From: Natrialba hulunbeirensis JCM 10989
GTDB lineage: Archaea > Halobacteriota > Halobacteria > Halobacteriales > Natrialbaceae
Assembly: GCF_000337575.1 (NCBI RefSeq)
Contig: NZ_AOIM01000038.1
Location: forward strand, 97,831 to 159,578
Length of the DNA: 61,748 nucleotides
Direction: 5' to 3'
Position 1 is the first letter of the stretch, and each line of letters opens with the position of its first letter. Below the pieces are notes generated by a model. The model did not search any database and was not told where the DNA came from. It saw only the letters and a program-made list of their open reading frames with translations. The position numbers were made by a program, and so were the translations under genes. Positions 1 to 61,748 of this stretch are shown piece by piece.

Positions 1-570
1 GGTCTCGGAGGCGTTGATCTGGTCGAGACCGTAGGTGTAGTCGTCTTCGTCAGGTTCGACGGCTGGCTCGACGGATGGCTCCGGTTCCGGCACTTCGTAG
101 TCGGGTCGGAGCTCGACCGACTGGACGCCCTCGATCGAGGCGAGTTCGGCCGTGTCGACTGCCGACGCGTCGACTTCGGCGCGAACCGCGTTCGTGATCC
201 AGTAGTCGTTGATCACCTCGACGTTCGCCATCGTGTCGAGGGACGCCGTGACGGATGCCTGCGACGTCTCGGCGTGCTCCTGAAGTTGGGCGATCGCCCG
301 GTCGCGATCGTCACTCAGATCGCCCTCGTACTGATCGAGGACAATATACACTTGCTCGGTTCCGGTCGCCTCCTCGAGTTCGGGGTCGACCGTTGCCGGT
401 GTCTCATCGTCGACTGTTTGTGTGTCGATTCCGTCTGCTGCGGCCGCACTGCCTGCCAGGCCGGTGCCTGCGATCGCAACGAGCGAAAGCACCATGAGGG
501 CCGTAAGCAGGATGGCCGTCCATTGTTCGCGTGTGTCTGTCATTTGGGAGTTGTCTTTGATTATGTTCAT
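1..570 (-). CDS. Subtilisin-like (S8) secreted serine protease, N-terminal part only
   Basis: The open frame runs from an ATG at 570 off the left edge of the window (190 codons seen). A second in-frame ATG lies at 543. The N-terminus has a hydrophobic signal segment (about residues 20-45) ending in an Ala-rich stretch. It is followed by a stretch of about 90 residues resembling an inhibitor I9 propeptide (EQVYIVLDQY, then VEVINDYWI, then IEGVQSVELRPD). The frame then enters a Glu/Pro-rich linker and a YTYGLDQINA-type segment, which is how S8 catalytic domains of halolysin-like enzymes begin. The Asp/His/Ser triad lies outside the window, so activity cannot be judged. Such proteases are exported and mature by removal of the propeptide. 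The family call is fairly secure; substrate is unknown. Confidence 0.8.
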   Translation of the reverse strand, partial: MNIIKDNSQMTDTREQWTAILLTALMVLSLVAIAGTGLAGSAAAADGIDTQTVDDETPATVDPELEEATGTEQVYIVLDQYEGDLSDDRDRAIAQLQEHAETSQASVTASLDTMANVEVINDYWITNAVRAEVDASAVDTAELASIEGVQSVELRPDYEVPEPEPSVEPAVEPDEDDYTYGLDQINASET

Positions 571-1073
571 TTCACCACGCACACAGCGTGTGTAGCACCA
601 TTCCACCGGATCACATACGATATCTAGTATTTCATATCTCGTGAATACATAAGAATCCAATAACAAACATGGTAATATAATTATTGGATATTCCTAGTTA
701 CTATTTACTATGGAAATATCAGTCGTCGTAACTGCTGTGACTGCGGACGGCGGAGAGTAGCCGCGGCTCGGCATCCCTCCGCACGGATCGCTATCGCGAT
801 CTATCGATGATCGTTCCGAGGGGCGACGGTCACCGGTACAGAACTACAATTGACCGCTCAGTTCAGGACGGATGACGCGGGGGGGAGAGGGAGATCCAAC
901 GAAGACGAGACAGAGTCAGTAGTGTCGGTATCGGACACGAGTACAGTGGACAGGCACTGTTCGGTCACACACTCATCTGCGAATGTGTCTCTCTCCCGAA
1001 CCAAAGGCTAAAGAGCGAAACGACCGAACATTCTGTCAATGACTATCGTTCGTCTCTTGCGGAGGGATCTCTC
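571..1073. other. Intergenic region with AT-rich promoter zone
   Basis: No gene is supportable here. Roughly 630-720 is strikingly AT-rich compared with the rest of the window and probably holds the promoter of the leftward protease gene. The remainder up to the HD-domain gene has ordinary composition and no clear structure. Confidence 0.5.
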
Positions 1074-1748
1074 GTGGGCGTCGAAATAAAAGAGCGCAGG
1101 GTTACCGACGCGGAGTTCGAGGAGATGAAGCAGTTCGTCTTCGAGTACCTCGCAGCCAGCGTCGAGAAAGAAGAGGAAGGCGGTCGGATGCGCTGGTACC
1201 CGTGGCACTCCGCCGAGTACCGGCACAACCACATCCTCAACGTGGTCGAACTCGCGACCGAAATCGCCCAGAAAGAGGGTGCAGACGTCGACGTCACCCG
1301 TGTCGCCGCCCTCTTTCACGACGTGGCGAAACTCGAGACCGACCAGGAACTCCACGCCGAAGCCGGTGCCCGCGTCGCCCGTGAATACCTCGAATCGCGC
1401 GGTGAGTACCCCGAATCGTTCATCCAGCAGGTGTGTCGCGCCGTCGAACAGCACTCCTATCAGGGCGACCTGAGCGACGTGGCACTCGAGACGCAGTGTC
1501 TGATCGAGGCCGATCTGCTCGACAAGGTCGGTGCGAACGGCACGGCCCTGATGTTGTTGCGGATGGGCTACGAGGCCCGAACACACATGGACTCGGACGA
1601 GATGGTCGAACGGGTCCTCGAGCGCGGCTACAACGCGGCCTCGCGTGTCGAGAGCGAGACCGCCGAGGGTATCGCCCACCAGCGACTGAAGCGCGTGAAG
1701 TGGTTCAGCGAGTGGCTCGAAGACGAAATCGCCGGGATGGGCGACTGA
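1074..1748 (+). CDS. HD-domain phosphohydrolase-like protein
   Basis: A 224-residue soluble protein with the HD superfamily metal-binding pattern. It has a conserved His in the YRHNHILNV segment (about residue 45), the HD pair in LFHDVAKL, His in VEQHSYQG, and Asp in the EADLLDKVG segment. HD proteins hydrolyse phosphate esters such as nucleotides or cyclic nucleotides using two metals; the substrate cannot be deduced. The start is taken as the GTG at 1074, because the ATG just upstream is out of frame. It stands alone on this strand, followed by a lipoprotein gene about 125 bases downstream. Confidence 0.8.
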   Translation: MGVEIKERRVTDAEFEEMKQFVFEYLAASVEKEEEGGRMRWYPWHSAEYRHNHILNVVELATEIAQKEGADVDVTRVAALFHDVAKLETDQELHAEAGARVAREYLESRGEYPESFIQQVCRAVEQHSYQGDLSDVALETQCLIEADLLDKVGANGTALMLLRMGYEARTHMDSDEMVERVLERGYNAASRVESETAEGIAHQRLKRVKWFSEWLEDEIAGMGD

Positions 1749-1872
1749 GTTCACAGCGCACGACGACTGCAGCCCCGATTTCGCTGCTTCACCCGTGACA
1801 CTGCCGGAGGCTCTCGTAACGCCCCCAGACCGGTTAGTTTTATACAATGTGTCCTGTAGTATAGTACAGTCG

Positions 1873-2298
1873 ATGCACAGGCGCGCTGTACTTACGACAG
1901 CAGTAAGCGGGCTGGGAGTGCTGGGTGCAGGATGTAGTGCACAGACGGCGGACACCGAACCCGTGGTCCTCGATTCCGTCGCTGTCCGGAACCTCGATAG
2001 CCAGCAGCACACGGTCGAGGTCGACGTGCGTCGGGACGGCGATCCGTTCGTCGCAGAGACGGTTTCCGTTGCGGGGCGAACAGATGAGACGCCTGGTAGG
2101 GAGACGGTTGCCGCCGTCGTCGACGGAACCGATGGCGAGCCTGCAGCCTACACACTCCGAACACGGTTCGCCGACGAGCAGGAGTGGATGACGACCTCGG
2201 TGACGAACCGACTGGACACCGACTGCACGAGCGCCGAAGTACGAATCACCGAGTCCGGTGCCCTCGGAACCTGGATGGGATCGATCACTGACTGTTGA
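1873..2298 (+). CDS. Predicted Tat-exported lipoprotein, unknown function
   Basis: A 141-residue protein starting MHRRAVLTT with a short hydrophobic core and a lipobox ending in LGAGC, the usual arrangement of a haloarchaeal Tat lipoprotein. The mature part is Asp/Thr-rich and predicted beta-rich, with two further cysteines near the C-terminus (DTDC and the terminal ITDC). The ATG at 1873 is chosen over the longer frame because it places the Arg pair and lipobox correctly. No family is recognised. An AT-rich stretch just upstream (around 1840-1865) fits a promoter. Confidence 0.72.
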   Translation: MHRRAVLTTAVSGLGVLGAGCSAQTADTEPVVLDSVAVRNLDSQQHTVEVDVRRDGDPFVAETVSVAGRTDETPGRETVAAVVDGTDGEPAAYTLRTRFADEQEWMTTSVTNRLDTDCTSAEVRITESGALGTWMGSITDC

Positions 2299-2368
2299 GT
2301 GGTGAGTGTTGCGTGGTGACTGTTGGGCTAGCACCGTTCGGCTCGCATCACAGGGCGGTGTCTGCCGG

Positions 2369-3049
2369 TCAGACGAAACTCATCGCCCCGATGCCGAGGA
2401 AGAGCGCCCCGAAGCCCGCCAGTACGACCGCGCTGAGCGCTGCGATCGTCGGCGCGAGGGCGTCGACTCGACGACCCGCCGCGACCAGTCCGGCGGGGTA
2501 GGCGACGATCCAGACCGCGATGCCGCCGAAGAAGCCGAGCAAGAGTGCGGGCGAGCCGGTCTGGACGACGAGCGTTCCCGCGAGGACGGAGTCGAGTGCG
2601 GGGACGTGGGCGAAGATATCGAGGCTGCCGGGCTGGAGGAGGCCGACGCCGACGGTGAGCCAGAAGCCGAGCTGGTAGGGGTTGGTCAGCGAGAGGACGA
2701 ACGTTTTCCGGAAGCCCTTGGCGGTGGTTGTGCCGCCGTCGGTGAACGAGGTTGCGGCTCTGGCTTCCTCGATCGCGCCGACGGCGAAGTAGCACATGAG
2801 GACGCCACCGACGAGGTAGAGTGCGGGTCTGATGGCGGGGTACTGGTCGATGACGGTGACGACGCCAGCGAGCACGAGGACGAAGAAGAGCACGTCGGCG
2901 AGCATGGCCCCGAGGCCGGCCCAGAAGCCGGCGGCCCAGCCGCGGACGACGCTCTCCTCGGCGATGATGGCGTTCATCGGCCCCGGCGGGGCGGCGAGGG
3001 AGACGCCGAAGACGACGCCCGCCAGGAGCGTTCCTGCGAGAGTGAGCAC
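2369..3049 (-). CDS. LysE/RhtB-family amino-acid exporter
   Basis: A 226-residue integral membrane protein with about six hydrophobic segments. The N-terminal GVSLAAPPGPMNA stretch matches the PGP motif of the LysE/RhtB superfamily, and a loop of the FVLSLTNPYQLGFW type is the second family hallmark. Members export amino acids or small metabolites by proton exchange; the substrate is not predictable. It is transcribed away from the mcrB-like gene, so the 150 bases between them hold divergent promoters. Confidence 0.85.
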   Translation of the reverse strand: MLTLAGTLLAGVVFGVSLAAPPGPMNAIIAEESVVRGWAAGFWAGLGAMLADVLFFVLVLAGVVTVIDQYPAIRPALYLVGGVLMCYFAVGAIEEARAATSFTDGGTTTAKGFRKTFVLSLTNPYQLGFWLTVGVGLLQPGSLDIFAHVPALDSVLAGTLVVQTGSPALLLGFFGGIAVWIVAYPAGLVAAGRRVDALAPTIAALSAVVLAGFGALFLGIGAMSFV

Positions 3050-3220
3050 GTGTAGTCGACTTCTAGTGGGGGTGGAAATGTGAAAAGGACAGCGAACTTG
3101 GTAAGGCGGTCGGAGAGAAAATCAGACACCACTGGAAAACGAACATCGTGACTCAAATTCAATAACAGATGTAGTCGCATCTAAAAAGATTCTTCTCAGG
3201 TGTCTGTAAACAGCGTGTCA

Positions 3221-5389
3221 ATGGCGAACTACTGGCTTCTTCGGGCGGGAGAACGTGGGCGGCTCTGGGCGGAGTGGGCTGAGCGCTCGCCACCGGTTGT
3301 CACGATTGGGTGGGACATCGGTGGGCCGTCGGAAGTCGATTTCAGCGACAAATCGGCGGTGAAGCGTCGAGTTTCGCGCGCGTACGAAAGCGACGAAGGG
3401 GCGACGGCCGGCCAACTCCGATACTTCGTCGGTGGCCGGACGACGCACATGAGCCCGGGTGACTTCGTCGTTATTCTGGGGGATGCAGCCGTCGAGGCCG
3501 TCGCTCAGGTTGGTGAACTGGCGTACAATCCGTCGGGGCTCTCGAGTGCATCAACGCACACCTACCAGCGGCCGATCGAGTTCGTCGTGAAAAGCGCGAG
3601 TGCCGGTGGCGTTGCGCTTCGATCACTTCCGAAACGGTTCGGACGCGACGCCAATGGTCACGGAGAGGCGAGTCTGTACGACCTTTCCCAGACGATACAG
3701 GAGTACCACGTCACTCGCGGGGAGTTTACGGACTTACTCGAGTGTCTGAGCAGTCGGGACGATGTCATCGTCGCACGGGACCCGGACGAATTGCTCGAAT
3801 CGCCGTCCGAACGGGAGTTCTACGTTGCACTCTCGGAACCGGTGAACTTCCTGACCGCGTACCGGCGGAACGTCTGGGGAGTCCGAAACACGGACAACCT
3901 GCGTGGAACGTGGGCTGATCTCGAGGAAGGCGATATCATCTTCTTCCGCTCACACGGGAAGGGCGAGACGGACAAAGACTGGGGACTCATCGGCTACGGT
4001 GTCGTCGGCGACTACAAGGCGACGAAATCCGAGTACTGGTGGCGTGACGAACACGTCAATGAGGACGTGGTCTACGAGCACGTCTTCGGGTTCAAGGAGA
4101 CGTTCTGTCTGGGAGATCAGCACGTCATTCAGAACCGGCCAGAACACCGCAAGTCAGCAGAACAACTCACCATCGAATGCGAGGCAATTCTGCAGAATAT
4201 GCTCCCCGTCGAAGACGCCGCCGACCATCTCGGCTGGGTGTCGTTCAACGATATCAACATGTGGGGGCCGAGTCAGTCGAACGGTCGAAAACTCCTCGAG
4301 AAGTTACACGCTCACGACCGCGAGCGAGAGCGTTCACTCATCGAATCGTCGCCAGAGATCGATCTCTCAAAAGAGGATGTTCTCGCTGACCTACACTTCC
4401 CGGACGAACTCGCGAGTTCGATCGTCGAAGATGTCACTGCCGCACTCGACGCTGGGAAGCACGTCATCTTCACGGGGCCACCGGGGACCGGGAAAACGGA
4501 AATCGCGCAGAACGTCGGACAGGCACTCGTAGATACGCACGACGAAATCACCGGCTCCAAAATATCCACGGCGACAGCCGACTGGTCGACCTTCGACACC
4601 GTCGGCGGACACATGCCGTCGGCGACTGGCTCGGGTGAACTCGAGTTCAGGCCTGGACTGGTGCTTCGCCGGTTCAAGCGAAACGACGAACAGAAAAACG
4701 AGGTGCTGGTCATCGACGAAATCAACCGCGCCGACATCGACAAGGCGTTGGGACAGCTGTTTACGGTCTTCTCGGGCCAGGAAGTGCAACTTCCGTTCGA
4801 GCAGGACGACCGAGAGGTTTGCGTGTTGCCTGCCGAGCAGTACACCGGTACCCGTGAACTGGCGTCGAACGAGTACGTGATGCCGCGTTCGTGGCGACTG
4901 CTGGCCACGATGAACACCTACGACAAAACCTCGCTCTACGAGATGAGCTACGCGTTCATGCGCCGGTTCGCCTTCATCCGTATTCCGGTTCCGGCGCTCC
5001 CCGAGGGCGAGTCTGGTGATGCAATCGACGAACTCGAACGGCTCATGCACGCGTACGTCGAGACCTGGGACCTGGAGTGGGACCGCAGAGAGGCGATGGC
5101 AGTTGCTCGCGTCTGGCGGACGACGAACACGACGATCGACGACCGGTCGATTGGCCCGGCAATCGTCAAGGATCTCTACCAGCACGTGAGCCGACACGCG
5201 AACGACTCACTCTCGGCGGCGCTGACGCAGGCAGTCATCAGCTACGTCTTCCCGCAACTTGAGGGCGTGCCGAAACGCGAACAGATCGTTCGGCAACTCG
5301 CGTCGGTCGATGAGATTGACGAGCGCCTGCTCCAGACTGCTGCGCGGGATATGCTTCAGGTGACGCTCACCGAGTCCGAGCCGGTATGA
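3221..5389 (+). CDS. mcrB: McrB-like AAA+ GTPase/ATPase with two PUA/EVE-like N-terminal domains
   Basis: A 722-residue protein (ATG at 3221; an in-frame GTG at 3200 would add seven residues). The C-terminal half is an AAA+ motor of the McrB type: Walker A GPPGTGKT at 419-426, Walker B VLVIDE at 495-500, followed directly by the INR/Asn-Arg signature, and a late LLATMNTYD sensor. The N-terminal half looks like two small beta-rich domains. The first is residues 1-130 (MANYWLLRAG, then SPGDFVVILGD). The second is about 185-340 (RGTWADLEEGDIIFF, then GLIGYGVVGDY), reminiscent of PUA/EVE folds that read modified bases. McrB motors translocate DNA and activate the McrC nuclease at modified sites. 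It overlaps the next gene by four bases. The AAA+ call is firm; the reader-domain call is inferred from motif shape. Confidence 0.87.
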   Translation: MANYWLLRAGERGRLWAEWAERSPPVVTIGWDIGGPSEVDFSDKSAVKRRVSRAYESDEGATAGQLRYFVGGRTTHMSPGDFVVILGDAAVEAVAQVGELAYNPSGLSSASTHTYQRPIEFVVKSASAGGVALRSLPKRFGRDANGHGEASLYDLSQTIQEYHVTRGEFTDLLECLSSRDDVIVARDPDELLESPSEREFYVALSEPVNFLTAYRRNVWGVRNTDNLRGTWADLEEGDIIFFRSHGKGETDKDWGLIGYGVVGDYKATKSEYWWRDEHVNEDVVYEHVFGFKETFCLGDQHVIQNRPEHRKSAEQLTIECEAILQNMLPVEDAADHLGWVSFNDINMWGPSQSNGRKLLEKLHAHDRERERSLIESSPEIDLSKEDVLADLHFPDELASSIVEDVTAALDAGKHVIFTGPPGTGKTEIAQNVGQALVDTHDEITGSKISTATADWSTFDTVGGHMPSATGSGELEFRPGLVLRRFKRNDEQKNEVLVIDEINRADIDKALGQLFTVFSGQEVQLPFEQDDREVCVLPAEQYTGTRELASNEYVMPRSWRLLATMNTYDKTSLYEMSYAFMRRFAFIRIPVPALPEGESGDAIDELERLMHAYVETWDLEWDRREAMAVARVWRTTNTTIDDRSIGPAIVKDLYQHVSRHANDSLSAALTQAVISYVFPQLEGVPKREQIVRQLASVDEIDERLLQTAARDMLQVTLTESEPV

Positions 5390-6735
5390 ACAGAAACGAA
5401 CTCCTCGACGAACTGTCGGAGGATATCCTCACGTACGTGATGCAGGGGGCGTTTCCCGAGCGCGAGCTCGCACAGACGATCTCGCCCTCGCAGTTGGACG
5501 AGCGATTCGAGGATTACGAACTACTGCTTGACCTGCACTTCATCCTGAAATCGGATGTCGTCGAATTCGTCCACAAACTTCCCAAACGACTCCGAAGCAT
5601 CCGCACGGAGACGAGCACCGTGTCACAAACACATCGGGGAACTGTGAACGGGCACGTCAATTGGGGGCGGACGATCAAGAAACGTCACACACAGAATCCT
5701 CACGACGGCTCGCTGTTCGTCTGCGATAACCGCTCCGAAAACTACGACATTCCCGAAAATATCGTCCTCAAGAAGCTGATTGCAGTGATTTACCGCACGC
5801 TTCGAGAGGCGGACCCGCTTCTCAAGGATAACTACACCTGGGTTCAGGAGACCTGGGGCGACAACGAGCAGTTGATCGCCGACCTGCAGCGGGTCGTCGA
5901 TCGCAACGTCCACGTCCGCCGAATTCGGGACCCAAAAGCGTACGAGCCGACCGAGCGCATGCTCACGACTGCGGCACAGTCGCGCCAGGAGATTTACCGC
6001 GAGGCGGCCTCACTGCTTCGGAGTCGGACCAATATCTTCCAGGGCGATACCGAGGAAATCCGGTCGCTGCTCGACGAAACAGCGATCACGCCGGACGACG
6101 AGCACGCGCTGTTCGAACTCTACGTGCTCTTCCAATTCGTCGCGACACTGGAACGACTTCGGAACGAACGGGCACAGTTCAAGACGATCGCCTCCGATCG
6201 ACAGGAAGTCGCTCGCATCGACGGGTCGAAAGAGTTCGTCCTCTACCACGACAACTCGGCGCGAGATCGGAACCTCTCGTTCATCTCCGAACCGGATGCA
6301 GACCGGGAGGAGCTCGGGCGCTCGGATACAGTACAGCGAGTCGCACAGGACGTTGCAGGTGACTACCTCGGCAAAGAGTTTGAGAACCACACCGGACGGC
6401 CTGACGTGATCGTCCTCGAGATCATCTCCGAAGAGACCAACGAACACGAGTACCTCATCACCGAGGTCAAAAACAGCACGAACACCGACACAATTCGTCG
6501 CGGGATCAAGGAGACACTCGAGTACCTCGCCTTCCTGCGGGTCGACGATGAGTTCGTGTTCGGAACTGACGACGACGGGTCGTATTTTGGAACCGGGTGG
6601 AACGGGCTGCTCGTCGTGCAGGATCTGGACGCACAGACGCAGTCGCTCGCTGAGCAGTCGGACAACGAGATTACGATTTTGCAGGCGTCTGAACTCGAGA
6701 CAGAACTGGCGTCGGTTCTGGAGCAGATTCTCTGA
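5386..6735 (+). CDS. mcrC: McrC-like PD-(D/E)XK endonuclease subunit
   Basis: A 449-residue protein whose ATG overlaps the mcrB stop (ATGA), implying translational coupling. The C-terminal third contains a PD-(D/E)XK nuclease core: Asp340 in GRPDVIVLE, then Glu360-Val-Lys362 in YLITEVKN, followed by a helix with ETLEYL. The N-terminal two thirds are helical and charged and would contact the McrB motor. In McrBC systems this subunit cuts DNA after GTP-driven translocation between modified sites. Together with the upstream protein it forms a probable type IV (modification-dependent) restriction system. Confidence 0.85.
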   Translation: MNRNELLDELSEDILTYVMQGAFPERELAQTISPSQLDERFEDYELLLDLHFILKSDVVEFVHKLPKRLRSIRTETSTVSQTHRGTVNGHVNWGRTIKKRHTQNPHDGSLFVCDNRSENYDIPENIVLKKLIAVIYRTLREADPLLKDNYTWVQETWGDNEQLIADLQRVVDRNVHVRRIRDPKAYEPTERMLTTAAQSRQEIYREAASLLRSRTNIFQGDTEEIRSLLDETAITPDDEHALFELYVLFQFVATLERLRNERAQFKTIASDRQEVARIDGSKEFVLYHDNSARDRNLSFISEPDADREELGRSDTVQRVAQDVAGDYLGKEFENHTGRPDVIVLEIISEETNEHEYLITEVKNSTNTDTIRRGIKETLEYLAFLRVDDEFVFGTDDDGSYFGTGWNGLLVVQDLDAQTQSLAEQSDNEITILQASELETELASVLEQIL

Positions 6736-6775
6736 GTGACGGCCACAATTCAGTGGAGGTACTGTGCGCGGCTGA

Positions 6776-6925
6776 CTCGAGAGCTACCTCGAAACCAAGG
6801 AACGTGCGGAGGAGTTAGAGGCGAAGATCGAGAAAATCGACCAACTCATCGACGAAATCGTCTACGAACTGTGCGGACTCACCGAGGAAGAAATCGAGAT
6901 CGTCGAGGAGGCAGTGGACGGCTAC
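6776..6925 (+). pseudogene. C-terminal remnant of an Eco57I/type IIG-like methylase gene
   Basis: Just after mcrC, and directly behind an in-frame TGA (6773-6775), about 48 codons encode a charged helix ending IDEIVYEL, CGLTEEEIEI, VEEAV. This resembles the extreme C-terminus of large adenine methylase/restriction proteins (Eco57I-type), where a Y-L-Y/C-G-L-T-E/D-E-E tail is common. There is no start codon, no catalytic part, and the frame runs on without stop into the antisense of the next gene. I read it as the stump of a deleted modification gene. The family assignment rests on remembered tail similarity only. Confidence 0.45.
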
Positions 6926-6938
6926 ACTCGAGTTGGGG

Positions 6939-7226
6939 TTAGAATCCGTACCGCTTGTGGGCCTCGTCGATCGGGAGCACCTCGAGAACGCGAACGAGAT
7001 TTTCGTCGTCCTCAATCTCGTAGAACGCTGTCCACGTCCGGCCGATGTGGAGACGATACTTTTCGTTGCCGTCGACAGGCAGGCGCTCTTTATCGCCAGC
7101 GCCTCGACCCGGATATGGACTCTCCAGTTTCGAGAGGTTGTCCTTGATGATCCGTTCTGTCTTGTCGTCTACGTCCGCAAGCAGAGAGCGTACGCTCTCC
7201 GAGACGACGACCTGGAACGATGTCAC
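6939..7226 (-). CDS. RelE/ParE-superfamily toxin
   Basis: A 95-residue basic/acidic mixed protein with the RelE fold pattern: an N-terminal strand (FQVVVSESV), two helices, then strands with KYRLHIGRTWTAFYEI and VRVLEVLPIDEAHKRY. The Arg in YRLHIGR, and the terminal His/Arg/Tyr cluster, are in positions used by mRNA-cleaving RelE toxins. The start is a GTG at 7226, two bases after the stop of the upstream antitoxin gene, so the two are co-transcribed. RelE toxins cut mRNA on the ribosome, whereas ParE poisons gyrase; the sequence does not settle which applies. Confidence 0.8.
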   Translation of the reverse strand: MTSFQVVVSESVRSLLADVDDKTERIIKDNLSKLESPYPGRGAGDKERLPVDGNEKYRLHIGRTWTAFYEIEDDENLVRVLEVLPIDEAHKRYGF

Positions 7227-7228
7227 AC

Positions 7229-7417
7229 TTAGACCTCATCCAGCGGAACGAACTCTTCGTTCTCTTTAATCTGCTTCATATCTTCCTTGAACTGCTGGTG
7301 CTTTCGCTGTGCTGCTAACTCTTCGAGTAATTCGTCCCACGTCTGCCCTGCCTGTTTCATATCGCCCAATTCCTTGAACGTCTCTTCCGTCACGGGAATG
7401 CGCTTTTCTGCCGACAT
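7229..7417 (-). CDS. Antitoxin of the RelE-type toxin
   Basis: A 62-residue acidic, Lys/Glu-rich protein with a short N-terminal strand (KRIPVTEETF) followed by helices (WDELLEELAAQRK). This is the layout of small haloarchaeal VapB/RelB-like antitoxins: a DNA-binding N-terminus and a toxin-wrapping C-terminus. It precedes the toxin gene, which starts two bases after its stop. Candidate autoregulatory repeats lie 12-28 bases upstream of its ATG. The pairing is inferred from position and size. Confidence 0.72.
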   Translation of the reverse strand: MSAEKRIPVTEETFKELGDMKQAGQTWDELLEELAAQRKHQQFKEDMKQIKENEEFVPLDEV

Positions 7418-7428
7418 CCTATGTAAAT

Positions 7429-7453
7429 CCTTACAACCCTTACAAACTTAAAC
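7429..7453 (-). promoter_or_regulatory. Promoter/operator of the toxin-antitoxin pair
   Basis: The octamer CCTTACAA (plus-strand reading) occurs twice, at 7429-7436 and 7438-7445, with a 9-base period. It is followed by a TATA-like GTTTAAGT on the minus strand (7446-7453). The octamers sit between the TATA-like box and the antitoxin ATG at 7417, where a repressor would block initiation. Toxin-antitoxin operons are usually autoregulated this way; binding is not shown. Confidence 0.4.
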
Positions 7454-7585
7454 CTGACCTCGTTTCTCCGTCAAGCCAATTCTTCCGCCGACGATATAGG
7501 GATTTGTTACCATCTTGCTTCCGTGAGCTCCACGGGCCTATGCAGCAACCGAAACGAGAACTCGAGTCCCGTTTTCGGGCCGGAC

Positions 7586-7619
7586 CCCCACCGTCGATAT
7601 CAGTGTCGACGGAGTGGGG
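7586..7619. terminator. 12-bp interrupted hairpin, possible terminator
   Basis: CCCCA-CCGTCGA (7586-7597) is complementary to TCGACGG (7606-7612) plus TGGGG (7615-7619), with an 8-base loop and a two-base bulge. It lies about 150 bases beyond the stop of the leftward Cys-rich gene (7771) and upstream of the antitoxin promoter. It could therefore insulate the two leftward units. There is no clear T tract, so the terminator role is a guess. Confidence 0.3.
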
Positions 7620-7770
7620 TGGGCGTCGTGGTGGTGGTAGGTGGTGATGCGAAGGCGGTCCCGTCGTAGTAGTTCCGCGGGACCGGAGACTGTCGCCACA
7701 CCCGAGAGTCCGGCTGACCGACGGGACTCGAGTACCCCTGCGGTGTTGCGTCTCGCAGAGGGTGGACTCG

Positions 7771-8088
7771 CTAGTCCCGTTGGTCGTGTCGGTGGTTTTG
7801 GTTGTGTTGGTCCTGTTGATCGTGCCGACCTTGCTTTCGTCGTCGCTCCCGTCGTTTCCCTCGGTTCCGTCGCTCTTCTCGCTTCCGAGCGAGTAACCCG
7901 GGCGCGACACGACAGCCGCAGGGACCGGCGATGGCATCGGTGGGGCCGATGGCGCTCACGGTGGTGACTGGTGTCTGACAGCGTGGGCAAGGGGTGAGTG
8001 TGTCGGGCGGGTCCGTGTTGGTGTCGCCGCTGCTGGCAGTTGCGGTGGCGGTGGTAGTGGTGTCGTCCTCGTCCGACTGCTCACACAT
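7771..8088 (-). CDS. Small Cys-rich putative zinc-ribbon protein
   Basis: A 105-residue protein (ATG at 8088; an in-frame GTG at 8097 is an alternative). The N-terminus is Asp/Thr-rich. The middle carries CPRCQTPV and, about 20 residues later, GPCGCRVAPG, giving CxxC...CxC cysteines able to bind zinc. The C-terminus is extremely basic and Gln/His/Asn-rich (repeats of RRERRRK and HDQQDQHNQN type), suggesting nucleic-acid contact or disorder. Similar small proteins are scattered in haloarchaeal accessory DNA without assigned function. The repetitive tail makes the exact end less certain. Confidence 0.55.
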   Translation of the reverse strand: MCEQSDEDDTTTTATATASSGDTNTDPPDTLTPCPRCQTPVTTVSAIGPTDAIAGPCGCRVAPGLLARKREERRNRGKRRERRRKQGRHDQQDQHNQNHRHDQRD

Positions 8089-8097
8089 CAGTCTCAC

Positions 8098-8531
8098 CTA
8101 CGAGCACGTTGGACACGCCGGATTGGATAGTCAGCACTGCCTGCGTCGGAGACGCAGTATGGCGATTCCGTTGTCGTGCGGGACGTTTATATCCCGGTAG
8201 AATGTATGCAATCATGGCAACTAAGCCAGGTGGCTTGGAAGCCATGCCTCGGATGTCATCACCATCCGGGGTTTTCGTACCCGTACTGGCTGGCTTCCGT
8301 TCTAATTGTTGACTCGTGGTGACTTATATCTACCGTTCGAATTGAGAATTCAGACCTTCCCTACGTCTCTCATCGGTACAACATTCGCGAGCACTCGAGT
8401 ACTGTTTGCCAAGTATGACTGCGAAACAGTCCTGTGTGGGTCTTTTGCGGTCACCACCAAGAAAACCGCATACCTACCAGCGCAATAACTAAACAGTACT
8501 CTTTTCATTTCCCACAGACACCAGTAATACA
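8098..8531. other. Non-coding stretch with hairpins and two TATA-like boxes
   Basis: No convincing gene is seen. It holds a perfect 7-bp hairpin (CTGCGTC, loop GGA, GACGCAG; 8141-8157) and a multi-hairpin element at 8223-8296. TATA-like stretches flank that element at 8186-8192 and about 8322-8328, each readable on either strand. The left TATA box could instead serve the leftward Cys-rich gene, with the 8141-8157 hairpin in its leader. Confidence 0.5.
8223..8296. ncRNA. Candidate structured RNA: closing stem with internal hairpins
   Basis: A 7-bp closing stem (AAGCCAG 8223-8229 with CTGGCTT 8290-8296) encloses three hairpins. The first is a 6-bp hairpin at 8230-8245 (GGCT/AGCC core). The second is a 9-bp hairpin at 8247-8271 (CCTCGGATG with CATCCGGGG, seven-base loop). 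The third is a small GTA/TAC hairpin at 8277-8286. Length (74) and branched shape recall tRNA, but there are seven bases between the first two hairpins, no proper T-arm and no U33, so it is not a tRNA. TTTATAT at 8186-8192 would start a plus-strand RNA near 8214. A mirror TATA at about 8325 would serve the minus strand. It could be a stand-alone RNA or a leftover insertion-sequence end. Confidence 0.35.
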
Positions 8532-9146
8532 ATGAACGATTCCGGCGAGAAAGAAAACACACACGAAACCGACTGGGATGATCCCACAGAATCGAGGCTA
8601 GCCAGGTGGATCGGATCTGTTCCACTGCCGTTCCTGCTGGGTGTCGCGATCGTCGGTAGTTTCGCCCTCGGCGCACTCGCTGTCGGCGGGCTGTCGATTC
8701 TGGACGAGACACCACCGGACCCCGAGATTGAGTCCGTCGAAATTCTCGAGGCAGGGTGCCCCGACGACGTGTCCGGATACTCGAAATCGAGCAGCGGCGG
8801 AGTGTGGGTCGGAACAATCAACGACACCTCGATAGACACCGAGGTCTCAGCCGACATACGCCGGACCACACCGGAGGATGCGACCGTCGCGGCGTATCGG
8901 GTATGGGTCGACACGCACAACACGACGACCGAATCCGACGAGTGTCCCGGCCGAATCATCTACAGCGTCGAGTACGACGCCCCGTATCCTGACGCGGCAG
9001 ATGCGATGCGGACCGAACGGTACCTCAACGACGAGTTCCGGGGCTGTGGCTATTCAACCAGTGATCCCGAGCCGGGCTGCGCCGCCTTGCACGAAGAGCG
9101 CCCGGTTCACTACTCCAACGGCACTGTCACGGAGGAGTCTCTGTGA
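8532..9146 (+). CDS. Membrane-anchored extracellular protein, unknown function
   Basis: A 204-residue protein with a charged cytoplasmic start, one strong transmembrane segment (about residues 29-53, PLPFLLGVAIVG then LAVGGL), and an acidic outside domain. That domain has five cysteines (EAGCPDD, DECPG, GCGY, PGCAAL) that could form disulfides. No family is recognised. It is flanked by non-coding DNA and by the leftward toxin-antitoxin pair, inside the accessory block. Confidence 0.6.
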   Translation: MNDSGEKENTHETDWDDPTESRLARWIGSVPLPFLLGVAIVGSFALGALAVGGLSILDETPPDPEIESVEILEAGCPDDVSGYSKSSSGGVWVGTINDTSIDTEVSADIRRTTPEDATVAAYRVWVDTHNTTTESDECPGRIIYSVEYDAPYPDAADAMRTERYLNDEFRGCGYSTSDPEPGCAALHEERPVHYSNGTVTEESL

Positions 9147-9267
9147 GGCGGGTCACTTCCAGCACGAGATTCGAGCCGTTCAGCAGCGCCATCGGTACCG
9201 AACGCACTATTGGAATGACCCGGCGTATGGCTGCCTCCCGAGAACCACTGTGGTGACGCGCATTGCG

Positions 9268-9735
9268 TCACCCCTCGAGAAACCGATTCAGTTCCCGGAA
9301 CTCGTCCGGTGAGAGAATAATCTCGGTCTCGAACGCATCGAACTGCTCGAAATCGTGGTCGATCGTTACGATCGTGTTCGCTCCTTCCGCAACTGCTACC
9401 TGCGCGTAGTAGCCGTCCCAGCCATTGATATTCACAGTGCGTGCACGTTCAAACCCGCCACGGACGACCCCCTCTGGCAGCCGGTCGTACCAGTGGATCC
9501 GCTTCGCGTCCAGCAAATTTTCTAACAGACGGGAGGCCTCCGCGTTCGACCGCCCGTAGTACGTCGTGAGTACAGTGTGTGCACCGAACAGTGCTGGGTA
9601 CGGGACGATAGCGTCGATTTCGCCAGCGATTGCGTCTCGAACGTACGAGAGTGCAGCCTCGTGAACCGGGGCGTCCGTGTGCGCGAGGGCAATGACGCCA
9701 ACATCGAACAGGTACGGCCCACCCGCGTCACTCAT
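9268..9735 (-). CDS. PIN-domain ribonuclease toxin (VapC-like)
   Basis: A 155-residue protein with the PIN layout. The first acidic residue is in the N-terminal strand (YLFDVGVIALAHT). The catalytic-type Asp is in NINGWDGYYAQVA, and the C-terminal IVTIDHDFEQF carries the last acidic pair. PIN toxins cleave RNA with Mg2+ held by these acids. The ATG at 9735 is chosen because homology starts there; the longer frame is antisense noise. The start overlaps the AbrB-type antitoxin gene by eight bases, as in typical vapBC operons. Confidence 0.83.
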   Translation of the reverse strand: MSDAGGPYLFDVGVIALAHTDAPVHEAALSYVRDAIAGEIDAIVPYPALFGAHTVLTTYYGRSNAEASRLLENLLDAKRIHWYDRLPEGVVRGGFERARTVNINGWDGYYAQVAVAEGANTIVTIDHDFEQFDAFETEIILSPDEFRELNRFLEG

Positions 9736-10012
9736 CGCGATCTCGCTCCGCACCTCGGCGGATCGCATCTCTGTGCTTCCTGGCCACTGGATCGACACCC
9801 TCCTCGAGTGGCGTCGTCTCGCCGTGTTCGGATGCTGTCTCCGCAACGAGCTGTTCCAGGCGCTCGATAATCTGGTCCGGATTGTCCTCCGGTTCGACAA
9901 TTAGGTCTCCGTTCTCTTCGCGAATTTCGACCTCGCTTCCCGGCGTAATCCCAAGCCGTTCTCGCAGTTTCTGTGGGAGGACGATCCGCCCTTTCGTATC
10001 TACCGTCGCCAT
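9728..10012 (-). CDS. AbrB/SpoVT-type antitoxin (VapB-like)
   Basis: A 94-residue protein beginning MATVDTKGRIVLPQKLRERL, the swapped-hairpin AbrB DNA-binding motif. This is followed by PGSEVEIREENGDLIVEP and an acidic/basic helical tail that would bind the PIN toxin. It lies upstream of, and overlaps, the PIN gene. The ATG at 10012 is directly preceded by a perfect inverted repeat, which suggests autoregulation. The longer upstream frame is not protein-like. Confidence 0.85.
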   Translation of the reverse strand: MATVDTKGRIVLPQKLRERLGITPGSEVEIREENGDLIVEPEDNPDQIIERLEQLVAETASEHGETTPLEEGVDPVARKHRDAIRRGAERDRDE

Positions 10013-10014
10013 AT

Positions 10015-10031
10015 TCCCACTTACGGTGGGA
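10015..10031 (-). promoter_or_regulatory. Candidate autoregulatory operator of the AbrB-PIN module
   Basis: TCCCAC (10015-10020) and GTGGGA (10026-10031) form a perfect 6-bp inverted repeat with a 5-base spacer, ending two bases before the antitoxin ATG. The position fits a dimeric AbrB-type repressor site. Binding is inferred. Confidence 0.42.
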
Positions 10032-10133
10032 TTATGGATAACTGTTTTGCTCAGCAGCCACACTGGCACACGACGGACGACACGTTCCGTGACTGAATCG
10101 CGATGCTTCTCTACTACCGCCCTCCTCGTCGGT

Positions 10134-12359
10134 TCACTCGCTGGCAACAGGCACCGTAAAGGTGAACGTCGCACCCTCCCCAGGCTCGGACTCCACCCAG
10201 ATCTCTCCGTCGTGGCGCTCGACGATCCGCTGACAGAGCGCGAGCCCGATTCCGGCCCCAGCGTGTTCTTCGTGGTTGTGAAGCCGCTGGAACACCTCGA
10301 AAATCCGATCCTGGCTCTCCACATCGATCCCGATCCCCTCGTCGCGAACGGAAATCACACACTCCTCGTCGTTCGTGTCAGCACTGATCTGAATCCGTGG
10401 CGAGTCCTCCCCGCTGTACGTGATCGCGTTGCTCAGCAGATTCTGGAACACCTGCCGGAGCTGCCCGGGATCACCCGTTACCCGCGGGAGAGGGTCCGCT
10501 GTAATTTCGGCACCCCTCTCGTCGATTGTTACCTGCAGATCATCGCGGACGTTCTCGAGTACAGTCTCGAGATCGACCGGTTCGAACGCGCTTCCACGCG
10601 TCTGGACGCGCGAGTAATTGAGCAGACCGTTGATCATATCCTGCATCCGCTGGGCACCGTCGACGGCGAAGTCGATGAACTCTCGCCCGTCCGCGTCGAG
10701 TTCGTCGTGATACCGGCGCTCGATCAGTTGCAAGTAGCTCACGATCATCCGAAGCGGTTCCTGTAAGTCGTGGGATGCAGCGTACGCGAACTGCTCTAAG
10801 CGCTCGTTCGACGCTTCGATCTCCCGTTGGTAGTCTTTGCGTTCAGTGATGTCCTGTACCATCAGCATGCCCGCGACGATCTCGCCCTCGCTGTTTCTCA
10901 CTGGGAGCGTGTGCGCCCAGAGGTCGCGGCCGAGGTGGTGCTCTTCGAACGTGTTCGATTCCCCGTCGAACACGGCCTGAAAGTACGGTTCGATCTGTTC
11001 GACGAGGTCGTCAGGATACCGGTCGTAGATAGTTGCTCCCACGATCTCCTCCTGTGACACCCCGAGGTCGGCAAGCAGTTCCCCGCCGGCCACCGTGTAT
11101 TCGAACGCCTCGTCGTACAGCCCGACTGCGCCCGGGAAGTGATCGATCAGCGTTCGATACCGCTGCTCACTTTCTTCCAGGGCTCGCTCGCGCTCGTTCC
11201 GCTCGGTAATATCGCGGACGACGCCGACCCGTTCACGCCCGTCGCTATCGGAGGGAAGGAGAGCGAACGTCGCCTCGGTAGGAACGGGTGTCCCGTCGGC
11301 GCGCTGCACCGTTGCTTCGACCGACGTATCGTCCGCCTCGTCCTGAGCCAGTTGCGCTTCGATCTCCTGGGCGTGCTGGTGGACATCGTCATCGACGATC
11401 ATCGACACGTGGGAGCCGAGCAACTCCTCGGGAGCGTAGTCGAGCATCGCCGCATAGGACTCGTTCACCATCGTGAAGATACCCTCCTCGTCGACGACGT
11501 AGATCCCATCTTGCACCGTTTCGACGATGGTCTCGTACTGTCGCAGCTCTTGCTCGCGCGCTTTTCGCTCGGAGACATCCCGGACGACGCCGACCGTGCC
11601 GTCGTACGTTCCGTCGCTGGATACGATCGGTGAAAAGCGACTCTCGGCGGGTACTCGCGTGCCATCCTTTCGAAGGACAGCCGCCTCGATCGTTGCAGCG
11701 TTCGCAGCAGCGTCAGTCAACGCTCTCGAGGCTTCGGCCGCCGTACTCGAGACGCTGTCCTCGACGACGAGCGAGCAGTGTGAGCCGAGCAGTTCCTCGC
11801 GTGAGTACCCAGTCAGGTCGACGTACGCCTGGTTTACGGTCACGAACCGATACTCGTCGTCGAGGACGTAGATCCCGTCCTCGATGGTCTCGATGATCGT
11901 TTCGTACTGGGTCAGTTGCTGTTCTCGTTCGGTCGGCGCTACTTCCGTGTCAGTGGTCTCTCGGACGACGCCGACGAACCCCTGGTACTCCCCGTCCGTG
12001 ACCAACAGATTGCCGCGCGCCTCACAGCCGAGGGTGTCACCGGCAGCAGTCTCGATCGGGAACTCGAGTGGTGGCAGATCGGTATCGCCGGCGGCGTGAT
12101 GTTCTCGAATCGCACTCTCGATGGGTTCAACACCCGACTCGGGCAGTATCAACGATACGTGTGCCCCCAGAAGCTCGTCCCGCGAGTACCCCGTCCAGTC
12201 AACGATGACGTCGTTGACCGCGACGAACTGCGCTGCAGAATCGAGCTGGACGAGGCCATCGTCGATCGCGTCGACGAACGTTCGAAAGCGATCGAGTGCC
12301 ACGTCATCAGCTGTTTCCGCCCAAAAACCCGCTGACGTGGATTCTGAGCCGTCGGTCAT
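10134..12359 (-). CDS. Multi-PAS sensor histidine kinase
   Basis: A 741-residue cytosolic kinase with no membrane segments. Four PAS domains run at about 22-140, 147-265, 270-385 and 395-510. The second and third share QYETI(I/V)ET(I/V) openings, a sign of internal duplication. A HisKA domain follows with the phospho-acceptor His in AASHDLQEPLR, then HATPase_c motifs (NLLSNA, DEGIGI, GAGIGLALC). There is no receiver domain, so the partner regulator must be elsewhere. The PAS array suggests sensing of an intracellular signal, light or redox cofactors. The start is chosen at the ATG 12359 (MTDGSEST); an in-frame ATG at 12386 is possible. Confidence 0.88.
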   Translation of the reverse strand: MTDGSESTSAGFWAETADDVALDRFRTFVDAIDDGLVQLDSAAQFVAVNDVIVDWTGYSRDELLGAHVSLILPESGVEPIESAIREHHAAGDTDLPPLEFPIETAAGDTLGCEARGNLLVTDGEYQGFVGVVRETTDTEVAPTEREQQLTQYETIIETIEDGIYVLDDEYRFVTVNQAYVDLTGYSREELLGSHCSLVVEDSVSSTAAEASRALTDAAANAATIEAAVLRKDGTRVPAESRFSPIVSSDGTYDGTVGVVRDVSERKAREQELRQYETIVETVQDGIYVVDEEGIFTMVNESYAAMLDYAPEELLGSHVSMIVDDDVHQHAQEIEAQLAQDEADDTSVEATVQRADGTPVPTEATFALLPSDSDGRERVGVVRDITERNERERALEESEQRYRTLIDHFPGAVGLYDEAFEYTVAGGELLADLGVSQEEIVGATIYDRYPDDLVEQIEPYFQAVFDGESNTFEEHHLGRDLWAHTLPVRNSEGEIVAGMLMVQDITERKDYQREIEASNERLEQFAYAASHDLQEPLRMIVSYLQLIERRYHDELDADGREFIDFAVDGAQRMQDMINGLLNYSRVQTRGSAFEPVDLETVLENVRDDLQVTIDERGAEITADPLPRVTGDPGQLRQVFQNLLSNAITYSGEDSPRIQISADTNDEECVISVRDEGIGIDVESQDRIFEVFQRLHNHEEHAGAGIGLALCQRIVERHDGEIWVESEPGEGATFTFTVPVASE

Positions 12360-12485
12360 GAGCACGTACTGGGTGGTGCGGACCATAAACGCTCGCAAAC
12401 ACAAATAGCGTTGTCGCGATAGGTTTCTATTGTTCACTGAGAGGAGTCAGACGCCAGGCAGGCACAGCGGCTGCGTAGGCCATGA

Positions 12486-13382
12486 GTGGGTGACCTCCTC
12501 CTCGCCGAACTGTGCCGCGAGGCCGGCCTCCCCGACGGCGTCTTCAACGTCGTCCCCGGCGGCAGCGACCCCGGCACGGCCCTCTCCGCACACGATGACG
12601 TCGACGCGCTCACGTTCACCGGCAGCGTCGCCACCGGTCAGGCGGTCATGGAGTCCGCTGCACAGACCATCACTCCCGTCACGCTCGAACTCGGCGGGAA
12701 GAACCCGGCCATCGTGATGCCCGACGCCGACCTCGACGAGGCCGCCTTCTGGATCGGGACCGGTATCTTCACCAACGCCGGCCAGATCTGCTCGGCAACC
12801 GACCGCGCGCTCGTCCACGAGTCCGTCTACGACGAGGTCGTCGACCGCCTCGTCGACCGCGCCGAGGCCACCGACCTCGGCCTCGGCGTCGACGACCCCG
12901 ACATGGGGCCGCTCAATCACGAGGCTCACTACGAGTCGGTACTCGAGTACATCGACGTGGGCCGCGAGTCGGAGGCCACGCTCGCGACGGGTGGCGAGCC
13001 ACTCGAGGGCGACGGCTACTTCGTCGAGCCGACGATCTTCACCGACGTCGACCCACAATCCCGACTTGCGCAGGAGGAGATCTTCGGCCCTGTGCTGACG
13101 GTGATTCCGTTCGCCGACCGCGAGGAGGCGATCGAGATCGCGAACGACGTCGACTTTGGCCTGACTGGTGGTGTCTTCTCGAGCGACGTGAAGCAGGCGC
13201 TGTCGATGGCGCGCCGGATCGAAGCTGGCAACGTCTACGTCAACGAGTGGTTCGGCGGGTCGGTCGAGACGCCGTTCGGTGGGATGAAAGCGAGCGGAAT
13301 CGGCCGCGAGAAGGGACTCGAGGCGCTCGACTCGTACCTGCAGACGAAGACGATTACGGTGAATCTCGACGAACGGAAGTAA
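12486..13382 (+). pseudogene. N-terminally truncated aldehyde dehydrogenase
   Basis: The 298 codons match the C-terminal 60% of an ALDH. They include the catalytic Glu in LELGGKNP (residue 68) and Cys in NAGQICSATDR (residue 102), and continue through EEIFGPVL and the C-terminal oligomerisation segment. Complete ALDHs are about 480-500 residues, and the missing 180-200 residues carry much of the NAD-binding fold. Homology begins abruptly at LLLAELCREAGLPDG. The frame is closed by a TGA at 12483 and the only start is a GTG. A functional enzyme is unlikely. It was probably broken by a deletion or rearrangement at about 12480. Confidence 0.8.
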
Positions 13383-13474
13383 GCGCATGCCTCGGCGGCC
13401 AACCGCCGCACACGAATCCATGCCGCGCCACGTCACGCCACAGCAATCATACCCCCCACCCGCGAACGAGTAGT

Positions 13475-14038
13475 ATGGGTTTTCACACCTTCGACCCCGA
13501 GCGCGCACCCGCACTCGAGGACGCGAGTCGCTACCGCTGGTGTTCACGCGAGGAACTCCTTTCCCTACTCGAACCGCGAGACGAGCACGTCGTCGCCGAC
13601 CTCGGCAGCGGAACGGGGTTCTTCGCCGACGACGTTGCCCCGCACGTCGACACGCTCTACGCGATCGACATCCAGACCGAGATGCACGAGTTCTACCGCG
13701 AGAAGGGCGTTCCCGAGAACGTCGAAACCGTCCACGCCGGGACCGATAACCTTCCGCTGGCCGACGACAGCCTCGACGCCGCTTTCTCCGTCGATACGTA
13801 CCACGAGTTCGCGAGCGACGACAGTCTGGCCGAACTCGCGCGGGTCCTCAAACCGGACGGCCGCCTCGTCACAGTCGACTGGTCCGCGACTGGTGATCAG
13901 GACGCCGGCCCGCCGCTAACGGAGCGGTTCGCGCTCGGCGATGCGGTCTCGCAGCTACAGGACGCCGGGTTTTCGATCAGTCGGGCGACCGACCGCCCGG
14001 AAACCTACACGTGCGTGGCCCACGCCCCTGACCGATAG
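13475..14038 (+). CDS. Class I SAM-dependent methyltransferase
   Basis: A 187-residue protein with the SAM-binding motif I VADLGSGTGFF, an acidic loop LYAIDIQTEM, motif DNLPLADDSLDAAFS, and a post-motif LARVLKPDGRLVTVDW. These are typical of small-molecule (UbiE-like) methyltransferases. The ATG at 13475 is used because the upstream in-frame extension is not conserved-looking. The substrate is unknown. It follows the broken ALDH by about 90 bases. Confidence 0.82.
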   Translation: MGFHTFDPERAPALEDASRYRWCSREELLSLLEPRDEHVVADLGSGTGFFADDVAPHVDTLYAIDIQTEMHEFYREKGVPENVETVHAGTDNLPLADDSLDAAFSVDTYHEFASDDSLAELARVLKPDGRLVTVDWSATGDQDAGPPLTERFALGDAVSQLQDAGFSISRATDRPETYTCVAHAPDR

Positions 14039-14250
14039 AACCCGTTCCCCCACCCTCACCCCTCCCTCCATCTCTACCTCATCAGGTACACACTCCGCAC
14101 CGCGAGTTCACACGCGGCAGTTCGAACCCACGATTCTTTGCCCATCGCTGACGTATTGCCAGCTATGCACCGACGGCCGCCACTCGATGGAGCCGACGAC
14201 TGGCCAGGACGGCAGTTCGACCCCGTACGAACGGACGGTGGACCACAGCG

Positions 14251-15063
14251 ATGACAGAAAAGCCAACGCCAACACGTCGTGAGATTACTGCCGGAACCGC
14301 GGGACTCGCGATAGCGACCCTTGCAGGCTGTCTCGACGGCCAGGGGTCCGACGAGTCGACCGACGACTCCAGTGACGGTTCCACCGCCGCTGGCGCTGGC
14401 TCCCCGTCACTCCCGATCGACATCACGACCGCCGACGGTCCCGGCAGCGAGGCCGGGACCCTGACGATCCCCACCGACGGCGTCGTCCTCATCAACTTCA
14501 CTCGACTCCACTGTCCGACCAGCGAGGGCCTTCTCGAAACGATCGGTAACGCCCGCGAACGCCTGCTCGCTGCGAGCGACAACGCGGAGGCAGCCGATGC
14601 GGACGCAGACGCGGGTTCGGACACCGGCTCGGAGTCGAACTCGGACGACGAAGACGAAGACGATGACGACGAAAATGGAACCGACGGTGACAGCGACACC
14701 GACAGTGACAGTGACACCAACAGTGACAATGCCAACACCAACGAAAACGGCACCGAACCCCACTCCCAACTCGAGTACACCGTCGGTCGAGACGAGGATC
14801 TCACCGTCATCTCGGTCGTCAGCGGCGTGTCTGGGGCAACACCGACCGAGGCGGAACTCGGCGAGTGGTGGGCCGAACACGACGGCGACTGGACGGTCGG
14901 CATCGATGAGGATGGCTCGCTCTTCGACTACTACGATGTTCGGAGCGCCCCGGCCACCCGCATCGTCGACAGCGAGGGCACGGTCCAGTGGGAGAACAAC
15001 GGTGGGACAGCGACGGGAAGCTACGTGAGCGCAGCGTGGTCGGCACTCGAGTCGGACGAGTAA
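14251..15063 (+). CDS. TlpA-like thioredoxin-fold lipoprotein with CxxS active site
   Basis: A 270-residue exported protein with a Tat-like N-terminus (TRREITAG) and lipobox LAGC (Cys27). A thioredoxin fold follows, starting at VVLINFTRLHC. The active-site motif is Cys88-Pro-Thr-Ser91, so the resolving Cys of the usual CxxC is replaced by Ser. The cis-Pro loop is present (SAPATRIVD). Between the first helix and the next strand sits a low-complexity Asp/Ser/Asn-rich insert (about residues 112-165). It is the paralogue and upstream neighbour of the CxxC protein at 15330. It may act in thiol handling or metallation outside the membrane; the monothiol site argues against ordinary disulfide oxidase activity. 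Confidence 0.78.
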   Translation: MTEKPTPTRREITAGTAGLAIATLAGCLDGQGSDESTDDSSDGSTAAGAGSPSLPIDITTADGPGSEAGTLTIPTDGVVLINFTRLHCPTSEGLLETIGNARERLLAASDNAEAADADADAGSDTGSESNSDDEDEDDDDENGTDGDSDTDSDSDTNSDNANTNENGTEPHSQLEYTVGRDEDLTVISVVSGVSGATPTEAELGEWWAEHDGDWTVGIDEDGSLFDYYDVRSAPATRIVDSEGTVQWENNGGTATGSYVSAAWSALESDE

Positions 15064-15329
15064 GTGTTTTCGAGGGCGACACCAGCTCGGGAGACACACG
15101 GACGGTCACGACCCGGGATTCGCCACCCGAACCAGTGCACCCATTTTCCTGGACCCCGTACTGTCACCTATGATGACCCGGCGACCCGCCGCGCTGGGGC
15201 ACGCCCGCTCCCCGAACCGAGTTGTTTGCCCTCTGCAAATCGGCTCTGTTTCGAACTCGTACTCGTACTCGCACTCGTACTTGGCACCCGAAACCGGATC
15301 GAACACAGCACCGAAGGGGGTGAGCCCGA

Positions 15330-16115
15330 ATGCGCCGGCGTGATCTCATCGCAGGCGTCGGTAGCCTCGGCATTCTCGCCGGCGCTGGCGGCGTCCTCTG
15401 GCGTGGCCTTCCCGTCGGCGACGAGCCACCAGCGGCGGATGCGAACGGCGACGAAGACACAGACGACGACAGCGGCGGACCGATCGTACTCGAGACGATC
15501 GACGCGACGGGCAGCGAAGAGGGGACGATCGAGGTGCCAAACGATGGCGTCACCGTCGCGATGTTCTTCGCGCCAAGCTGTGGCACCTGTCAGTCGCTGA
15601 TGCCGAACCTTCGGGAGGCGAGCGATCAGCTGAACGAGGAGTACGGTGACGACGTTACCGTCGTTTCGATCACCTCGAACCGGTCAGAAGACGAGCTGCG
15701 CGAGTGGTGGGACGAACACGACGGAAACTGGTATCTCGGCCACGATCCGGGACGATCGCTCGGCGTCTCCTACCGAGTGGTCGGCTACCCGGTGGTTATC
15801 GTCGTCGACGAGAACGGGGAGAAACACTGGCACGAAAACGGCGTTCTCGATGCGAGGCGGATCTACTACGGTGCTGCGCCGGTGCTCGACGAGTACCGAG
15901 AGCGAACACAGGCGGCCGACGATGCTGACGATGCCGAAGCGGAGCCGTCAGAGACGGATTCGGAGGGCGAGGAGTCGGGTGGCGAGGAGCCGGACGGTGA
16001 GGAGTCGGACGGGGAGGATAGTGAAGATGAGACTACAGACGAAGACGATGAGAGCGAGGATAGTGCTGAAAACGAAGCGAACGAGGGTGTCGAGGAAGCA
16101 GAGACAGACGACTAG
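15330..16115 (+). CDS. TlpA/ResA-like thiol-disulfide oxidoreductase, membrane-anchored
   Basis: A 261-residue protein with an N-terminal MRRRDLIAG signal/anchor and then a thioredoxin fold. The redox motif is Cys84-Gly-Thr-Cys87 in FFAPSCGTCQ, with cis-Pro in VVGYPVVIVVD. The last 70 residues are an acidic Glu/Asp/Ser tail without structure, as often seen in halophile surface proteins. The family reduces or oxidises thiols outside the membrane, for example during cytochrome c maturation. It lies 266 bases after the CxxS paralogue on the same strand. Confidence 0.8.
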   Translation: MRRRDLIAGVGSLGILAGAGGVLWRGLPVGDEPPAADANGDEDTDDDSGGPIVLETIDATGSEEGTIEVPNDGVTVAMFFAPSCGTCQSLMPNLREASDQLNEEYGDDVTVVSITSNRSEDELREWWDEHDGNWYLGHDPGRSLGVSYRVVGYPVVIVVDENGEKHWHENGVLDARRIYYGAAPVLDEYRERTQAADDADDAEAEPSETDSEGEESGGEEPDGEESDGEDSEDETTDEDDESEDSAENEANEGVEEAETDD

Positions 16116-16138
16116 CGCGGCCGCAGGTGTCCAGTCAC

Positions 16139-18670
16139 TTAGGCGCTTGCCTGCCAGTTTCTGATCCGATCCGCGCTGACGCCGTCGACGTCATCGGCGA
16201 TCGAGTCGGGATCGGCCTCGGTCAGGTCGTCGAGGCTCTCGATACCCGCTGCAGCCAGCTTTTCAACTGTTTTCGCGCCGACGCCGTCCAGTGACTCGAG
16301 ATCGGAGCCGCTCTCGCTCTCGCGGGCCTGGAACTCCTGGTAGTTACAGATCGGACAGCCAAGTTCCCACGGCTCGTCGCCGCTGTGGATCACGAGTTCG
16401 GGCAGGTCGTGCTCGCCGCAGTACTCCTCGGTGACCTCGATTTCGCCCCGTCGCGGGAGCGGCAGCGAGTACTCACAGTCGGGGTAACGCGTACAGCCGA
16501 CGAGACGGGAGCCGCTCTGGAGGGTCTTGACCGCAAGCTCTCCCCCGTGCTCTTCGCCACACTCGGGACAGTCACCGAGCACTGGCCCCTCGCCAGCGTC
16601 TTCGGCCTTACACAGTGGACACCCGTGGACGAACGTCTGCCGACCGGCGAGCATCTTGACCTCGTTCAGGTCGTGTTTCTCACACTCCTCGTCGAGGATG
16701 AGCGGCTTCCCCGTCGAGGGCAGCGGCAGCGTGTTCTCACAGTCGGGATAGCCGTCACAGCCGATGAAGTACGAGCCGTGGCGGCTCCGGCGGACGAGCA
16801 GGTCTTCACCACACTCCGGACACGGCCCCAGCCGTTTGTCGTCCTTGAGCGACTTTCGAAGGTGGTCGCCGATCTCGTCGCGCGAGTCCGCGAGATTCGC
16901 GAAGATTTCCGCGAGCATCTCGCGGGACTCGTCGGTCACGTCCTCGAGTCCGGCCTCGCCCGAGGCGATGGCGTCCATGTCCTGTTCGAGCTGGGCCGTC
17001 ATATCCTCCGAGACGACGCGGTCGGCGTAGTTCTCGGCGGCCTCGACGACGGCCATCGCGAGCTTGGTCGGCCGCGGCGGATCGCTCTCGATGTAGCCAC
17101 GGTCGTAGAGCTTCTGAATCGTCTCGTGACGGGTCGACTTCGTCCCGATACCCATGTCCTCCATGGTCTCGATGAGCCGCGACTGACCGTACCGCCGGGG
17201 TGGCTGGGTCTGCTTGTCCTCGAGTTCGACGTCCGTGATCGTGAGCTCCTCGCCCTCCGAGACGTCGGGGACGTAGTTCTCGGTCGTGCTGAAGTACGGG
17301 TAGACGTCGTGGTAGCCGGCTTTGTCGAGGCGCTTGCCGTTTGCCTTGAGTCGGTGGTCTGCAACCTCGGCGACGACCTTGAGGTGCTCCCAGATGGCGG
17401 CCTCGGCGACCGTCGCGTAGAACCGACGGACGACGAGTTCGAAGACCTCCCACTCGTCGTCGCTCACGTCGCCGCGGGAGGGAATCTCGCCGGTCGGGTG
17501 AATTGGCGGGTGGTCCGTCGTCTCCTCGTCGCCCTCGGTCGGTTCGATTTCGTCGGCCTCGAGGAGCGATTCGGCGGACTCGCCGAGCGTCGGATGCCCG
17601 ACGAAGTCGTCGAGTAGTTCCTCGGGATCGAGATCGTCCGGGTAGACGGTGTTGTCCGTTCGCGGGTACGTGATGTAGCCCGCGGTGTAGAGGTCCTCCG
17701 CGATGGACATGGCGCGCTTTGCGGAGTAGCCGAGCGCACTGGCCGCGCGGATGAACTGGGTCGTGTTGAACGGCGCGGGCGGCGAGTCAGTTCGGGTGCG
17801 GCGGTTGACGTCGACGACGGTCGCCGTGTCGCGCTGGGAGAGCGTCTCGAAGACGTCCTCGGCGACGGCTTCTTCCCAGACGCGCTCGGCCTCGTTGCCG
17901 TCCTCGTCGCGGTAGAAGTACTGGGCCTCGAATGCCTCGCTCTCTCGCGGTTCGTCACCGCTCGACGTTTCCGAGGCGCGTTGCGCCTCGCTACCTTTAG
18001 CGACGTCGGCAACCAGCTCCCAGTAGTCCTCCGGATCGAACGCCTCGATCTCGCGCTCGCGATCAACCATCAGCTTGAGCGTCGGCGACTGCACACGGCC
18101 GACCGAGATGAAGTCGTTTCCAAGCTGGCCAGCAGAAAGCGAGAGGAAGCGGGTAAGCGCGGCCCCCCAGACGAGGTCGATGATCTGGCGCGCCTCGCCC
18201 GCCGCGGCCAGATCGAAGTCGAGTTCGTCAGGCTCGGCGAACGCGTCCTGCACCTCGTTCTCCGTAATCGAGGAGAACCGAACGCGTCGGATCGGCACCT
18301 CTTCGTCGACCTCACGGACGATATCGTAGGCCTCCTTCCCGATGAGTTCGCCCTCGCGGTCGTAGTCTGTCGCGATGGTGACGCGGGTCGCCTTCCGCGA
18401 GAGGATACGAAGCGTGGCGACGATGTTCTCCTTCGTCGCCGTCTTCTCGATGCTCGCGTCGATGAGTTCGACGGGTTCGACGTCCCGCCAGTCCGAATAC
18501 TCGGACGGGAAGTCGACGCCGACGACGTGGCCCGAGAGGCCCACGCAGCGCTTGCCGCCCCACTCGTAGACGTTGACGCCGTTTTCGCGGCTCGAATCGT
18601 ACGTTCCGCCAGAGAGGATATCCGCAATCCGCCGCGCGGCGTTGTCCTTCTCCGTGATAATCAGCTCCAC
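16139..18670 (-). CDS. topA: DNA topoisomerase I (type IA)
   Basis: An 843-residue type IA topoisomerase. The TOPRIM domain starts at the N-terminus (IITEKDNAARRIADIL, then IATDYDREGELIG). The active-site Tyr is in GYITYPRTDNT. Four C-terminal zinc-binding segments follow (for example CPECGEDLLVRRS, then YPDC; and CPLC, CPECGEE, CPIC). A helix-hairpin-helix tail is present (SLDGVGAKTVEKLAAAGIE). The enzyme relaxes negative supercoils by single-strand passage. The length agrees with haloarchaeal TopA. The gene stands alone, convergent with the TlpA-like gene. Confidence 0.96.
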   Translation of the reverse strand: MELIITEKDNAARRIADILSGGTYDSSRENGVNVYEWGGKRCVGLSGHVVGVDFPSEYSDWRDVEPVELIDASIEKTATKENIVATLRILSRKATRVTIATDYDREGELIGKEAYDIVREVDEEVPIRRVRFSSITENEVQDAFAEPDELDFDLAAAGEARQIIDLVWGAALTRFLSLSAGQLGNDFISVGRVQSPTLKLMVDREREIEAFDPEDYWELVADVAKGSEAQRASETSSGDEPRESEAFEAQYFYRDEDGNEAERVWEEAVAEDVFETLSQRDTATVVDVNRRTRTDSPPAPFNTTQFIRAASALGYSAKRAMSIAEDLYTAGYITYPRTDNTVYPDDLDPEELLDDFVGHPTLGESAESLLEADEIEPTEGDEETTDHPPIHPTGEIPSRGDVSDDEWEVFELVVRRFYATVAEAAIWEHLKVVAEVADHRLKANGKRLDKAGYHDVYPYFSTTENYVPDVSEGEELTITDVELEDKQTQPPRRYGQSRLIETMEDMGIGTKSTRHETIQKLYDRGYIESDPPRPTKLAMAVVEAAENYADRVVSEDMTAQLEQDMDAIASGEAGLEDVTDESREMLAEIFANLADSRDEIGDHLRKSLKDDKRLGPCPECGEDLLVRRSRHGSYFIGCDGYPDCENTLPLPSTGKPLILDEECEKHDLNEVKMLAGRQTFVHGCPLCKAEDAGEGPVLGDCPECGEEHGGELAVKTLQSGSRLVGCTRYPDCEYSLPLPRRGEIEVTEEYCGEHDLPELVIHSGDEPWELGCPICNYQEFQARESESGSDLESLDGVGAKTVEKLAAAGIESLDDLTEADPDSIADDVDGVSADRIRNWQASA

Positions 18671-18886
18671 CGCCGATCACTCCCTCGATCAGGCGCGGTG
18701 TACTCGAGTCCAGCTGGCCGAGTCTCGGTCATACTCGCTGGCTACGACTGAGGATTTGATAACGCTTTCGCCAAAATCGGCAGACTGCGCGGGTGTGCGT
18801 GCGATACGCGGGCGATGCGCTCGCGTGCGCGTAGGTTGGTCGCGTGGCGTGCATTGCGTAGCGTGCGTTTCCCACACGCGTCGCCA

Positions 18887-19192
18887 TCAACTCGAGTGGT
18901 TCGTGTCCGCGTCCCTGCCGACGGTCTCCGTGCTGCCATCCCTGTCCGCCGCACCGGCCGGCGGAGTGCCCGGGAGGGAAAACGGATCGGCGTCGTCGGG
19001 GTCGTGGGACTCGTCGTCTTTGTCCGAGATGTACAGCACGAGTCCGAGGAGTCCTGTGAGGAACACGAATCCGGCCCACTTGGCAGGTCCGTGCAGTCCC
19101 GACCGCTTGCCATCCCAGTAGACGAGGGCTGCGAGCGACCCGAAGAGGATCGTATACAAGAGCGCCAAGAGTGCCAGAATTATCCATAGCAT
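18887..19192 (-). CDS. Small two-segment membrane protein
   Basis: A 101-residue protein with two transmembrane segments (MLWIILALLALLYTILFG and FVFLTGLLGLVLYI), separated by a WDGKRSGLHGP loop. An acidic hydrophilic tail follows. The loop recalls the phospholipase-D nuclease N-terminal/SHOCT-like two-TM families, but no function follows. The start at 19192 is preferred because the extra upstream residues are atypical. An AT-rich box (about 19210-19230) lies 20-35 bases upstream. Confidence 0.62.
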   Translation of the reverse strand: MLWIILALLALLYTILFGSLAALVYWDGKRSGLHGPAKWAGFVFLTGLLGLVLYISDKDDESHDPDDADPFSLPGTPPAGAADRDGSTETVGRDADTNHSS

Positions 19193-19357
19193 ACTATGCT
19201 GTAACCAACCAATTGTTAAATATACTACTGGTATTCGGATCCATCGATGGGCAAGCGACAGTACGCGCTCGACATGGAGGGGCAACTACGGGGAACCCAG
19301 GTGACCAGTTCGTGATCACTGGGAACAGTTTAGTTCGAGAACACTAACGGTGAGTAC

Positions 19358-19582
19358 ATGGACGAGTCGATCGGCCAGCGAGGGGCAATCGCGTTTCTCA
19401 TCGAACGGGTGGCTATTCCCTTGCTAATCGTCTTCGGAGCGTTTTTGCTGGGTGCAAGAACGACCGACGTGCTGTTCGAATCGGCCGAGATGATGGGCGA
19501 GTTCCTGTTGGTCCTTCTCTTCGGGGCCGTGTACTACGTTCTGGCGCTGCCGTTGTACTGGGCCGTATTCCTTCGAGAATGA
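19358..19582 (+). CDS. Small membrane protein, two transmembrane segments
   Basis: A 74-residue hydrophobic protein with two predicted membrane helices (IPLLIVFGAFLLGA and LLVLLFGAVYYVLALPLYWA). There is no recognised domain. It is divergent from the preceding small membrane protein, with an AT-rich region between them. Confidence 0.5.
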   Translation: MDESIGQRGAIAFLIERVAIPLLIVFGAFLLGARTTDVLFESAEMMGEFLLVLLFGAVYYVLALPLYWAVFLRE

Positions 19583-19645
19583 GACGAAAACGAGACGGAG
19601 AGCGAACTGGATTCGCTACTGGTGCTACTGCTACTACTGCTACCG

Positions 19646-21040
19646 TTACTGCTGGTGCAGATGCCAGCGATCGATAAACAGGCTCACGTCACCACCATCA
19701 GCCGCTCCCACACCGTCACCTTCGAACCGAACCGGCTGACGCTCGCCCGACACCGTCGGCACGTAGAACTCACCCGACTCCAGATCCGCCGGCACCAGCG
19801 GCGTCCACGCGCCCTCGTCGATCGGGCCGCCGACACGCAAGCGCAGCGCGCCACTCTCGACGACGACTTCGGCTTCCTTGATCCCGCGATAGGTTTCGTA
19901 CTCGCCCGCGAGGGACTCGAGTACCTGCCGGCGAGCGAAGAACGGCACCTCGTTGGGGTCCTCGCCGACCAGCGCGGCGAAGACGGCCTGGCTGAGTTCG
20001 GTGAGGCCGTATCCCGGCGAGGCGTTGGCGAGCAGGGCGACCCCGAGGTCCTGCTCGGGTGCGAAGCCGACGGCGGCCGTCGAGACGGCGATCGACCCGC
20101 CGTGGCCGATGAGGTCGTGCCCGCAGACCTCGCGGGTGCGCCAGCCGTAGCCGTACGGACCGGACGGGGTGTCGGCGTACGCGCCGTAACACTGCGAGAG
20201 AGTGTCCTCGCCGAGCAGGCGCTCGCCCGTGTCGGCGACGCCGCCGTTCAGGTGCAGTCGGAGGTACGATGCGAGGTCGGTGACGGGGGCGAGCAGGCCG
20301 CCGGCGGCCGCGCTCTGTTCTCGGATCGGGAGCGCTGCGGGTTCGAGGTCGGCGTCCTCGTCCTCATCTCCTGGGAAGTACGGCGTCATCCGATCCTCGA
20401 AACTGGTGAACGTCTCCTCGGCGTAGGTCGAGCGCTCCATCGCGAGCGGCTCGAGTATCTCCCCTTCGACGTAGTCGGTGAACGACTCACCGCTGACGGC
20501 TTCGACGACTTCGCCAGCGAGCGTGTAGCCAGAGTTGCAGTATTGCCAGTGCTCGCCTGGTTCGCCCGCGACTTCGTCTCGTGCACCTTCGATGTGGGCG
20601 TAGACATCGTCCATCGAACCGAGCGGGACGTTCGACTCGCCGACCTCCATCTGGCGCGCGATCAGGGCCTCGCTGGCCGCGAGCGACGGATAGCCGGAGG
20701 TGTGGCTCAGCAGGTGGTGGAGCGTCACGTCGTCGGGAATGTCGATGTCCAGGTAATCGGTCGCGGCATCGTCGTACTCGAGTTCCCCCGCGTCGACGAG
20801 CTGTGCAACAGCGAGTGCGGCAAAGGACTTCGAGACCGAGCCGATGCCGTAGACGGTGTCGGCAGTGGCAGGATCGTTGGCGGCGAGGTCACGCGAGCCG
20901 TAGCCCTGCGCATAGAGCAACTCGTCGCCGTCCGTGACGGCGAGACTTAGTCCGGGGAGTTCGTCCTCGCGGAGACGGTCGCGGAGGAACGAGTCGATTC
21001 GGTCGATGGTCGCCGCATCCAGTGTGTCGGCAGCGGTCAT
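19646..21040 (-). CDS. Serine hydrolase of the beta-lactamase/penicillin-binding fold
   Basis: A 464-residue protein with the class C beta-lactamase-type active site: Ser68-Val-Ser-Lys71 in YGIGSVSKSFAAL and the second motif Tyr-Cys-Asn in WQYCNSGYTL. A later GHGG stretch takes the place of the third box. A C-terminal beta-rich extension follows. Archaea lack peptidoglycan, so such enzymes are usually peptidases or esterases of unknown substrate. No signal peptide is obvious, which suggests a cytoplasmic enzyme. The ATG at 21040 (MTAADTL) is chosen. The 3' flank (about 19612-19655) is a run of CTACTG-like trinucleotide repeats. Confidence 0.85.
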   Translation of the reverse strand: MTAADTLDAATIDRIDSFLRDRLREDELPGLSLAVTDGDELLYAQGYGSRDLAANDPATADTVYGIGSVSKSFAALAVAQLVDAGELEYDDAATDYLDIDIPDDVTLHHLLSHTSGYPSLAASEALIARQMEVGESNVPLGSMDDVYAHIEGARDEVAGEPGEHWQYCNSGYTLAGEVVEAVSGESFTDYVEGEILEPLAMERSTYAEETFTSFEDRMTPYFPGDEDEDADLEPAALPIREQSAAAGGLLAPVTDLASYLRLHLNGGVADTGERLLGEDTLSQCYGAYADTPSGPYGYGWRTREVCGHDLIGHGGSIAVSTAAVGFAPEQDLGVALLANASPGYGLTELSQAVFAALVGEDPNEVPFFARRQVLESLAGEYETYRGIKEAEVVVESGALRLRVGGPIDEGAWTPLVPADLESGEFYVPTVSGERQPVRFEGDGVGAADGGDVSLFIDRWHLHQQ

Positions 21041-21199
21041 GGTGGCCACCTCCCAGCCGGTGGCTATCAATATTCAGGTACCCCACAGGACGCACCGGTA
21101 TCAGTACTCGACTCGATTTTCTGGCACCCGAGCCGGCAACTCCACACGGGAAGCGAGCCCTTTTCACCGCCCCGGCTGAGACACGGACAAGAGCGATAC

Positions 21200-22702
21200 G
21201 TGTCAGCGACGGAATCGGAGGACGAGCGAAAGCGGGTGGACATGACGACGGGAGCGATCCCGCCGAAGCTGTTGCACCTGGCGTGGCCGCTCGTCCTCGG
21301 GAATCTCCTGCAGACAGTCTACAATCTCGCGGATATGTTCTGGGTCGGTCAGATCGGTGACGGTGGCGTCTCGGTCGCTGCGGTCTCGCTCATGTTCCCG
21401 CTCTCGTGGATGTTCGTTTCGACGGCGATGGGGATCACGGCGGCGACCATCGCGCTCGTCTCCCAGTACGTCGGCTCGGATGACGATCGGATGGCAGACC
21501 GTGTCGTCGGCCAGACGATCCTGTTGACGCTCACCGTCTCGACAGTCCTCGCGGCGATCGGGCTCTACTTCCGGCGACCGCTGCTCACCCTCATCGGTGC
21601 GCGCGACGAGGTGTTCGTCGCGGCGCTCGCGTACATCGAGATTATATTCCTCACACTGCCGCTGACCTTCCTGTTCTTCGCGTTTCGCTCCTCGCTGCAG
21701 GGTGCAGGAGACACGAAGACCGCAATGTGGCTCGTCTTCGTCTCGGCCGGGATCAACGTCGTGATCGACCCGTTCTTCATCCTCGGCTGGGGACCGTTCC
21801 CCGAGATGGGGACCCGCGGTGCGGCTATCGCGACGTTCATTTCGCGTGCGTTCGCCGCCGCTGTGGGTGTCATTATTCTGCTTGACGGCCGGTTCGGCGT
21901 TCGGCTCAGGCTCGGTGACCTCCGCCCGGATCTCAGCGTCCAGCGAAAACTCGTCGACATCGGCTATCCGTCGACGATCGACGGCTGGGCGCGCAGTTTC
22001 GCCTCGGTCGCGATGGCCGGCTTCGTCGCCCGCTTCGGTGCGAATCCGACGGCCGCCTACGGGATCGGCGTTCGACTCATGTCCGTCACCTGGGCCGTCG
22101 CGGGCGCAGTTGGCAACGCGACGGCGACCGGCGTCGGCCAGAACCTCGGCGCGCAGACGCCGGAGCGGGCTGCGACAGTCACACGAGTCGCAACCGCGGG
22201 CACGATGGCGTTCATCTTTGCCGTGGCAGGCGTTCTGTTCGTCTTCCCAGCACAGGCGATGGGTATCTTCGTCGACAACCCGGCCGTGATCGCAGAAGGC
22301 GTGCTCTTCTTACGAATTATGGCTCCCTTCTGGGCGCTGTTCGCCGGCGTGATGGTTATCCAGGGGGCGTTCCGCGGTGCGGGCAACACCCGCGAGGCGA
22401 TGGTGCTCTCGTTCCTCTCGCGGTGGATCTTCCGGCTTCCCGTCGCACTCGTGCTCGCGTTCGCCTGGACGCTGACGATCCCTGGCCTCGGCATCACCAT
22501 CGCCGCCCTCGACTGGGGCATTGCGGGAATCTGGTGGGCCTACTCGATCGGCATGGTCCTCTCGTTCGTCGTCGCCGTCGGCTGGTTCCGGCTGGGAACG
22601 TGGAAGCAAGATGTCATCGGCAAGGGACGGGAATCAGATGCAGCGTTCGACGCCGACTCACGCGGTGAGACGGACACAGATCCCGAGTACACCGACGACT
22701 GA
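21200..22702 (+). CDS. MATE-family efflux transporter
   Basis: A 500-residue integral membrane protein with about twelve hydrophobic segments in two similar halves. Typical MATE signatures are LAWPLVLGNLLQTVYNLADMFWVG at the start and FRSSLQGAGDTKTAM, repeated as IQGAFRGAGNTREAM in the second half. The family exports drugs or metabolites using Na+ or H+. The GTG at 21200 is taken as start; an ATG at 21242 (MTTGAIPP) is an alternative. It is divergent from the serine hydrolase and converges on the flippase gene. Confidence 0.92.
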   Translation: MSATESEDERKRVDMTTGAIPPKLLHLAWPLVLGNLLQTVYNLADMFWVGQIGDGGVSVAAVSLMFPLSWMFVSTAMGITAATIALVSQYVGSDDDRMADRVVGQTILLTLTVSTVLAAIGLYFRRPLLTLIGARDEVFVAALAYIEIIFLTLPLTFLFFAFRSSLQGAGDTKTAMWLVFVSAGINVVIDPFFILGWGPFPEMGTRGAAIATFISRAFAAAVGVIILLDGRFGVRLRLGDLRPDLSVQRKLVDIGYPSTIDGWARSFASVAMAGFVARFGANPTAAYGIGVRLMSVTWAVAGAVGNATATGVGQNLGAQTPERAATVTRVATAGTMAFIFAVAGVLFVFPAQAMGIFVDNPAVIAEGVLFLRIMAPFWALFAGVMVIQGAFRGAGNTREAMVLSFLSRWIFRLPVALVLAFAWTLTIPGLGITIAALDWGIAGIWWAYSIGMVLSFVVAVGWFRLGTWKQDVIGKGRESDAAFDADSRGETDTDPEYTDD

Positions 22703-22762
22703 GGTGGGCGACGCAACGAGTTCTGCGACACGACCAGCGCAATACCGAAGGCAGAACACACA

Positions 22763-22827
22763 ACGCAAACTCGGAACGTAAACTCGGACTATAAACACAG
22801 ACCGCAAACTCGGGCCACAAACTCAAC
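22763..22827. repeat. 13-bp tandem repeat, five copies
   Basis: Five consecutive 13-base units of the form (A/C)CGCAAACTCGG(A/G) with drift: 22763, 22776, 22789, 22802 and 22815. The array sits between two convergent genes, and its last unit contains the stop codon of the flippase gene (22823-22825). A second array of the same period but different sequence occurs at 41961-42038. Confidence 0.85.
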
Positions 22828-24355
22828 CCACTGGCAACCACTTCTCGACCGTCGGGCTGAACTCGCCGATCATCTGCGCATCTTCGTCCGTAAATGCATC
22901 CGTCACGATCAGCGCCGCCAGATAGACACTCACCACGACGATCGGCAAGAGCACCACGATGAGCAGATCGGACTCGAGTAGCACCACGATCGGAACCCCT
23001 GCAATCGTCGCGGGAACGCCGGCGCCGACGATTTTAGCGAAGTCGCGGGTGAACAGGTGAATCCCGTCGAGATAGTAGATTTCGGCGATCGTGAGGCCGC
23101 CGACGAGGAAGAGAGCGGTCGCGGAGCCGATCGCGGCGCCCTCGATGCCGAAGATGGGGACGAGCGCCATCGAGACGAGGAAGTTCGCGCCGAAGAGGAC
23201 GAGCGTGTTCGCGAAGACGATTCGCGAGTAACCCATGCCCTGCAGGAGCGAGCCGTCGGGGCCGCCGACGGTGACGTTGAACAGGAACGCACCACAGAGG
23301 AGGACGACGACGAGGTTCGCTTCGGCGTACTGTGGCGTGTAGAGCACTGCGAGGTAGGAACTCGCGCCGAGCGAGAGGACGATTGCGATCGGCAGCGTGA
23401 TGCCGGCGATCCAGCGGGCGGCGACACGGAACCGTTGCTCGACGAGGGCGGTGTCCTCGCGCGTTTCGGCGATGAGGGGCTTGAACACGGGCGACAGCGA
23501 GTTGAAGATGATCATTAGCCCGGAGCCGAGCATGTAGCCGACGCGGTAGATGCCGACATCGTCGGAGTCGAGGAAGAAGCCGAGGACGAAGTAGTCGACG
23601 TGGCCCATCAGGACGAAGACGACGCTGGTCATTGCGAGCGGGAGTGAGTAGGTGAGCAGCGGCCACGAGGCGACGAGTTCAGTGTCGACGGTGAGCAAGT
23701 CCCAGGCCTTGTAGGTGAACAGTGCCGCGCCGACGGTGATGGCGACGAAGAGGCCGATCACGTAGCCAGCGATGAGTCCGAGCAGTCCGAAGCCGGCGAG
23801 CAACAGCGCGGCCGTGATGCCGAAGCGGACGATCGGGCGGACCAGATCGCGCATGACGACGCGGTACTGGAGCTTCTTGATGCTGTAGTAGGAGGTGAGC
23901 AAGACGTTGTAGATCGCGAGCATCGGAATGGTGACTGACAGGAACAACAGCGCGATCCGCATCGACGGCTCCTGAAAGAGGTCGCCGATGTACCCCGATC
24001 CGGCCGCGAGTGCGAACGCGACGAGCGCGGAGGTGACGAGCACCGTTGCGGTCACCTGTACGATGACACCCTTGGCCTTGCCGCGCTCGCCCTCGTCCAG
24101 ATACTGCGGGACGAAGTAGTCGATCGCAAGCGGCAGTCCGAGGTTCGCAAAGACCTGCATGAAGAGGATGACGGAGGTCGCGAGGACGAACAGTCCGTAG
24201 ACGGAGGGCGTCACGTACCGCGTCATCAGCATGACGATCGCGAAACCGAACGCGCCGTTCACGACGTTCCCGATGAACGTGATGCTGCCCTGTTTCGCGA
24301 GCGTCGAGACGCCTTCATCGCGTGTCGGCTCGGTCTCGGTGTCGGTGTTAGTCAT
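22823..24355 (-). CDS. Oligosaccharide/polysaccharide flippase (Wzx-like, MOP superfamily)
   Basis: A 510-residue membrane protein with 12-14 hydrophobic segments. The N-terminal GSITFIGNVVNGAFGFAIVM is followed by TRYVTPSVYGLFVLA, the pattern of Wzx-type polysaccharide transporters. These flip lipid-linked glycans across the membrane for surface-layer glycosylation or exopolysaccharide. No glycosyltransferase genes are adjacent, so it is isolated from a sugar cluster. The ATG at 24355 is used rather than the GTG six bases upstream. Confidence 0.87.
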   Translation of the reverse strand: MTNTDTETEPTRDEGVSTLAKQGSITFIGNVVNGAFGFAIVMLMTRYVTPSVYGLFVLATSVILFMQVFANLGLPLAIDYFVPQYLDEGERGKAKGVIVQVTATVLVTSALVAFALAAGSGYIGDLFQEPSMRIALLFLSVTIPMLAIYNVLLTSYYSIKKLQYRVVMRDLVRPIVRFGITAALLLAGFGLLGLIAGYVIGLFVAITVGAALFTYKAWDLLTVDTELVASWPLLTYSLPLAMTSVVFVLMGHVDYFVLGFFLDSDDVGIYRVGYMLGSGLMIIFNSLSPVFKPLIAETREDTALVEQRFRVAARWIAGITLPIAIVLSLGASSYLAVLYTPQYAEANLVVVLLCGAFLFNVTVGGPDGSLLQGMGYSRIVFANTLVLFGANFLVSMALVPIFGIEGAAIGSATALFLVGGLTIAEIYYLDGIHLFTRDFAKIVGAGVPATIAGVPIVVLLESDLLIVVLLPIVVVSVYLAALIVTDAFTDEDAQMIGEFSPTVEKWLPVG

Positions 24356-24436
24356 GGCCACGTGAGTTACCGTGGGTCTCGCACGAGACAGTCACCAGCA
24401 GGCCGCGCCGGTAGTCTGGCGACGTATAGGTCAACC

Positions 24437-24835
24437 TCACAGCCCCGTCGCCGGCTCGAGTTCGTAGTCAGCTACCTCGGCTGCTTGCTCGCCAAAGTGC
24501 GGGAACTCGACTTCGAACGACCACTCCTCGCCCGAGGTGACGTCCTCATCGACGTGTTCGATGACCGTCTCGAGTTCCTCGCCCTCCGCGTCGAGGAACG
24601 TCGCCCGAATCTCGACGTAGTTCAGCGTCCGGTCGCCGACGTTCCTGACGACGGCCCAGACGAACACGCGTTCGTCCTCGGTGCCCGGATCGTCCCGCAC
24701 CAGGTCGTCCCAGACGATTTCGATATCGCCGGGATCGGTGATATCCTCGCCGTTATCCTCGAAGAACTCCAGACAGCCGGCTATGCCGACTGAGGCGACC
24801 GCGCTCGCAGCCGCGAGGACCGACCGGCGATGCAT
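24437..24835 (-). CDS. Lipoprotein with FxLYD-like domain
   Basis: A 132-residue exported lipoprotein: MHRRSVLAAASA, then lipobox IAGC. The mature part (VFVWAVVRNVGDRTLNYVEI, then ATFLDAEGEELET) matches the FxLYD/DUF3426-like beta-sandwich often found on haloarchaeal surface lipoproteins. Function is unknown; such domains may mediate protein contacts. It lies 81 bases upstream of the flippase gene on the same strand and may share its transcript. Confidence 0.72.
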   Translation of the reverse strand: MHRRSVLAAASAVASVGIAGCLEFFEDNGEDITDPGDIEIVWDDLVRDDPGTEDERVFVWAVVRNVGDRTLNYVEIRATFLDAEGEELETVIEHVDEDVTSGEEWSFEVEFPHFGEQAAEVADYELEPATGL

Positions 24836-25003
24836 CTGCAGAGTGTAGACGAGGCTGAGTCTTCAGGGTTCGGGTAGGTGTCTCTTGTGCAACACCACTT
24901 CCCAAGAAGCGACTACCCGCTCGTAAGCCATCCCAGGTCGGAAGCTACACCATACTCGAAAGCGGACGGATTTTACACGTCCGGTGCCAACCCCCACCAT
25001 CGT

Positions 25004-25795
25004 ATGGAGTGTCGCCACTGCGCCTCGCCGCTCGAGAAACCCGGCGACTTCTGTCTAATCTGCCGGGAACAAAACACCGAGGCCGTCGTTCTCGAGGTTG
25101 CACGCGACCGGGTGACGCTCACAATGCTTGGCTCGGCGGACGATCCAGCACACACCAACTCGAGTTCGGGTTCGAGCTTGGGTTCGAGTCCGACTCCTGA
25201 CAGCGAGCAGGATCAGGTACTCGGCGAAACGACGATCACGACCACGCCGGAAGACGGCGAGAACGAACCCGTCGAGTTGCGGAACTTCGCCGGGCTCGTT
25301 GGCGACGAAATCCGCCGCAAGCGCCCTGAGGAGGTCTACGCCGGCGGGGAGCGAGAGGTGATCCGTGCAATCCGAGCGGACGTTCATCACGACTTCTATC
25401 GCGTCGCGGACGAAGATCCAATCGAGGCCGTCCGCAAGCGACGCGGGACGCGCGCGCTCGACGTGGTCGAAACGCCGCCCGCAGAGAAGATCGGTGGCAG
25501 CCACTCGACGCTGATCGGCGGTCGCACCGGAATGCGCGCGATCCAGACCGTTGCCGGCCATCCCCACGTCAAGAAGGTCATTCCCGGTCCGATTGATGCC
25601 GGCGGCAAGGGCTCACAGTCGGGGCTTCGCGCGAAAGTCACCCGCGCCGACAACGGCGGCAACGTTCGCATGCTTCTACGGGACGGCTCGAGTGTCCAGG
25701 AGAATCGCGTCGTGACGACCGCCCGCGACCGAGAGATGGGTGAACGGATTCGAGCGGATCTGAACGACGTGCTTGCAGAAAGCGAGTTCCAGTAG
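25004..25795 (+). CDS. DUF2103 protein with N-terminal zinc ribbon
   Basis: A 263-residue protein. The first 20 residues carry CRHCASPL and FCLICRE, a two-CxxC zinc ribbon. A Ser/Gly/Pro linker follows. The C-terminal half has the conserved HSTLIGGRTGMRAIQT, AGHPHVKKVIPG and RVVTTARDREMGERI segments that I associate with DUF2103, an archaeal family of unknown role. The basic, Gly-rich core suggests nucleic-acid binding, which is inference. The ATG at 25004 is chosen because it starts exactly at the zinc ribbon. Confidence 0.78.
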   Translation: MECRHCASPLEKPGDFCLICREQNTEAVVLEVARDRVTLTMLGSADDPAHTNSSSGSSLGSSPTPDSEQDQVLGETTITTTPEDGENEPVELRNFAGLVGDEIRRKRPEEVYAGGEREVIRAIRADVHHDFYRVADEDPIEAVRKRRGTRALDVVETPPAEKIGGSHSTLIGGRTGMRAIQTVAGHPHVKKVIPGPIDAGGKGSQSGLRAKVTRADNGGNVRMLLRDGSSVQENRVVTTARDREMGERIRADLNDVLAESEFQ

Positions 25796-25966
25796 CGTTC
25801 TAGCGCCGTCCAGTCCCGTTCGGCTTTGGTCCAGCGTTGTTTTTTCCAGGTGCGGCCGGGACAGGGCGTGAATTCGTAACAAATACTGTCACCAGCTGAT
25901 GGAAGTGACACGCGCTGCTGCTTGTCCGTTCTTTATCCGGCCGGCTGTAATGAGATGTAATTAGCC

Positions 25967-26182
25967 ATGTTCGAGCGCGCCGACGCGATCCTGGCAGCGA
26001 TTCCGCTGCTCGCGGTGAGTGGACTCGCGCTTCGATCGCTCCTTGCCGCTACGGGCGTGGGAACGGGACTTTTCGCGGCACCGCTGGCAGCAGCAGGACC
26101 GTTCGCAGCGCTCGCGGTCGTCTTTCGGGAGCTACTCACCGGGCCTGTAGCAACACACGCAGCAGACGAATCCGACGAGTGA
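25967..26182 (+). CDS. Small hydrophobic membrane protein
   Basis: A 71-residue protein with two closely spaced hydrophobic segments (AILAAIPLLAVSGLALR and LFAAPLAAAGPFAALAVVF) and a short acidic tail. It is conserved in size and type with haloarchaeal membrane proteins near the rpl37ae locus, but I recognise no domain. About 120 bases separate it from the L37Ae gene, and it may be its own unit. Confidence 0.5.
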   Translation: MFERADAILAAIPLLAVSGLALRSLLAATGVGTGLFAAPLAAAGPFAALAVVFRELLTGPVATHAADESDE

Positions 26183-26303
26183 GCCGCGACAGCGACTGAT
26201 TCTGTCACGACGAAAGCGACGGCGACGGGTGGGATGAACTGCCGCGCAGTGAGAATACCAACTCAACAGGTTTAAGAATCTACTGCGGATAGACAGCAGT
26301 ACT

Positions 26304-26567
26304 ATGGCCGATAAAGGACGAGTCGGCAGCGCGGGCCGCTTTGGCGCACGCTACGGCCGCGTTGCACGACGACGCGTTAGCGAGATCGAAGACGATATGC
26401 AGAACGCACAGGTAGACGGCGACGACGTTACTCGCGTCGGAACCGGCATCTGGAAGAACGAGGAAACCGGCGAAGTCTTCACCGGCGGTGCCTACCGCCC
26501 AGAGACCCCGGCCGGCCGCACGGTCCGACGCTCGATCCGCGCTGCGCTCGCCGAAGACGACGAGTAA
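26304..26567 (+). CDS. rpl37ae: 50S ribosomal protein L37Ae (eL43), cysteine-less variant
   Basis: An 87-residue protein with the L37Ae core: [18 protein letters not shown] at the N-terminus and TGIWKN, then [24 protein letters not shown] at the C-terminus. The usual zinc ribbon with two CxxC pairs between these parts is absent. In its place is [19 protein letters not shown] followed by KNEETGEV, and there is no cysteine anywhere. It leads a tight group with rpoP and pcc1, a common archaeal arrangement. The assignment is firm; zinc loss is read directly. Confidence 0.92.
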
Positions 26568-26643
26568 TCCGTCTAGCGAGGACGGCACTGAGAATCGAAC
26601 GGACACACGACTGCGACGACACCCACTAACCCCACAACTCACT

Positions 26644-26778
26644 ATGAGCTACAAGTGCTCCCGCTGCAAACGCGACGTGCAGCTCGACGAGTACGGCGGC
26701 GTCCGCTGTCCCTACTGCGGTCACCGCGTACTCCTGAAAGAACGCAGCCGCGACGTGAAGGAAGTCGACGTCAACTGA
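26644..26778 (+). CDS. rpoP: DNA-directed RNA polymerase subunit P (Rpb12-like)
   Basis: A 44-residue protein with CSRCKRDV and [20 protein letters not shown], the zinc ribbon and basic tail of archaeal RpoP/Rpb12. It helps anchor Rpo3/Rpo10 in polymerase assembly. It lies 76 bases after rpl37ae and is probably co-transcribed. The ATG at 26644 is the only start matching the family length. Confidence 0.93.
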
Positions 26779-26985
26779 CGGTTCGACGGCCAATCGTCGA
26801 GTGGCAACCGCTGTCCACCCGACTCACGAGCGCCGCTCTCGAAACCCGCAGCCGACACTGACCCGACGAGACGCGAGGACGAGACCAGCCTGTTTCACTT
26901 CTGTGCCAGCGTCCAGCCTCCAGCGTCTCGCCGTTCGAGACCGTGTCGCGACTGTTGCACTACTAACGCAAACACAGACAGCTGT

Positions 26986-27261
26986 ATGAACACCCACGAA
27001 ACCACACTCGAGTTCGAGTACGACCAGCCGTCGCGAGCGCGGATCGTTGCCGAGAGCGTCGCCCGCGAGATCGGCGAAATCGACGACGAGCGATCGCAGA
27101 CGACGATCGAGCGCGAGGGAGCGGTCGTCACACTTCGAATCGAAGCGGCCGACGTGATCGCGCTTCGTGCGGCGGTGAACACCTGGCTGTCGCTGCTTGG
27201 GGTTGCAGAGCAGACGGCGGCGATCGGTGCGGCTGCTGTCGAGGGCTATAGTAGCCACTGA
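26986..27261 (+). CDS. pcc1: KEOPS complex subunit Pcc1
   Basis: A 91-residue protein with the Pcc1 alpha/beta layout (LEFEYDQPSRARIVAESV, then VTLRIEAADVIALRAAVNTWLSLL). Pcc1 dimerises and links Kae1 units in the KEOPS complex that makes N6-threonylcarbamoyl-adenosine in ANN-decoding tRNAs. Its position after L37Ae and RpoP genes supports the call. Confidence 0.88.
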   Translation: MNTHETTLEFEYDQPSRARIVAESVAREIGEIDDERSQTTIEREGAVVTLRIEAADVIALRAAVNTWLSLLGVAEQTAAIGAAAVEGYSSH

Positions 27262-27268
27262 AAGTCAG

Positions 27269-27308
27269 TACACACCTGATCGCCAGACTGATCGATGATC
27301 AGTGTGTA
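27269..27308. repeat. Imperfect inverted repeat after pcc1
   Basis: TACACACCTGATC (27269-27281) is nearly complementary to GATCAGTGTGTA (27297-27308), with one bulged base and a 15-base loop that contains another ACTGATCGAT. It lies eight bases after the pcc1 stop and could terminate the ribosomal/KEOPS transcript. There is no strong T tract. Confidence 0.35.
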
Positions 27309-27429
27309 AACCGTTTCAGTTGTTGCTATAACGGCCGATCCGATTGGCGATGTCCAGCGGCTCGACGTTCGCTACTCGGTGTTCAGGGTCCACTATTTTA
27401 CCGGAACTCGTCGAACGTCACCTGTCTGT

Positions 27430-27912
27430 ATGAGCTCCGACACCGATCGCGGCCAGCAGGTACTGCTCTCGGGAGGAACGATCGGATTCGGTTTCGGAGC
27501 CGTCGTCGACGTCGTGATCTTCCACCTCGTGTTCCAGACACATCATCTGTTCTCCGGCTTCTACGACCCCTACAGCTACGACGGCCTGCGGACGAACGTC
27601 ATGTTCGATGGGCTATTCATCGCCGCGATGCTCGGCGTGATGGGGCTCGGATTTGCCTTCTTCTGGCGAACTGTCAACGGTGTCGACCAGCGGTTCTCGG
27701 CCCGGTACTTCCTCGGATCGATCATCGTCGGCATGGGCATCTTCAACGTCCTCGATGGGATTTTCAGCCACTACGTGCTCGATCTGCACAACGTCGTCCA
27801 CGGCACCGAAGCGTGGAACCTCCCCTGGCTGGTCGTCAGCGTCGTCCTGCTCGCGGTCGGACTGCTCGTTCTCCGAAGCGCGGGCGGGTACCGCGCCACG
27901 TCCGGGCAGTAA
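27430..27912 (+). CDS. DUF2243 membrane protein
   Basis: A 160-residue protein with four transmembrane segments and the DUF2243 signatures GFGAVVDVVIFHLVFQTHH, then LFWRT-like (FFWRTVNG), GMGIFNVLDGIFSHYVL and LHNVVHG. Several His residues cluster at membrane edges (FHLVFQTHH, SHYVLDLHNVVH), which suggests metal or haem handling, but no function is established. It is convergent with the iron-binding lipoprotein gene seven bases away. Confidence 0.8.
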   Translation: MSSDTDRGQQVLLSGGTIGFGFGAVVDVVIFHLVFQTHHLFSGFYDPYSYDGLRTNVMFDGLFIAAMLGVMGLGFAFFWRTVNGVDQRFSARYFLGSIIVGMGIFNVLDGIFSHYVLDLHNVVHGTEAWNLPWLVVSVVLLAVGLLVLRSAGGYRATSGQ

Positions 27913-27918
27913 CTGCGC

Positions 27919-29103
27919 TCACAACTCCGGCAGCGACGCCGACAACACCACGCGCTCCGACCCAAACGCCGTCTCGTACCCCTCGTGGAGCGCCACCTGC
28001 GGCGGCACGTCGAGGGAGACCGCGAGTTCGTCCGCGGACTCGAGTACCACCTCCTCGAACTCCACCCTGTAATGGTGACCGCGGTCGGGGTCGATCGTTT
28101 CCTGCGTCTCGATGTCGGCGCTGTACTGTCCGTCCCCGTCAGAAACCGACTCAACGCTTATGCCAGCGAACGGGACGGGATACCGGTTGTATCGCGTTCG
28201 CACGCCGATTGCGAGTTGGATGTCTGCGGCTGCCCCCGAATCGGCCTGCGCCCCATCCGAGTCGTCGACACGATCGAGCGTCACGACGATATCGTCACCA
28301 GTTGCTGAGTAGGCGACCGCGTCTGCGGACGTAGACGTGGGCGTGGACGTGGACGTGGACAGCGACACAGGCTCCGGTGCGTGCCCCATAGACTCGAGTG
28401 CCCCGCGCTCACCCCGCCCCTCACCCTCGTCGAGGAGGGTGCGCTCGAGTGCGTCGATGGCCGCGGGATCGTACTCGAACTCGAGTGTGGTCGTCACCGG
28501 CTGGTCGAGTCGGTCTGCGAACTCGTCGGCGAGGGCTGCTGTCGGCGGGTCGATGCGAACTGTGGCCTCGTACGTGCCCTCGCCGGGGAGCGAGACGTTG
28601 TCGCCGTAGTGAAAGCCCATTCGTTGGGAGAGCATCGGCCAGAGGGTTCGCTGGTCGACTGTGTCGGTGTCGGCGTCAGTGTCGGTGTCGGCGTCGGTAT
28701 CAGTGCCAGCGTCGCTCCCAGCAGTAGCAATTCGTGTCGTCACCGTCGTCGGCACCGCCACCCCCGACTCGGCGTCTCGCACCGCTGCCATCAGGTGCAG
28801 CGTGTGGTGTGACCGCAGGTCCGCTCGGGCACGCTCCGTACCCGCCACGGTCCAGAACGAGTGCGGGCGCATCGCCGAGAGAGTGAACTCGAGTCCCGAC
28901 TCAGTCTCGGAGCCGTACTCGAGCATGGCGTCGATCTTCGGTGGGACGTAGATACCCGCTGGCGGGTCGACGACCAGTTCGCGCCAGGCATCCTCGCGTC
29001 GGAGCGTCTCGAAATCGAGACAGCCGGCGGTGAGCGCGGTCGGGAGCACCGAGAGCGTCCCGACGAGCGCACCGCCTGCGGCGAGTGCGTCACGGCGTCG
29101 CAT
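27919..29103 (-). CDS. Tp34/P19-like iron-binding lipoprotein
   Basis: A 394-residue exported lipoprotein ([11 protein letters not shown], lipobox LTAGC). The region around [54 protein letters not shown] and [10 protein letters not shown] matches the P19/Tp34 periplasmic iron-binding fold. His/Met residues in HHTLHLMA and GFHYGDNV are likely ligands. A second beta domain forms the C-terminal half. Two low-complexity tracts encode (Asp-Thr/Ala)n and (Ser-Thr)n linkers. The start at 29103 puts the Arg pair and lipobox in register. It probably delivers iron to an uptake system. Confidence 0.75.
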
Positions 29104-29215
29104 TGGTGGATTCTCACCGTGGCTCCCGGTAGTTCTGCAGGCTGCACCAGCAACCCCCACACCGCGGCCGAACGCAAAGCTTGGCTTTATCAGTGCGGAG
29201 GGCGACGGTCGAGAC

Positions 29216-29617
29216 ATGCAAGGAAATCTGCCGCCGGAAGCACAGGAGAAAATCGAGCAGCTACAGGACCTTCAGGAGACCGCACAGCAGGTCGCCGTCC
29301 AGAAACAGGAGACCGAGTCGAGCCTCACCGAGGCCCAGACGGCCCAGAAGGAACTCGAGGACATCGACGAGGAGACGACCATGTACCGACAGGTCGGCGA
29401 CCTTCTCGTTGAGACGGACTACGACACGGCCGAGGACGACCTCGACGAGCAGGTCGACTCGCTCGAACTCCGCCTCGAGACCCTCGAGAAGCAAGAAGAA
29501 CGCGTCCAGGACCAGTTCGAGGGTCTGCAGGAGGAACTCGAGGAACTGCTCGGTGGCGCAGGCGGCGGCATGGGCGGCCCGGCCGGCCCAGGCGGCCCAG
29601 GTGCAGGCGGCGCATAA
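29216..29617 (+). CDS. pfdB: Prefoldin subunit beta
   Basis: A 133-residue protein with the prefoldin beta coiled-coil/hairpin layout: an N-terminal helix ([20 protein letters not shown]), a [14 protein letters not shown] turn, a second helix ([22 protein letters not shown]), and a Gly/Pro/Ala-rich tail. The hexamer captures unfolded proteins for the thermosome. It is followed seven bases later by the DUF3194 gene, the standard archaeal pairing. Confidence 0.93.
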
Positions 29618-29623
29618 TCGGCG

Positions 29624-29902
29624 ATGTCGACCAGCGACTCGACCGACGAGCGAGCGGATGAGCCAACTGACGAGGAGGTCGTCCAGACGGCCGCCGAGGC
29701 CGCCGAGGGACTGATCTTCTCGCGATACAAGCAGTCTGCCGTGCGCGATATGGACGTCACGGTGTCGTTCGAGGACGGCGTCCTCGAGGTCGACGTCTAT
29801 CTCAACGCGCCGGAACAGGACGACGGCACGGACCCGGACGAGGTCGCCGACGAAGCCGCGCGAACGGCGCGCGAGGCGGTCGACGACCTGTTCGGCGAGT
29901 AG
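29624..29902 (+). CDS. DUF3194 family protein
   Basis: A 92-residue acidic protein with the DUF3194 pattern (VVQTAAEAAEGLIFSRYKQS, then DMDVTVSFEDGVLEVDVYLN). It lies directly downstream of the prefoldin beta gene, its usual neighbour, and is probably co-translated. The role is unknown; association with chaperone or RNA processing has been suggested only by linkage. Confidence 0.82.
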   Translation: MSTSDSTDERADEPTDEEVVQTAAEAAEGLIFSRYKQSAVRDMDVTVSFEDGVLEVDVYLNAPEQDDGTDPDEVADEAARTAREAVDDLFGE

Positions 29903-30023
29903 CCGCCCGCGCTCGTTTTCTCCGCACCCACAGATTCGCCAACCAGTGCCGACAGTGGCCAGTAGTGAGCGACCAGCGACACCGCCACCCGAGGAGGGGG
30001 TCCCAGCCCCAACCCCAGCGAAT

Positions 30024-32444
30024 CTACCAGCCCCGATCCGGCGCGATCACTTCGACCGGATGCGGCACCGTTCGATCCAGCAGCGTCTCGAGTTGGTCGC
30101 CACACGACGTCCCCGACGCGACGACCAGGTCAGTGCTGGCCGGCTCGAGTTCCGACGCCAGCCGATCGCCGACGTCCATACTGACCTCGTAGTACTCGCG
30201 CTTGTAGCCGAAGGAGCCCGCCATGCCACAGCACTCGACCGTCGAGGTTCGCGGGGCGTAGCCACAGCGTTCGAGCACGGCGACCGTCGGAGCTTCGAGG
30301 TCGAGCGTGCGTTGCTGGCAGTGAGAGTGGTAGGCGATCGGCTGGCCGTCGTCCCCGTTCTCGGTCCCGATTCTCTCCCCGCCACCGCCAGCCGTCGACA
30401 GCGCCGCCGGATTCGCACCGTTCTCGAGTAGTCCGAAGATGAACTCACAGATCTCGTAGCTATTGTCCCGCAGTCGTTCGAACGACCGTTCGGGGAGGAA
30501 CCGTTCGTACTCGCGCTGGAACGCCGCGAGGTCGGAGGGTTCGATGACCACGACATCGCGACCGGCGTCCAGGTCCTCGGCGAGGGCGGCGTAGACCTTA
30601 CTCGCCTGCGCGTCCGCCGTGGTGACCATCCCCTGGGAAAGCGGTGCGCGGCCGCTCTCGGGGAGGTCGGGAACCGAGACGGGAACACCGAGAGCTTCGA
30701 GCGTCCGCACGGCCGCCTTCCCGCGGTCGGTGTCGACGTAGTTGGTGTAGACGTCGGGGTAGAGGACGACCTCGCGGTCGAGCGCGTCTGTGGGTTCGTC
30801 GTGAGCCGCCCGACGACCGGCCGCTGCCCGCCGTTTCGACTCCTGTTCACCGCCGCGGGCGTCGAACCAGTCGACGAGTGGCTGCCGTTCGAACGAGGGC
30901 AACTCCCGGCGCTGGTCGATACCCAGCGTCCGCTCGAGCAGCGAGCGCACTGGTGCCGTCTCGCCGAGCCAGTTCGAGACCGGTGCCGTCGCACTACCGA
31001 GCTTTGCGACGGTACCAATGTTGCCGAAGAAGCGTTTGCCGAGGTCGAGTCCGCCGGATTCCTCGTCCGGCGTGAGTCCGTCGACGAGGAAGTCGTAGGC
31101 CTCCGGCTCCGCATCGCGGTTGACGCGGTCCCTGACGACGGTGTTGATCCACGGGATGTCGATCTTCACCGGGCAGGCGTCGACACAGCGCGTACAGCCG
31201 GTACAGAGGTCGTTGAACTCGGCGGCGGAGTCCTGGCCGTGAACGCCGGCCTCCCAGCCCGTCGCGATGCCGCCGGAGTAGGTTTCCCCGCCGAAGCCGT
31301 GACCGCCGACGGCCTGGAAGTTCGCACACGAGTTCGAACACGCGCCACAGCGGATGCAGTACAGCGTCTCCCGAAGCTGGTCGTCCGCGCGCATCTCGGT
31401 GCGGCCGTTGTCGAGCAGCACGAGGTGGAACTCGCGGTCGGTGGAGCCGTTTGTCTCGGCGTCCGTGTTCGCGCCGATCGGCTCGTCCGGCTCGTCGAAG
31501 GTGAGCGTCGGCGACTCCGTCGGCGGCGAGAGCATCGTCACGTACTGGGAGATTTCCTGCCCCGTCGCGCTCTTCGCGATCAGGTCGACGAACGGCTCGA
31601 GGTCCCGAATCGACGGGATGAGCTTCTCGACGCCGGCGATTGCGACGTGCGTATCTGGCGTCACGGCGCACTTGCGGGCGTTGCCCTCGTTCGTGACGAG
31701 CGTGATCGTCCCGCTCTCAGCGACGACGAAGTTCGCGCCCGTAATCCCCACGTCTGCCTCGCGGATGCGCTCGCCGAGGTGGTCGCGAGCGAATCGGGTG
31801 AGTTCTTCTGCGGTCTCGAACTCCTCGTCGGGGTCAAACTGCTCCGTGAAGAGTTCGGCAATCTCCTCACGCGTCAGGTGCATCGCCGGGCCGACGATGT
31901 GCGAGGGCGTGTCGTCTGCAACCTGGAGGACCCACTCGCCGAGGTCGGTTTCGGTGACCTCGATCCCCTCGGACTCGAGTGCATCGTTGAGGTCGAGTTC
32001 CTCGGTGGTCATGGACTTGGATTTGACGACGGACGGGCGGCCGCTGGCGCTCTCGGCTGCGGTGCTGGTCGCGGCCCGGTCGTCGACCACGTCGGCCACG
32101 TAGGCGTTCGCGTCGGCCGCGTCCTCCGCGACGTAGACCGTCCCGCCGTTGGCTTCGACCGCCTCGCGAACGGTCTCGATGAGGGCTGGGAGGCGGTCGA
32201 TGGCGTCCTCCTTGATTGCGCGCGCCTCCGATCGCAGCGCCTCGAGATCGTCAGTTTCGTCGAACACCTCGTGGCGCTGGAGGTTGGAAACGCTCGTGTG
32301 GGCGTGGATCGCATCGCCCTCCGTCTCGAGTAGCTGTCGAAGATGGGCGGCGGTCTCGGCGCGCGAGTTGGATGGTGTGTGGCTGGCGGTGCCCCCACCC
32401 CCACCCCCTTCCGACTGGCCGGATGCGTGGCTTCGCTCTGCCAT
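30024..32444 (-). CDS. Fused LutB/LutA-like iron-sulfur lactate-utilisation protein
   Basis: An 806-residue protein. The N-terminal part is a LUD (LutB) domain, with SMTTEELDLNDALE, HIVGPAMHLTREEI and GITGANFVVAESGTI. Two 4Fe-4S motifs follow, CIRCGACSNSC (from about residue 363) and CTGCTRCVDACP (about 414). The C-terminal third resembles LutA/glycolate-oxidase iron-sulfur subunits, with HSHCQQRTL and the cysteine-rich VECCGMAGSFGYK (about 735). LutABC oxidises L-lactate and feeds electrons to the membrane chain. Here two subunits are in one chain. It is followed, in transcription order, after the one-base-spaced LutC gene. Confidence 0.87.
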   Translation of the reverse strand: MAERSHASGQSEGGGGGGTASHTPSNSRAETAAHLRQLLETEGDAIHAHTSVSNLQRHEVFDETDDLEALRSEARAIKEDAIDRLPALIETVREAVEANGGTVYVAEDAADANAYVADVVDDRAATSTAAESASGRPSVVKSKSMTTEELDLNDALESEGIEVTETDLGEWVLQVADDTPSHIVGPAMHLTREEIAELFTEQFDPDEEFETAEELTRFARDHLGERIREADVGITGANFVVAESGTITLVTNEGNARKCAVTPDTHVAIAGVEKLIPSIRDLEPFVDLIAKSATGQEISQYVTMLSPPTESPTLTFDEPDEPIGANTDAETNGSTDREFHLVLLDNGRTEMRADDQLRETLYCIRCGACSNSCANFQAVGGHGFGGETYSGGIATGWEAGVHGQDSAAEFNDLCTGCTRCVDACPVKIDIPWINTVVRDRVNRDAEPEAYDFLVDGLTPDEESGGLDLGKRFFGNIGTVAKLGSATAPVSNWLGETAPVRSLLERTLGIDQRRELPSFERQPLVDWFDARGGEQESKRRAAAGRRAAHDEPTDALDREVVLYPDVYTNYVDTDRGKAAVRTLEALGVPVSVPDLPESGRAPLSQGMVTTADAQASKVYAALAEDLDAGRDVVVIEPSDLAAFQREYERFLPERSFERLRDNSYEICEFIFGLLENGANPAALSTAGGGGERIGTENGDDGQPIAYHSHCQQRTLDLEAPTVAVLERCGYAPRTSTVECCGMAGSFGYKREYYEVSMDVGDRLASELEPASTDLVVASGTSCGDQLETLLDRTVPHPVEVIAPDRGW

Positions 32445-32445
32445 C

Positions 32446-32964
32446 TTACCGGTCCTCCAGCACGACGACGGTTACTTCACCGGGACCGTGGACGCCGTGA
32501 ACGAGGTCGCCCATGTCGGCGGTCGCGCTCCGGCCCGTGGCGAAGACGATGCTGTCGCCGCCCGCCGCGAACCGATCCGCGAGGCGGTCGAACCCGCCCG
32601 TGAGGTCGGGGACGATGTCGCTCGCCGCGACGACGGCGATGTGGTGTTCCGGATAGACGCTGATCGGTTCGTCGCCGGCCGCTCGGGATTCGATTGCGAC
32701 GGTGCCGTACTCCGCAATCGCAAAGGTCGCCGGCGTGATCCCGGTCTGTGCGTCGGCGAGAGTAGCAGCCGTCGGCTCGGTCGTGACGGACTCCGGAATG
32801 GAGACGCCCTCGAACGGGAGTTTCACACCGATAGCCGGCTCCGTGAGCAGCGCCGCGAGTCGCTCGCTCGCGTCGGCCGCGGACACACGCTCCAGGCTGA
32901 CCTCGAGTTCCTCGAGTGCGTGTTCCAACTGGCCGACAGCGTCAGTGTCGGTGTCGGTTGACAT
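32446..32964 (-). CDS. LutC-like LUD-domain protein
   Basis: A 172-residue protein with the LUD pattern: TTEPTAATLADAQTGITPATFAIAEYGTVAI, then YPEHHIAVVAASDIVPDL and ATGRSATADMGDLVHGVHGPGEVTVVVL. It is the LutC partner of the downstream fused protein, whose ATG begins one base after this stop, so the two form an operon. The ATG at 32964 is chosen over a GTG six bases upstream. Confidence 0.85.
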   Translation of the reverse strand: MSTDTDTDAVGQLEHALEELEVSLERVSAADASERLAALLTEPAIGVKLPFEGVSIPESVTTEPTAATLADAQTGITPATFAIAEYGTVAIESRAAGDEPISVYPEHHIAVVAASDIVPDLTGGFDRLADRFAAGGDSIVFATGRSATADMGDLVHGVHGPGEVTVVVLEDR

Positions 32965-33212
32965 TAGCACTCACATTCGGGCGCGCGCCCAATAGCGTGG
33001 CGGTCGTGCCAATCGACGGGACAAACGTTGGATCGGGTTCAACAGTCTGGTCGCTCACACAACCGTGTCGGACGGGACAACGGGGGGACCGGTTGCAGAG
33101 TGTATGGAGAGAAAAATCAGTATAGAGAACGCTCAGTATCGAGACGAGCCGCGAGTGAGACAGTGTCGACTCGATTGTGACGGCGGAGAGCGCCGATGCA
33201 GTGCAGTGGTAT

Positions 33213-33767
33213 TCAGTTCGCTTCGCAGATATCTCGGAAGTTCTCGAAGATCACGTCGCCTTCCTCGGTGTGGGCGACTTCGGGGTGCCACTGGACGCCG
33301 TAGAGGTCGCGGTCGGTGTCGCTCATGGCTTCGATGCCGCAGACGTCACTTGTCGCGGTTCGCTCGAATCCGTCGGGGAGTTCGACGACTTCGTCTGCAT
33401 GGCTCGCCCAGACGCGCGTTTCGGGGTGGAGACTACCGGTGAGCGGATCGTCCTCGTCGGTCAGTTCGACCGTTACGTCCGCGTAGCCGCCGTACTCGCC
33501 GCTGTCGACGCGGCCGCCAAGTTCCTCGGCGATGAGTTGCATGCCGAGACAGATTCCGAGGACGGGAACGTCGGCCTCGAGGTACGCCGGGGACTGCCCG
33601 ATCCGGTCCATGTCCGGGCCACCCGAGAGGACGACGCCGTCTGCGTCGACCTCCTCGGGCGGCGTGTCGTTGTCGATCAACTCGGCCTCCACGCCGAGGT
33701 CGCGAAGCGCTCGGTGTTCTAGGTGCGTGAACTGTCCGTGGTTGTCCACCACGACGATCTTCGTCAT
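33213..33767 (-). CDS. guaAA: GMP synthase, glutaminase subunit A
   Basis: A 184-residue class I glutamine amidotransferase: the nucleophile Cys is in VLGICLGMQLIAEELGG, and the His/Glu pair is in GVQWHPEVAHTEEG. The oxyanion Gly-Gly lies in VVLSGGPDMDRIG. In archaea GMP synthase is split into this ammonia-producing subunit and a separate ATP pyrophosphatase (GuaAb), which is not in the window. It is a single gene with its own promoter. Confidence 0.93.
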   Translation of the reverse strand: MTKIVVVDNHGQFTHLEHRALRDLGVEAELIDNDTPPEEVDADGVVLSGGPDMDRIGQSPAYLEADVPVLGICLGMQLIAEELGGRVDSGEYGGYADVTVELTDEDDPLTGSLHPETRVWASHADEVVELPDGFERTATSDVCGIEAMSDTDRDLYGVQWHPEVAHTEEGDVIFENFRDICEAN

Positions 33768-33971
33768 TGCCGGTATCTAGCCAACGAACCGGTAAAAACG
33801 GACCGGAAGCGATTCTCGGTGGGCCGCTCGTCGTTCACCCTGCTGCCCGACACAGGTCTCCGGTCTCGTTCGACACACGTCACCCGTATCGTCCGACACG
33901 GGGACAGGACTTCGGCCTCGCCGACACTCGTCTCCGGTACGTTTATACTCTCATCACCGAACGGTAGGAAT

Positions 33972-34109
33972 ATGGCAGTCGATCTCTCCGAGTTTAACCA
34001 TCCGTCCTGGATCACCGCGGTCGGCACCGGCATCGGCTATCTGTTGATCCTCGCGGTGTTGACCGTGGCGCTGTTCATCGTGCCGTGGCTCATCTTCGCC
34101 GCGCTGTAA
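33972..34109 (+). CDS. Tiny single-span membrane protein
   Basis: A 45-residue protein (MAVDLSEFNHPSWITAV, then one transmembrane helix LLILAVLTVALFIVPWLIF). The ATG at 33972 has a TATA-like stretch around 33940. Similar one-span peptides are common in haloarchaea. The composition is clearly protein-like. Function is unknown. Confidence 0.55.
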   Translation: MAVDLSEFNHPSWITAVGTGIGYLLILAVLTVALFIVPWLIFAAL

Positions 34110-34326
34110 TCGACACAACACGTTCTTTCGGTTCGATTCTGACGAGTCGGCATCCGTTTTCGCAACCCTACAACGCTATCTCACGCACAGACCCGTGTCA
34201 CGATAGCGTTGGGACTCGAGTAGGAGTGGTCGATTACTGAAGTGCCGCTCTGCGGTCAGAAAGAACCGAACGCCGATCGCATCGAACCGGACAACTGCGG
34301 ACGACCGATCGAACGAGGCGCGTCGA

Positions 34327-35544
34327 TCAGGCGAACGTCTTCGAGACCTCTTCGGTCTCGTCGGATTCGGCCTGCACTTTTTCCCACGCGCCGAGGAAGT
34401 CTTCCATCTGAATCTCGGTGCGCTCGTCGCGGATAGCGAACATCCCGGCTTCGGTACAGATCGCCTTGACGTCAGCACCGGAGGCCTCCTCGGCCTCGGC
34501 GGCCAGTTCGGCAAAGTCGACGTCGTCGGCGACGTTCATGCCGCGAGTGTGAATCTCGAAGATGATCTCGCGACCCTCCTGGTTCGGCTTTGGAACCTCG
34601 ATGAGACGGTCGAAGCGACCGGGGCGAAGAATCGCACGGTCTAACATGTCGAAGCGGTTGGTAGCGGCGATGATGCGGATCTCGCCGCGGTCTTCGAAGC
34701 CGTCCATTTCGCTCAGGAGTTGCATCATCGTCCGCTGGACCTCGGCGTCGCCGGAGGTCTTCGACTCCGTCCGCTTGGCCGCGATGGCGTCAATTTCGTC
34801 GATGAAGATGACGGCTGGCTCGTGCTCGCGGGCGACCTTGAACAGATCACGAACCAGCTTCGCACCCTCACCGATGAACTTGTGGACCAGTTCGGAGCCG
34901 GCCATCTTGATGAAGGTGGCGTTGGTCTGGTTGGCGACGGCCTTCGCGAGCATCGTCTTCCCCGTGCCCGGCGGACCGTACAGCAGAACCCCACTCGGCG
35001 GGTCGATGCCGACATCGTCGAACATCTCTGGCTTCTCGAGTGGCATCTCGACGGTCTCGCGAACCTCTTGCATCTGCTCTTCGAGGCCGCCGATGTCCTC
35101 GTAGCTGACCTCAGGACTCTCGGTGACTTCCATCACGCGGGCCCGGACGTCCGTCTCGCTAGAGAGCGTCTTGACGATAGAGAGAGAGTTGTTGACGGCG
35201 ACCCGGGCGTCGGGTTCGATCTCCTCGCGCATCTCGTCGGTGACTTCGGTCAGCGCTTCCTGGTTGTTCCCGTGCTGTTTGATGATGACGCCCTCGTCGG
35301 TCATTTCCTGGACGGTGGCGACGAACAGCGGGGACTGCTTTAGCTTCTTGTTCTCGTGCGTGAGCCGCTCGAGCTTCTGCTGGTACTTGTTGTTCTCGGC
35401 GTTCGCATCGAGGAGCTTGTCTCGCATCTCCTCGTTTTGCGACTCGAGGATCTCCAGCTTGTCCTCGAGCGCCTGAATTTTCTCCTGTTGGGACGCCTCG
35501 TCCTCGTCATATGGGAGGTCGACGTCGTCCACAGTGTCAGTCAT
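34327..35544 (-). CDS. pan: Proteasome-activating nucleotidase (PAN)
   Basis: A 405-residue AAA ATPase: an N-terminal coiled coil (about residues 15-70), an OB-like domain, then AAA with Walker A GPPGTGKT, Walker B IFIDEID, and the second region of homology ATNRFDMLDRAILRPGRFDR. PAN unfolds substrates for the 20S proteasome. The C-terminus ends SKTFA, so the hydrophobic-Tyr-X gate-opening tail seen in many PANs is present at best as Thr-Phe-Ala. The ATG at 35544 is preferred to a GTG one codon upstream. Confidence 0.92.
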   Translation of the reverse strand: MTDTVDDVDLPYDEDEASQQEKIQALEDKLEILESQNEEMRDKLLDANAENNKYQQKLERLTHENKKLKQSPLFVATVQEMTDEGVIIKQHGNNQEALTEVTDEMREEIEPDARVAVNNSLSIVKTLSSETDVRARVMEVTESPEVSYEDIGGLEEQMQEVRETVEMPLEKPEMFDDVGIDPPSGVLLYGPPGTGKTMLAKAVANQTNATFIKMAGSELVHKFIGEGAKLVRDLFKVAREHEPAVIFIDEIDAIAAKRTESKTSGDAEVQRTMMQLLSEMDGFEDRGEIRIIAATNRFDMLDRAILRPGRFDRLIEVPKPNQEGREIIFEIHTRGMNVADDVDFAELAAEAEEASGADVKAICTEAGMFAIRDERTEIQMEDFLGAWEKVQAESDETEEVSKTFA

Positions 35545-35794
35545 CACCCGACCTTTGGGTGTTGGCTCATAAGAGGCTTCGGGTCAACCACCCAGCCTGC
35601 AACCGCCGGAACCGACAGAGTCACCCGTTTGCGCCCGGCCTGAAGCAATTCGACTAACGTCTAAATCAGCCGCTCGCCACTCGATAGTCCGTTCTGGTTG
35701 ACTGTCACGAAAACAGTGACTGTCCTTCATATAACCATCATGCATTATACGAAACAGAAAATATTATCACCTCGTATTTGCTAAGGGGTATACG

Positions 35795-36067
35795 ATGAGC
35801 GCGTCAGAAACATTTCGACAGGAGTCCGAACAGGAACGAGGTAGTTGGGATGACGTCCGAGAGCTCCCACCAAGCGCGAAGCTAGTCGCGAAGGTACTCG
35901 AGTACAACGATACGATGACACAGCAACAGATTGCAGACGAGACGCTGCTGCCGGCGCGGACGGTTCGGTACGCACTGAACCGCCTCGACGAGGAGAACGT
36001 CGTCGACTCGCGGTTTTCGTTCTCGGACGCTCGCAAGCGTCTCTACAGTCTCGATATCGACGCCTAA
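35795..36067 (+). CDS. Winged helix-turn-helix regulator (MarR-like)
   Basis: A 90-residue protein with a winged helix motif: LVAKVLEYNDTMTQQQIADETLLPARTVRYALNRLDEENVV, then the wing SRFSFSDARKRLYSLD. It is a single-domain DNA-binding protein and probably dimerises. The upstream 35700-35790 region is AT-rich, with ATATAA-type boxes suitable for promoter and operator. Target genes cannot be told. Confidence 0.8.
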   Translation: MSASETFRQESEQERGSWDDVRELPPSAKLVAKVLEYNDTMTQQQIADETLLPARTVRYALNRLDEENVVDSRFSFSDARKRLYSLDIDA

Positions 36068-36262
36068 GGTCGCGGATTCAGAGCCACTCTCGACAGCGGT
36101 CGTGCGAAGATTCGGGCACGGGAATTGGGGAAACGACTGTTCTCTCGCTGCGCTTCTCTAGAGTGGCATCTCTGCGGACCGGTCACAGCGGACCGATCAG
36201 CCAAGACTACTTTCGCTCCGGTCGCGGAACCACTTTAGGGCCACCAGTCTAACGACGGGACA

Positions 36263-37648
36263 ATGACACGGGTGATACACACGGGCGACACCCACCTTGG
36301 GTACCAGCAGTACAACTCGCCCATCCGCCGACGAGATTTCCTCGAGGCGTTTCGCACCGTCGCCGAGGACGCGGTTTCAGCGGACGTCGACGCCGTGATC
36401 CACGCCGGCGACCTCTTTCACGACCGCCGGCCCGGACTGGTCGACCTCCAGGGAACGATCGACGTCCTCCGAACGCTCGCGGACGCTGACATCCCCTTCC
36501 TCGCCGTCGTCGGCAACCACGAGGGCAAACGCGACGCCCAGTGGCTCGACCTCTTCGCCGACATCGGCCTCGCAACGCGACTCGGCCCCGGCCCCGAAGT
36601 CGTCGACGACGTTGCCTTCTACGGCCAGGACTTCGTCCCGCGCTCGCGACGCGAGGGACTCGAGTACGAGTTCGAGCCAGTCCCGGACGCCGCGAGCCAC
36701 GCGGCGCTGGTGAGCCACGGATTGTTCGAGCCGTTCGCCCACGCCGACTGGGATACGGAACGGATGCTCGAGGAGGCCACAGTCGACTTCGACGCCGTCC
36801 TCCTCGGGGACAACCACAAGCCGGACACCGCCGAGGTGTGCGACACCTGGGTGACCTACTGTGGGTCGACCGAGCGCGCGAGTGCGAGCGAACGGGAGGC
36901 GCGAGGGTACAATCTGGTCGAGTTCGAGTCCGCGGCCGACGGTAGTGCGGCCGCGAGCGAGGGGGCCAGCGGTGATGGGGTCGCTATCACCCGCCGCTCG
37001 CTCACCGACACCCGCGACTTCGTCTTCGTCGACGTGGAACTCGAAGAGGAAGAGGGAATCGATCGCGTTCAGGAGCGTGTCCGCCAGCACGACGTCGAAA
37101 ACGCCGTCGTCATCGTTACCGTCGAGGGCGATGGTCGCCCGATCACCCCCGCCGCTGTCGAGGAACTCGCACTCGACCGCGGCGCACTCGTCGCCCGGAT
37201 GAACGATCGGCGCGACATCCCCGACGAGGCCGAGGAGGTCTCGGTGAGCTTCGCCGACCCAGACGCGGCCGTCCAGGATCGAATCCGTGACCTCGGACTC
37301 AGCGACGCCGCACGAAGTATCGACGAGACGGTCCGGAACGACGACCTGCCGGATTCGAACGTTCGGGAGTCAGTCGAGCGCCGCGTCCGGGACCTACTCG
37401 AGGACGACCGGTCCGCGTTCGAGCCGGCACCGGAGCGCACGCCGGCAGACGAGGACGTGACGACGGTTGCGGATCAGCTCTCGGCGGCCGACGCTGGCTC
37501 CGGTACCGACGGCACCGAAACGCTAGCAGCTGCCGAAGCCGACGATGAGCCCGCGACAGATCCCGAGCGTGACACAGCGGGCGAGGCGGAGTCAGAAACG
37601 GAGCCGGACCAGGACGCCGACCACGCCTCACTGGGTGATTTCGCATGA
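36263..37648 (+). CDS. mre11: DNA double-strand-break repair protein Mre11
   Basis: A 461-residue calcineurin-like nuclease: metal motifs [29 protein letters not shown] and LVSHGLFE. The last motif reads GDNHKPD, the haloarchaeal form of the usual GHxH. The C-terminal third is acidic and low in complexity. With Rad50 it processes DNA ends. The stop overlaps the rad50 ATG by four bases (ATGA), giving a coupled operon. Confidence 0.95.
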
Positions 37649-40377
37649 GAGTCGACCGCGTCCGCATGCTGAACTTCAAGTGCTACGGCGACGCCGACCT
37701 CACCTTAGAGCGCGGCGTCACCGTCGTCCACGGCGTCAACGGCAGCGGGAAGTCGACGCTGCTCGAGGCCGTTTTCTTCGCGCTCTACGGCTCGAAGGCG
37801 CTCGACGACCGCACACTCGACGACGTGATCACGACCGGCGAGGACGAGGCGGAGGTCGAACTCTGGTTCACCCACGACAACCGCGACTACCACGTCGAAC
37901 GCCACCTCAAACTGCGCGGCGACCGCGCGACGACGACCAAGTGCGTCCTCGAGACACCCGCGGACACCATCGAAGGCGCTCGCGACGTGCGCAAGACGGT
38001 CACCGAACTCCTGCGAATGGACGCCGAGGCGTTCGTCAACTGCGCGTACGTCCGCCAGGGCGAGGTCAACAAACTCATCCACGCCTCGCCGAGCGAGCGT
38101 CAGGACATGATCGACGACCTGCTCCAGCTGGGGGCACTCGAGGAGTATCGCGAGCGCGCGAGCGAGGCACGGCTCGGCGTCAAGTCCGTCCTCGACGGCC
38201 AGCGGGAAGTCCTCGATGACGTTCGCTCACAGGTCGAGCAAAAAGAGGAGCAAGACCTCCACGAGACGCTGAATGCACTCGAGGAAGAGCGCGACGAGCT
38301 CACCGAACAGATCGACCACTACGAGGCCCAGCGCGACCAGGCCGTCGAGACCCTCGAGACGGCCCAGGAGGTGCTCGAGCGCCACGAGGAGACCCGCGAG
38401 GAGATCGAGACGCTCGGCGAGGAGATCGAGGAGTTGCAGTCGAAGATCAACGAAACCGAGCGCGACCGCGAGGACGCCAAAGACGAGATTCGTGAGCGGA
38501 AAGCAGAGCGCGAAGAACTCGCCGATGAACGCGACGAGTTGCTCGCCGATCTCGACCGTGAGGTTGACCCCGCCGCAGCGGACGGAGCCGAGACGAGCGT
38601 TGACTATCACATCGACGACCTCGAAGAGCGAGACGAGGAACTCCAGGACGACCTCGCGGACGTTCGCGTCTCGATCCAGACGAAAACGGAGACCGCCGAC
38701 CGGCTCCGCGAGGAGGCCGACGATCTCGAGACGCGGGCCGACGAAGCGCGCACGGCCGCCGACGAAATCGAGGCCGAACTCGAGACGACCGAGTCAGAAA
38801 TCGACGAGCGTGCGGAGAAGCTCGCGGAACTCGAAGACAAGATCGAGGGGCTTCGAGGGCAGTTCGCTGGCGGAGATACAGACGAAGACGAAGACACAGC
38901 GGACGACCTGACCGTCGCGTTCGGCGAGGCCGAAACACGGCTCGCGGAACTCGAGTCCGACCGCGAGGACATCGTCGCCGAGCGCAACGATCTCACTGCC
39001 GATCTCAGAACCGTCGAAAACGCCATCGAGGAGGGTGAAGCACTGCTCGAGGAGGGCAAGTGTCCGGAGTGTGGCCAGTCCGTCGAGGACTCGCCACACG
39101 TCGACGTCCTCGCCGAGAAGCGCGAGGAAGCCGAGGAACTCGAGTCCGAGCGAGAGACACTCGCAGCCGAGATCGAGGCGATCGACGACCGAATCGAGCA
39201 AGTCGAGGACCTGCGGGAGGCCGAACGCCGCGTCGAACGGCTCGCAGACAACCGCGACAACGTCGAACAACTGCTGAGTCAGAAGCGCGAGACCATCGCC
39301 GACCGGCGTGAGCAGTGTAGTGACCTGCGCGAGGAAGCCGAGGAACTCGAGTCCGAAGCCGAATCGAAACGGGAGAAGGCGACGGAACTCGAGTCCGAAG
39401 TTGAGGAGGTTCGCGTCGAACTCGGCGAGATCAACGGCGAGCGCAGCGCGATCAAGGAGACGTTGCAGTCACTACGACGAGTCCGCGAAATCGCCGACGA
39501 GCGTGCTGAACTTGACCGGCAGATCGAGACCCGCCGCGAGCGCCGTGCCGACTGGCAGGAGATGAACGAGGAGCGCCGCGAGACGCTGTCGGCAAAGCGC
39601 GAGCGCAAGCGCGAACTCGAGGGTGAGTTCGACGACTCCCGCGTCGAGGCTGCCCGCGAGGACCGCCAGAACGCCGAGACATACATCGAACAGGTCGAGG
39701 AGAAACTCGACGAACTCGAGACACAGCGCGACGACGTGCAGGGGAAAATCGGCGGCGTCGAGGAGAAACTCGGCGAACTCGAGCGCCTGCGCGATCGACT
39801 CGACGCAGTCGAGGAGAAGTGCGAGACACTCGAGTCGCTGTACGACGAGGCCGAGACGCTGCAGACGACCTACGGCGAGTTGCGCTCGGATCTGCGCCAG
39901 CAGAACGTCGAGACCTTAGAGCGGCTGTTGAACGAGACGTTCGAACTGGTCTACCAGAACGACTCCTACGCGGCGATCGATCTGGACGGTGACTACCAGC
40001 TGACGGTGTACCAGAAGGACGGCGAGAGCCTCGATCCCGAGCAGCTCTCGGGAGGTGAGCGGGCGCTGTTCAACCTCAGCCTGCGGTGTGCGATCTACCG
40101 GCTGCTCGCGGAGGGCGTTGAGGGTGCCGCGCCGATGCCGCCGCTGATCCTCGACGAGCCGACGGTGTTTCTCGACTCCGGCCACGTGACCCAACTCGTC
40201 TCGCTAGTCGAGTCGATGCGCGATCTGGGCGTCGAACAGATCGTCGTCGTCAGCCACGATCAGGAACTCGTCGGCGCGGCGGACTCGCTGGTTCGCGTCG
40301 AGAAGGATGCGACCTCGAACCGCTCGCGACTCGAACGCGGCGAGCCGCCGGAGGCGGCGCTGCTGGCGTCCGAGTAG
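37645..40377 (+). CDS. rad50: DNA repair ATPase Rad50
   Basis: A 910-residue SMC-like protein. Walker [21 protein letters not shown] is near residues 30-50. Long Glu/Arg-rich coiled coils flank the zinc hook Cys473-Pro-Glu-Cys476 in [10 protein letters not shown]. Signature [13 protein letters not shown] and Walker [12 protein letters not shown] are in the C-terminal lobe. It tethers DNA ends with Mre11 through zinc-mediated dimerisation. Length and domain order are complete. Confidence 0.96.
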
Positions 40378-40473
40378 GTGTCGAATCGGTTCAAAATCAC
40401 TCGCGAACTCGTTGTAGTCGGCTTTCAGTTCGAAGGCAACGGTGCTGGTGGGTTGCTCCCCCAGCGATCACAC

Positions 40474-41070
40474 TCAGTTCGACTCGAGTGTCCCCGTCGG
40501 TCCGGAGGGTGATGTCGAGGCTGAAGCGGAGGTGGAACCCGTCGGGGACGAGGAACTCGAGTCCGAGCGCTCGTCCGTATTCGTATTTGTATTTGTATCA
40601 GTATCAGTATCTGTATCAGGATCAGAAGCCGCAGCCGACTCGTCCAGATCGAACCGGATCGTCTCGAGTGCGGCTTCGCAGGTGTCGGTGAGTCGGTAGC
40701 CGCGCTCGCCGCCGACGTCGGTTTCGGCGAGCAGGTTGGCCCCAGTGAGGATGGTCAGCCGGCCGTGGAGATCGCTCTCACAGAGGGTGGTGCTGTCGAG
40801 GATTGTGCGGATGTCGAGTGGGCCCTCGTCTGCGAGGCTGATAAGCAGACTGAGGGTGGCTTCGTCGTGGACGGTCGTAAGCAGTGTCCGAACGGGACTG
40901 CTGACCGCCTGTGCGACCGGATCGAGTTCGTCGGCGGCGTCGACGGCGTCGAGTCGGTCGTTCTGGACGTAGCATTCGTCGCCGGTCTGTGGGTCACGAA
41001 CGAGGCTCGCGTGCTCGGAGCGCTTGAGAAGCAGGTATCGTTTCCCAGTGTCGTCTTGGACGGTTGTCAT
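40474..41070 (-). CDS. Winged-helix-like regulator with low-complexity tail
   Basis: A 198-residue protein: the N-terminal 50 residues form a small beta domain (YLLLKRSEHASLVRDPQTGDE). A helix-turn-helix-like region follows (ATLSLLISLADEGPLDIRTILD, then ESDLHGRLTILTGANLL, RGYRLTDTCEAALE). The last 50 residues are an Asp/Thr then Ser/Thr/Pro tract encoded by imperfect hexamer repeats (about 40570-40625). It is a haloarchaeal family next to rad50, probably transcriptional; the role is unknown. Confidence 0.65.
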   Translation of the reverse strand: MTTVQDDTGKRYLLLKRSEHASLVRDPQTGDECYVQNDRLDAVDAADELDPVAQAVSSPVRTLLTTVHDEATLSLLISLADEGPLDIRTILDSTTLCESDLHGRLTILTGANLLAETDVGGERGYRLTDTCEAALETIRFDLDESAAASDPDTDTDTDTNTNTNTDERSDSSSSSPTGSTSASASTSPSGPTGTLESN

Positions 41071-41133
41071 AGTCGGTCAGAGTCGTCCGGTATCGGTCCT
41101 TCGGCGTCAGCCCCTGAAGTACTTTTGCCGGCG

Positions 41134-41922
41134 TCAGTATTGCCGGTCGATGTCGGTGTCGTCGTCTGATCCGCTGTGTTCGGCCTCGGTACTGGGCTTT
41201 TCGTCGGTTCGGGCCGAAATGTCGTCGTCGCGTTCGGCGGTATCGGCGGTATCGATACTCTTGTCTCCATCGGCATCCGCTCCGTTATCCTTCGTTCTGT
41301 CATCTTCCGCTCGGTCATCCGCCACTCCATCATCCGAACCGTCCATCTCACCCGAGTCCGGAACGGAAAACCCGTCCGTTCGGTTCTGAAACGACCAGTA
41401 TCGGTAGTACGCAAATCCAAACAGAACAATGCCACCGACGACCAGCGCACCAGCCGTCTGTGAGACGCCCTCGAAGAACATGAACATGAGTCCGAGTGCG
41501 ACGGCGAGTATGGCGGCGTTGAGAACGATCACGATCCCCCAAAACGCCTTCAGGAGTTCGGTCGGAACGTCCGACTCTTCCGTGGAGACCTCCGGGACGG
41601 ACACCGAGCCAGCGCCACTCTCAGACTCGTGTTCGGATCTGAAATCCTCCATGAACGTCGACCCCGCATCCTCAGTCTCCACTCGCGGGATCGTCAGCGA
41701 GTCGGTACTCGAGTCCCGGTACGATTTTTCGGGGTTCCACTCGCCGGGTGCTGTCTCGTCGTCAGTGGTAGTAGTAGTAGTAGACTCGGACTGTGTCGTT
41801 GAATCTGAATCGGACGGAGAGACGGACCCGTGACTGGGACCGTGGTCAGTATCAGTGGCCGACGCGCCGACGGACTCGCGGTCGTCGTCTGCGTCGTCGG
41901 TACTGGTCCGATCAGTCGTCAC
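41134..41922 (-). CDS. Haloarchaeal membrane protein with two central TM segments (DUF7322-like)
   Basis: A 262-residue protein with long acidic, Ser/Thr/Asp-rich flanks and two transmembrane helices in the centre (IVIVLNAAILAVALGLMFMFFEG and GALVVGGIVLFGFAYYRYW). The core (VPTELLKAFWGIVIVLN) is the conserved part, and the flanks are low complexity. The GTG at 41922 is chosen as start, because the longer frame begins with TTG. Function is unknown. Confidence 0.65.
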   Translation of the reverse strand: MTTDRTSTDDADDDRESVGASATDTDHGPSHGSVSPSDSDSTTQSESTTTTTTDDETAPGEWNPEKSYRDSSTDSLTIPRVETEDAGSTFMEDFRSEHESESGAGSVSVPEVSTEESDVPTELLKAFWGIVIVLNAAILAVALGLMFMFFEGVSQTAGALVVGGIVLFGFAYYRYWSFQNRTDGFSVPDSGEMDGSDDGVADDRAEDDRTKDNGADADGDKSIDTADTAERDDDISARTDEKPSTEAEHSGSDDDTDIDRQY

Positions 41923-41960
41923 AGGTGAGCAGAGCGCAACCAGACGCAAAAGGATTCGCG

Positions 41961-42038
41961 TTTCGGGTGCGGATTTCGGGTGCAGGTTTCAGGTGCGGGT
42001 TTTGGGTGTGAGTTTCGGGCGCAGGTTTCGAGTGCGAA
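41961..42038. repeat. 13-bp tandem repeat, six copies
   Basis: Six consecutive 13-base units close to TTTCGGGTGCRGG, starting at 41961, 41974, 41987, 42000, 42013 and 42026. They lie between two leftward genes, 39 bases upstream of the start of the membrane-protein gene, so they may cover its promoter region. Period equals that of the array at 22763 although the unit differs. Confidence 0.88.
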
Positions 42039-42131
42039 CGCTGCAGGACAACGTGCCGAGAGAGTGAAAGGTAGCAGTGTAGTCCGGACAAACAGTAAAC
42101 AGTGGTGTCGCGAGAGTACGCCGGTCGTCGC

Positions 42132-42293
42132 TCAGACAACGTCTTCGAGAACCAGTGTCTGAGTGGTTTCGACCCACGCGAGCGGGTTCTGGGCGTCATA
42201 GAAGACGACGCCATCGTCCGTCTCGTAGGATTCGATCGTGGGGGCATCTACAGACTCACTACGATCCGTCGCGTCGTCAGGAGTGGTGGACAT
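42132..42293 (-). CDS. Small haloarchaeal protein (DUF7331-like)
   Basis: A 53-codon gene with ATG at 42293 and TGA at 42132-42134. The product is acidic and has the compact core ESYETDDGVVFYDAQNPLAW followed by VETTQTLVLEDV. This resembles a common family of about 50-residue haloarchaeal proteins (VVFYD...NP..W pattern). An AT-rich promoter zone separates it from the divergent polB gene. Function is unknown. Confidence 0.72.
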   Translation of the reverse strand: MSTTPDDATDRSESVDAPTIESYETDDGVVFYDAQNPLAWVETTQTLVLEDVV

Positions 42294-42461
42294 ATCGTTC
42301 ACCTGTCCACATGGTATGTGTTACCACATTAAATGTCTTTTTGCTCCTGCAATATCAGATCGGGAGACGGAATCGAGAGAGACCGACTCACAGCGATGCC
42401 GTGTCCGATTCCCGGAGCGGATTGCAGGGGTTTTTATTCACCGGCTACAAAGCCCGATACC

Positions 42462-45400
42462 ATGACTGAGGCGGGCCAAACCGGACTCACGGAGTTTTCA
42501 GACGAGTCCGCACAGCGGCCGGACGAAGAGGCTGTCGCCGTCGCGGGCAACGGCGGGACCACCACGGCCGAGGTGATCGACGTCGTCGAGGAAACGCTGC
42601 CGGAACCCGAGGGTACGGCGGTCGACATCGCGGTAATGCAGGTCGACTACACCGTCGCTGGCTACGGCGACGAGGAGCGACCGATCATGCACGTCTTCGG
42701 GCGCACGCCAGAGAACGAACTCGAGCACGTGCAGGTCGTCGGCTTTCGACCGTACTTCTACGCACCGACGGAGACACTCGATCGCCCGCCAGAGGAGCAG
42801 TACGACCGGCTCACCGGCAGCGAGACGGAAGACGAGAACGGCGAGCCATACGAGAGTATCCGTGGCGAGAAGCTGACGAAAATCTTCGGCCAGACACCGC
42901 GCGACGTAGGTCAGATCCGTGACGACTTCGAGCACTACGAGGCCGACATCCTGTTCCCGAACCGGTTTCTCATCGACAAGGACGTTCAGAGCGGGATCAG
43001 CGTCCCCCAGCGCCGCGCTGAAGACGGCTCGCTCGTCGTCCCTCACACCGAGGTGGAAGCCGTCGACGTCGATGCCGACCCGCGGGTCCTGACGTTCGAC
43101 ATCGAGGTCGAGGACCGCCACGGCTTCCCAGAGGACGGCGAGGAGCCGATCGTCTGTCTGACGAGCCACGACTCCTACCGCGACGAGTACCTCATGTGGG
43201 TCTGTGCGGCCGACGAGGGCGATGGCGAGATTCCCGACGAAATAACCGATTACGAGCCGATCGAGGGCGATATCGACCACGAGATTCGCGCCTTCGACGA
43301 GGAGGAAGCGATGCTCGAGGCGTTCACCGACTACATTGCTGATCGAAATAAGGCCGACCCGGACATCATCACTGGTTGGAACTGCCTTCCAGCGGATAGC
43401 GATGTCCTCATGGCGGACGGAACCGAGAAAGAGATACAAGATATCGAGATCGGGGATTCGGTAGTCGGTTCCGACTCACAGCAAACAAGCGTTGCAGAAG
43501 TAACGAACAAGTGGGAAAGCGAGAAGGAGATTCGTGAATTTTCGTTAGCTGATGGAACATCTCTCCGATCGTCAGCTGATCATCGGATAATGGTCGGGGA
43601 TGACGATGCTGTGGACTGGAAAGAAGGGAGCGAAATCGAATCTGGTGATTACGTACTCAAACCGCGGAGGCTCTCCGTCGACGAGACGGCCGCACCCACC
43701 CTTTCGGACCTCATTCCGGTAGAGAACCAACGATACGCCGACAAACAGACGGTCTCAAAATTTAAGACGGATCTCCCATACGGTGCCGTCAGTGAGTTGG
43801 CCGACCAGTTTGATGTCACAACCGGAACCTTACATCACCCTCACACGAGTGTCTGGACACCGAAACGCTGTCGAGATGCAGCGAGCCAGTACGACGTTCC
43901 CGTTCCAGATGGTGGCGTTGAATATCGGGGAACGGGTGTTGCTCTCGAACGAAAAATAACGCCTGAAGAGCTCTATTATGCTGGGCTGATCCTCACGGAC
44001 GGATCGATGTCGACAGATGATGGCGTTCGGTTCTACAACACCCGAGAGGAACTCCATCGACAATTCCCCGGCGAGAACCATTTAGAACCGGACGGAAAGG
44101 GATGTTACAAACAGAACGTGCTGGACTATGCGACGATGTATGCCTTTCACGGACTCGGTATTCCGTTTGGGAATAAGAACGACGGTCCAGTCGATCTCTC
44201 GACGATTTACGAAATGCCGTCCGAATACATCGGTCGCTTCTTAGCGGGTGCTATCGATGGCGACGGAAATATTGCGCAAAGCGGGATCACAGTTGCTGCC
44301 GAGAACCGGTCGATCGGTAAGTGGTACGTGAAGCTATTCAAGCGCCTTGGGATCTACGCGCAGCAACGAGAGAACGTCGTTAGAATTCCCGATGCGAAAC
44401 GCGACATCGATCGACTGAAGGACTGCGTTCTCCCGTATATGGGCCATTCCGAAAAGAAAGACGCCCTCACGGAATTCGAGGGCGGCAAAAGTGGTCAAAC
44501 CGAGAACATCCCATACGCGTTGTTCGAAGCAGATGTCGGAACTGACGCAAAACGGATCGGTAACGACAAACATCGGCGCGGTATTAACCTCAAACGTCAC
44601 GAAACACACTCTGAGGAGTGGGAAGAGTACGTCTTCGTTGAGGTAACGGACGTTTCGGTAACTGGCACTGAGACGACCTACGACATCGAAACGACGACGC
44701 ACAACTTCATCGCTGAAGGGTGTCTGGTCCACAACTGCGATGATTTCGACGCACCATATCTCTTAGATCGGCTCGAGGAGCTCCAGGGCCCACACCACGA
44801 CTACGATCTCGAGATCGACCAGCTCTCCCGGGTCGACGAAGTCTGGCGCAGCGGCTGGGGCGGTCCGGACATCAAGGGACGGGTCGTCTTCGACCTGCTC
44901 TATGGCTACCAGCGGATGGTCTTCTCGGAACTCGACTCCTACCGACTGGACGCCGTCGGCGAGTCCGAACTCGGCGTCGGCAAGGAGCGCTACGCCGGCG
45001 ACATCGGCGACCTCTGGGAGGACGACCCCTACCAGCTACTCGCGTACAACCTCCGGGACGTGGAACTCTGTGTGGAACTCGATCGCCAGCAGTCGATCAT
45101 CCCGTTCTGGGACGAGGTACGCTCGTTCGTCGGCTGCAAGCTAGAGGATGCACCCACGCCTGGCGACGCGGTGGACATGTACGTCCTCCACCAGGCCTAC
45201 GGCGAGTTCGCGCTCCCCTCGAAGGGCCAGCAGGAGGCCGGCGAGGAGTACGAGGGCGGAGCCGTCTTCGAGCCGATTACGGGCGTCAAGGAGAACGTCA
45301 CCGTGCTCGACCTGAAGTCGCTGTACCCGATGTGCATGACGACGATCAACGCGTCGCCGGAGACGAGGGTCGACCCCGACTCCTACGACGGGGAGACCTA

Positions 45401-47783
45401 CGAGGCCCCCACGGGGACGCACTTCCGGAAGGAACCCGACGGCGTCAACCGGACGATGATCACCGAACTCCTCGCCGAACGCGAGGAGAAGAAGGCACTG
45501 CGAAACGAGCACGAACCCGGTACGCCCGAGTACGAGCAGTACGACCGCCAACAGGGCGCTGTGAAGGTGATTATGAACTGCTTCACGCCGGATACGGAGG
45601 TGCTGACTCCAGACGGCGTGCGCGATATTACTGATCTTGAGGTCGGCGACGAGGTGTATTCGCTTGATCCGGAGACTGAAGCGTTAGAGGTAAAGCCCGT
45701 CGTCGAAACCCACGCCTATCCAGAATACGACGGAGATCTGGTCGACATCGAGACTAGCAAAATCGATTTCCGTGTCACGCCGAACCATCGAATGCTCGTC
45801 CGCAAGAACGAAACGAACGGAATTACTGAAGACGAATACAGTTTCATCGAGGCCGGTGACCTTGATCGGGCAACGAACTACGAACTACCCCATGACTGGG
45901 ACGGGCCAGACGGAAACGAACTCGATACAGTCGATCTGACGGAGCTGATCGACGGTGAGTACGAGGTGTGGGTTCGGCCGTCTGTTCACGGCCATACGTT
46001 CACCACAGAACTGGGCTGGAGACCACGTCGAGTGCCAAAAGCAGACGTTGGGAAAACTGGCTACGTCTTCACCGCGGAAGAATTCGAGGCACACCGAGAG
46101 TACATCGAAGAGGTGTGCGAGACGAGCTTCATTCATCGCGGCTCTGGACGGAAGTGGATTCCACGGACATACGATGGAGACGAGTTCCTTGACCTGCTCG
46201 CGTGGTTCGTGACGGAAGGGAACGTGTACACCTCTGAAGACAAGCAGTTCGGCGAGAATTTCCGCGGCTCTGCGACGACAGTGAAACTGGCGCAGGACAA
46301 ACTGCCGATTGCCGACGGCGGTCTCGATCATCACGCGACGATCGGTGAACTGCTCGATGAGATGGGATTCGACTACTACGTCGACGATCGTTCCTACACG
46401 GTCACGTCGAAACTCCTCGGGAATATCCTAACATCGTGCTGCGGTGATGGAAGCTTCGAGAAACGAGTCCCTGAACTCGTCTTCGAGTGTAGTCACCGAC
46501 AGAAACGCCGGTTCCTTGAGGTGCTTATCGACGGCGACGGTGACCGACAGACGAACTCCTGGCGGTACACGACATCGAGTAACCGTCTTCGGGACGATGT
46601 TCTTCGGCTTTGTGCACATCTCGGCCTAACAGCGAACTACAGCCGTGACAGCGGAACGTGGCGAATCTACGTGACTGAAGGATCAAAGAACACGCTTCGA
46701 ATGCATCGAAGTTCGACCCAGAGTACTGCCGACAACGGAGTCTACTGCGTCACCGTCGAAGACAACCATACACTACTTGCGGGCCGAAACGGGAAGTTCC
46801 AATTCGTTGGCCAATCTCTCTACGGCGTATCGGGTTGGGAGCAGTTCCGCCTCTACGACAAGGAAGCGGCGTCCGCAATCACGGCTACCGGGCGCGAAGT
46901 GATCGAGTTCACCGAGACCGCTGCGAACGAACTCGACTACACGGTCGCCTACGGTGATACCGACTCCGTCATGCTCGAACTCGGACCTGATATCTCAAAA
47001 GACGAGGCCTTAGAGCAGTCGTTCGAAATTGAGGAGTACATCAACGATCGCTACGAAGACTTCGCGCGCGACGAGCTCAATGCTGAGTTCCATCGGTTCC
47101 AGATCGAGTTCGAGAAACTCTACCGGCGCTTCTTCCAGGCTGGCAAGAAGAAACGCTACGCCGGCCACATCACCTGGAAGGAGGGCAAGGACGTCGACAC
47201 CATCGACATCGTCGGCTTCGAGTACCAGCGCTCGGACATCGCACCGATCACCAAAGAGGTCCAGCACAAGGTCATCGAGATGATCGTCAAAGAGGGTGAC
47301 GTCGAGGGCGCAAAGGAGTACGTCAACGGCGTCATCGAGGACGTCCGAGAGGGCGACATCTCACTCGAGAACCTCGCCATTCCGGGCGGCATCGGCAAGC
47401 GCCTCGACAACTACGACACCGATACGGCACAGGTTCGCGGTGCGAAGTACGCGAACCGGCTGCTCGGCACCAACTTCCAGCGCGGCAGCAAGCCAAAACG
47501 GCTCTATCTCGACCGCGTCGGCCCCTCGTTCTTCGAGCGACTCGAGGAGGAAGAAGGACTCGATGCACGAACTGATCCGATCTATGGCGCGTTCAAGCGC
47601 GATCCGGACGTGATCTGTTTCGAGTACGACGACCAGATCCCGGCGGAGTTCGAAGTCGACTACGACACGATGTTAGAGAAGACGCTGAAGGGGCCGATCG
47701 AGCGGATTCTCGAGGCGCTTGGCGTCTCCTGGGAAGAGGTCAAGAGCGGCCAGGAGCAGACCGGACTGAGCAATTTCATGTGA
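42462..47783 (+). CDS. polB: DNA polymerase B, interrupted by two inteins
   Basis: A 1773-residue precursor. After removal of two inteins (308-758 and 1040-1451), a 910-residue family B replicative polymerase remains, the normal size. Exo I is DIEVEDRHGFP. Exo II is GWN/CDDFDAPYLLDRL, split by intein 1. Motif A is DLKSLYPMCMTTIN. Motif B is KVIMN/SLYGVSGWEQF, split by intein 2. Motif C is YGDTDSVML. The ATG at 42462 is chosen; the longer frame upstream is not conserved. A divergent AT-rich promoter region precedes it. The protein replicates the chromosome with proofreading once both inteins have spliced. Confidence 0.95.
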   Translation: MTEAGQTGLTEFSDESAQRPDEEAVAVAGNGGTTTAEVIDVVEETLPEPEGTAVDIAVMQVDYTVAGYGDEERPIMHVFGRTPENELEHVQVVGFRPYFYAPTETLDRPPEEQYDRLTGSETEDENGEPYESIRGEKLTKIFGQTPRDVGQIRDDFEHYEADILFPNRFLIDKDVQSGISVPQRRAEDGSLVVPHTEVEAVDVDADPRVLTFDIEVEDRHGFPEDGEEPIVCLTSHDSYRDEYLMWVCAADEGDGEIPDEITDYEPIEGDIDHEIRAFDEEEAMLEAFTDYIADRNKADPDIITGWNCLPADSDVLMADGTEKEIQDIEIGDSVVGSDSQQTSVAEVTNKWESEKEIREFSLADGTSLRSSADHRIMVGDDDAVDWKEGSEIESGDYVLKPRRLSVDETAAPTLSDLIPVENQRYADKQTVSKFKTDLPYGAVSELADQFDVTTGTLHHPHTSVWTPKRCRDAASQYDVPVPDGGVEYRGTGVALERKITPEELYYAGLILTDGSMSTDDGVRFYNTREELHRQFPGENHLEPDGKGCYKQNVLDYATMYAFHGLGIPFGNKNDGPVDLSTIYEMPSEYIGRFLAGAIDGDGNIAQSGITVAAENRSIGKWYVKLFKRLGIYAQQRENVVRIPDAKRDIDRLKDCVLPYMGHSEKKDALTEFEGGKSGQTENIPYALFEADVGTDAKRIGNDKHRRGINLKRHETHSEEWEEYVFVEVTDVSVTGTETTYDIETTTHNFIAEGCLVHNCDDFDAPYLLDRLEELQGPHHDYDLEIDQLSRVDEVWRSGWGGPDIKGRVVFDLLYGYQRMVFSELDSYRLDAVGESELGVGKERYAGDIGDLWEDDPYQLLAYNLRDVELCVELDRQQSIIPFWDEVRSFVGCKLEDAPTPGDAVDMYVLHQAYGEFALPSKGQQEAGEEYEGGAVFEPITGVKENVTVLDLKSLYPMCMTTINASPETRVDPDSYDGETYEAPTGTHFRKEPDGVNRTMITELLAEREEKKALRNEHEPGTPEYEQYDRQQGAVKVIMNCFTPDTEVLTPDGVRDITDLEVGDEVYSLDPETEALEVKPVVETHAYPEYDGDLVDIETSKIDFRVTPNHRMLVRKNETNGITEDEYSFIEAGDLDRATNYELPHDWDGPDGNELDTVDLTELIDGEYEVWVRPSVHGHTFTTELGWRPRRVPKADVGKTGYVFTAEEFEAHREYIEEVCETSFIHRGSGRKWIPRTYDGDEFLDLLAWFVTEGNVYTSEDKQFGENFRGSATTVKLAQDKLPIADGGLDHHATIGELLDEMGFDYYVDDRSYTVTSKLLGNILTSCCGDGSFEKRVPELVFECSHRQKRRFLEVLIDGDGDRQTNSWRYTTSSNRLRDDVLRLCAHLGLTANYSRDSGTWRIYVTEGSKNTLRMHRSSTQSTADNGVYCVTVEDNHTLLAGRNGKFQFVGQSLYGVSGWEQFRLYDKEAASAITATGREVIEFTETAANELDYTVAYGDTDSVMLELGPDISKDEALEQSFEIEEYINDRYEDFARDELNAEFHRFQIEFEKLYRRFFQAGKKKRYAGHITWKEGKDVDTIDIVGFEYQRSDIAPITKEVQHKVIEMIVKEGDVEGAKEYVNGVIEDVREGDISLENLAIPGGIGKRLDNYDTDTAQVRGAKYANRLLGTNFQRGSKPKRLYLDRVGPSFFERLEEEEGLDARTDPIYGAFKRDPDVICFEYDDQIPAEFEVDYDTMLEKTLKGPIERILEALGVSWEEVKSGQEQTGLSNFM
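43383..44735 (+). other. Intein 1 of PolB (LAGLIDADG homing endonuclease), at exo II
   Basis: 451 residues, 308-758 of the precursor. They start with Cys (CLPADSDVLMADG, block A) and end VHN before Cys of the C-extein. Block B-like SSADHRIM is present, and blocks F/G read TTYDIETTTHNFIAEGCLVHN. The endonuclease has two LAGLIDADG-type helices, ELYYAGLILTDGS and FLAGAIDGDGN. Splicing would join GWN to CDDFDAPY. Codon use is clearly more AT-rich than the flanking extein, a sign of independent origin. Confidence 0.93.
45579..46814 (+). other. Intein 2 of PolB (LAGLIDADG homing endonuclease), at motif B
   Basis: 412 residues, 1040-1451 of the precursor. They begin CFTPDTEVLTPDGVRDI and end GKFQFVGQ before Ser of SLYGVSGW. 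The last residue is Gln rather than Asn, and the +1 nucleophile is Ser. Block B is VTPNHRMLV. LAGLIDADG-type helices are FLDLLAWFVTEGN and FLEVLIDGDGD. Splicing restores KVIMNSLYG, the nucleotide-binding motif. The base composition is more AT-rich than the extein. Confidence 0.93.
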
Positions 47784-47928
47784 CCAGCGGTTCTGCCAGT
47801 ACCCAACATACCTTTCTGCCTCGGTCTCTCTTCTAGAGACAGAGCTACCACACGTTCTACCTGTGTTTTGGAGGGCGTGAGAACGGGACTGCATGCGGTC
47901 ACGGACAGAATAATTCTGAACGCGGAGC

Positions 47929-47942
47929 TTCCGGTTCCGGAA
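47929..47942. promoter_or_regulatory. Candidate operator upstream of sufC
   Basis: TTCCGG and CCGGAA form an inverted repeat with a 2-base spacer, followed at once by an AT-rich AAAATTATCT box, about 90 bases before the sufC ATG. It could bind a regulator of iron-sulfur assembly, for instance the DtxR/SirR-family protein encoded 4.5 kb downstream. There is no direct evidence. Confidence 0.28.
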
Positions 47943-48029
47943 AATTATCTTTCGTGTTCGAAACCGAATGGGGCCAGAATACGAAACCGTTATCAGTCAG
48001 ACGACCCACGATTCAGACGACAGAATACT

Positions 48030-48938
48030 ATGGCACGCCTCGAACTATCCAACCTGCACGCAGAAGTAGCAGATGGCGACGAGAAGATCCTCGAGGGCGT
48101 CAACCTCGAGGTCAAGTCGGGCGAAATTCACGCCCTGATGGGACCGAACGGCTCCGGGAAGTCGACGACCGCGAAGGTCATCGCCGGCCACCCAGCCTAC
48201 GAGGTTACCGAGGGCGAGGTCCTGCTCCACTTAGAGGAGGGCGAATTCGGTGACGAGATCGAGATCGACGACGACCAGCGCAGCTGGAACATCCTCGACC
48301 TCGAACCGAACGAGCGCGCCGCGCTCGGTATTTTCCTCGGCTTCCAGTATCCAGCCGAGATCGAGGGCGTCACAATGACGAACTTCCTCCGCACGGCGCT
48401 CAACGCCAAGATCGACGAGCGCGAAGAGCTCTTCGAGGACGAGGACGCCGACGAGGACGACGAGGAGGACGAAGGCTTCGAGACCTCGCCGATGGAAGGC
48501 CCAGCGGACGAGGGCGAAGTCGGCGTCGCCGAGTTCCAGCAGATCCTTCAGGAAAAGATGGAGGAACTCGACATGGACGAGCGCTTCGCACAGCGCTACC
48601 TCAACGCCGGTTTCTCCGGCGGTGAGAAGAAGCAGAACGAGGTCCTTCAGGCCGCAATCCTCGAGCCGTCGATCGCCGTCCTCGACGAGATCGACTCCGG
48701 GCTCGACATCGACCGCCTACAGGACGTCTCGAACGGGATCAACTCGCTTCGCGACGAACAGGGCACCGGTATTCTCCAGATCACCCACTACCAGCGCATC
48801 CTCGACTACGTCGAGCCGGACCACGTCCACGTCATGCTCGACGGCCAGATCGCAAAGAGCGGTGACGCCTCGCTCGCAGAGGAACTCGAGGACAAGGGCT
48901 ACGACTGGGTTCGCGAAGAGGTCTACGGCACCGCGTAA
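48030..48938 (+). CDS. sufC: SufC, ATPase of iron-sulfur cluster assembly
   Basis: A 302-residue ABC ATPase: Walker A MGPNGSGKSTTAKVI, Q-loop in FLGFQYPAEIEGV, signature GFSGGEKKQNEVLQ, Walker B AVLDEIDSGLDID and switch His in ITHYQRIL. An acidic insert of about 30 residues (FEDEDADEDDEEDEG onward) lies between Q-loop and signature, longer than in bacterial SufC. It powers the SufBCD scaffold. The genes sufC-sufB-sufD follow closely on one strand. Confidence 0.95.
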   Translation: MARLELSNLHAEVADGDEKILEGVNLEVKSGEIHALMGPNGSGKSTTAKVIAGHPAYEVTEGEVLLHLEEGEFGDEIEIDDDQRSWNILDLEPNERAALGIFLGFQYPAEIEGVTMTNFLRTALNAKIDEREELFEDEDADEDDEEDEGFETSPMEGPADEGEVGVAEFQQILQEKMEELDMDERFAQRYLNAGFSGGEKKQNEVLQAAILEPSIAVLDEIDSGLDIDRLQDVSNGINSLRDEQGTGILQITHYQRILDYVEPDHVHVMLDGQIAKSGDASLAEELEDKGYDWVREEVYGTA

Positions 48939-48999
48939 CCGGATTCGACTAGAACAACCGTAATAACGCCAGAGCCGTAAACACGACTACATACAAATC

Positions 49000-50430
49000 A
49001 TGAGTTCCGAACAAGATCACCTCAAAGAAACCGACACCGAGGCGCGCTTCGAGTTCAAGAAGGAGCAAAACGCCGCCGTCAAGTCCGACAAGGGCCTGAC
49101 CGAGGAGGTCATCCGCATGATCTCCGAGGACAAGGACGAGCCCGACTGGATGCTCGAGCGGCGTCTGCGCGCGCTCAAGCAGTACCAGAACATGCCGATG
49201 CCGACGGACTGGCCCGGGCAGCCGGATCTGACCGAGCTAGACGTCGAGGAAATCGTCCCCTACATCCGCCCGGACGTCGACAAGCGCGAAGGCGTCGACG
49301 ACTGGACGGAGCTGCCAGACGAGATCAAGGACACCTTCGACAAGCTGGGCATTCCAGAAGCCGAGAAGAACGCCCTCTCGGGCGTCGGCGCCCAGTACGA
49401 GTCCGAAGTTGTCTACCAGAACATGCAGGACCAGTGGGAAGAGAAGGGTGTCATCTTCATGAACATGGACCGCGCGGTCCAGGAGCACCCTGAGCTCGTC
49501 AAGGAGCACTTCATGACGACCTGCGTCCCGGCAAGCGACAACAAGTTCGCTGCACTCCACGGTGCCGTCTGGTCCGGCGGCTCGTTCGTCTACGTCCCAG
49601 AGGGCGTCACCGTCGAGATGCCGGTCCAGGCGTACTTCCGCATGAACTCCGAGGGGATGGGCCAGTTCGAGCACACGCTCATCATCGCCGAGGAGGGCTC
49701 GGAAGTGCACTACATCGAGGGCTGTTCCGCACCGAAGTACGGTGCTCACAACCTCCACAGCGGCGGCGTGGAAGTCTTCGTCGAAGAAGACGCCCACGTT
49801 CAGTATTCGACCGTCCAGAACTGGTCGAAGAACACGTTCAACCTGAACACCAAGCGCGCCATCGTCGAGGAGAACGGGACGATGGAGTGGATTTCGGGCA
49901 GCATGGGCTCGAAGGCTACCATGCTCTACCCGTGTTCGATCCTCAAGGGTCGCGGCGCGACCGACACCCACATTACCATCGCATTCGCGGGCGAGGGCCA
50001 GGACATCGACACCGGCGCGAAGGTCTACCACAACGCGCCCGAGACGAGTTCGACCATCGAATCCAAGTCGATCTCGAAGGACGGCGGCCGCACCAACTAC
50101 CGCGGTCTCGTCCACATCGCCGACGGTGCCGAGAATTCGAGCACAGCCGTCGAGTGTGACGCGCTGATGTTCGACAACGAGTCCACCTCGGACACCATGC
50201 CGTACATGGAAATCGAGGAGTCGAAAGTCGACGTCGCTCACGAGGCGACCGTCGGCAAGATCGGCGACGAGGACATCTTCTACCTCCAGAGCCGCGGTCT
50301 GGACGACGACGACGCCAAGAAGATGATCGTCGCCGGCTTCATCGAGCCGATCACGGAAGAACTGCCGATCGAGTACGCGGTCGAACTCAACCGCCTCATC
50401 GAACTCGAGATGGAGGGAAGCCTCGGATAA
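49000..50430 (+). CDS. sufB: SufB, iron-sulfur cluster scaffold
   Basis: A 476-residue SufB: conserved GVGAQYESEVVYQN, TTCVPASDNKFAALHGAVWSGG, IEGCSAPKYGAHNLHSGGVEVF and SSTIESKSISKDGGRTNYRG segments. The beta-helix core and C-terminal helices are complete. Cysteines such as that in EGCSAP are candidate cluster or sulfur ligands. The SufBC2D complex builds Fe-S clusters. It begins 61 bases after sufC and ends one base before sufD. Confidence 0.96.
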   Translation: MSSEQDHLKETDTEARFEFKKEQNAAVKSDKGLTEEVIRMISEDKDEPDWMLERRLRALKQYQNMPMPTDWPGQPDLTELDVEEIVPYIRPDVDKREGVDDWTELPDEIKDTFDKLGIPEAEKNALSGVGAQYESEVVYQNMQDQWEEKGVIFMNMDRAVQEHPELVKEHFMTTCVPASDNKFAALHGAVWSGGSFVYVPEGVTVEMPVQAYFRMNSEGMGQFEHTLIIAEEGSEVHYIEGCSAPKYGAHNLHSGGVEVFVEEDAHVQYSTVQNWSKNTFNLNTKRAIVEENGTMEWISGSMGSKATMLYPCSILKGRGATDTHITIAFAGEGQDIDTGAKVYHNAPETSSTIESKSISKDGGRTNYRGLVHIADGAENSSTAVECDALMFDNESTSDTMPYMEIEESKVDVAHEATVGKIGDEDIFYLQSRGLDDDDAKKMIVAGFIEPITEELPIEYAVELNRLIELEMEGSLG

Positions 50431-50431
50431 T

Positions 50432-51706
50432 ATGAGCGCAGCAACGCACACAGAGGTACACGCCAATCTGACGGACGAACAGGTACGCCAGATCTCCGAC
50501 GAACTGGACGAACCCGAGTGGCTCCTCGAGACCCGTCTCGAGGCGCTCGACGCGCTCTCCGAACTCGACATGCCGGACGTCATCCGGACGCCGGGTCGCG
50601 ACTGGACGAACCTCCACGAACTCGACTACGAGTCGCTCGTGGATCCGCTGAACGCGGCGGAGAACAAGGACCAGGTCGGTCCGGAAGAGGCCGAAGTCCT
50701 CGCCTGGAGCGAGGCCGTCGACGAGCACGAGGAGCTCTTGAAGGAGCACTTCGGCAGCGTCGTCGACCCCCAGGAGAACTACCTGACGGCGCTCTCGACG
50801 GCGCTGTTTAGCACCGGAACGGTCATCTACGTCCCAGAGGGCGTCGACGCCGAGGGCGTGACGATCCGAACCGAGCAGAACTCCCGCTCGCTGTTCAACT
50901 ACACGCTTGTCGTCACCGAGGAATCGAGTTCGGTGACGATCCTCGAACGCCAGTCGACGGGCGAGGACAGCGAGGCGCTACGCGCCTCGGACAGTGCGAG
51001 CGGCGATGAGCCGCGAGCGGACGAACAGTACTACAGCGGCATCGTCGAGATCGTCGCCGGCGAAAACAGCAACGTCCAGTACGGCAGCCTCCAGAATCTC
51101 TCGGAGGAGGCCTACAACTTCACGCTCAAGCGTGGCGACGCCGATACGTACGCGACGATCGACTGGATCGAGGCCAACCTCGGTACGCAGCTGACGAAGT
51201 CCGGCGTCGAGACCGAACTCAACGGCGACGGCTCCGAGAGCCAGATCGTCGGCGCGTTCTACGGTCACAACGACCAGCACTTCGACATCGACGCGCGAGT
51301 CTGGCACCGCGCCGAGCACACGACGGCAGACCTCGTCACTCGCGGCGTCACCGACGACGTCGCCCGCTCGGTCTACGAGGGCGTTCAGGACGTCGGCCGC
51401 GACGCGTGGGACACCAGCTCCTACCAGCGTGAGAACACGCTGATGCTCAGCGACGAGAGCGAGGCCGACGCCTCGCCGAAGCTGATCATCAACAACCACG
51501 ACACCGAGGCCTCCCACAGCGCCACGGTTGGCCAGATCGACCAGGAGGACCTCCTGTACATGACCTCGCGCGGCGTCCAGCCGCGTGACGCGCGCAACAT
51601 GCTCGTCGAGGGGTTCTTCGTACCGGTACTCGAGGAGATTGCCGTCGACGAACTGCGCGACGACTTAGAAGAGCTGATCGCAGCGCGTCTTCGACAGCGC
51701 GACTAA
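50432..51706 (+). CDS. sufD: SufD, iron-sulfur assembly partner
   Basis: A 424-residue SufB paralogue. The N-terminal helix EVHANLTDEQVRQISDEL is followed by a beta-helix with STGTVIYVPEGVDAEGVTI, then HNDQHFDIDARVWHRAEHTTADLVTRGV, and a C-terminal region GQIDQEDLLYMTSRGV. A Ser/Glu-rich insert (about 175-195) is haloarchaeal. It forms the SufBC2D complex with its two upstream neighbours. The start is one base after the sufB stop. Confidence 0.94.
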   Translation: MSAATHTEVHANLTDEQVRQISDELDEPEWLLETRLEALDALSELDMPDVIRTPGRDWTNLHELDYESLVDPLNAAENKDQVGPEEAEVLAWSEAVDEHEELLKEHFGSVVDPQENYLTALSTALFSTGTVIYVPEGVDAEGVTIRTEQNSRSLFNYTLVVTEESSSVTILERQSTGEDSEALRASDSASGDEPRADEQYYSGIVEIVAGENSNVQYGSLQNLSEEAYNFTLKRGDADTYATIDWIEANLGTQLTKSGVETELNGDGSESQIVGAFYGHNDQHFDIDARVWHRAEHTTADLVTRGVTDDVARSVYEGVQDVGRDAWDTSSYQRENTLMLSDESEADASPKLIINNHDTEASHSATVGQIDQEDLLYMTSRGVQPRDARNMLVEGFFVPVLEEIAVDELRDDLEELIAARLRQRD

Positions 51707-51731
51707 CGTTTAACGTCTCACGGCTGCTTGC

Positions 51732-51761
51732 GCGTTCGCGTTCGCGCTCGCGCTCGCGTTC
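51732..51761. repeat. Hexamer tandem repeat after sufD
   Basis: Five consecutive GCGTTC/GCGCTC hexamers directly after sufD. No gene is seen in 51710-51929; the leftward open frame there is low-complexity and unconvincing. Confidence 0.6.
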
Positions 51762-51929
51762 TGCACCGGTCGCTTTTCATTTCTCATCTTGTGCGCCGCC
51801 CGAACAGTGGCAGCGACAGCCACGTCGAACTGATCGCGAGTATGAGCAGGAGCGAAAGCAACGAAAGCAAACGCAAGCAGAAGAGCCAGAGTAGGGACGA
51901 TTAAGTAGCCGCGGCTCTGACGGCGTAGC

Positions 51930-52424
51930 ATGAGCCTGGGACAGCGTGTCTCGACTGACCGTCAGCTCACGCGACTCCTCCAGATCGGGGTCGTGCTTGA
52001 GGAGGTCGTCGAGTCGCGTGCCGCCCACCACCTCGAGACGCTCCCCCCGGAAGAGCGGGATGCCGTCGACGAGGAGGTACGTGCGTTACTCGTCGATGCC
52101 GCCGAGGAGTCCGCCGACCACCGTGACCGCCTCGAGGACCTGATCGCAGATCTCGATGCGGAGACGGTCCCCTACGAGGAGATCAACGCGCTGGTCGACG
52201 CTCAGTACGGACCGCCGGAGGACACGGACGGCGTGCTCTACGACCAGCTCGCGAACGAGGAGACAGCCTACAAGTTCTACGACGATCTGATCGAGGCGAT
52301 CGAGGCCTCGGACAGCGAGTTCGCCGTCGACCGGGAACGGCTCCTCGAGACGCTCAGAACGCTTCGCGAGGAGGAAAAGGAAGGTGCCGAGGAGGTAACC
52401 GAAATCATGGAGCGCAGAGCATGA
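51930..52424 (+). CDS. Ferritin-like/rubrerythrin-like helical protein
   Basis: A 164-residue all-helical acidic protein. Conserved metal-type residues appear in LEEVVESRAAHHLE, AAEESADHRDRLEDLI, LANEETAYKFYDDLIEAI and EEEKEGAEEVTEIM, a four-helix-bundle ferritin-like arrangement with Glu/His at regular spacing. Such proteins bind di-iron and protect against peroxide or store iron. The next gene is a DtxR-like regulator, and the upstream genes are Suf, so an iron role is plausible. Confidence 0.68.
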   Translation: MSLGQRVSTDRQLTRLLQIGVVLEEVVESRAAHHLETLPPEERDAVDEEVRALLVDAAEESADHRDRLEDLIADLDAETVPYEEINALVDAQYGPPEDTDGVLYDQLANEETAYKFYDDLIEAIEASDSEFAVDRERLLETLRTLREEEKEGAEEVTEIMERRA

Positions 52425-52494
52425 GCAGAGCACGGACGGTCGTCGCCGACCGCTTCGGTGGACGGACCGAGACCAGCAGTGACGGAGGGACGCA

Positions 52495-52932
52495 ATGAAC
52501 ACGGCAGACCAATATCTCAAGGCGATCTATCTCGCACAGCGGATCGAAGAGGGCCCCGCCTCGACCGGCACACTCGCGGACCTGCTCGAAGTTAGTCCGG
52601 CGAGCGTCAATGAAATGATCGGCAAACTCGAGGATCAGGGACTCGTCGAACACGAGAAGTACAAGGGCGCGACGCTGACTGATGAGGGACTCGAACGCGC
52701 CCACGACGCGCTCCAGACCTACTGCATCATCGAGCGGTTTCTCACCAACGTCCTCGAGGTCGAGGAGTTCCGCGACGAGGCACGCGCGTTGGAGAGCGTC
52801 ATCGACGACACGGTCGCCGACCGTCTCGATACGATCATCGACCGGCCGGGCGAGTGTCCGGACTGCTTCGATCCCGAACTGGATCACTGCGAGCGACTCG
52901 AGAGTCCCGGCACTGGGACGCAGTGTGATTGA
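52495..52932 (+). CDS. sirR: DtxR/SirR-family metal-dependent regulator
   Basis: A 145-residue protein. The N-terminal winged helix (MNTADQYLKAIYLAQRIEEG, then ASVNEMIGKLEDQGLVEHEKYKG) is followed by the dimerisation/metal domain (TYCIIERFLTNVLEVEEFRDEARALESVID) with Cys, Glu and His ligands. A short Cys-containing tail (CPDCFDPELDHC) follows. There is no C-terminal SH3-like domain. The family represses metal uptake or storage genes when loaded with Fe2+ or Mn2+. The SirR label rests on family shape, not a tested site. Confidence 0.82.
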   Translation: MNTADQYLKAIYLAQRIEEGPASTGTLADLLEVSPASVNEMIGKLEDQGLVEHEKYKGATLTDEGLERAHDALQTYCIIERFLTNVLEVEEFRDEARALESVIDDTVADRLDTIIDRPGECPDCFDPELDHCERLESPGTGTQCD

Positions 52933-52990
52933 GCGCCAAGAGTTCGACCGTCTCACGGCCAGCGCGCCATCGGTCGCCGTCCCGGTCTCG

Positions 52991-54796
52991 TTACCGTGAC
53001 TTCTCCTCCGGTTTCACTATCTTTGTCTCATCACCGAACTGAATGTATCGCCGGCCGACGAGCGCTGCGAACGCGAGCGCGAGCAGTACGACGACGACCG
53101 TTCCCAGCGAGAGCGACCAGGAGTCGCCCTCCCAGTCGGCGTCGAAGACGGCCGCGTAGTACGCTGCTGCCTCCGAGCCGTGCAGGGCGAGCATGACCTC
53201 TCGATTATTTTCGAAAGCGTTCTCGTTCCAGTTTGCGCTGCCGACGACGGCAACCTCGCGGTCGATAATCACGCCCTTGGCGTGAATCTTCTCGAATCGG
53301 TCGCTGTCGTCGACCAGTTGGATGTCGATCGAAAGGCCTTCCGACGCTGCGATGTGTTCGAGATCCGCTGCGAGCGCCTCGTTGTCGTCCTCGTGGTACC
53401 ACGTCGAGTCGAGCAAGATCCGAACGTCGACGCCACGACGCGCCGCGTCGACCGTCTCCTCGAGTAGGGATAGACTTGGATCGATGCTGGCCTGTTTGAC
53501 GAGAATCTCGTCGTCGGCGTCGGCGATGAGCGTCCGGAGTCGGGGCTCGGCGTTGTCCGGCGCGACCAGTAACTCAGCACTCGTCGTCGAGACACCTTCC
53601 GCATCGTGTTCCGTCGGATACGATGGCGAGACATCCGCAGCGATGCCGTCGTCGTCTTCGACGAACGAGGTGTCAGCCAGATACGCCTCGCCAGAAACGG
53701 TGTCCCAGCCATCGAAATCCGCCTCGAAAACGGCTGCCAGTTCGGTTGCAAGCGTTGGGTCCTCGAGTACCACGCCCCAGCCGCGACTCGACTCGCCACC
53801 GACGCCCGACGGTCCCCAGTTCTCGGTCGTCACGAGCACTGTGTCGTCTGCAACGGCGTACTTCGGATGGTGGAACCGGTACCGTGCGCCCTCGCCACCC
53901 GTCGCGCCGACGTCGACGTCGCTTTCGAGGAGGGACTCGAGTACCGGCTCGCTCGCGGCCGGCGTGCCGCCGACGGGGCTGGCTTCGATCAGGACGGTTA
54001 CCTCGACGCCGCGGTCGGCTGCGGCGGCGAGTTCGTCCGCGATGTCGCTGGAGGTGATCGTGTAGCCGGCGAGTAGGAGTCGGTTCTCGGCTGAGCGGAT
54101 CGTCTCGAGTGGGACGGCGGGCTCGTCGGGGAGGACGAACGCGGTGGCGGTCGAGACGTCGCTCTGTGTTGGTGGGACGCAGGTTGCGTCGTGGGGCCAC
54201 CACTGGCCGTCGGCGGTGATTTCGGGATTGCTATCCGCCGCCGACCCCCGATACCACCGTTGTGCGAGCGGCGCGCGGTCGTACTCGACCGTGTCGACCG
54301 TGGTCGAGCCGTTCCGTAACTCGAGTACGTCGCCGTCAGCAGCGAACCGAATCGAACCGTCGAGTTCGAGGACGGGGTCGTCGGTCAGGTCTGTCGTTGC
54401 GTTCGGGGCCGTACTCAGTGCAGTCCGTCCCGAAACCGTCTCGTTGGGCAGCGTTGCAGTCGTGTGGCCGTCGGTGAGCGTCCAGGTACCGACGTGGGTT
54501 TCGGGCGGTGTCTCGAGGACGACGAACTCGCCGACGTTCTGGTCGGTAGTCGGGTTGGGTGCGACTTCGACGAGGCGAGGCTGTGTCGCGTCCTGTGTGG
54601 TCGGCGAGAGGCGGTCAACGGGGCAGGTGACGCTGTCAGTCGGAGACGCCGACGGAGGTGCGACTCCGGAGGGGGCCGGACCGGCTGCCAGCGGTGTCGC
54701 CGCAGAGGCCCCCCAGATCCCGACAGTGAGCCCACCGAGGAGGCTACACGCGAGGAGTGCACAGAGCGCGACCGCCCGTCCCGAACTACCGGACAT
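52991..54796 (-). CDS. Exported phospholipase-D-fold protein with lamin-tail-like domain
   Basis: A 601-residue protein: N-terminal signal/TM segment (AVALCALLACSLLGGLTVG), a lamin-tail-like beta domain (VEVAPNPTTDQNVGEFVVLETP, then TWTLTDGHTT), and two PLD HKD-type motifs. The first is His-Pro-Lys in RFHHPKYAVADD, then TTENWG. The second is IHAKGVIIDREVAVVGSANW. A C-terminal membrane helix (LSLGTVVVVLLALAFAALVG) follows, with a basic tail inside. Catalysis of the PLD fold uses paired HxK(x)4D. Here the second motif is complete; in the first, the stretch after HPK is shorter. It may be a nuclease or phosphodiesterase acting outside the cell. Confidence 0.8.
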   Translation of the reverse strand: MSGSSGRAVALCALLACSLLGGLTVGIWGASAATPLAAGPAPSGVAPPSASPTDSVTCPVDRLSPTTQDATQPRLVEVAPNPTTDQNVGEFVVLETPPETHVGTWTLTDGHTTATLPNETVSGRTALSTAPNATTDLTDDPVLELDGSIRFAADGDVLELRNGSTTVDTVEYDRAPLAQRWYRGSAADSNPEITADGQWWPHDATCVPPTQSDVSTATAFVLPDEPAVPLETIRSAENRLLLAGYTITSSDIADELAAAADRGVEVTVLIEASPVGGTPAASEPVLESLLESDVDVGATGGEGARYRFHHPKYAVADDTVLVTTENWGPSGVGGESSRGWGVVLEDPTLATELAAVFEADFDGWDTVSGEAYLADTSFVEDDDGIAADVSPSYPTEHDAEGVSTTSAELLVAPDNAEPRLRTLIADADDEILVKQASIDPSLSLLEETVDAARRGVDVRILLDSTWYHEDDNEALAADLEHIAASEGLSIDIQLVDDSDRFEKIHAKGVIIDREVAVVGSANWNENAFENNREVMLALHGSEAAAYYAAVFDADWEGDSWSLSLGTVVVVLLALAFAALVGRRYIQFGDETKIVKPEEKSR

Positions 54797-54959
54797 CAGG
54801 GAGTCTGGATACGTATTCGTACTTAAACTACGGGACGAAGCGAAGCGGGCAGTGGCAAGTGTCCAGCGAGGTGCATGCGACACTCGAGTTCAGACGTATG
54901 CAAAATCAGGCGCAGCGGCGCAACGAAGTGGTGGTGGTGGTCGGGAGAACGCAGCCGGC

Positions 54960-56339
54960 TCAGGCGACGGGCTCGAGGTTCGCGTTCTCGGCTTCGGCCT
55001 GCACGAGATACGCTCGGTCGTCGTCGTACTCCGCGACGATCTCGAGTGCATCTGCCGTGCCGATCTGGTTGAGCGCCCAGGCGGCGCTCGCGCGAACGCG
55101 GTCTTCCTCGTCGTCTGCGAGCACATCCGCGAGCGGATCGATTGTGCGCGTGTCGCCGATCATCCCGAGCGCGCGGGCAGCCCAGCTACGGACGTCCGCG
55201 TCGTCGTCGGCGAGTTGTTGGGCGAGGGGCTCGACTGCGTCCTCAGCACCAAGTTCGCCAAGCGCGCGGAACGACGGCTTCTGGAGCGCCGGATTGGAGT
55301 CGACGTAGTCGACTAGCGCGTCGACGACTTCGTCGCTCGCGACGCCGATCTTGCCGAGGATGCTGATCGCGTGTTCGTCACGCCGGCCGGCCTTCTGGAC
55401 CATCGTGTCGATCGCTTCCTCGGGACCCATGCGTTCGAGCGCCTCGAGACAGTGTTTCTCCATGAAGTCGGAGTCGAGGCTGTCGTAGGCGAGCAGGATC
55501 TGCTCGACGTTGCCGCGCTTCTCGTGGACCTTGAGGGCGTGCCACTCCGGCGGGAAGTCCTTGATGTGGTCGAGCACGTCATAGAAGCCCTCGCGGCGGA
55601 GCTGCTCGCGGACCTCGAGGTCGGTCCACTCGGTGGCGTCGTCGACCTCGCTCTCGAAGTCGTCGGTCGCCTCGAGGAGGCCGGCGATCGTCTCCGCATC
55701 GTCGTCCGCGTCGAGGCCGGCGTCCTCGACGGCTGCAGTCGCCTCGTCGAGCGCTTCGTCCAACGTTTCGGGGACGTTGCCCTCTTCGTCGCCTTTTTCT
55801 CCCAGTTCGGCGCCGCTTGCGGGTTCGAGGCCGGACGGGAGTTCGAGACTGGTGCCGAGCAGGTCGTTCACGTCCGCGAGGAAGGCGTCGGTCGCCTCGA
55901 TCAGCTCTTCATCGCCCTCGAACGTCCAGCGGGTGCCCGTAATCGTCCCGCTGACGCCGTCGATCTCGCTGACGACGTCCTCGCCGTAGGGACCACGCTG
56001 GTCTTCCAGGTCGGACTCGAGATCCGAGAGGTCGCTCTCGATGTCGTCGTAGGTGTCCTGCAGTTCTTCCTCGCGCGCGGGTTCGTCGTCCTCGTCGTCT
56101 TCGTCCTCATCCGTCTCAGGCGGGTCCGGAATCTCGACGGACTCGAGTTCGGTCCGGAACTCGTCGAGGTCGGCTTCGACGACGTCGAGGTCGTCCTCGG
56201 TGTCCGCTGCCTCGAGGTCGCTCTCGAGTGCCTCGATGTCTGCAGCGAACGCTTCGAGGTCGGATTCGATGGCGTCGAGGTCGGCGGTTTGCTCTGGTTC
56301 CTGTTCGGCCTCCTCGTCCTGCGGTTCGTCGTCGCTCAT
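54960..56339 (-). CDS. Acidic coiled-coil protein with C-terminal HEAT repeats
   Basis: A 459-residue protein. The N-terminal 110 residues are extremely acidic heptad-like helices (IESDLEAFAADIEALESDLE). The middle contains GVSGTITGTRWTFEGDEE and a helical region. The C-terminal 150 residues carry HEAT repeats (for example KPSFRALGELGAEDAVEPLAQQL and VRSWAARALGMIGDTRTIDPLADVL). HEAT domains bind proteins, for example in phycobilin lyases or assembly factors. The partner is unknown. Confidence 0.8.
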   Translation of the reverse strand: MSDDEPQDEEAEQEPEQTADLDAIESDLEAFAADIEALESDLEAADTEDDLDVVEADLDEFRTELESVEIPDPPETDEDEDDEDDEPAREEELQDTYDDIESDLSDLESDLEDQRGPYGEDVVSEIDGVSGTITGTRWTFEGDEELIEATDAFLADVNDLLGTSLELPSGLEPASGAELGEKGDEEGNVPETLDEALDEATAAVEDAGLDADDDAETIAGLLEATDDFESEVDDATEWTDLEVREQLRREGFYDVLDHIKDFPPEWHALKVHEKRGNVEQILLAYDSLDSDFMEKHCLEALERMGPEEAIDTMVQKAGRRDEHAISILGKIGVASDEVVDALVDYVDSNPALQKPSFRALGELGAEDAVEPLAQQLADDDADVRSWAARALGMIGDTRTIDPLADVLADDEEDRVRASAAWALNQIGTADALEIVAEYDDDRAYLVQAEAENANLEPVA

Positions 56340-56414
56340 ACTCCCACCGTCCCTGTGGCGGGACGACGCCGAGACGTACCACTGTTCATACGCTACGGTC
56401 GTGTCAGGATCGTC

Positions 56415-57146
56415 CTAAGCGTTTCCATGCGTGGTCGTCGTCTGGGAGCCGCTGTCCTCGCGGTCGCGCCAGTAGAGCCACGGACTGAGCGTCATGTAGG
56501 CGATCCCGAGCGTCAAGAGCGCGTACGGGAACGTTCGGCCGGCGAAGTTCGGGATCAGGATCGCCAGGACGTGGACGACGCCCATAATGCCAGCGTCGCG
56601 CGCGAGCAGGTCGGGGTACGGAATGCGCGAGACCATCAGGTAACAGAACGCGCCCGTAATCGCGAGGACGAGCACGGGATCGGCGACCCCCGCGAGGATG
56701 GCTGCACCGAGGACGGTCGCGGCGAGCGTCGTCTGGACACCCTCCGTGTAGTCGTCGGCGGTGTCGTAGGCCGTGTACATGCCGAGACGGGCGACGGCCA
56801 TCGCGACGAACAGCGCACAGATCGTCGACACGAGAAGCAACTCAGCGGAGACGGACTCGAGTGAGATGCCGAGGCCGTCGGTGACGACGACGAACGCGAG
56901 GGCTGCGGGGGCGACGGCGAAGGAGGCGACATCTGCGAGCGAGTCGAGGTAGGGACCAGTGTCGGTGCCGCCGTACCGCCGGGCTAAGAGTCCGTCGAGT
57001 CCGTCCGCGACGGCGGCGAGCAGGATGAGTCGGGCGGCGAGGTCGATGTCGACGAAGGCGACGACGACGGCGACGAACCCCAGGGCGGCATTAGCGATCG
57101 TCACCGCGTCGGCGATGCCGAGTCGCCCGACGAACCGGGGAAGCAT
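56415..57146 (-). CDS. pssA: Archaetidylserine synthase (CDP-alcohol phosphotransferase)
   Basis: A 243-residue membrane protein with the CDP-alcohol phosphatidyltransferase signature ADGLDGLLARRYGGTDTGPYLDSLADVASF (Asp-Gly-x2-Ala-Arg-x8-Gly-x3-Asp-x3-Asp) and about seven hydrophobic segments. In haloarchaea the nearest relatives make archaetidylserine, which is needed for archaeosortase-based C-terminal sorting. No sortase gene is visible here. It diverges from the halocyanin-like gene. Confidence 0.86.
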   Translation of the reverse strand: MLPRFVGRLGIADAVTIANAALGFVAVVVAFVDIDLAARLILLAAVADGLDGLLARRYGGTDTGPYLDSLADVASFAVAPAALAFVVVTDGLGISLESVSAELLLVSTICALFVAMAVARLGMYTAYDTADDYTEGVQTTLAATVLGAAILAGVADPVLVLAITGAFCYLMVSRIPYPDLLARDAGIMGVVHVLAILIPNFAGRTFPYALLTLGIAYMTLSPWLYWRDREDSGSQTTTTHGNA

Positions 57147-57315
57147 ATCGGCGAGTCGGCGGGCGTGTACCTTACGTGTTTTCGTTTCTCGACGCCAACT
57201 GTATGAGACCCGGGCGATGATGTTCGGCCCTGTGGGTGCCGTTTTCGGTGGTTCAGGCGTCGAACCGGACCGCCGAACCGGGGCGGTTATACCGCGACTC
57301 TCCCAAGGGGACGGT

Positions 57316-57753
57316 ATGAACCGGCGCGTCTACCTCGCCGCCGTCGGCACCTCCCTCTCGGCCAGCCTCGCCGGCTGTAGTTCGGTTATGAGTGTCTTCG
57401 ATGACCCGCCGTGCAGCGGCGACGAGTGCGACATCGGGATGACCCGCAACGCGTTCGTTCCGGTCGAGTACGAGACAACCGTCGGCGAGACGGTCGTCTG
57501 GAAGAACACGAGCGGTGCGGACCACACCGTGACGGCCCTCGAGAACAGCATTCCGGACGAGGCGGAATACTTCGCCACCGGCGGCTACGAGGACGAACGA
57601 ACCGCTCGTGACGCCTGGCACGAGTACCGCGGCGGGCGGCTCGGTACGCGGGAAACGTACGAGCACACGTTCGAGGTCCCCGGTGAGTACACCTACATCT
57701 GTGAACCGCACGTCGAGGGCAACATGATTGGGACAGTTATCGTCCGCGAGTAG
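57316..57753 (+). CDS. Halocyanin-like blue copper lipoprotein
   Basis: A 145-residue exported protein: MNRRVYLAAVGTSLSASLAGC signal and lipobox, then a cupredoxin fold. Copper ligands are readable as His in SGADHTVTAL, and Cys, His and Met in YICEPHVEGNMIGTVIV. Blue copper proteins carry electrons outside the membrane. A CSGDEC pair after the lipobox may form a disulfide. The ATG at 57316 fits the signal. Confidence 0.85.
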   Translation: MNRRVYLAAVGTSLSASLAGCSSVMSVFDDPPCSGDECDIGMTRNAFVPVEYETTVGETVVWKNTSGADHTVTALENSIPDEAEYFATGGYEDERTARDAWHEYRGGRLGTRETYEHTFEVPGEYTYICEPHVEGNMIGTVIVRE

Positions 57754-58069
57754 ACTGCGGATTCAATCGGTTTCAACGGGTTTCGTGCGACGACCCGCCT
57801 GATTTTTCGCCCTGTTGTTTTCACATCGGGTAGTCTGTCTGTTGCCGTGTGAGACTGCTCTGTTCTGTCACCGATTACGGTCTGTGCACACAATATATTC
57901 TATGCTGATATACAAAATCCGATGCTCAATTGTCCGCCACCGCAGCCCCACAGCCAGCAGTCAACGCTGCTGATCGCAGTTTTCGGGCCTCAACAACGAC
58001 CGACGGCGTGTGACTGCTTGCGAATCATCGCGACAGACTTTTCACTACCAGATGATACCACCTAGTTGT
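57754..58069. other. Intergenic promoter region of thi4
   Basis: No gene is visible. AT-rich DNA at about 57885-57925 (ACACAATATATTC, then GATATAC) would serve as a promoter element. I checked for a TPP-riboswitch-like conserved core and see none. Confidence 0.45.
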
Positions 58070-58999
58070 ATGAGCGAGTTCGAACAGTTCAGCGACGTCG
58101 GCGAAGCGGACGTAACACGCGCAATCGGGCAGGAATGGACCGAGGAGTTCATGGACTTCTCGGATTCAGATGTCATCATCGTCGGGGGCGGTCCTTCAGG
58201 ACTAACCGCCGCGAAGGAACTCTCCGAGCGCGGCGTCAAGACGATGGTCGTCGAGAAGAACAACTACCTCGGCGGCGGCTTCTGGCTCGGTGGCTTCCTG
58301 ATGAACAAGATCACCGTGCGCGACCCCGCACAGCAGGTTCTCGACGAACTCGAGGTCTCCTACAAGCAGTCTCAGGACAGCGAGGGACTCTACGTCGCGA
58401 ACGGGCCCGAAGCGTGTTCCGGGCTCATCAAGGCCGCCTGCGACGCCGGCGCGAAGATGCAGAACATGACCGAGTTCACGGACATCGTTATCCGCGAGGA
58501 CCACAAGGTCTCCGGAATCGTGATGAACTGGACGCCAGTCCACGCGCTGCCCCGCGAAATTACGTGCGTCGACCCCATCGCCGTCGAGGCCGACCTCGTC
58601 ATCGACGCGACGGGTCACGACGCGATGGCGATCACCAAACTCGACGAGCGCGGCGTCCTCGATGCACCTGGCGTTCAGGACGCCAGAGAGCGCGGAAAGG
58701 TCATGGACCAGACCGACGACGACACGTACGGCGCTCCCGGCCACGACTCGCCAGGCCACGACTCGATGTGGGTCGGCAAGTCCGAAGACGCCATCGTCGA
58801 ACACACCGGTCTCGTCCACGAGGGCCTGATCGCGACCGGCATGGCGACCGCGACGACCTACGGCCTCCCGCGCATGGGCCCGACGTTCGGTGCTATGCTC
58901 GTCTCCGGCAAGCGCGCCGCCCAGGTCGCACTCGACGAACTCGAGGTCGACGCCGAGCCTGTCGAACTGACCTCCCGCGCTGCACCAGCAGACGACTAA
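58070..58999 (+). CDS. thi4: Thiamine thiazole synthase Thi4
   Basis: A 309-residue Thi4. The NAD-binding motif is [17 protein letters not shown], followed by [16 protein letters not shown]. The conserved Cys166 is in [15 protein letters not shown]. Later [10 protein letters not shown] and [26 protein letters not shown] segments match the family. Haloarchaeal Thi4 depends on this Cys (position 165 in Haloferax volcanii), consistent with sulfur donation from the protein itself. The enzyme makes the thiazole half of thiamine from NAD and glycine. It is a monocistronic gene with a hairpin after it. Confidence 0.93.
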
Positions 59000-59038
59000 T
59001 CACCAGCGACTCCCCACAGTCACTCTCAGTCATGTTTT

Positions 59039-59061
59039 CGGTGGGTTCGCCCACCGGTTTT
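59039..59061 (+). terminator. Hairpin terminator of thi4
   Basis: CGGTGGG, loop TTCG, CCCACCG form a perfect 7-bp stem (59039-59056) followed by GTTTT, 40 bases after the thi4 stop. Hairpin plus T tract fits a terminator; in archaea such hairpins are less decisive than in bacteria. Confidence 0.5.
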
Positions 59062-59283
59062 CGAATTCCGGAGCGACGGCTCCTGATCGCTCGACTGGCA
59101 GTGCAATCTGCGACGTGAGCCCGGGTGAGTGAGTTCGGGAGGACTCGAGTACAATCGCGTACAATCACGTCCGATCGCACCGACCAACAGAGCCATCCAT
59201 CTTCACGGGGCAGTCACCACCAAGAACAGCCACAGGGACGACGAATCCACACTGTTTTCGACAGTGGGCCACAGGGTGGCGAT

Positions 59284-60174
59284 ATGAAGATTGTCGTCAC
59301 CGGCGCGACCGGCGGTGTCGGAAGCTGGCTCGTGGACCATTTCGCGGCTGCGGGCCACGAGGTACTTGGCCTCGATCTCGATCGACCACCCAGAGAGCGC
59401 GAAAACGCCACGTTCCTGGCTGCCGACCTCACCGACCAGGGACAGGCGTGGGATGCAATTCTATCGTTCGATCCGGACGCCGTGGTCCACTTCGCGGCGA
59501 TTCCGCGCGTGGGCATCGAACCGGATGCTGTAACGTTCCTGACGAACGTCACGAGCACGTACCACGTCATCGAGGCGGCCGGCCAGGCGGGTGCGGACGT
59601 GGTCTGGGCCTCGAGCGAGAGCATCTACGGCTCGGTGTTCGCGGCGGAGCCGTGGCTGCCCGAGTATCTCCCGATCGACGAGGATCACCCTCGCCGACCC
59701 GAGGACCCCTACGCAACCTCGAAACTCGTCGGCGAGGATATCGCAGCCATGACCGCTCGCAAGCACGACGTGGCGGTGACGTCGATCCGGCCGTCCTGGG
59801 TCACCTTCCCGGGAGAGCAGCAAACGGCAGCGGCCCGCGATCGGTTCGATCCCGAAACCGCCGAGCCGAACGGCAACTTCTGGACCTACGTCGACGTGCG
59901 CGACGTGGTCTCGATCGTGGACGCCGCACTCGAGAACGAAAGCAGTGGCCACGAAACCTACCTCGCAGTCGCCGCGGAGAACTTCCTGGACCGACCGACT
60001 GCCGAGACGATCGAGACCGTCTTTGGGGACCTGCCCGAGGAGTGTGCACTCGAGGGCGACGAGTCTGCGTTCTCGACGGCGAAGGCGCGAGCAGAGTTGG
60101 GATGGGAGCCTGCTCACTCCTGGCGAGATGCTGAAGACGAACCGGCGGATGGGCCGTCGTTCGTCGACGGGTAG
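59284..60174 (+). CDS. NAD-dependent epimerase/dehydratase (extended SDR)
   Basis: A 296-residue extended SDR: GATGGVGSWL at the N-terminus, DAVVHFAAIPRVG, SSESIYGS, and the catalytic-type YATSK. The later motif SIRPSWVTFPGE follows the family. It acts on a sugar or a uronate-like compound using NAD(P); the precise substrate is not readable. The ATG at 59284 puts the Rossmann motif at residue 7. It is alone on its strand apart from the downstream DUF6775-like gene. Confidence 0.85.
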   Translation: MKIVVTGATGGVGSWLVDHFAAAGHEVLGLDLDRPPRERENATFLAADLTDQGQAWDAILSFDPDAVVHFAAIPRVGIEPDAVTFLTNVTSTYHVIEAAGQAGADVVWASSESIYGSVFAAEPWLPEYLPIDEDHPRRPEDPYATSKLVGEDIAAMTARKHDVAVTSIRPSWVTFPGEQQTAAARDRFDPETAEPNGNFWTYVDVRDVVSIVDAALENESSGHETYLAVAAENFLDRPTAETIETVFGDLPEECALEGDESAFSTAKARAELGWEPAHSWRDAEDEPADGPSFVDG

Positions 60175-60207
60175 TGGTGGTTAAAACGGGTAACGTGGGG
60201 AACGGCG

Positions 60208-60555
60208 TTAGAAGCCGTACTCGTCGGTCCTGTCGGCGTCGTTGCCAGTGTCACTGCCTCCTTGATCAGTTCGCTCATCCGAGCGAGTCGCGGGATCGGG
60301 CTCGTCGTCGTAGATATCGATGTGATGGACCGCACTCGGCGAGAGCAACCGGTTGCCCTCGAGTTCGAGCCAGCCGTTCGCGTGGACGACGATCGGGCCC
60401 TCGTAGAGCACATCGTCCGGATCGGCACTCTCGTAGACGATAACGTCCTGATACGCGTGGGTGAAGGGATTCGCGTCGTCGGGGACCACCGACTGACGCG
60501 AGACGGGCGGCGGGAACATGTCATCGGCACTGAGGCTGCGAGCCGGAATAAGCAT
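60208..60555 (-). CDS. Uncharacterised small protein
   Basis: A 115-residue acidic protein (ATG at 60555; a GTG at 60573 would add six residues). It has a compact beta-like region (YQDVIVYESADPDDVLYEGPIVVHANGWLELE, then NRLLSPSAVHHIDIY) and a low-complexity Asp/Thr tail. No family is recognised. It lies divergent to the DUF6775-like gene. Confidence 0.5.
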   Translation of the reverse strand: MLIPARSLSADDMFPPPVSRQSVVPDDANPFTHAYQDVIVYESADPDDVLYEGPIVVHANGWLELEGNRLLSPSAVHHIDIYDDEPDPATRSDERTDQGGSDTGNDADRTDEYGF

Positions 60556-60616
60556 GTGGGGTTCGGCCAGCACTGTAACCGTAACTGATTCACAGTGTGG
60601 TACAACTAGTGAATAT

Positions 60617-61402
60617 ATGGTCGATCAGATCGTTCTCTACCGCGCGCCGACGACCGTCGCCGACGTCGACGCCATCGGCGACTGGCTCGCTCCTCGCGTC
60701 GACGCAGCGGTCACAGTCCGGGACCGATTCCTCGATGTACACCACAGCGACGACGACGATGACCTCGCCGAACAGTTCGCCGCGGCGCGCGTGAAATCCC
60801 CCTACGACCGAGACACGGGCAATACGATGCTCGGTACGATCCGCTACGAGGAGCGGGCACTCGAGTCCCCCGAGCGCGCAGGCGGGGTACTTTACGACGG
60901 GGTGGGCGTCCAGCGGGCGCTGAACGGGGCGCTCCCGCCGGCAGAGCGCAATCTCGAGACGCTTCACGTGCCCGTGCTCGACCGCGTCCTCGGGACCTGG
61001 GGCGAGCACGACGGTCGCTGGCACAAGCGCGTGAACGTTCTCGGCCAGCCCGCGCTCGTGTCGGTGCCGGGGCTGTACGAAGCGCCGGCGAAGCCGGAGG
61101 CGTACTACAAGGAGAAACAGCGCCACGCGCTCCTGTCGGGGGACTCGCCGCCGCGGGAGGTACTCGAGAACCAGGTCGAGGGTGAGTTTCTGATCGAGGA
61201 CGACCCGCGGACGACGGACGCGCTGAAGGGGTACGTGTTGCAGGCGGTGCACTACTTGCAGACGGGCGAGGCCTTCTGCGAGCGGGAGGGCTGTCGGCTG
61301 TTCAACGCACACTACCACGAGGATCTGATCGAAGCCCAGCTCAGAGAGCCAGCGTTCTGTGGTGACCACGCGCCATTGTACGAAACGACAGCCTCACACT
61401 GA
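60617..61402 (+). CDS. DUF6775-like putative metallopeptidase
   Basis: A 261-residue protein with conserved stretches NMTLGTIRYEERAL-like (NTMLGTIRYEERAL), HDGRWHKRVNVLGQPALVSVPG and a C-terminal zinc-looking region CEREGCRLFNAHYHEDLIEAQL ... FCGDHAPLYE. Paired Cys and HxH/His residues suggest metal binding. I associate this with the DUF6775 family that PGAP labels putative metallopeptidase; the catalytic activity is not obvious. It has its own promoter, since the neighbour on the left is divergent. Confidence 0.62.
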   Translation: MVDQIVLYRAPTTVADVDAIGDWLAPRVDAAVTVRDRFLDVHHSDDDDDLAEQFAAARVKSPYDRDTGNTMLGTIRYEERALESPERAGGVLYDGVGVQRALNGALPPAERNLETLHVPVLDRVLGTWGEHDGRWHKRVNVLGQPALVSVPGLYEAPAKPEAYYKEKQRHALLSGDSPPREVLENQVEGEFLIEDDPRTTDALKGYVLQAVHYLQTGEAFCEREGCRLFNAHYHEDLIEAQLREPAFCGDHAPLYETTASH

Positions 61403-61491
61403 CCGTCTGCCGCTGGTTTCGGCATGCGAACAGGCGACAGGCGTCGCCGGAATCGACGTGTACTTTTGTCGGGCACCCCTTCAAACACACA

Positions 61492-61748
61492 ATGAGTGAG
61501 AAGTTTACGACCGAGGTTCCCGTGCGATTTCGCGATCTCGATCCGCTGGATCACGTAAACAACGCGGTGCACGCGACCTATATCGAGACAGCGCGAACGG
61601 AGTACCTGGAGACGGTGCTCGACATCCCACAGGACGAGGTTTCCTTCGTTATTGCGAATCTCGAACTCACCTACGAGCGGCCGATCACGATCGACGACGA
61701 GCCGGTCGTCGCACTCGAGGTGACCGACCTCGGTGAGACCAGTTGTAC
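61492..61748 (+). CDS. Acyl-CoA thioesterase (hotdog fold), cut by window end
   Basis: The first 85 codons of a 4HBT-type thioesterase: VPVRFRDLDPLDHVNNAVHATYIETAR carries the conserved Asp and the HVNN motif, then NLELTYERPITIDDEP. Such proteins hydrolyse acyl-CoA thioesters. The frame is open to the window edge. Confidence 0.85.
   Translation, partial: MSEKFTTEVPVRFRDLDPLDHVNNAVHATYIETARTEYLETVLDIPQDEVSFVIANLELTYERPITIDDEPVVALEVTDLGETSC

Follow-up and report, generated by a model that had tools for sequence, protein, structure and literature searches.

The mcrB–mcrC locus

The window, i.e. the whole stretch of 61,748 nucleotides analyzed from the genome of Natrialba hulunbeirensis (4.16 Mb in 48 contigs), contains an intact pair of genes on the same strand. 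The first gene (3221–5389, +) encodes a McrB homologue of 722 amino acids, identified from its open reading frame, AAA_5 and PDB matches and motifs, with two predicted N-terminal reader domains, D1 and D2, ahead of a McrB-type AAA+ motor. The second gene (5386–6735, +) encodes a McrC homologue of 449 amino acids, assigned as a PD-(D/E)XK nuclease from its invariant catalytic residues and its position behind mcrB. The mcrB reading frame runs from an ATG at 3221 to the stop codon at 5387–5389. An in-frame GTG lies upstream at 3200, but the ATG was preferred as the start because the MANYWLL beginning of the protein is kept in both Natrialba orthologues (L002 and L003). The stop codon of mcrB and the start codon of mcrC overlap in the sequence ATGA (5386–5389, +). 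Also in most related loci the mcrC homologue lies directly behind mcrB, overlapping or abutting it.

The nearest named relatives, at 94% identity, were Natrialba sp. SSL1 and N. chahannaoensis, and the region around the locus is largely shared with these two. Between the window and the orthologues, dN/dS was 0.08–0.11 for both D1 and the motor, 0.05–0.08 for D2 and about 0.05 for McrC; for the mcrB homologue it was about 0.1. D1, D2 and the motor are all under purifying selection, and every part is retained.

Directly downstream of mcrC, on the opposite strand, is a gene for a ParE-type toxin (PF05016, E 4e-5; 6942–7226, −), with a small ORF for a likely antitoxin upstream of it (about 7230–7417, −). 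At 9271–10324 (−), a PIN-like ORF, which had no Pfam match of its own, overlaps at its start with an antitoxin domain of the MazE/AbrB type (PF04014, E 3e-12); the two possibly form a VapBC-like pair. The window also includes the gene of a family B DNA polymerase (1816 codons; 42333–47780, +) with intein and homing-endonuclease domains, apparently carrying two inteins.

The AAA_5 core of the McrB motor covers residues 414–583 (4460–4969, +; Pfam AAA_5, E 5e-15), and in a PDB sequence search the solved chains nearest to residues 384–588 were those of Escherichia coli McrB (E 1e-11). Its motifs, all on the + strand, are the P-loop GPPGTGKT from residue 419 (4475–4498), the Walker B motif VLVIDEI from residue 495 (4703–4723), MNTYD from residue 564 (4910–4924) and RRF from residue 581 (4961–4969). 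MNTYD has the NxxD signature and not the NxD of the CoCoNuTs. Judged by these sequence features, the motor is of the McrB-type AAA+ kind, with P-loop, Walker B and NxxD motifs.

In the McrC alignment with 29 homologues, P339, D340, E360 and K362 were invariant, corresponding to the PD-(D/E)XK pattern; the PD residues 339–340 are encoded at 6400–6405 (+) and the EVK residues 360–362 at 6463–6471 (+). The window McrC had no Pfam match and no convincing PDB match of its own. Weak matches to McrC families were found among the 29 homologues, to PF10117 (McrBC) in one and to DUF2357 (E 0.009) in one, and none in the window McrC. The second protein was called McrC, with a PD-(D/E)XK active site, because of its position behind mcrB, its motif and its family; an N-terminal DUF2357 domain, the part of McrC that activates McrB, is putative in it. 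The overlap and the invariant PD, E and K residues bear out the preliminary description, made from the sequence alone, in which a four-base overlap coupled mcrB to a PD-(D/E)XK McrC.

Fold of the two N-terminal domains

Scans of the N-terminal segments of McrB against Pfam, NCBIfam and PADLOC gave nothing decisive and named no family. The Pfam EVE model (PF01878) matched neither D1 nor D2 even at E values up to 10, as would be expected if the segments were ordinary McrB domains (MrcB_N/DUF3578) or unrelated helical domains. However, MrcB_N was not matched either, although Pfam readily detects it in the relatives L015 and L018, and the structure models of both segments match EVE/YTH folds, so that this reading is scarcely credible.

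D1 covers residues 1–185 (3221–3775, +), with a core at residues 1–130 (3221–3610). Its AlphaFold model, built from an alignment of 18 sequences, is of moderate confidence (pLDDT 69, pTM 0.70). In a Foldseek search of 350,542 PDB chains, the 50 matches listed for the model were EVE- or YTH-type domains, one of them belonging to the restriction enzyme VcaM4I. With a second structural aligner, the best match was the EVE protein PH1033 (Z 10.6, rmsd 3.1, 125 residues). The D1 profile also matched the Pfam-recognised EVE domains of other McrBs (P 3.9e-6) and D2 (P 2.3e-5), compared with 0.6 for an unrelated control. Matches to EVE domains that arose on iteration of the D1 profile may partly reflect profile drift and were left out of the evidence. 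Weak matches of D1 to Cupin_2, Arteri_nsp7a and CdiA_C_tRNase were far below the cut-off and were discarded as chance.

D2 lies next to the motor and covers about residues 179–378 (3755–4354, +), with an EVE core at about residues 199–296 (3815–4108). Its AlphaFold model was built from 32 sequences (pLDDT 77, pTM 0.78). Also for D2 the 50 PDB matches listed by Foldseek were EVE- or YTH-type domains, and the best match of the second aligner was again PH1033 (Z 13.6, rmsd 2.5, 132 residues). The top two PDB matches of the D2 sequence profile, both sub-threshold and independent of the model, were PH1033 (E 0.066) and 6p0f (E 1). By sequence, D2 resembled the Pfam-recognised EVE set weakly (P 0.007).

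Since the 50 listed PDB matches of each model were EVE/YTH-type, which is not expected by chance, the EVE/YTH fold (PUA superfamily) was accepted for D1 and for D2 on the strength of the models; the few uncharacterised proteins among the matches are presumably EVE members. Because neither domain matched PF01878, they are called EVE/YTH-fold domains and not members of Pfam EVE. The structural matches thus agree with the preliminary description in placing two domains of the EVE/PUA type ahead of the motor in a single McrB chain, and they do not indicate an ordinary McrB N-terminal or helical fold. The two-domain division given there stood, while its limits of residues 1–130 and 185–340 are replaced by about 1–185 for D1 (core 1–130) and about 199–378 for D2 (EVE core 199–296).

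In YTH domains, one tryptophan of the cage is in strand 2 and another between strands 4 and 5. By strand order, W219 of D2 is in strand 2 and W273/W274 are between strands 4 and 5. Across the D2 family, W273 and W274 show 97% conservation; W219 is not shared by most D2 relatives. In the D1 family, an aromatic residue occupies position W31 with 94% conservation and position Y102 with 100%. Conservation and strand order together suggest W219 and W273/W274 in D2 and W31 and Y102 in D1 as candidate cage aromatics. The reader-pocket aromatics considered in the preliminary description accordingly have candidates in both domains, with a predicted placement in the pocket and with W219 as a poorly conserved member.

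As modelled, the N-terminus of McrB would bear a fold of modified-base specificity, and base binding is predicted. Among the neighbours of the fold are YTH domains, which read m6A, and EVE domains such as that of VcaM4I, which read 5mC/5hmC (PMC11037411); any marks read by D1 and D2 are therefore not predictable from the fold.

Relatives and recurrence of D1 and D2

D2 together with the motor was found across haloarchaea, with varied N-termini. Among the 194 genomes of the class, 31 were matched by the D2 profile and 22 by that of D1, and D1 was absent from most of the D2-motor relatives. D1 precedes D2 in the McrB chains of the window, L002, L003, L031 and, partially, L030, and precedes EVE in several others (e.g. 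L038, L042, L045, L050, L055 and L081). It is present beside MrcB_N in L073, L091 and L096 and beside DCD in L090. In the architecture table, where some loci may be duplicates of others, D1 preceded EVE or D2 in 18 chains and was combined with the motor without those domains in nine, four of which carry MrcB_N or DCD. Because D1 accompanies a second reader in most of the McrB chains that carry it, the two-reader McrB is a recurrent design, found also in other archaea and not unique to the window. The window and two Natrialba genomes were the only places in which the D1–D2 form of 722 amino acids, the most compact seen, was found.

In the haloarchaeal McrB at L090:451–2451 (−), D1 and the motor come after a DCD (Dev_Cell_Death) domain, which makes another two-reader pairing. 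In Halorubrum sp. CSM-61, D1–D2 (L030:3049–5115) and the motor (L030:6501–7757) are divided between two ORFs with about 1.4 kb between them, and this mcrB may therefore be interrupted. Viral contigs yielded no relatives when scanned with the complete McrB or with two of the D1 nucleases.

D1 was also found fused to nucleases, with Mrr_cat in L080, L093 and L099 and with NucS_C in L097, L098, L100, L102 and L104. The D1 profile matched L093, L094, L099 and L106 at E values of 1e-17 to 1e-22, and phmmer matched D1 to L080 at E 1e-5; these sequence matches argue for homology of D1 with the N-terminal domain of the D1-Mrr_cat proteins. Those D1 nucleases that were tested match the PADLOC PDC-S02 defence candidates, and the PDC-S02 models match the D1 of the window alone (E 0.002–0.006). 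D1 is probably the N-terminal domain of COG4127, which was assigned no fold in a study of 2005 (PMC1189080); COG4127 is one of the domains listed as markers or companions of McrB (PMC11090510). The D1-NucS_C proteins, together with L047, which was grouped with them by its PDC-S02 match, are short haloarchaeal nucleases and candidate single-chain modification-dependent enzymes.

D1 is distributed like a specificity module, since it is found with Mrr_cat, with NucS_C and, in McrB, beside EVE, D2, MrcB_N and DCD. Elsewhere it is on nucleases that have no second recognised reader, and it therefore probably acts as a reader by itself. The absence of D1 from most D2-motor relatives would also fit a chain in which a single domain, most probably D2, actively reads modified bases, while the other, with a degenerate fold of the EVE type, acts as a structural spacer, as a part of ring assembly or as a non-specific grip on DNA. 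A precedent is HHPV4I of a haloarchaeal virus, which keeps a PUA-fold domain without a detected recognition role (PMC10101028); since that domain is dispensable, the presence of two such folds is no guarantee that both are active. In the present family, however, D1 is constrained as strongly as D2, it keeps its family-wide aromatics, and in many D1-nuclease proteins no other reader-like domain was seen. A single active reader is thus possible but rather doubtful.

Known systems and the proposed role of two readers

According to Bell et al. 2020 (PMC7641849), EVE-McrB is the commonest defence fusion of EVE, present in nearly 300 genera and often with additional domains. Like the window, these systems have an EVE-type reader ahead of a McrB motor and a McrC partner, but the window chain has two EVE/YTH-fold domains, neither of them recognised by the Pfam EVE model. 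Tandem readers are not named for EVE-McrB in the accessible part of that study, and literature searches, which covered openly accessible main texts, found no description of tandem EVE-type readers. The same source reports that the McrB of Thermococcus gammatolerans (6p0f) has a YTH-like N-terminal reader binding m6A DNA. This McrB is archaeal like that of the window, and 6p0f was the second-best sub-threshold PDB match of the D2 profile, but its solved reader chain is a single domain of 185 amino acids, in contrast to the two domains of the window McrB. McrBC of E. coli K-12 shares the McrB-type AAA+ motor and the McrC nuclease partner, whereas its reader is DUF3578 (PMC7641849) in place of two EVE/YTH folds.

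The PDC-S02 and D1-Mrr_cat nucleases, probably COG4127, share D1 as the N-terminal domain, but combine it with a nuclease in one chain, while in the window it is on a McrB motor and before a second reader. HHPV4I (PUA-wH-HNH) resembles the window protein in that a single chain for modification-dependent restriction combines two domains of the reader type (PMC10101028, PMC11037411); it differs in being a single, NTP-independent enzyme of PUA, winged helix and HNH (PMC10101028). The McrBC type, the EVE-McrB fusion and the association of COG4127 with McrB are thus already known, and what would be new is the presence of two EVE/YTH-fold readers on one compact chain.

The CoCoNuTs (PMC11090510) are a branch of McrBC with EVE/YTH-like domains, as in the window, and for them targeting of RNA or RNA/DNA hybrids has been proposed. 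Such targeting would also agree with YTH folds reading mostly m6A in RNA (PMC11037411). However, the CoCoNuTs carry NxD instead of NxxD in the published McrB tree (PMC11090510) and have coiled coils and tandem nucleases, whereas the window motor has NxxD, and coiled coils, a second nuclease of the coiled-coil type or an RNase domain were found in neither McrB nor McrC. Elsewhere D1 is on Mrr_cat and NucS_C, which are DNA-nuclease families. Targeting of RNA or of RNA/DNA hybrids is therefore very unlikely. The hybrids were set aside, as no feature supports them as a target; the locus gave no evidence that the two readers recognise RNA/DNA hybrids or marks of a paired or hybrid kind, as suggested in the preliminary description.

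We consider it fairly probable that D1 and D2 can each dock the McrB ring on modified foreign DNA, which McrC then cuts, and that the two readers widen the range of marks or add to the grip. McrB would assemble into a nucleotide-driven AAA+ ring, presumably a hexamer, with two EVE/YTH-fold readers per subunit. D2, adjoining the motor, would be the standing reader of the lineage, and D1, ahead of it, an add-on module that elsewhere serves on nucleases without a second reader. Through either domain the ring may attach to a modified base that has been flipped out of foreign DNA; translocation would be powered by NTP hydrolysis, and the co-translated PD-(D/E)XK McrC would cut the DNA. Ring binding, translocation and cutting by McrC are proposed here from the likeness to McrBC.

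The two readers would most likely broaden the range of marks or strengthen the grip by bivalent binding, and either role is favoured over a strict coincidence gate. In such a gate, D1 and D2 would read different marks that are both needed before cleavage, so that singly marked host DNA would be spared and doubly marked viral DNA cut; we regard this as unlikely. The host genome has methyltransferase genes of the N4/N6 type (PF01555), and no C5 methyltransferase (PF00145) was found in it. This set hints that cytosine marked at C5 could be attacked safely, and m6A and m4C in other sequence contexts are also compatible with it. No virus is named as the target, since a literature search for published marks of the virion DNA of the Natrialba virus phiCh1 found nothing usable.

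With both readers and the motor in 722 residues, the McrB of the window offers a compact model for how a single AAA+ restriction ring accommodates two readers. The models further suggest an EVE/YTH fold for the mobile N-terminal domain of Mrr_cat and NucS_C nucleases and of McrB. With this fold for D1, the PDC-S02 candidate anti-virus nucleases would become testable as modification-dependent enzymes, and nucleases of the D1 type could provide new reagents for the mapping of DNA marks.
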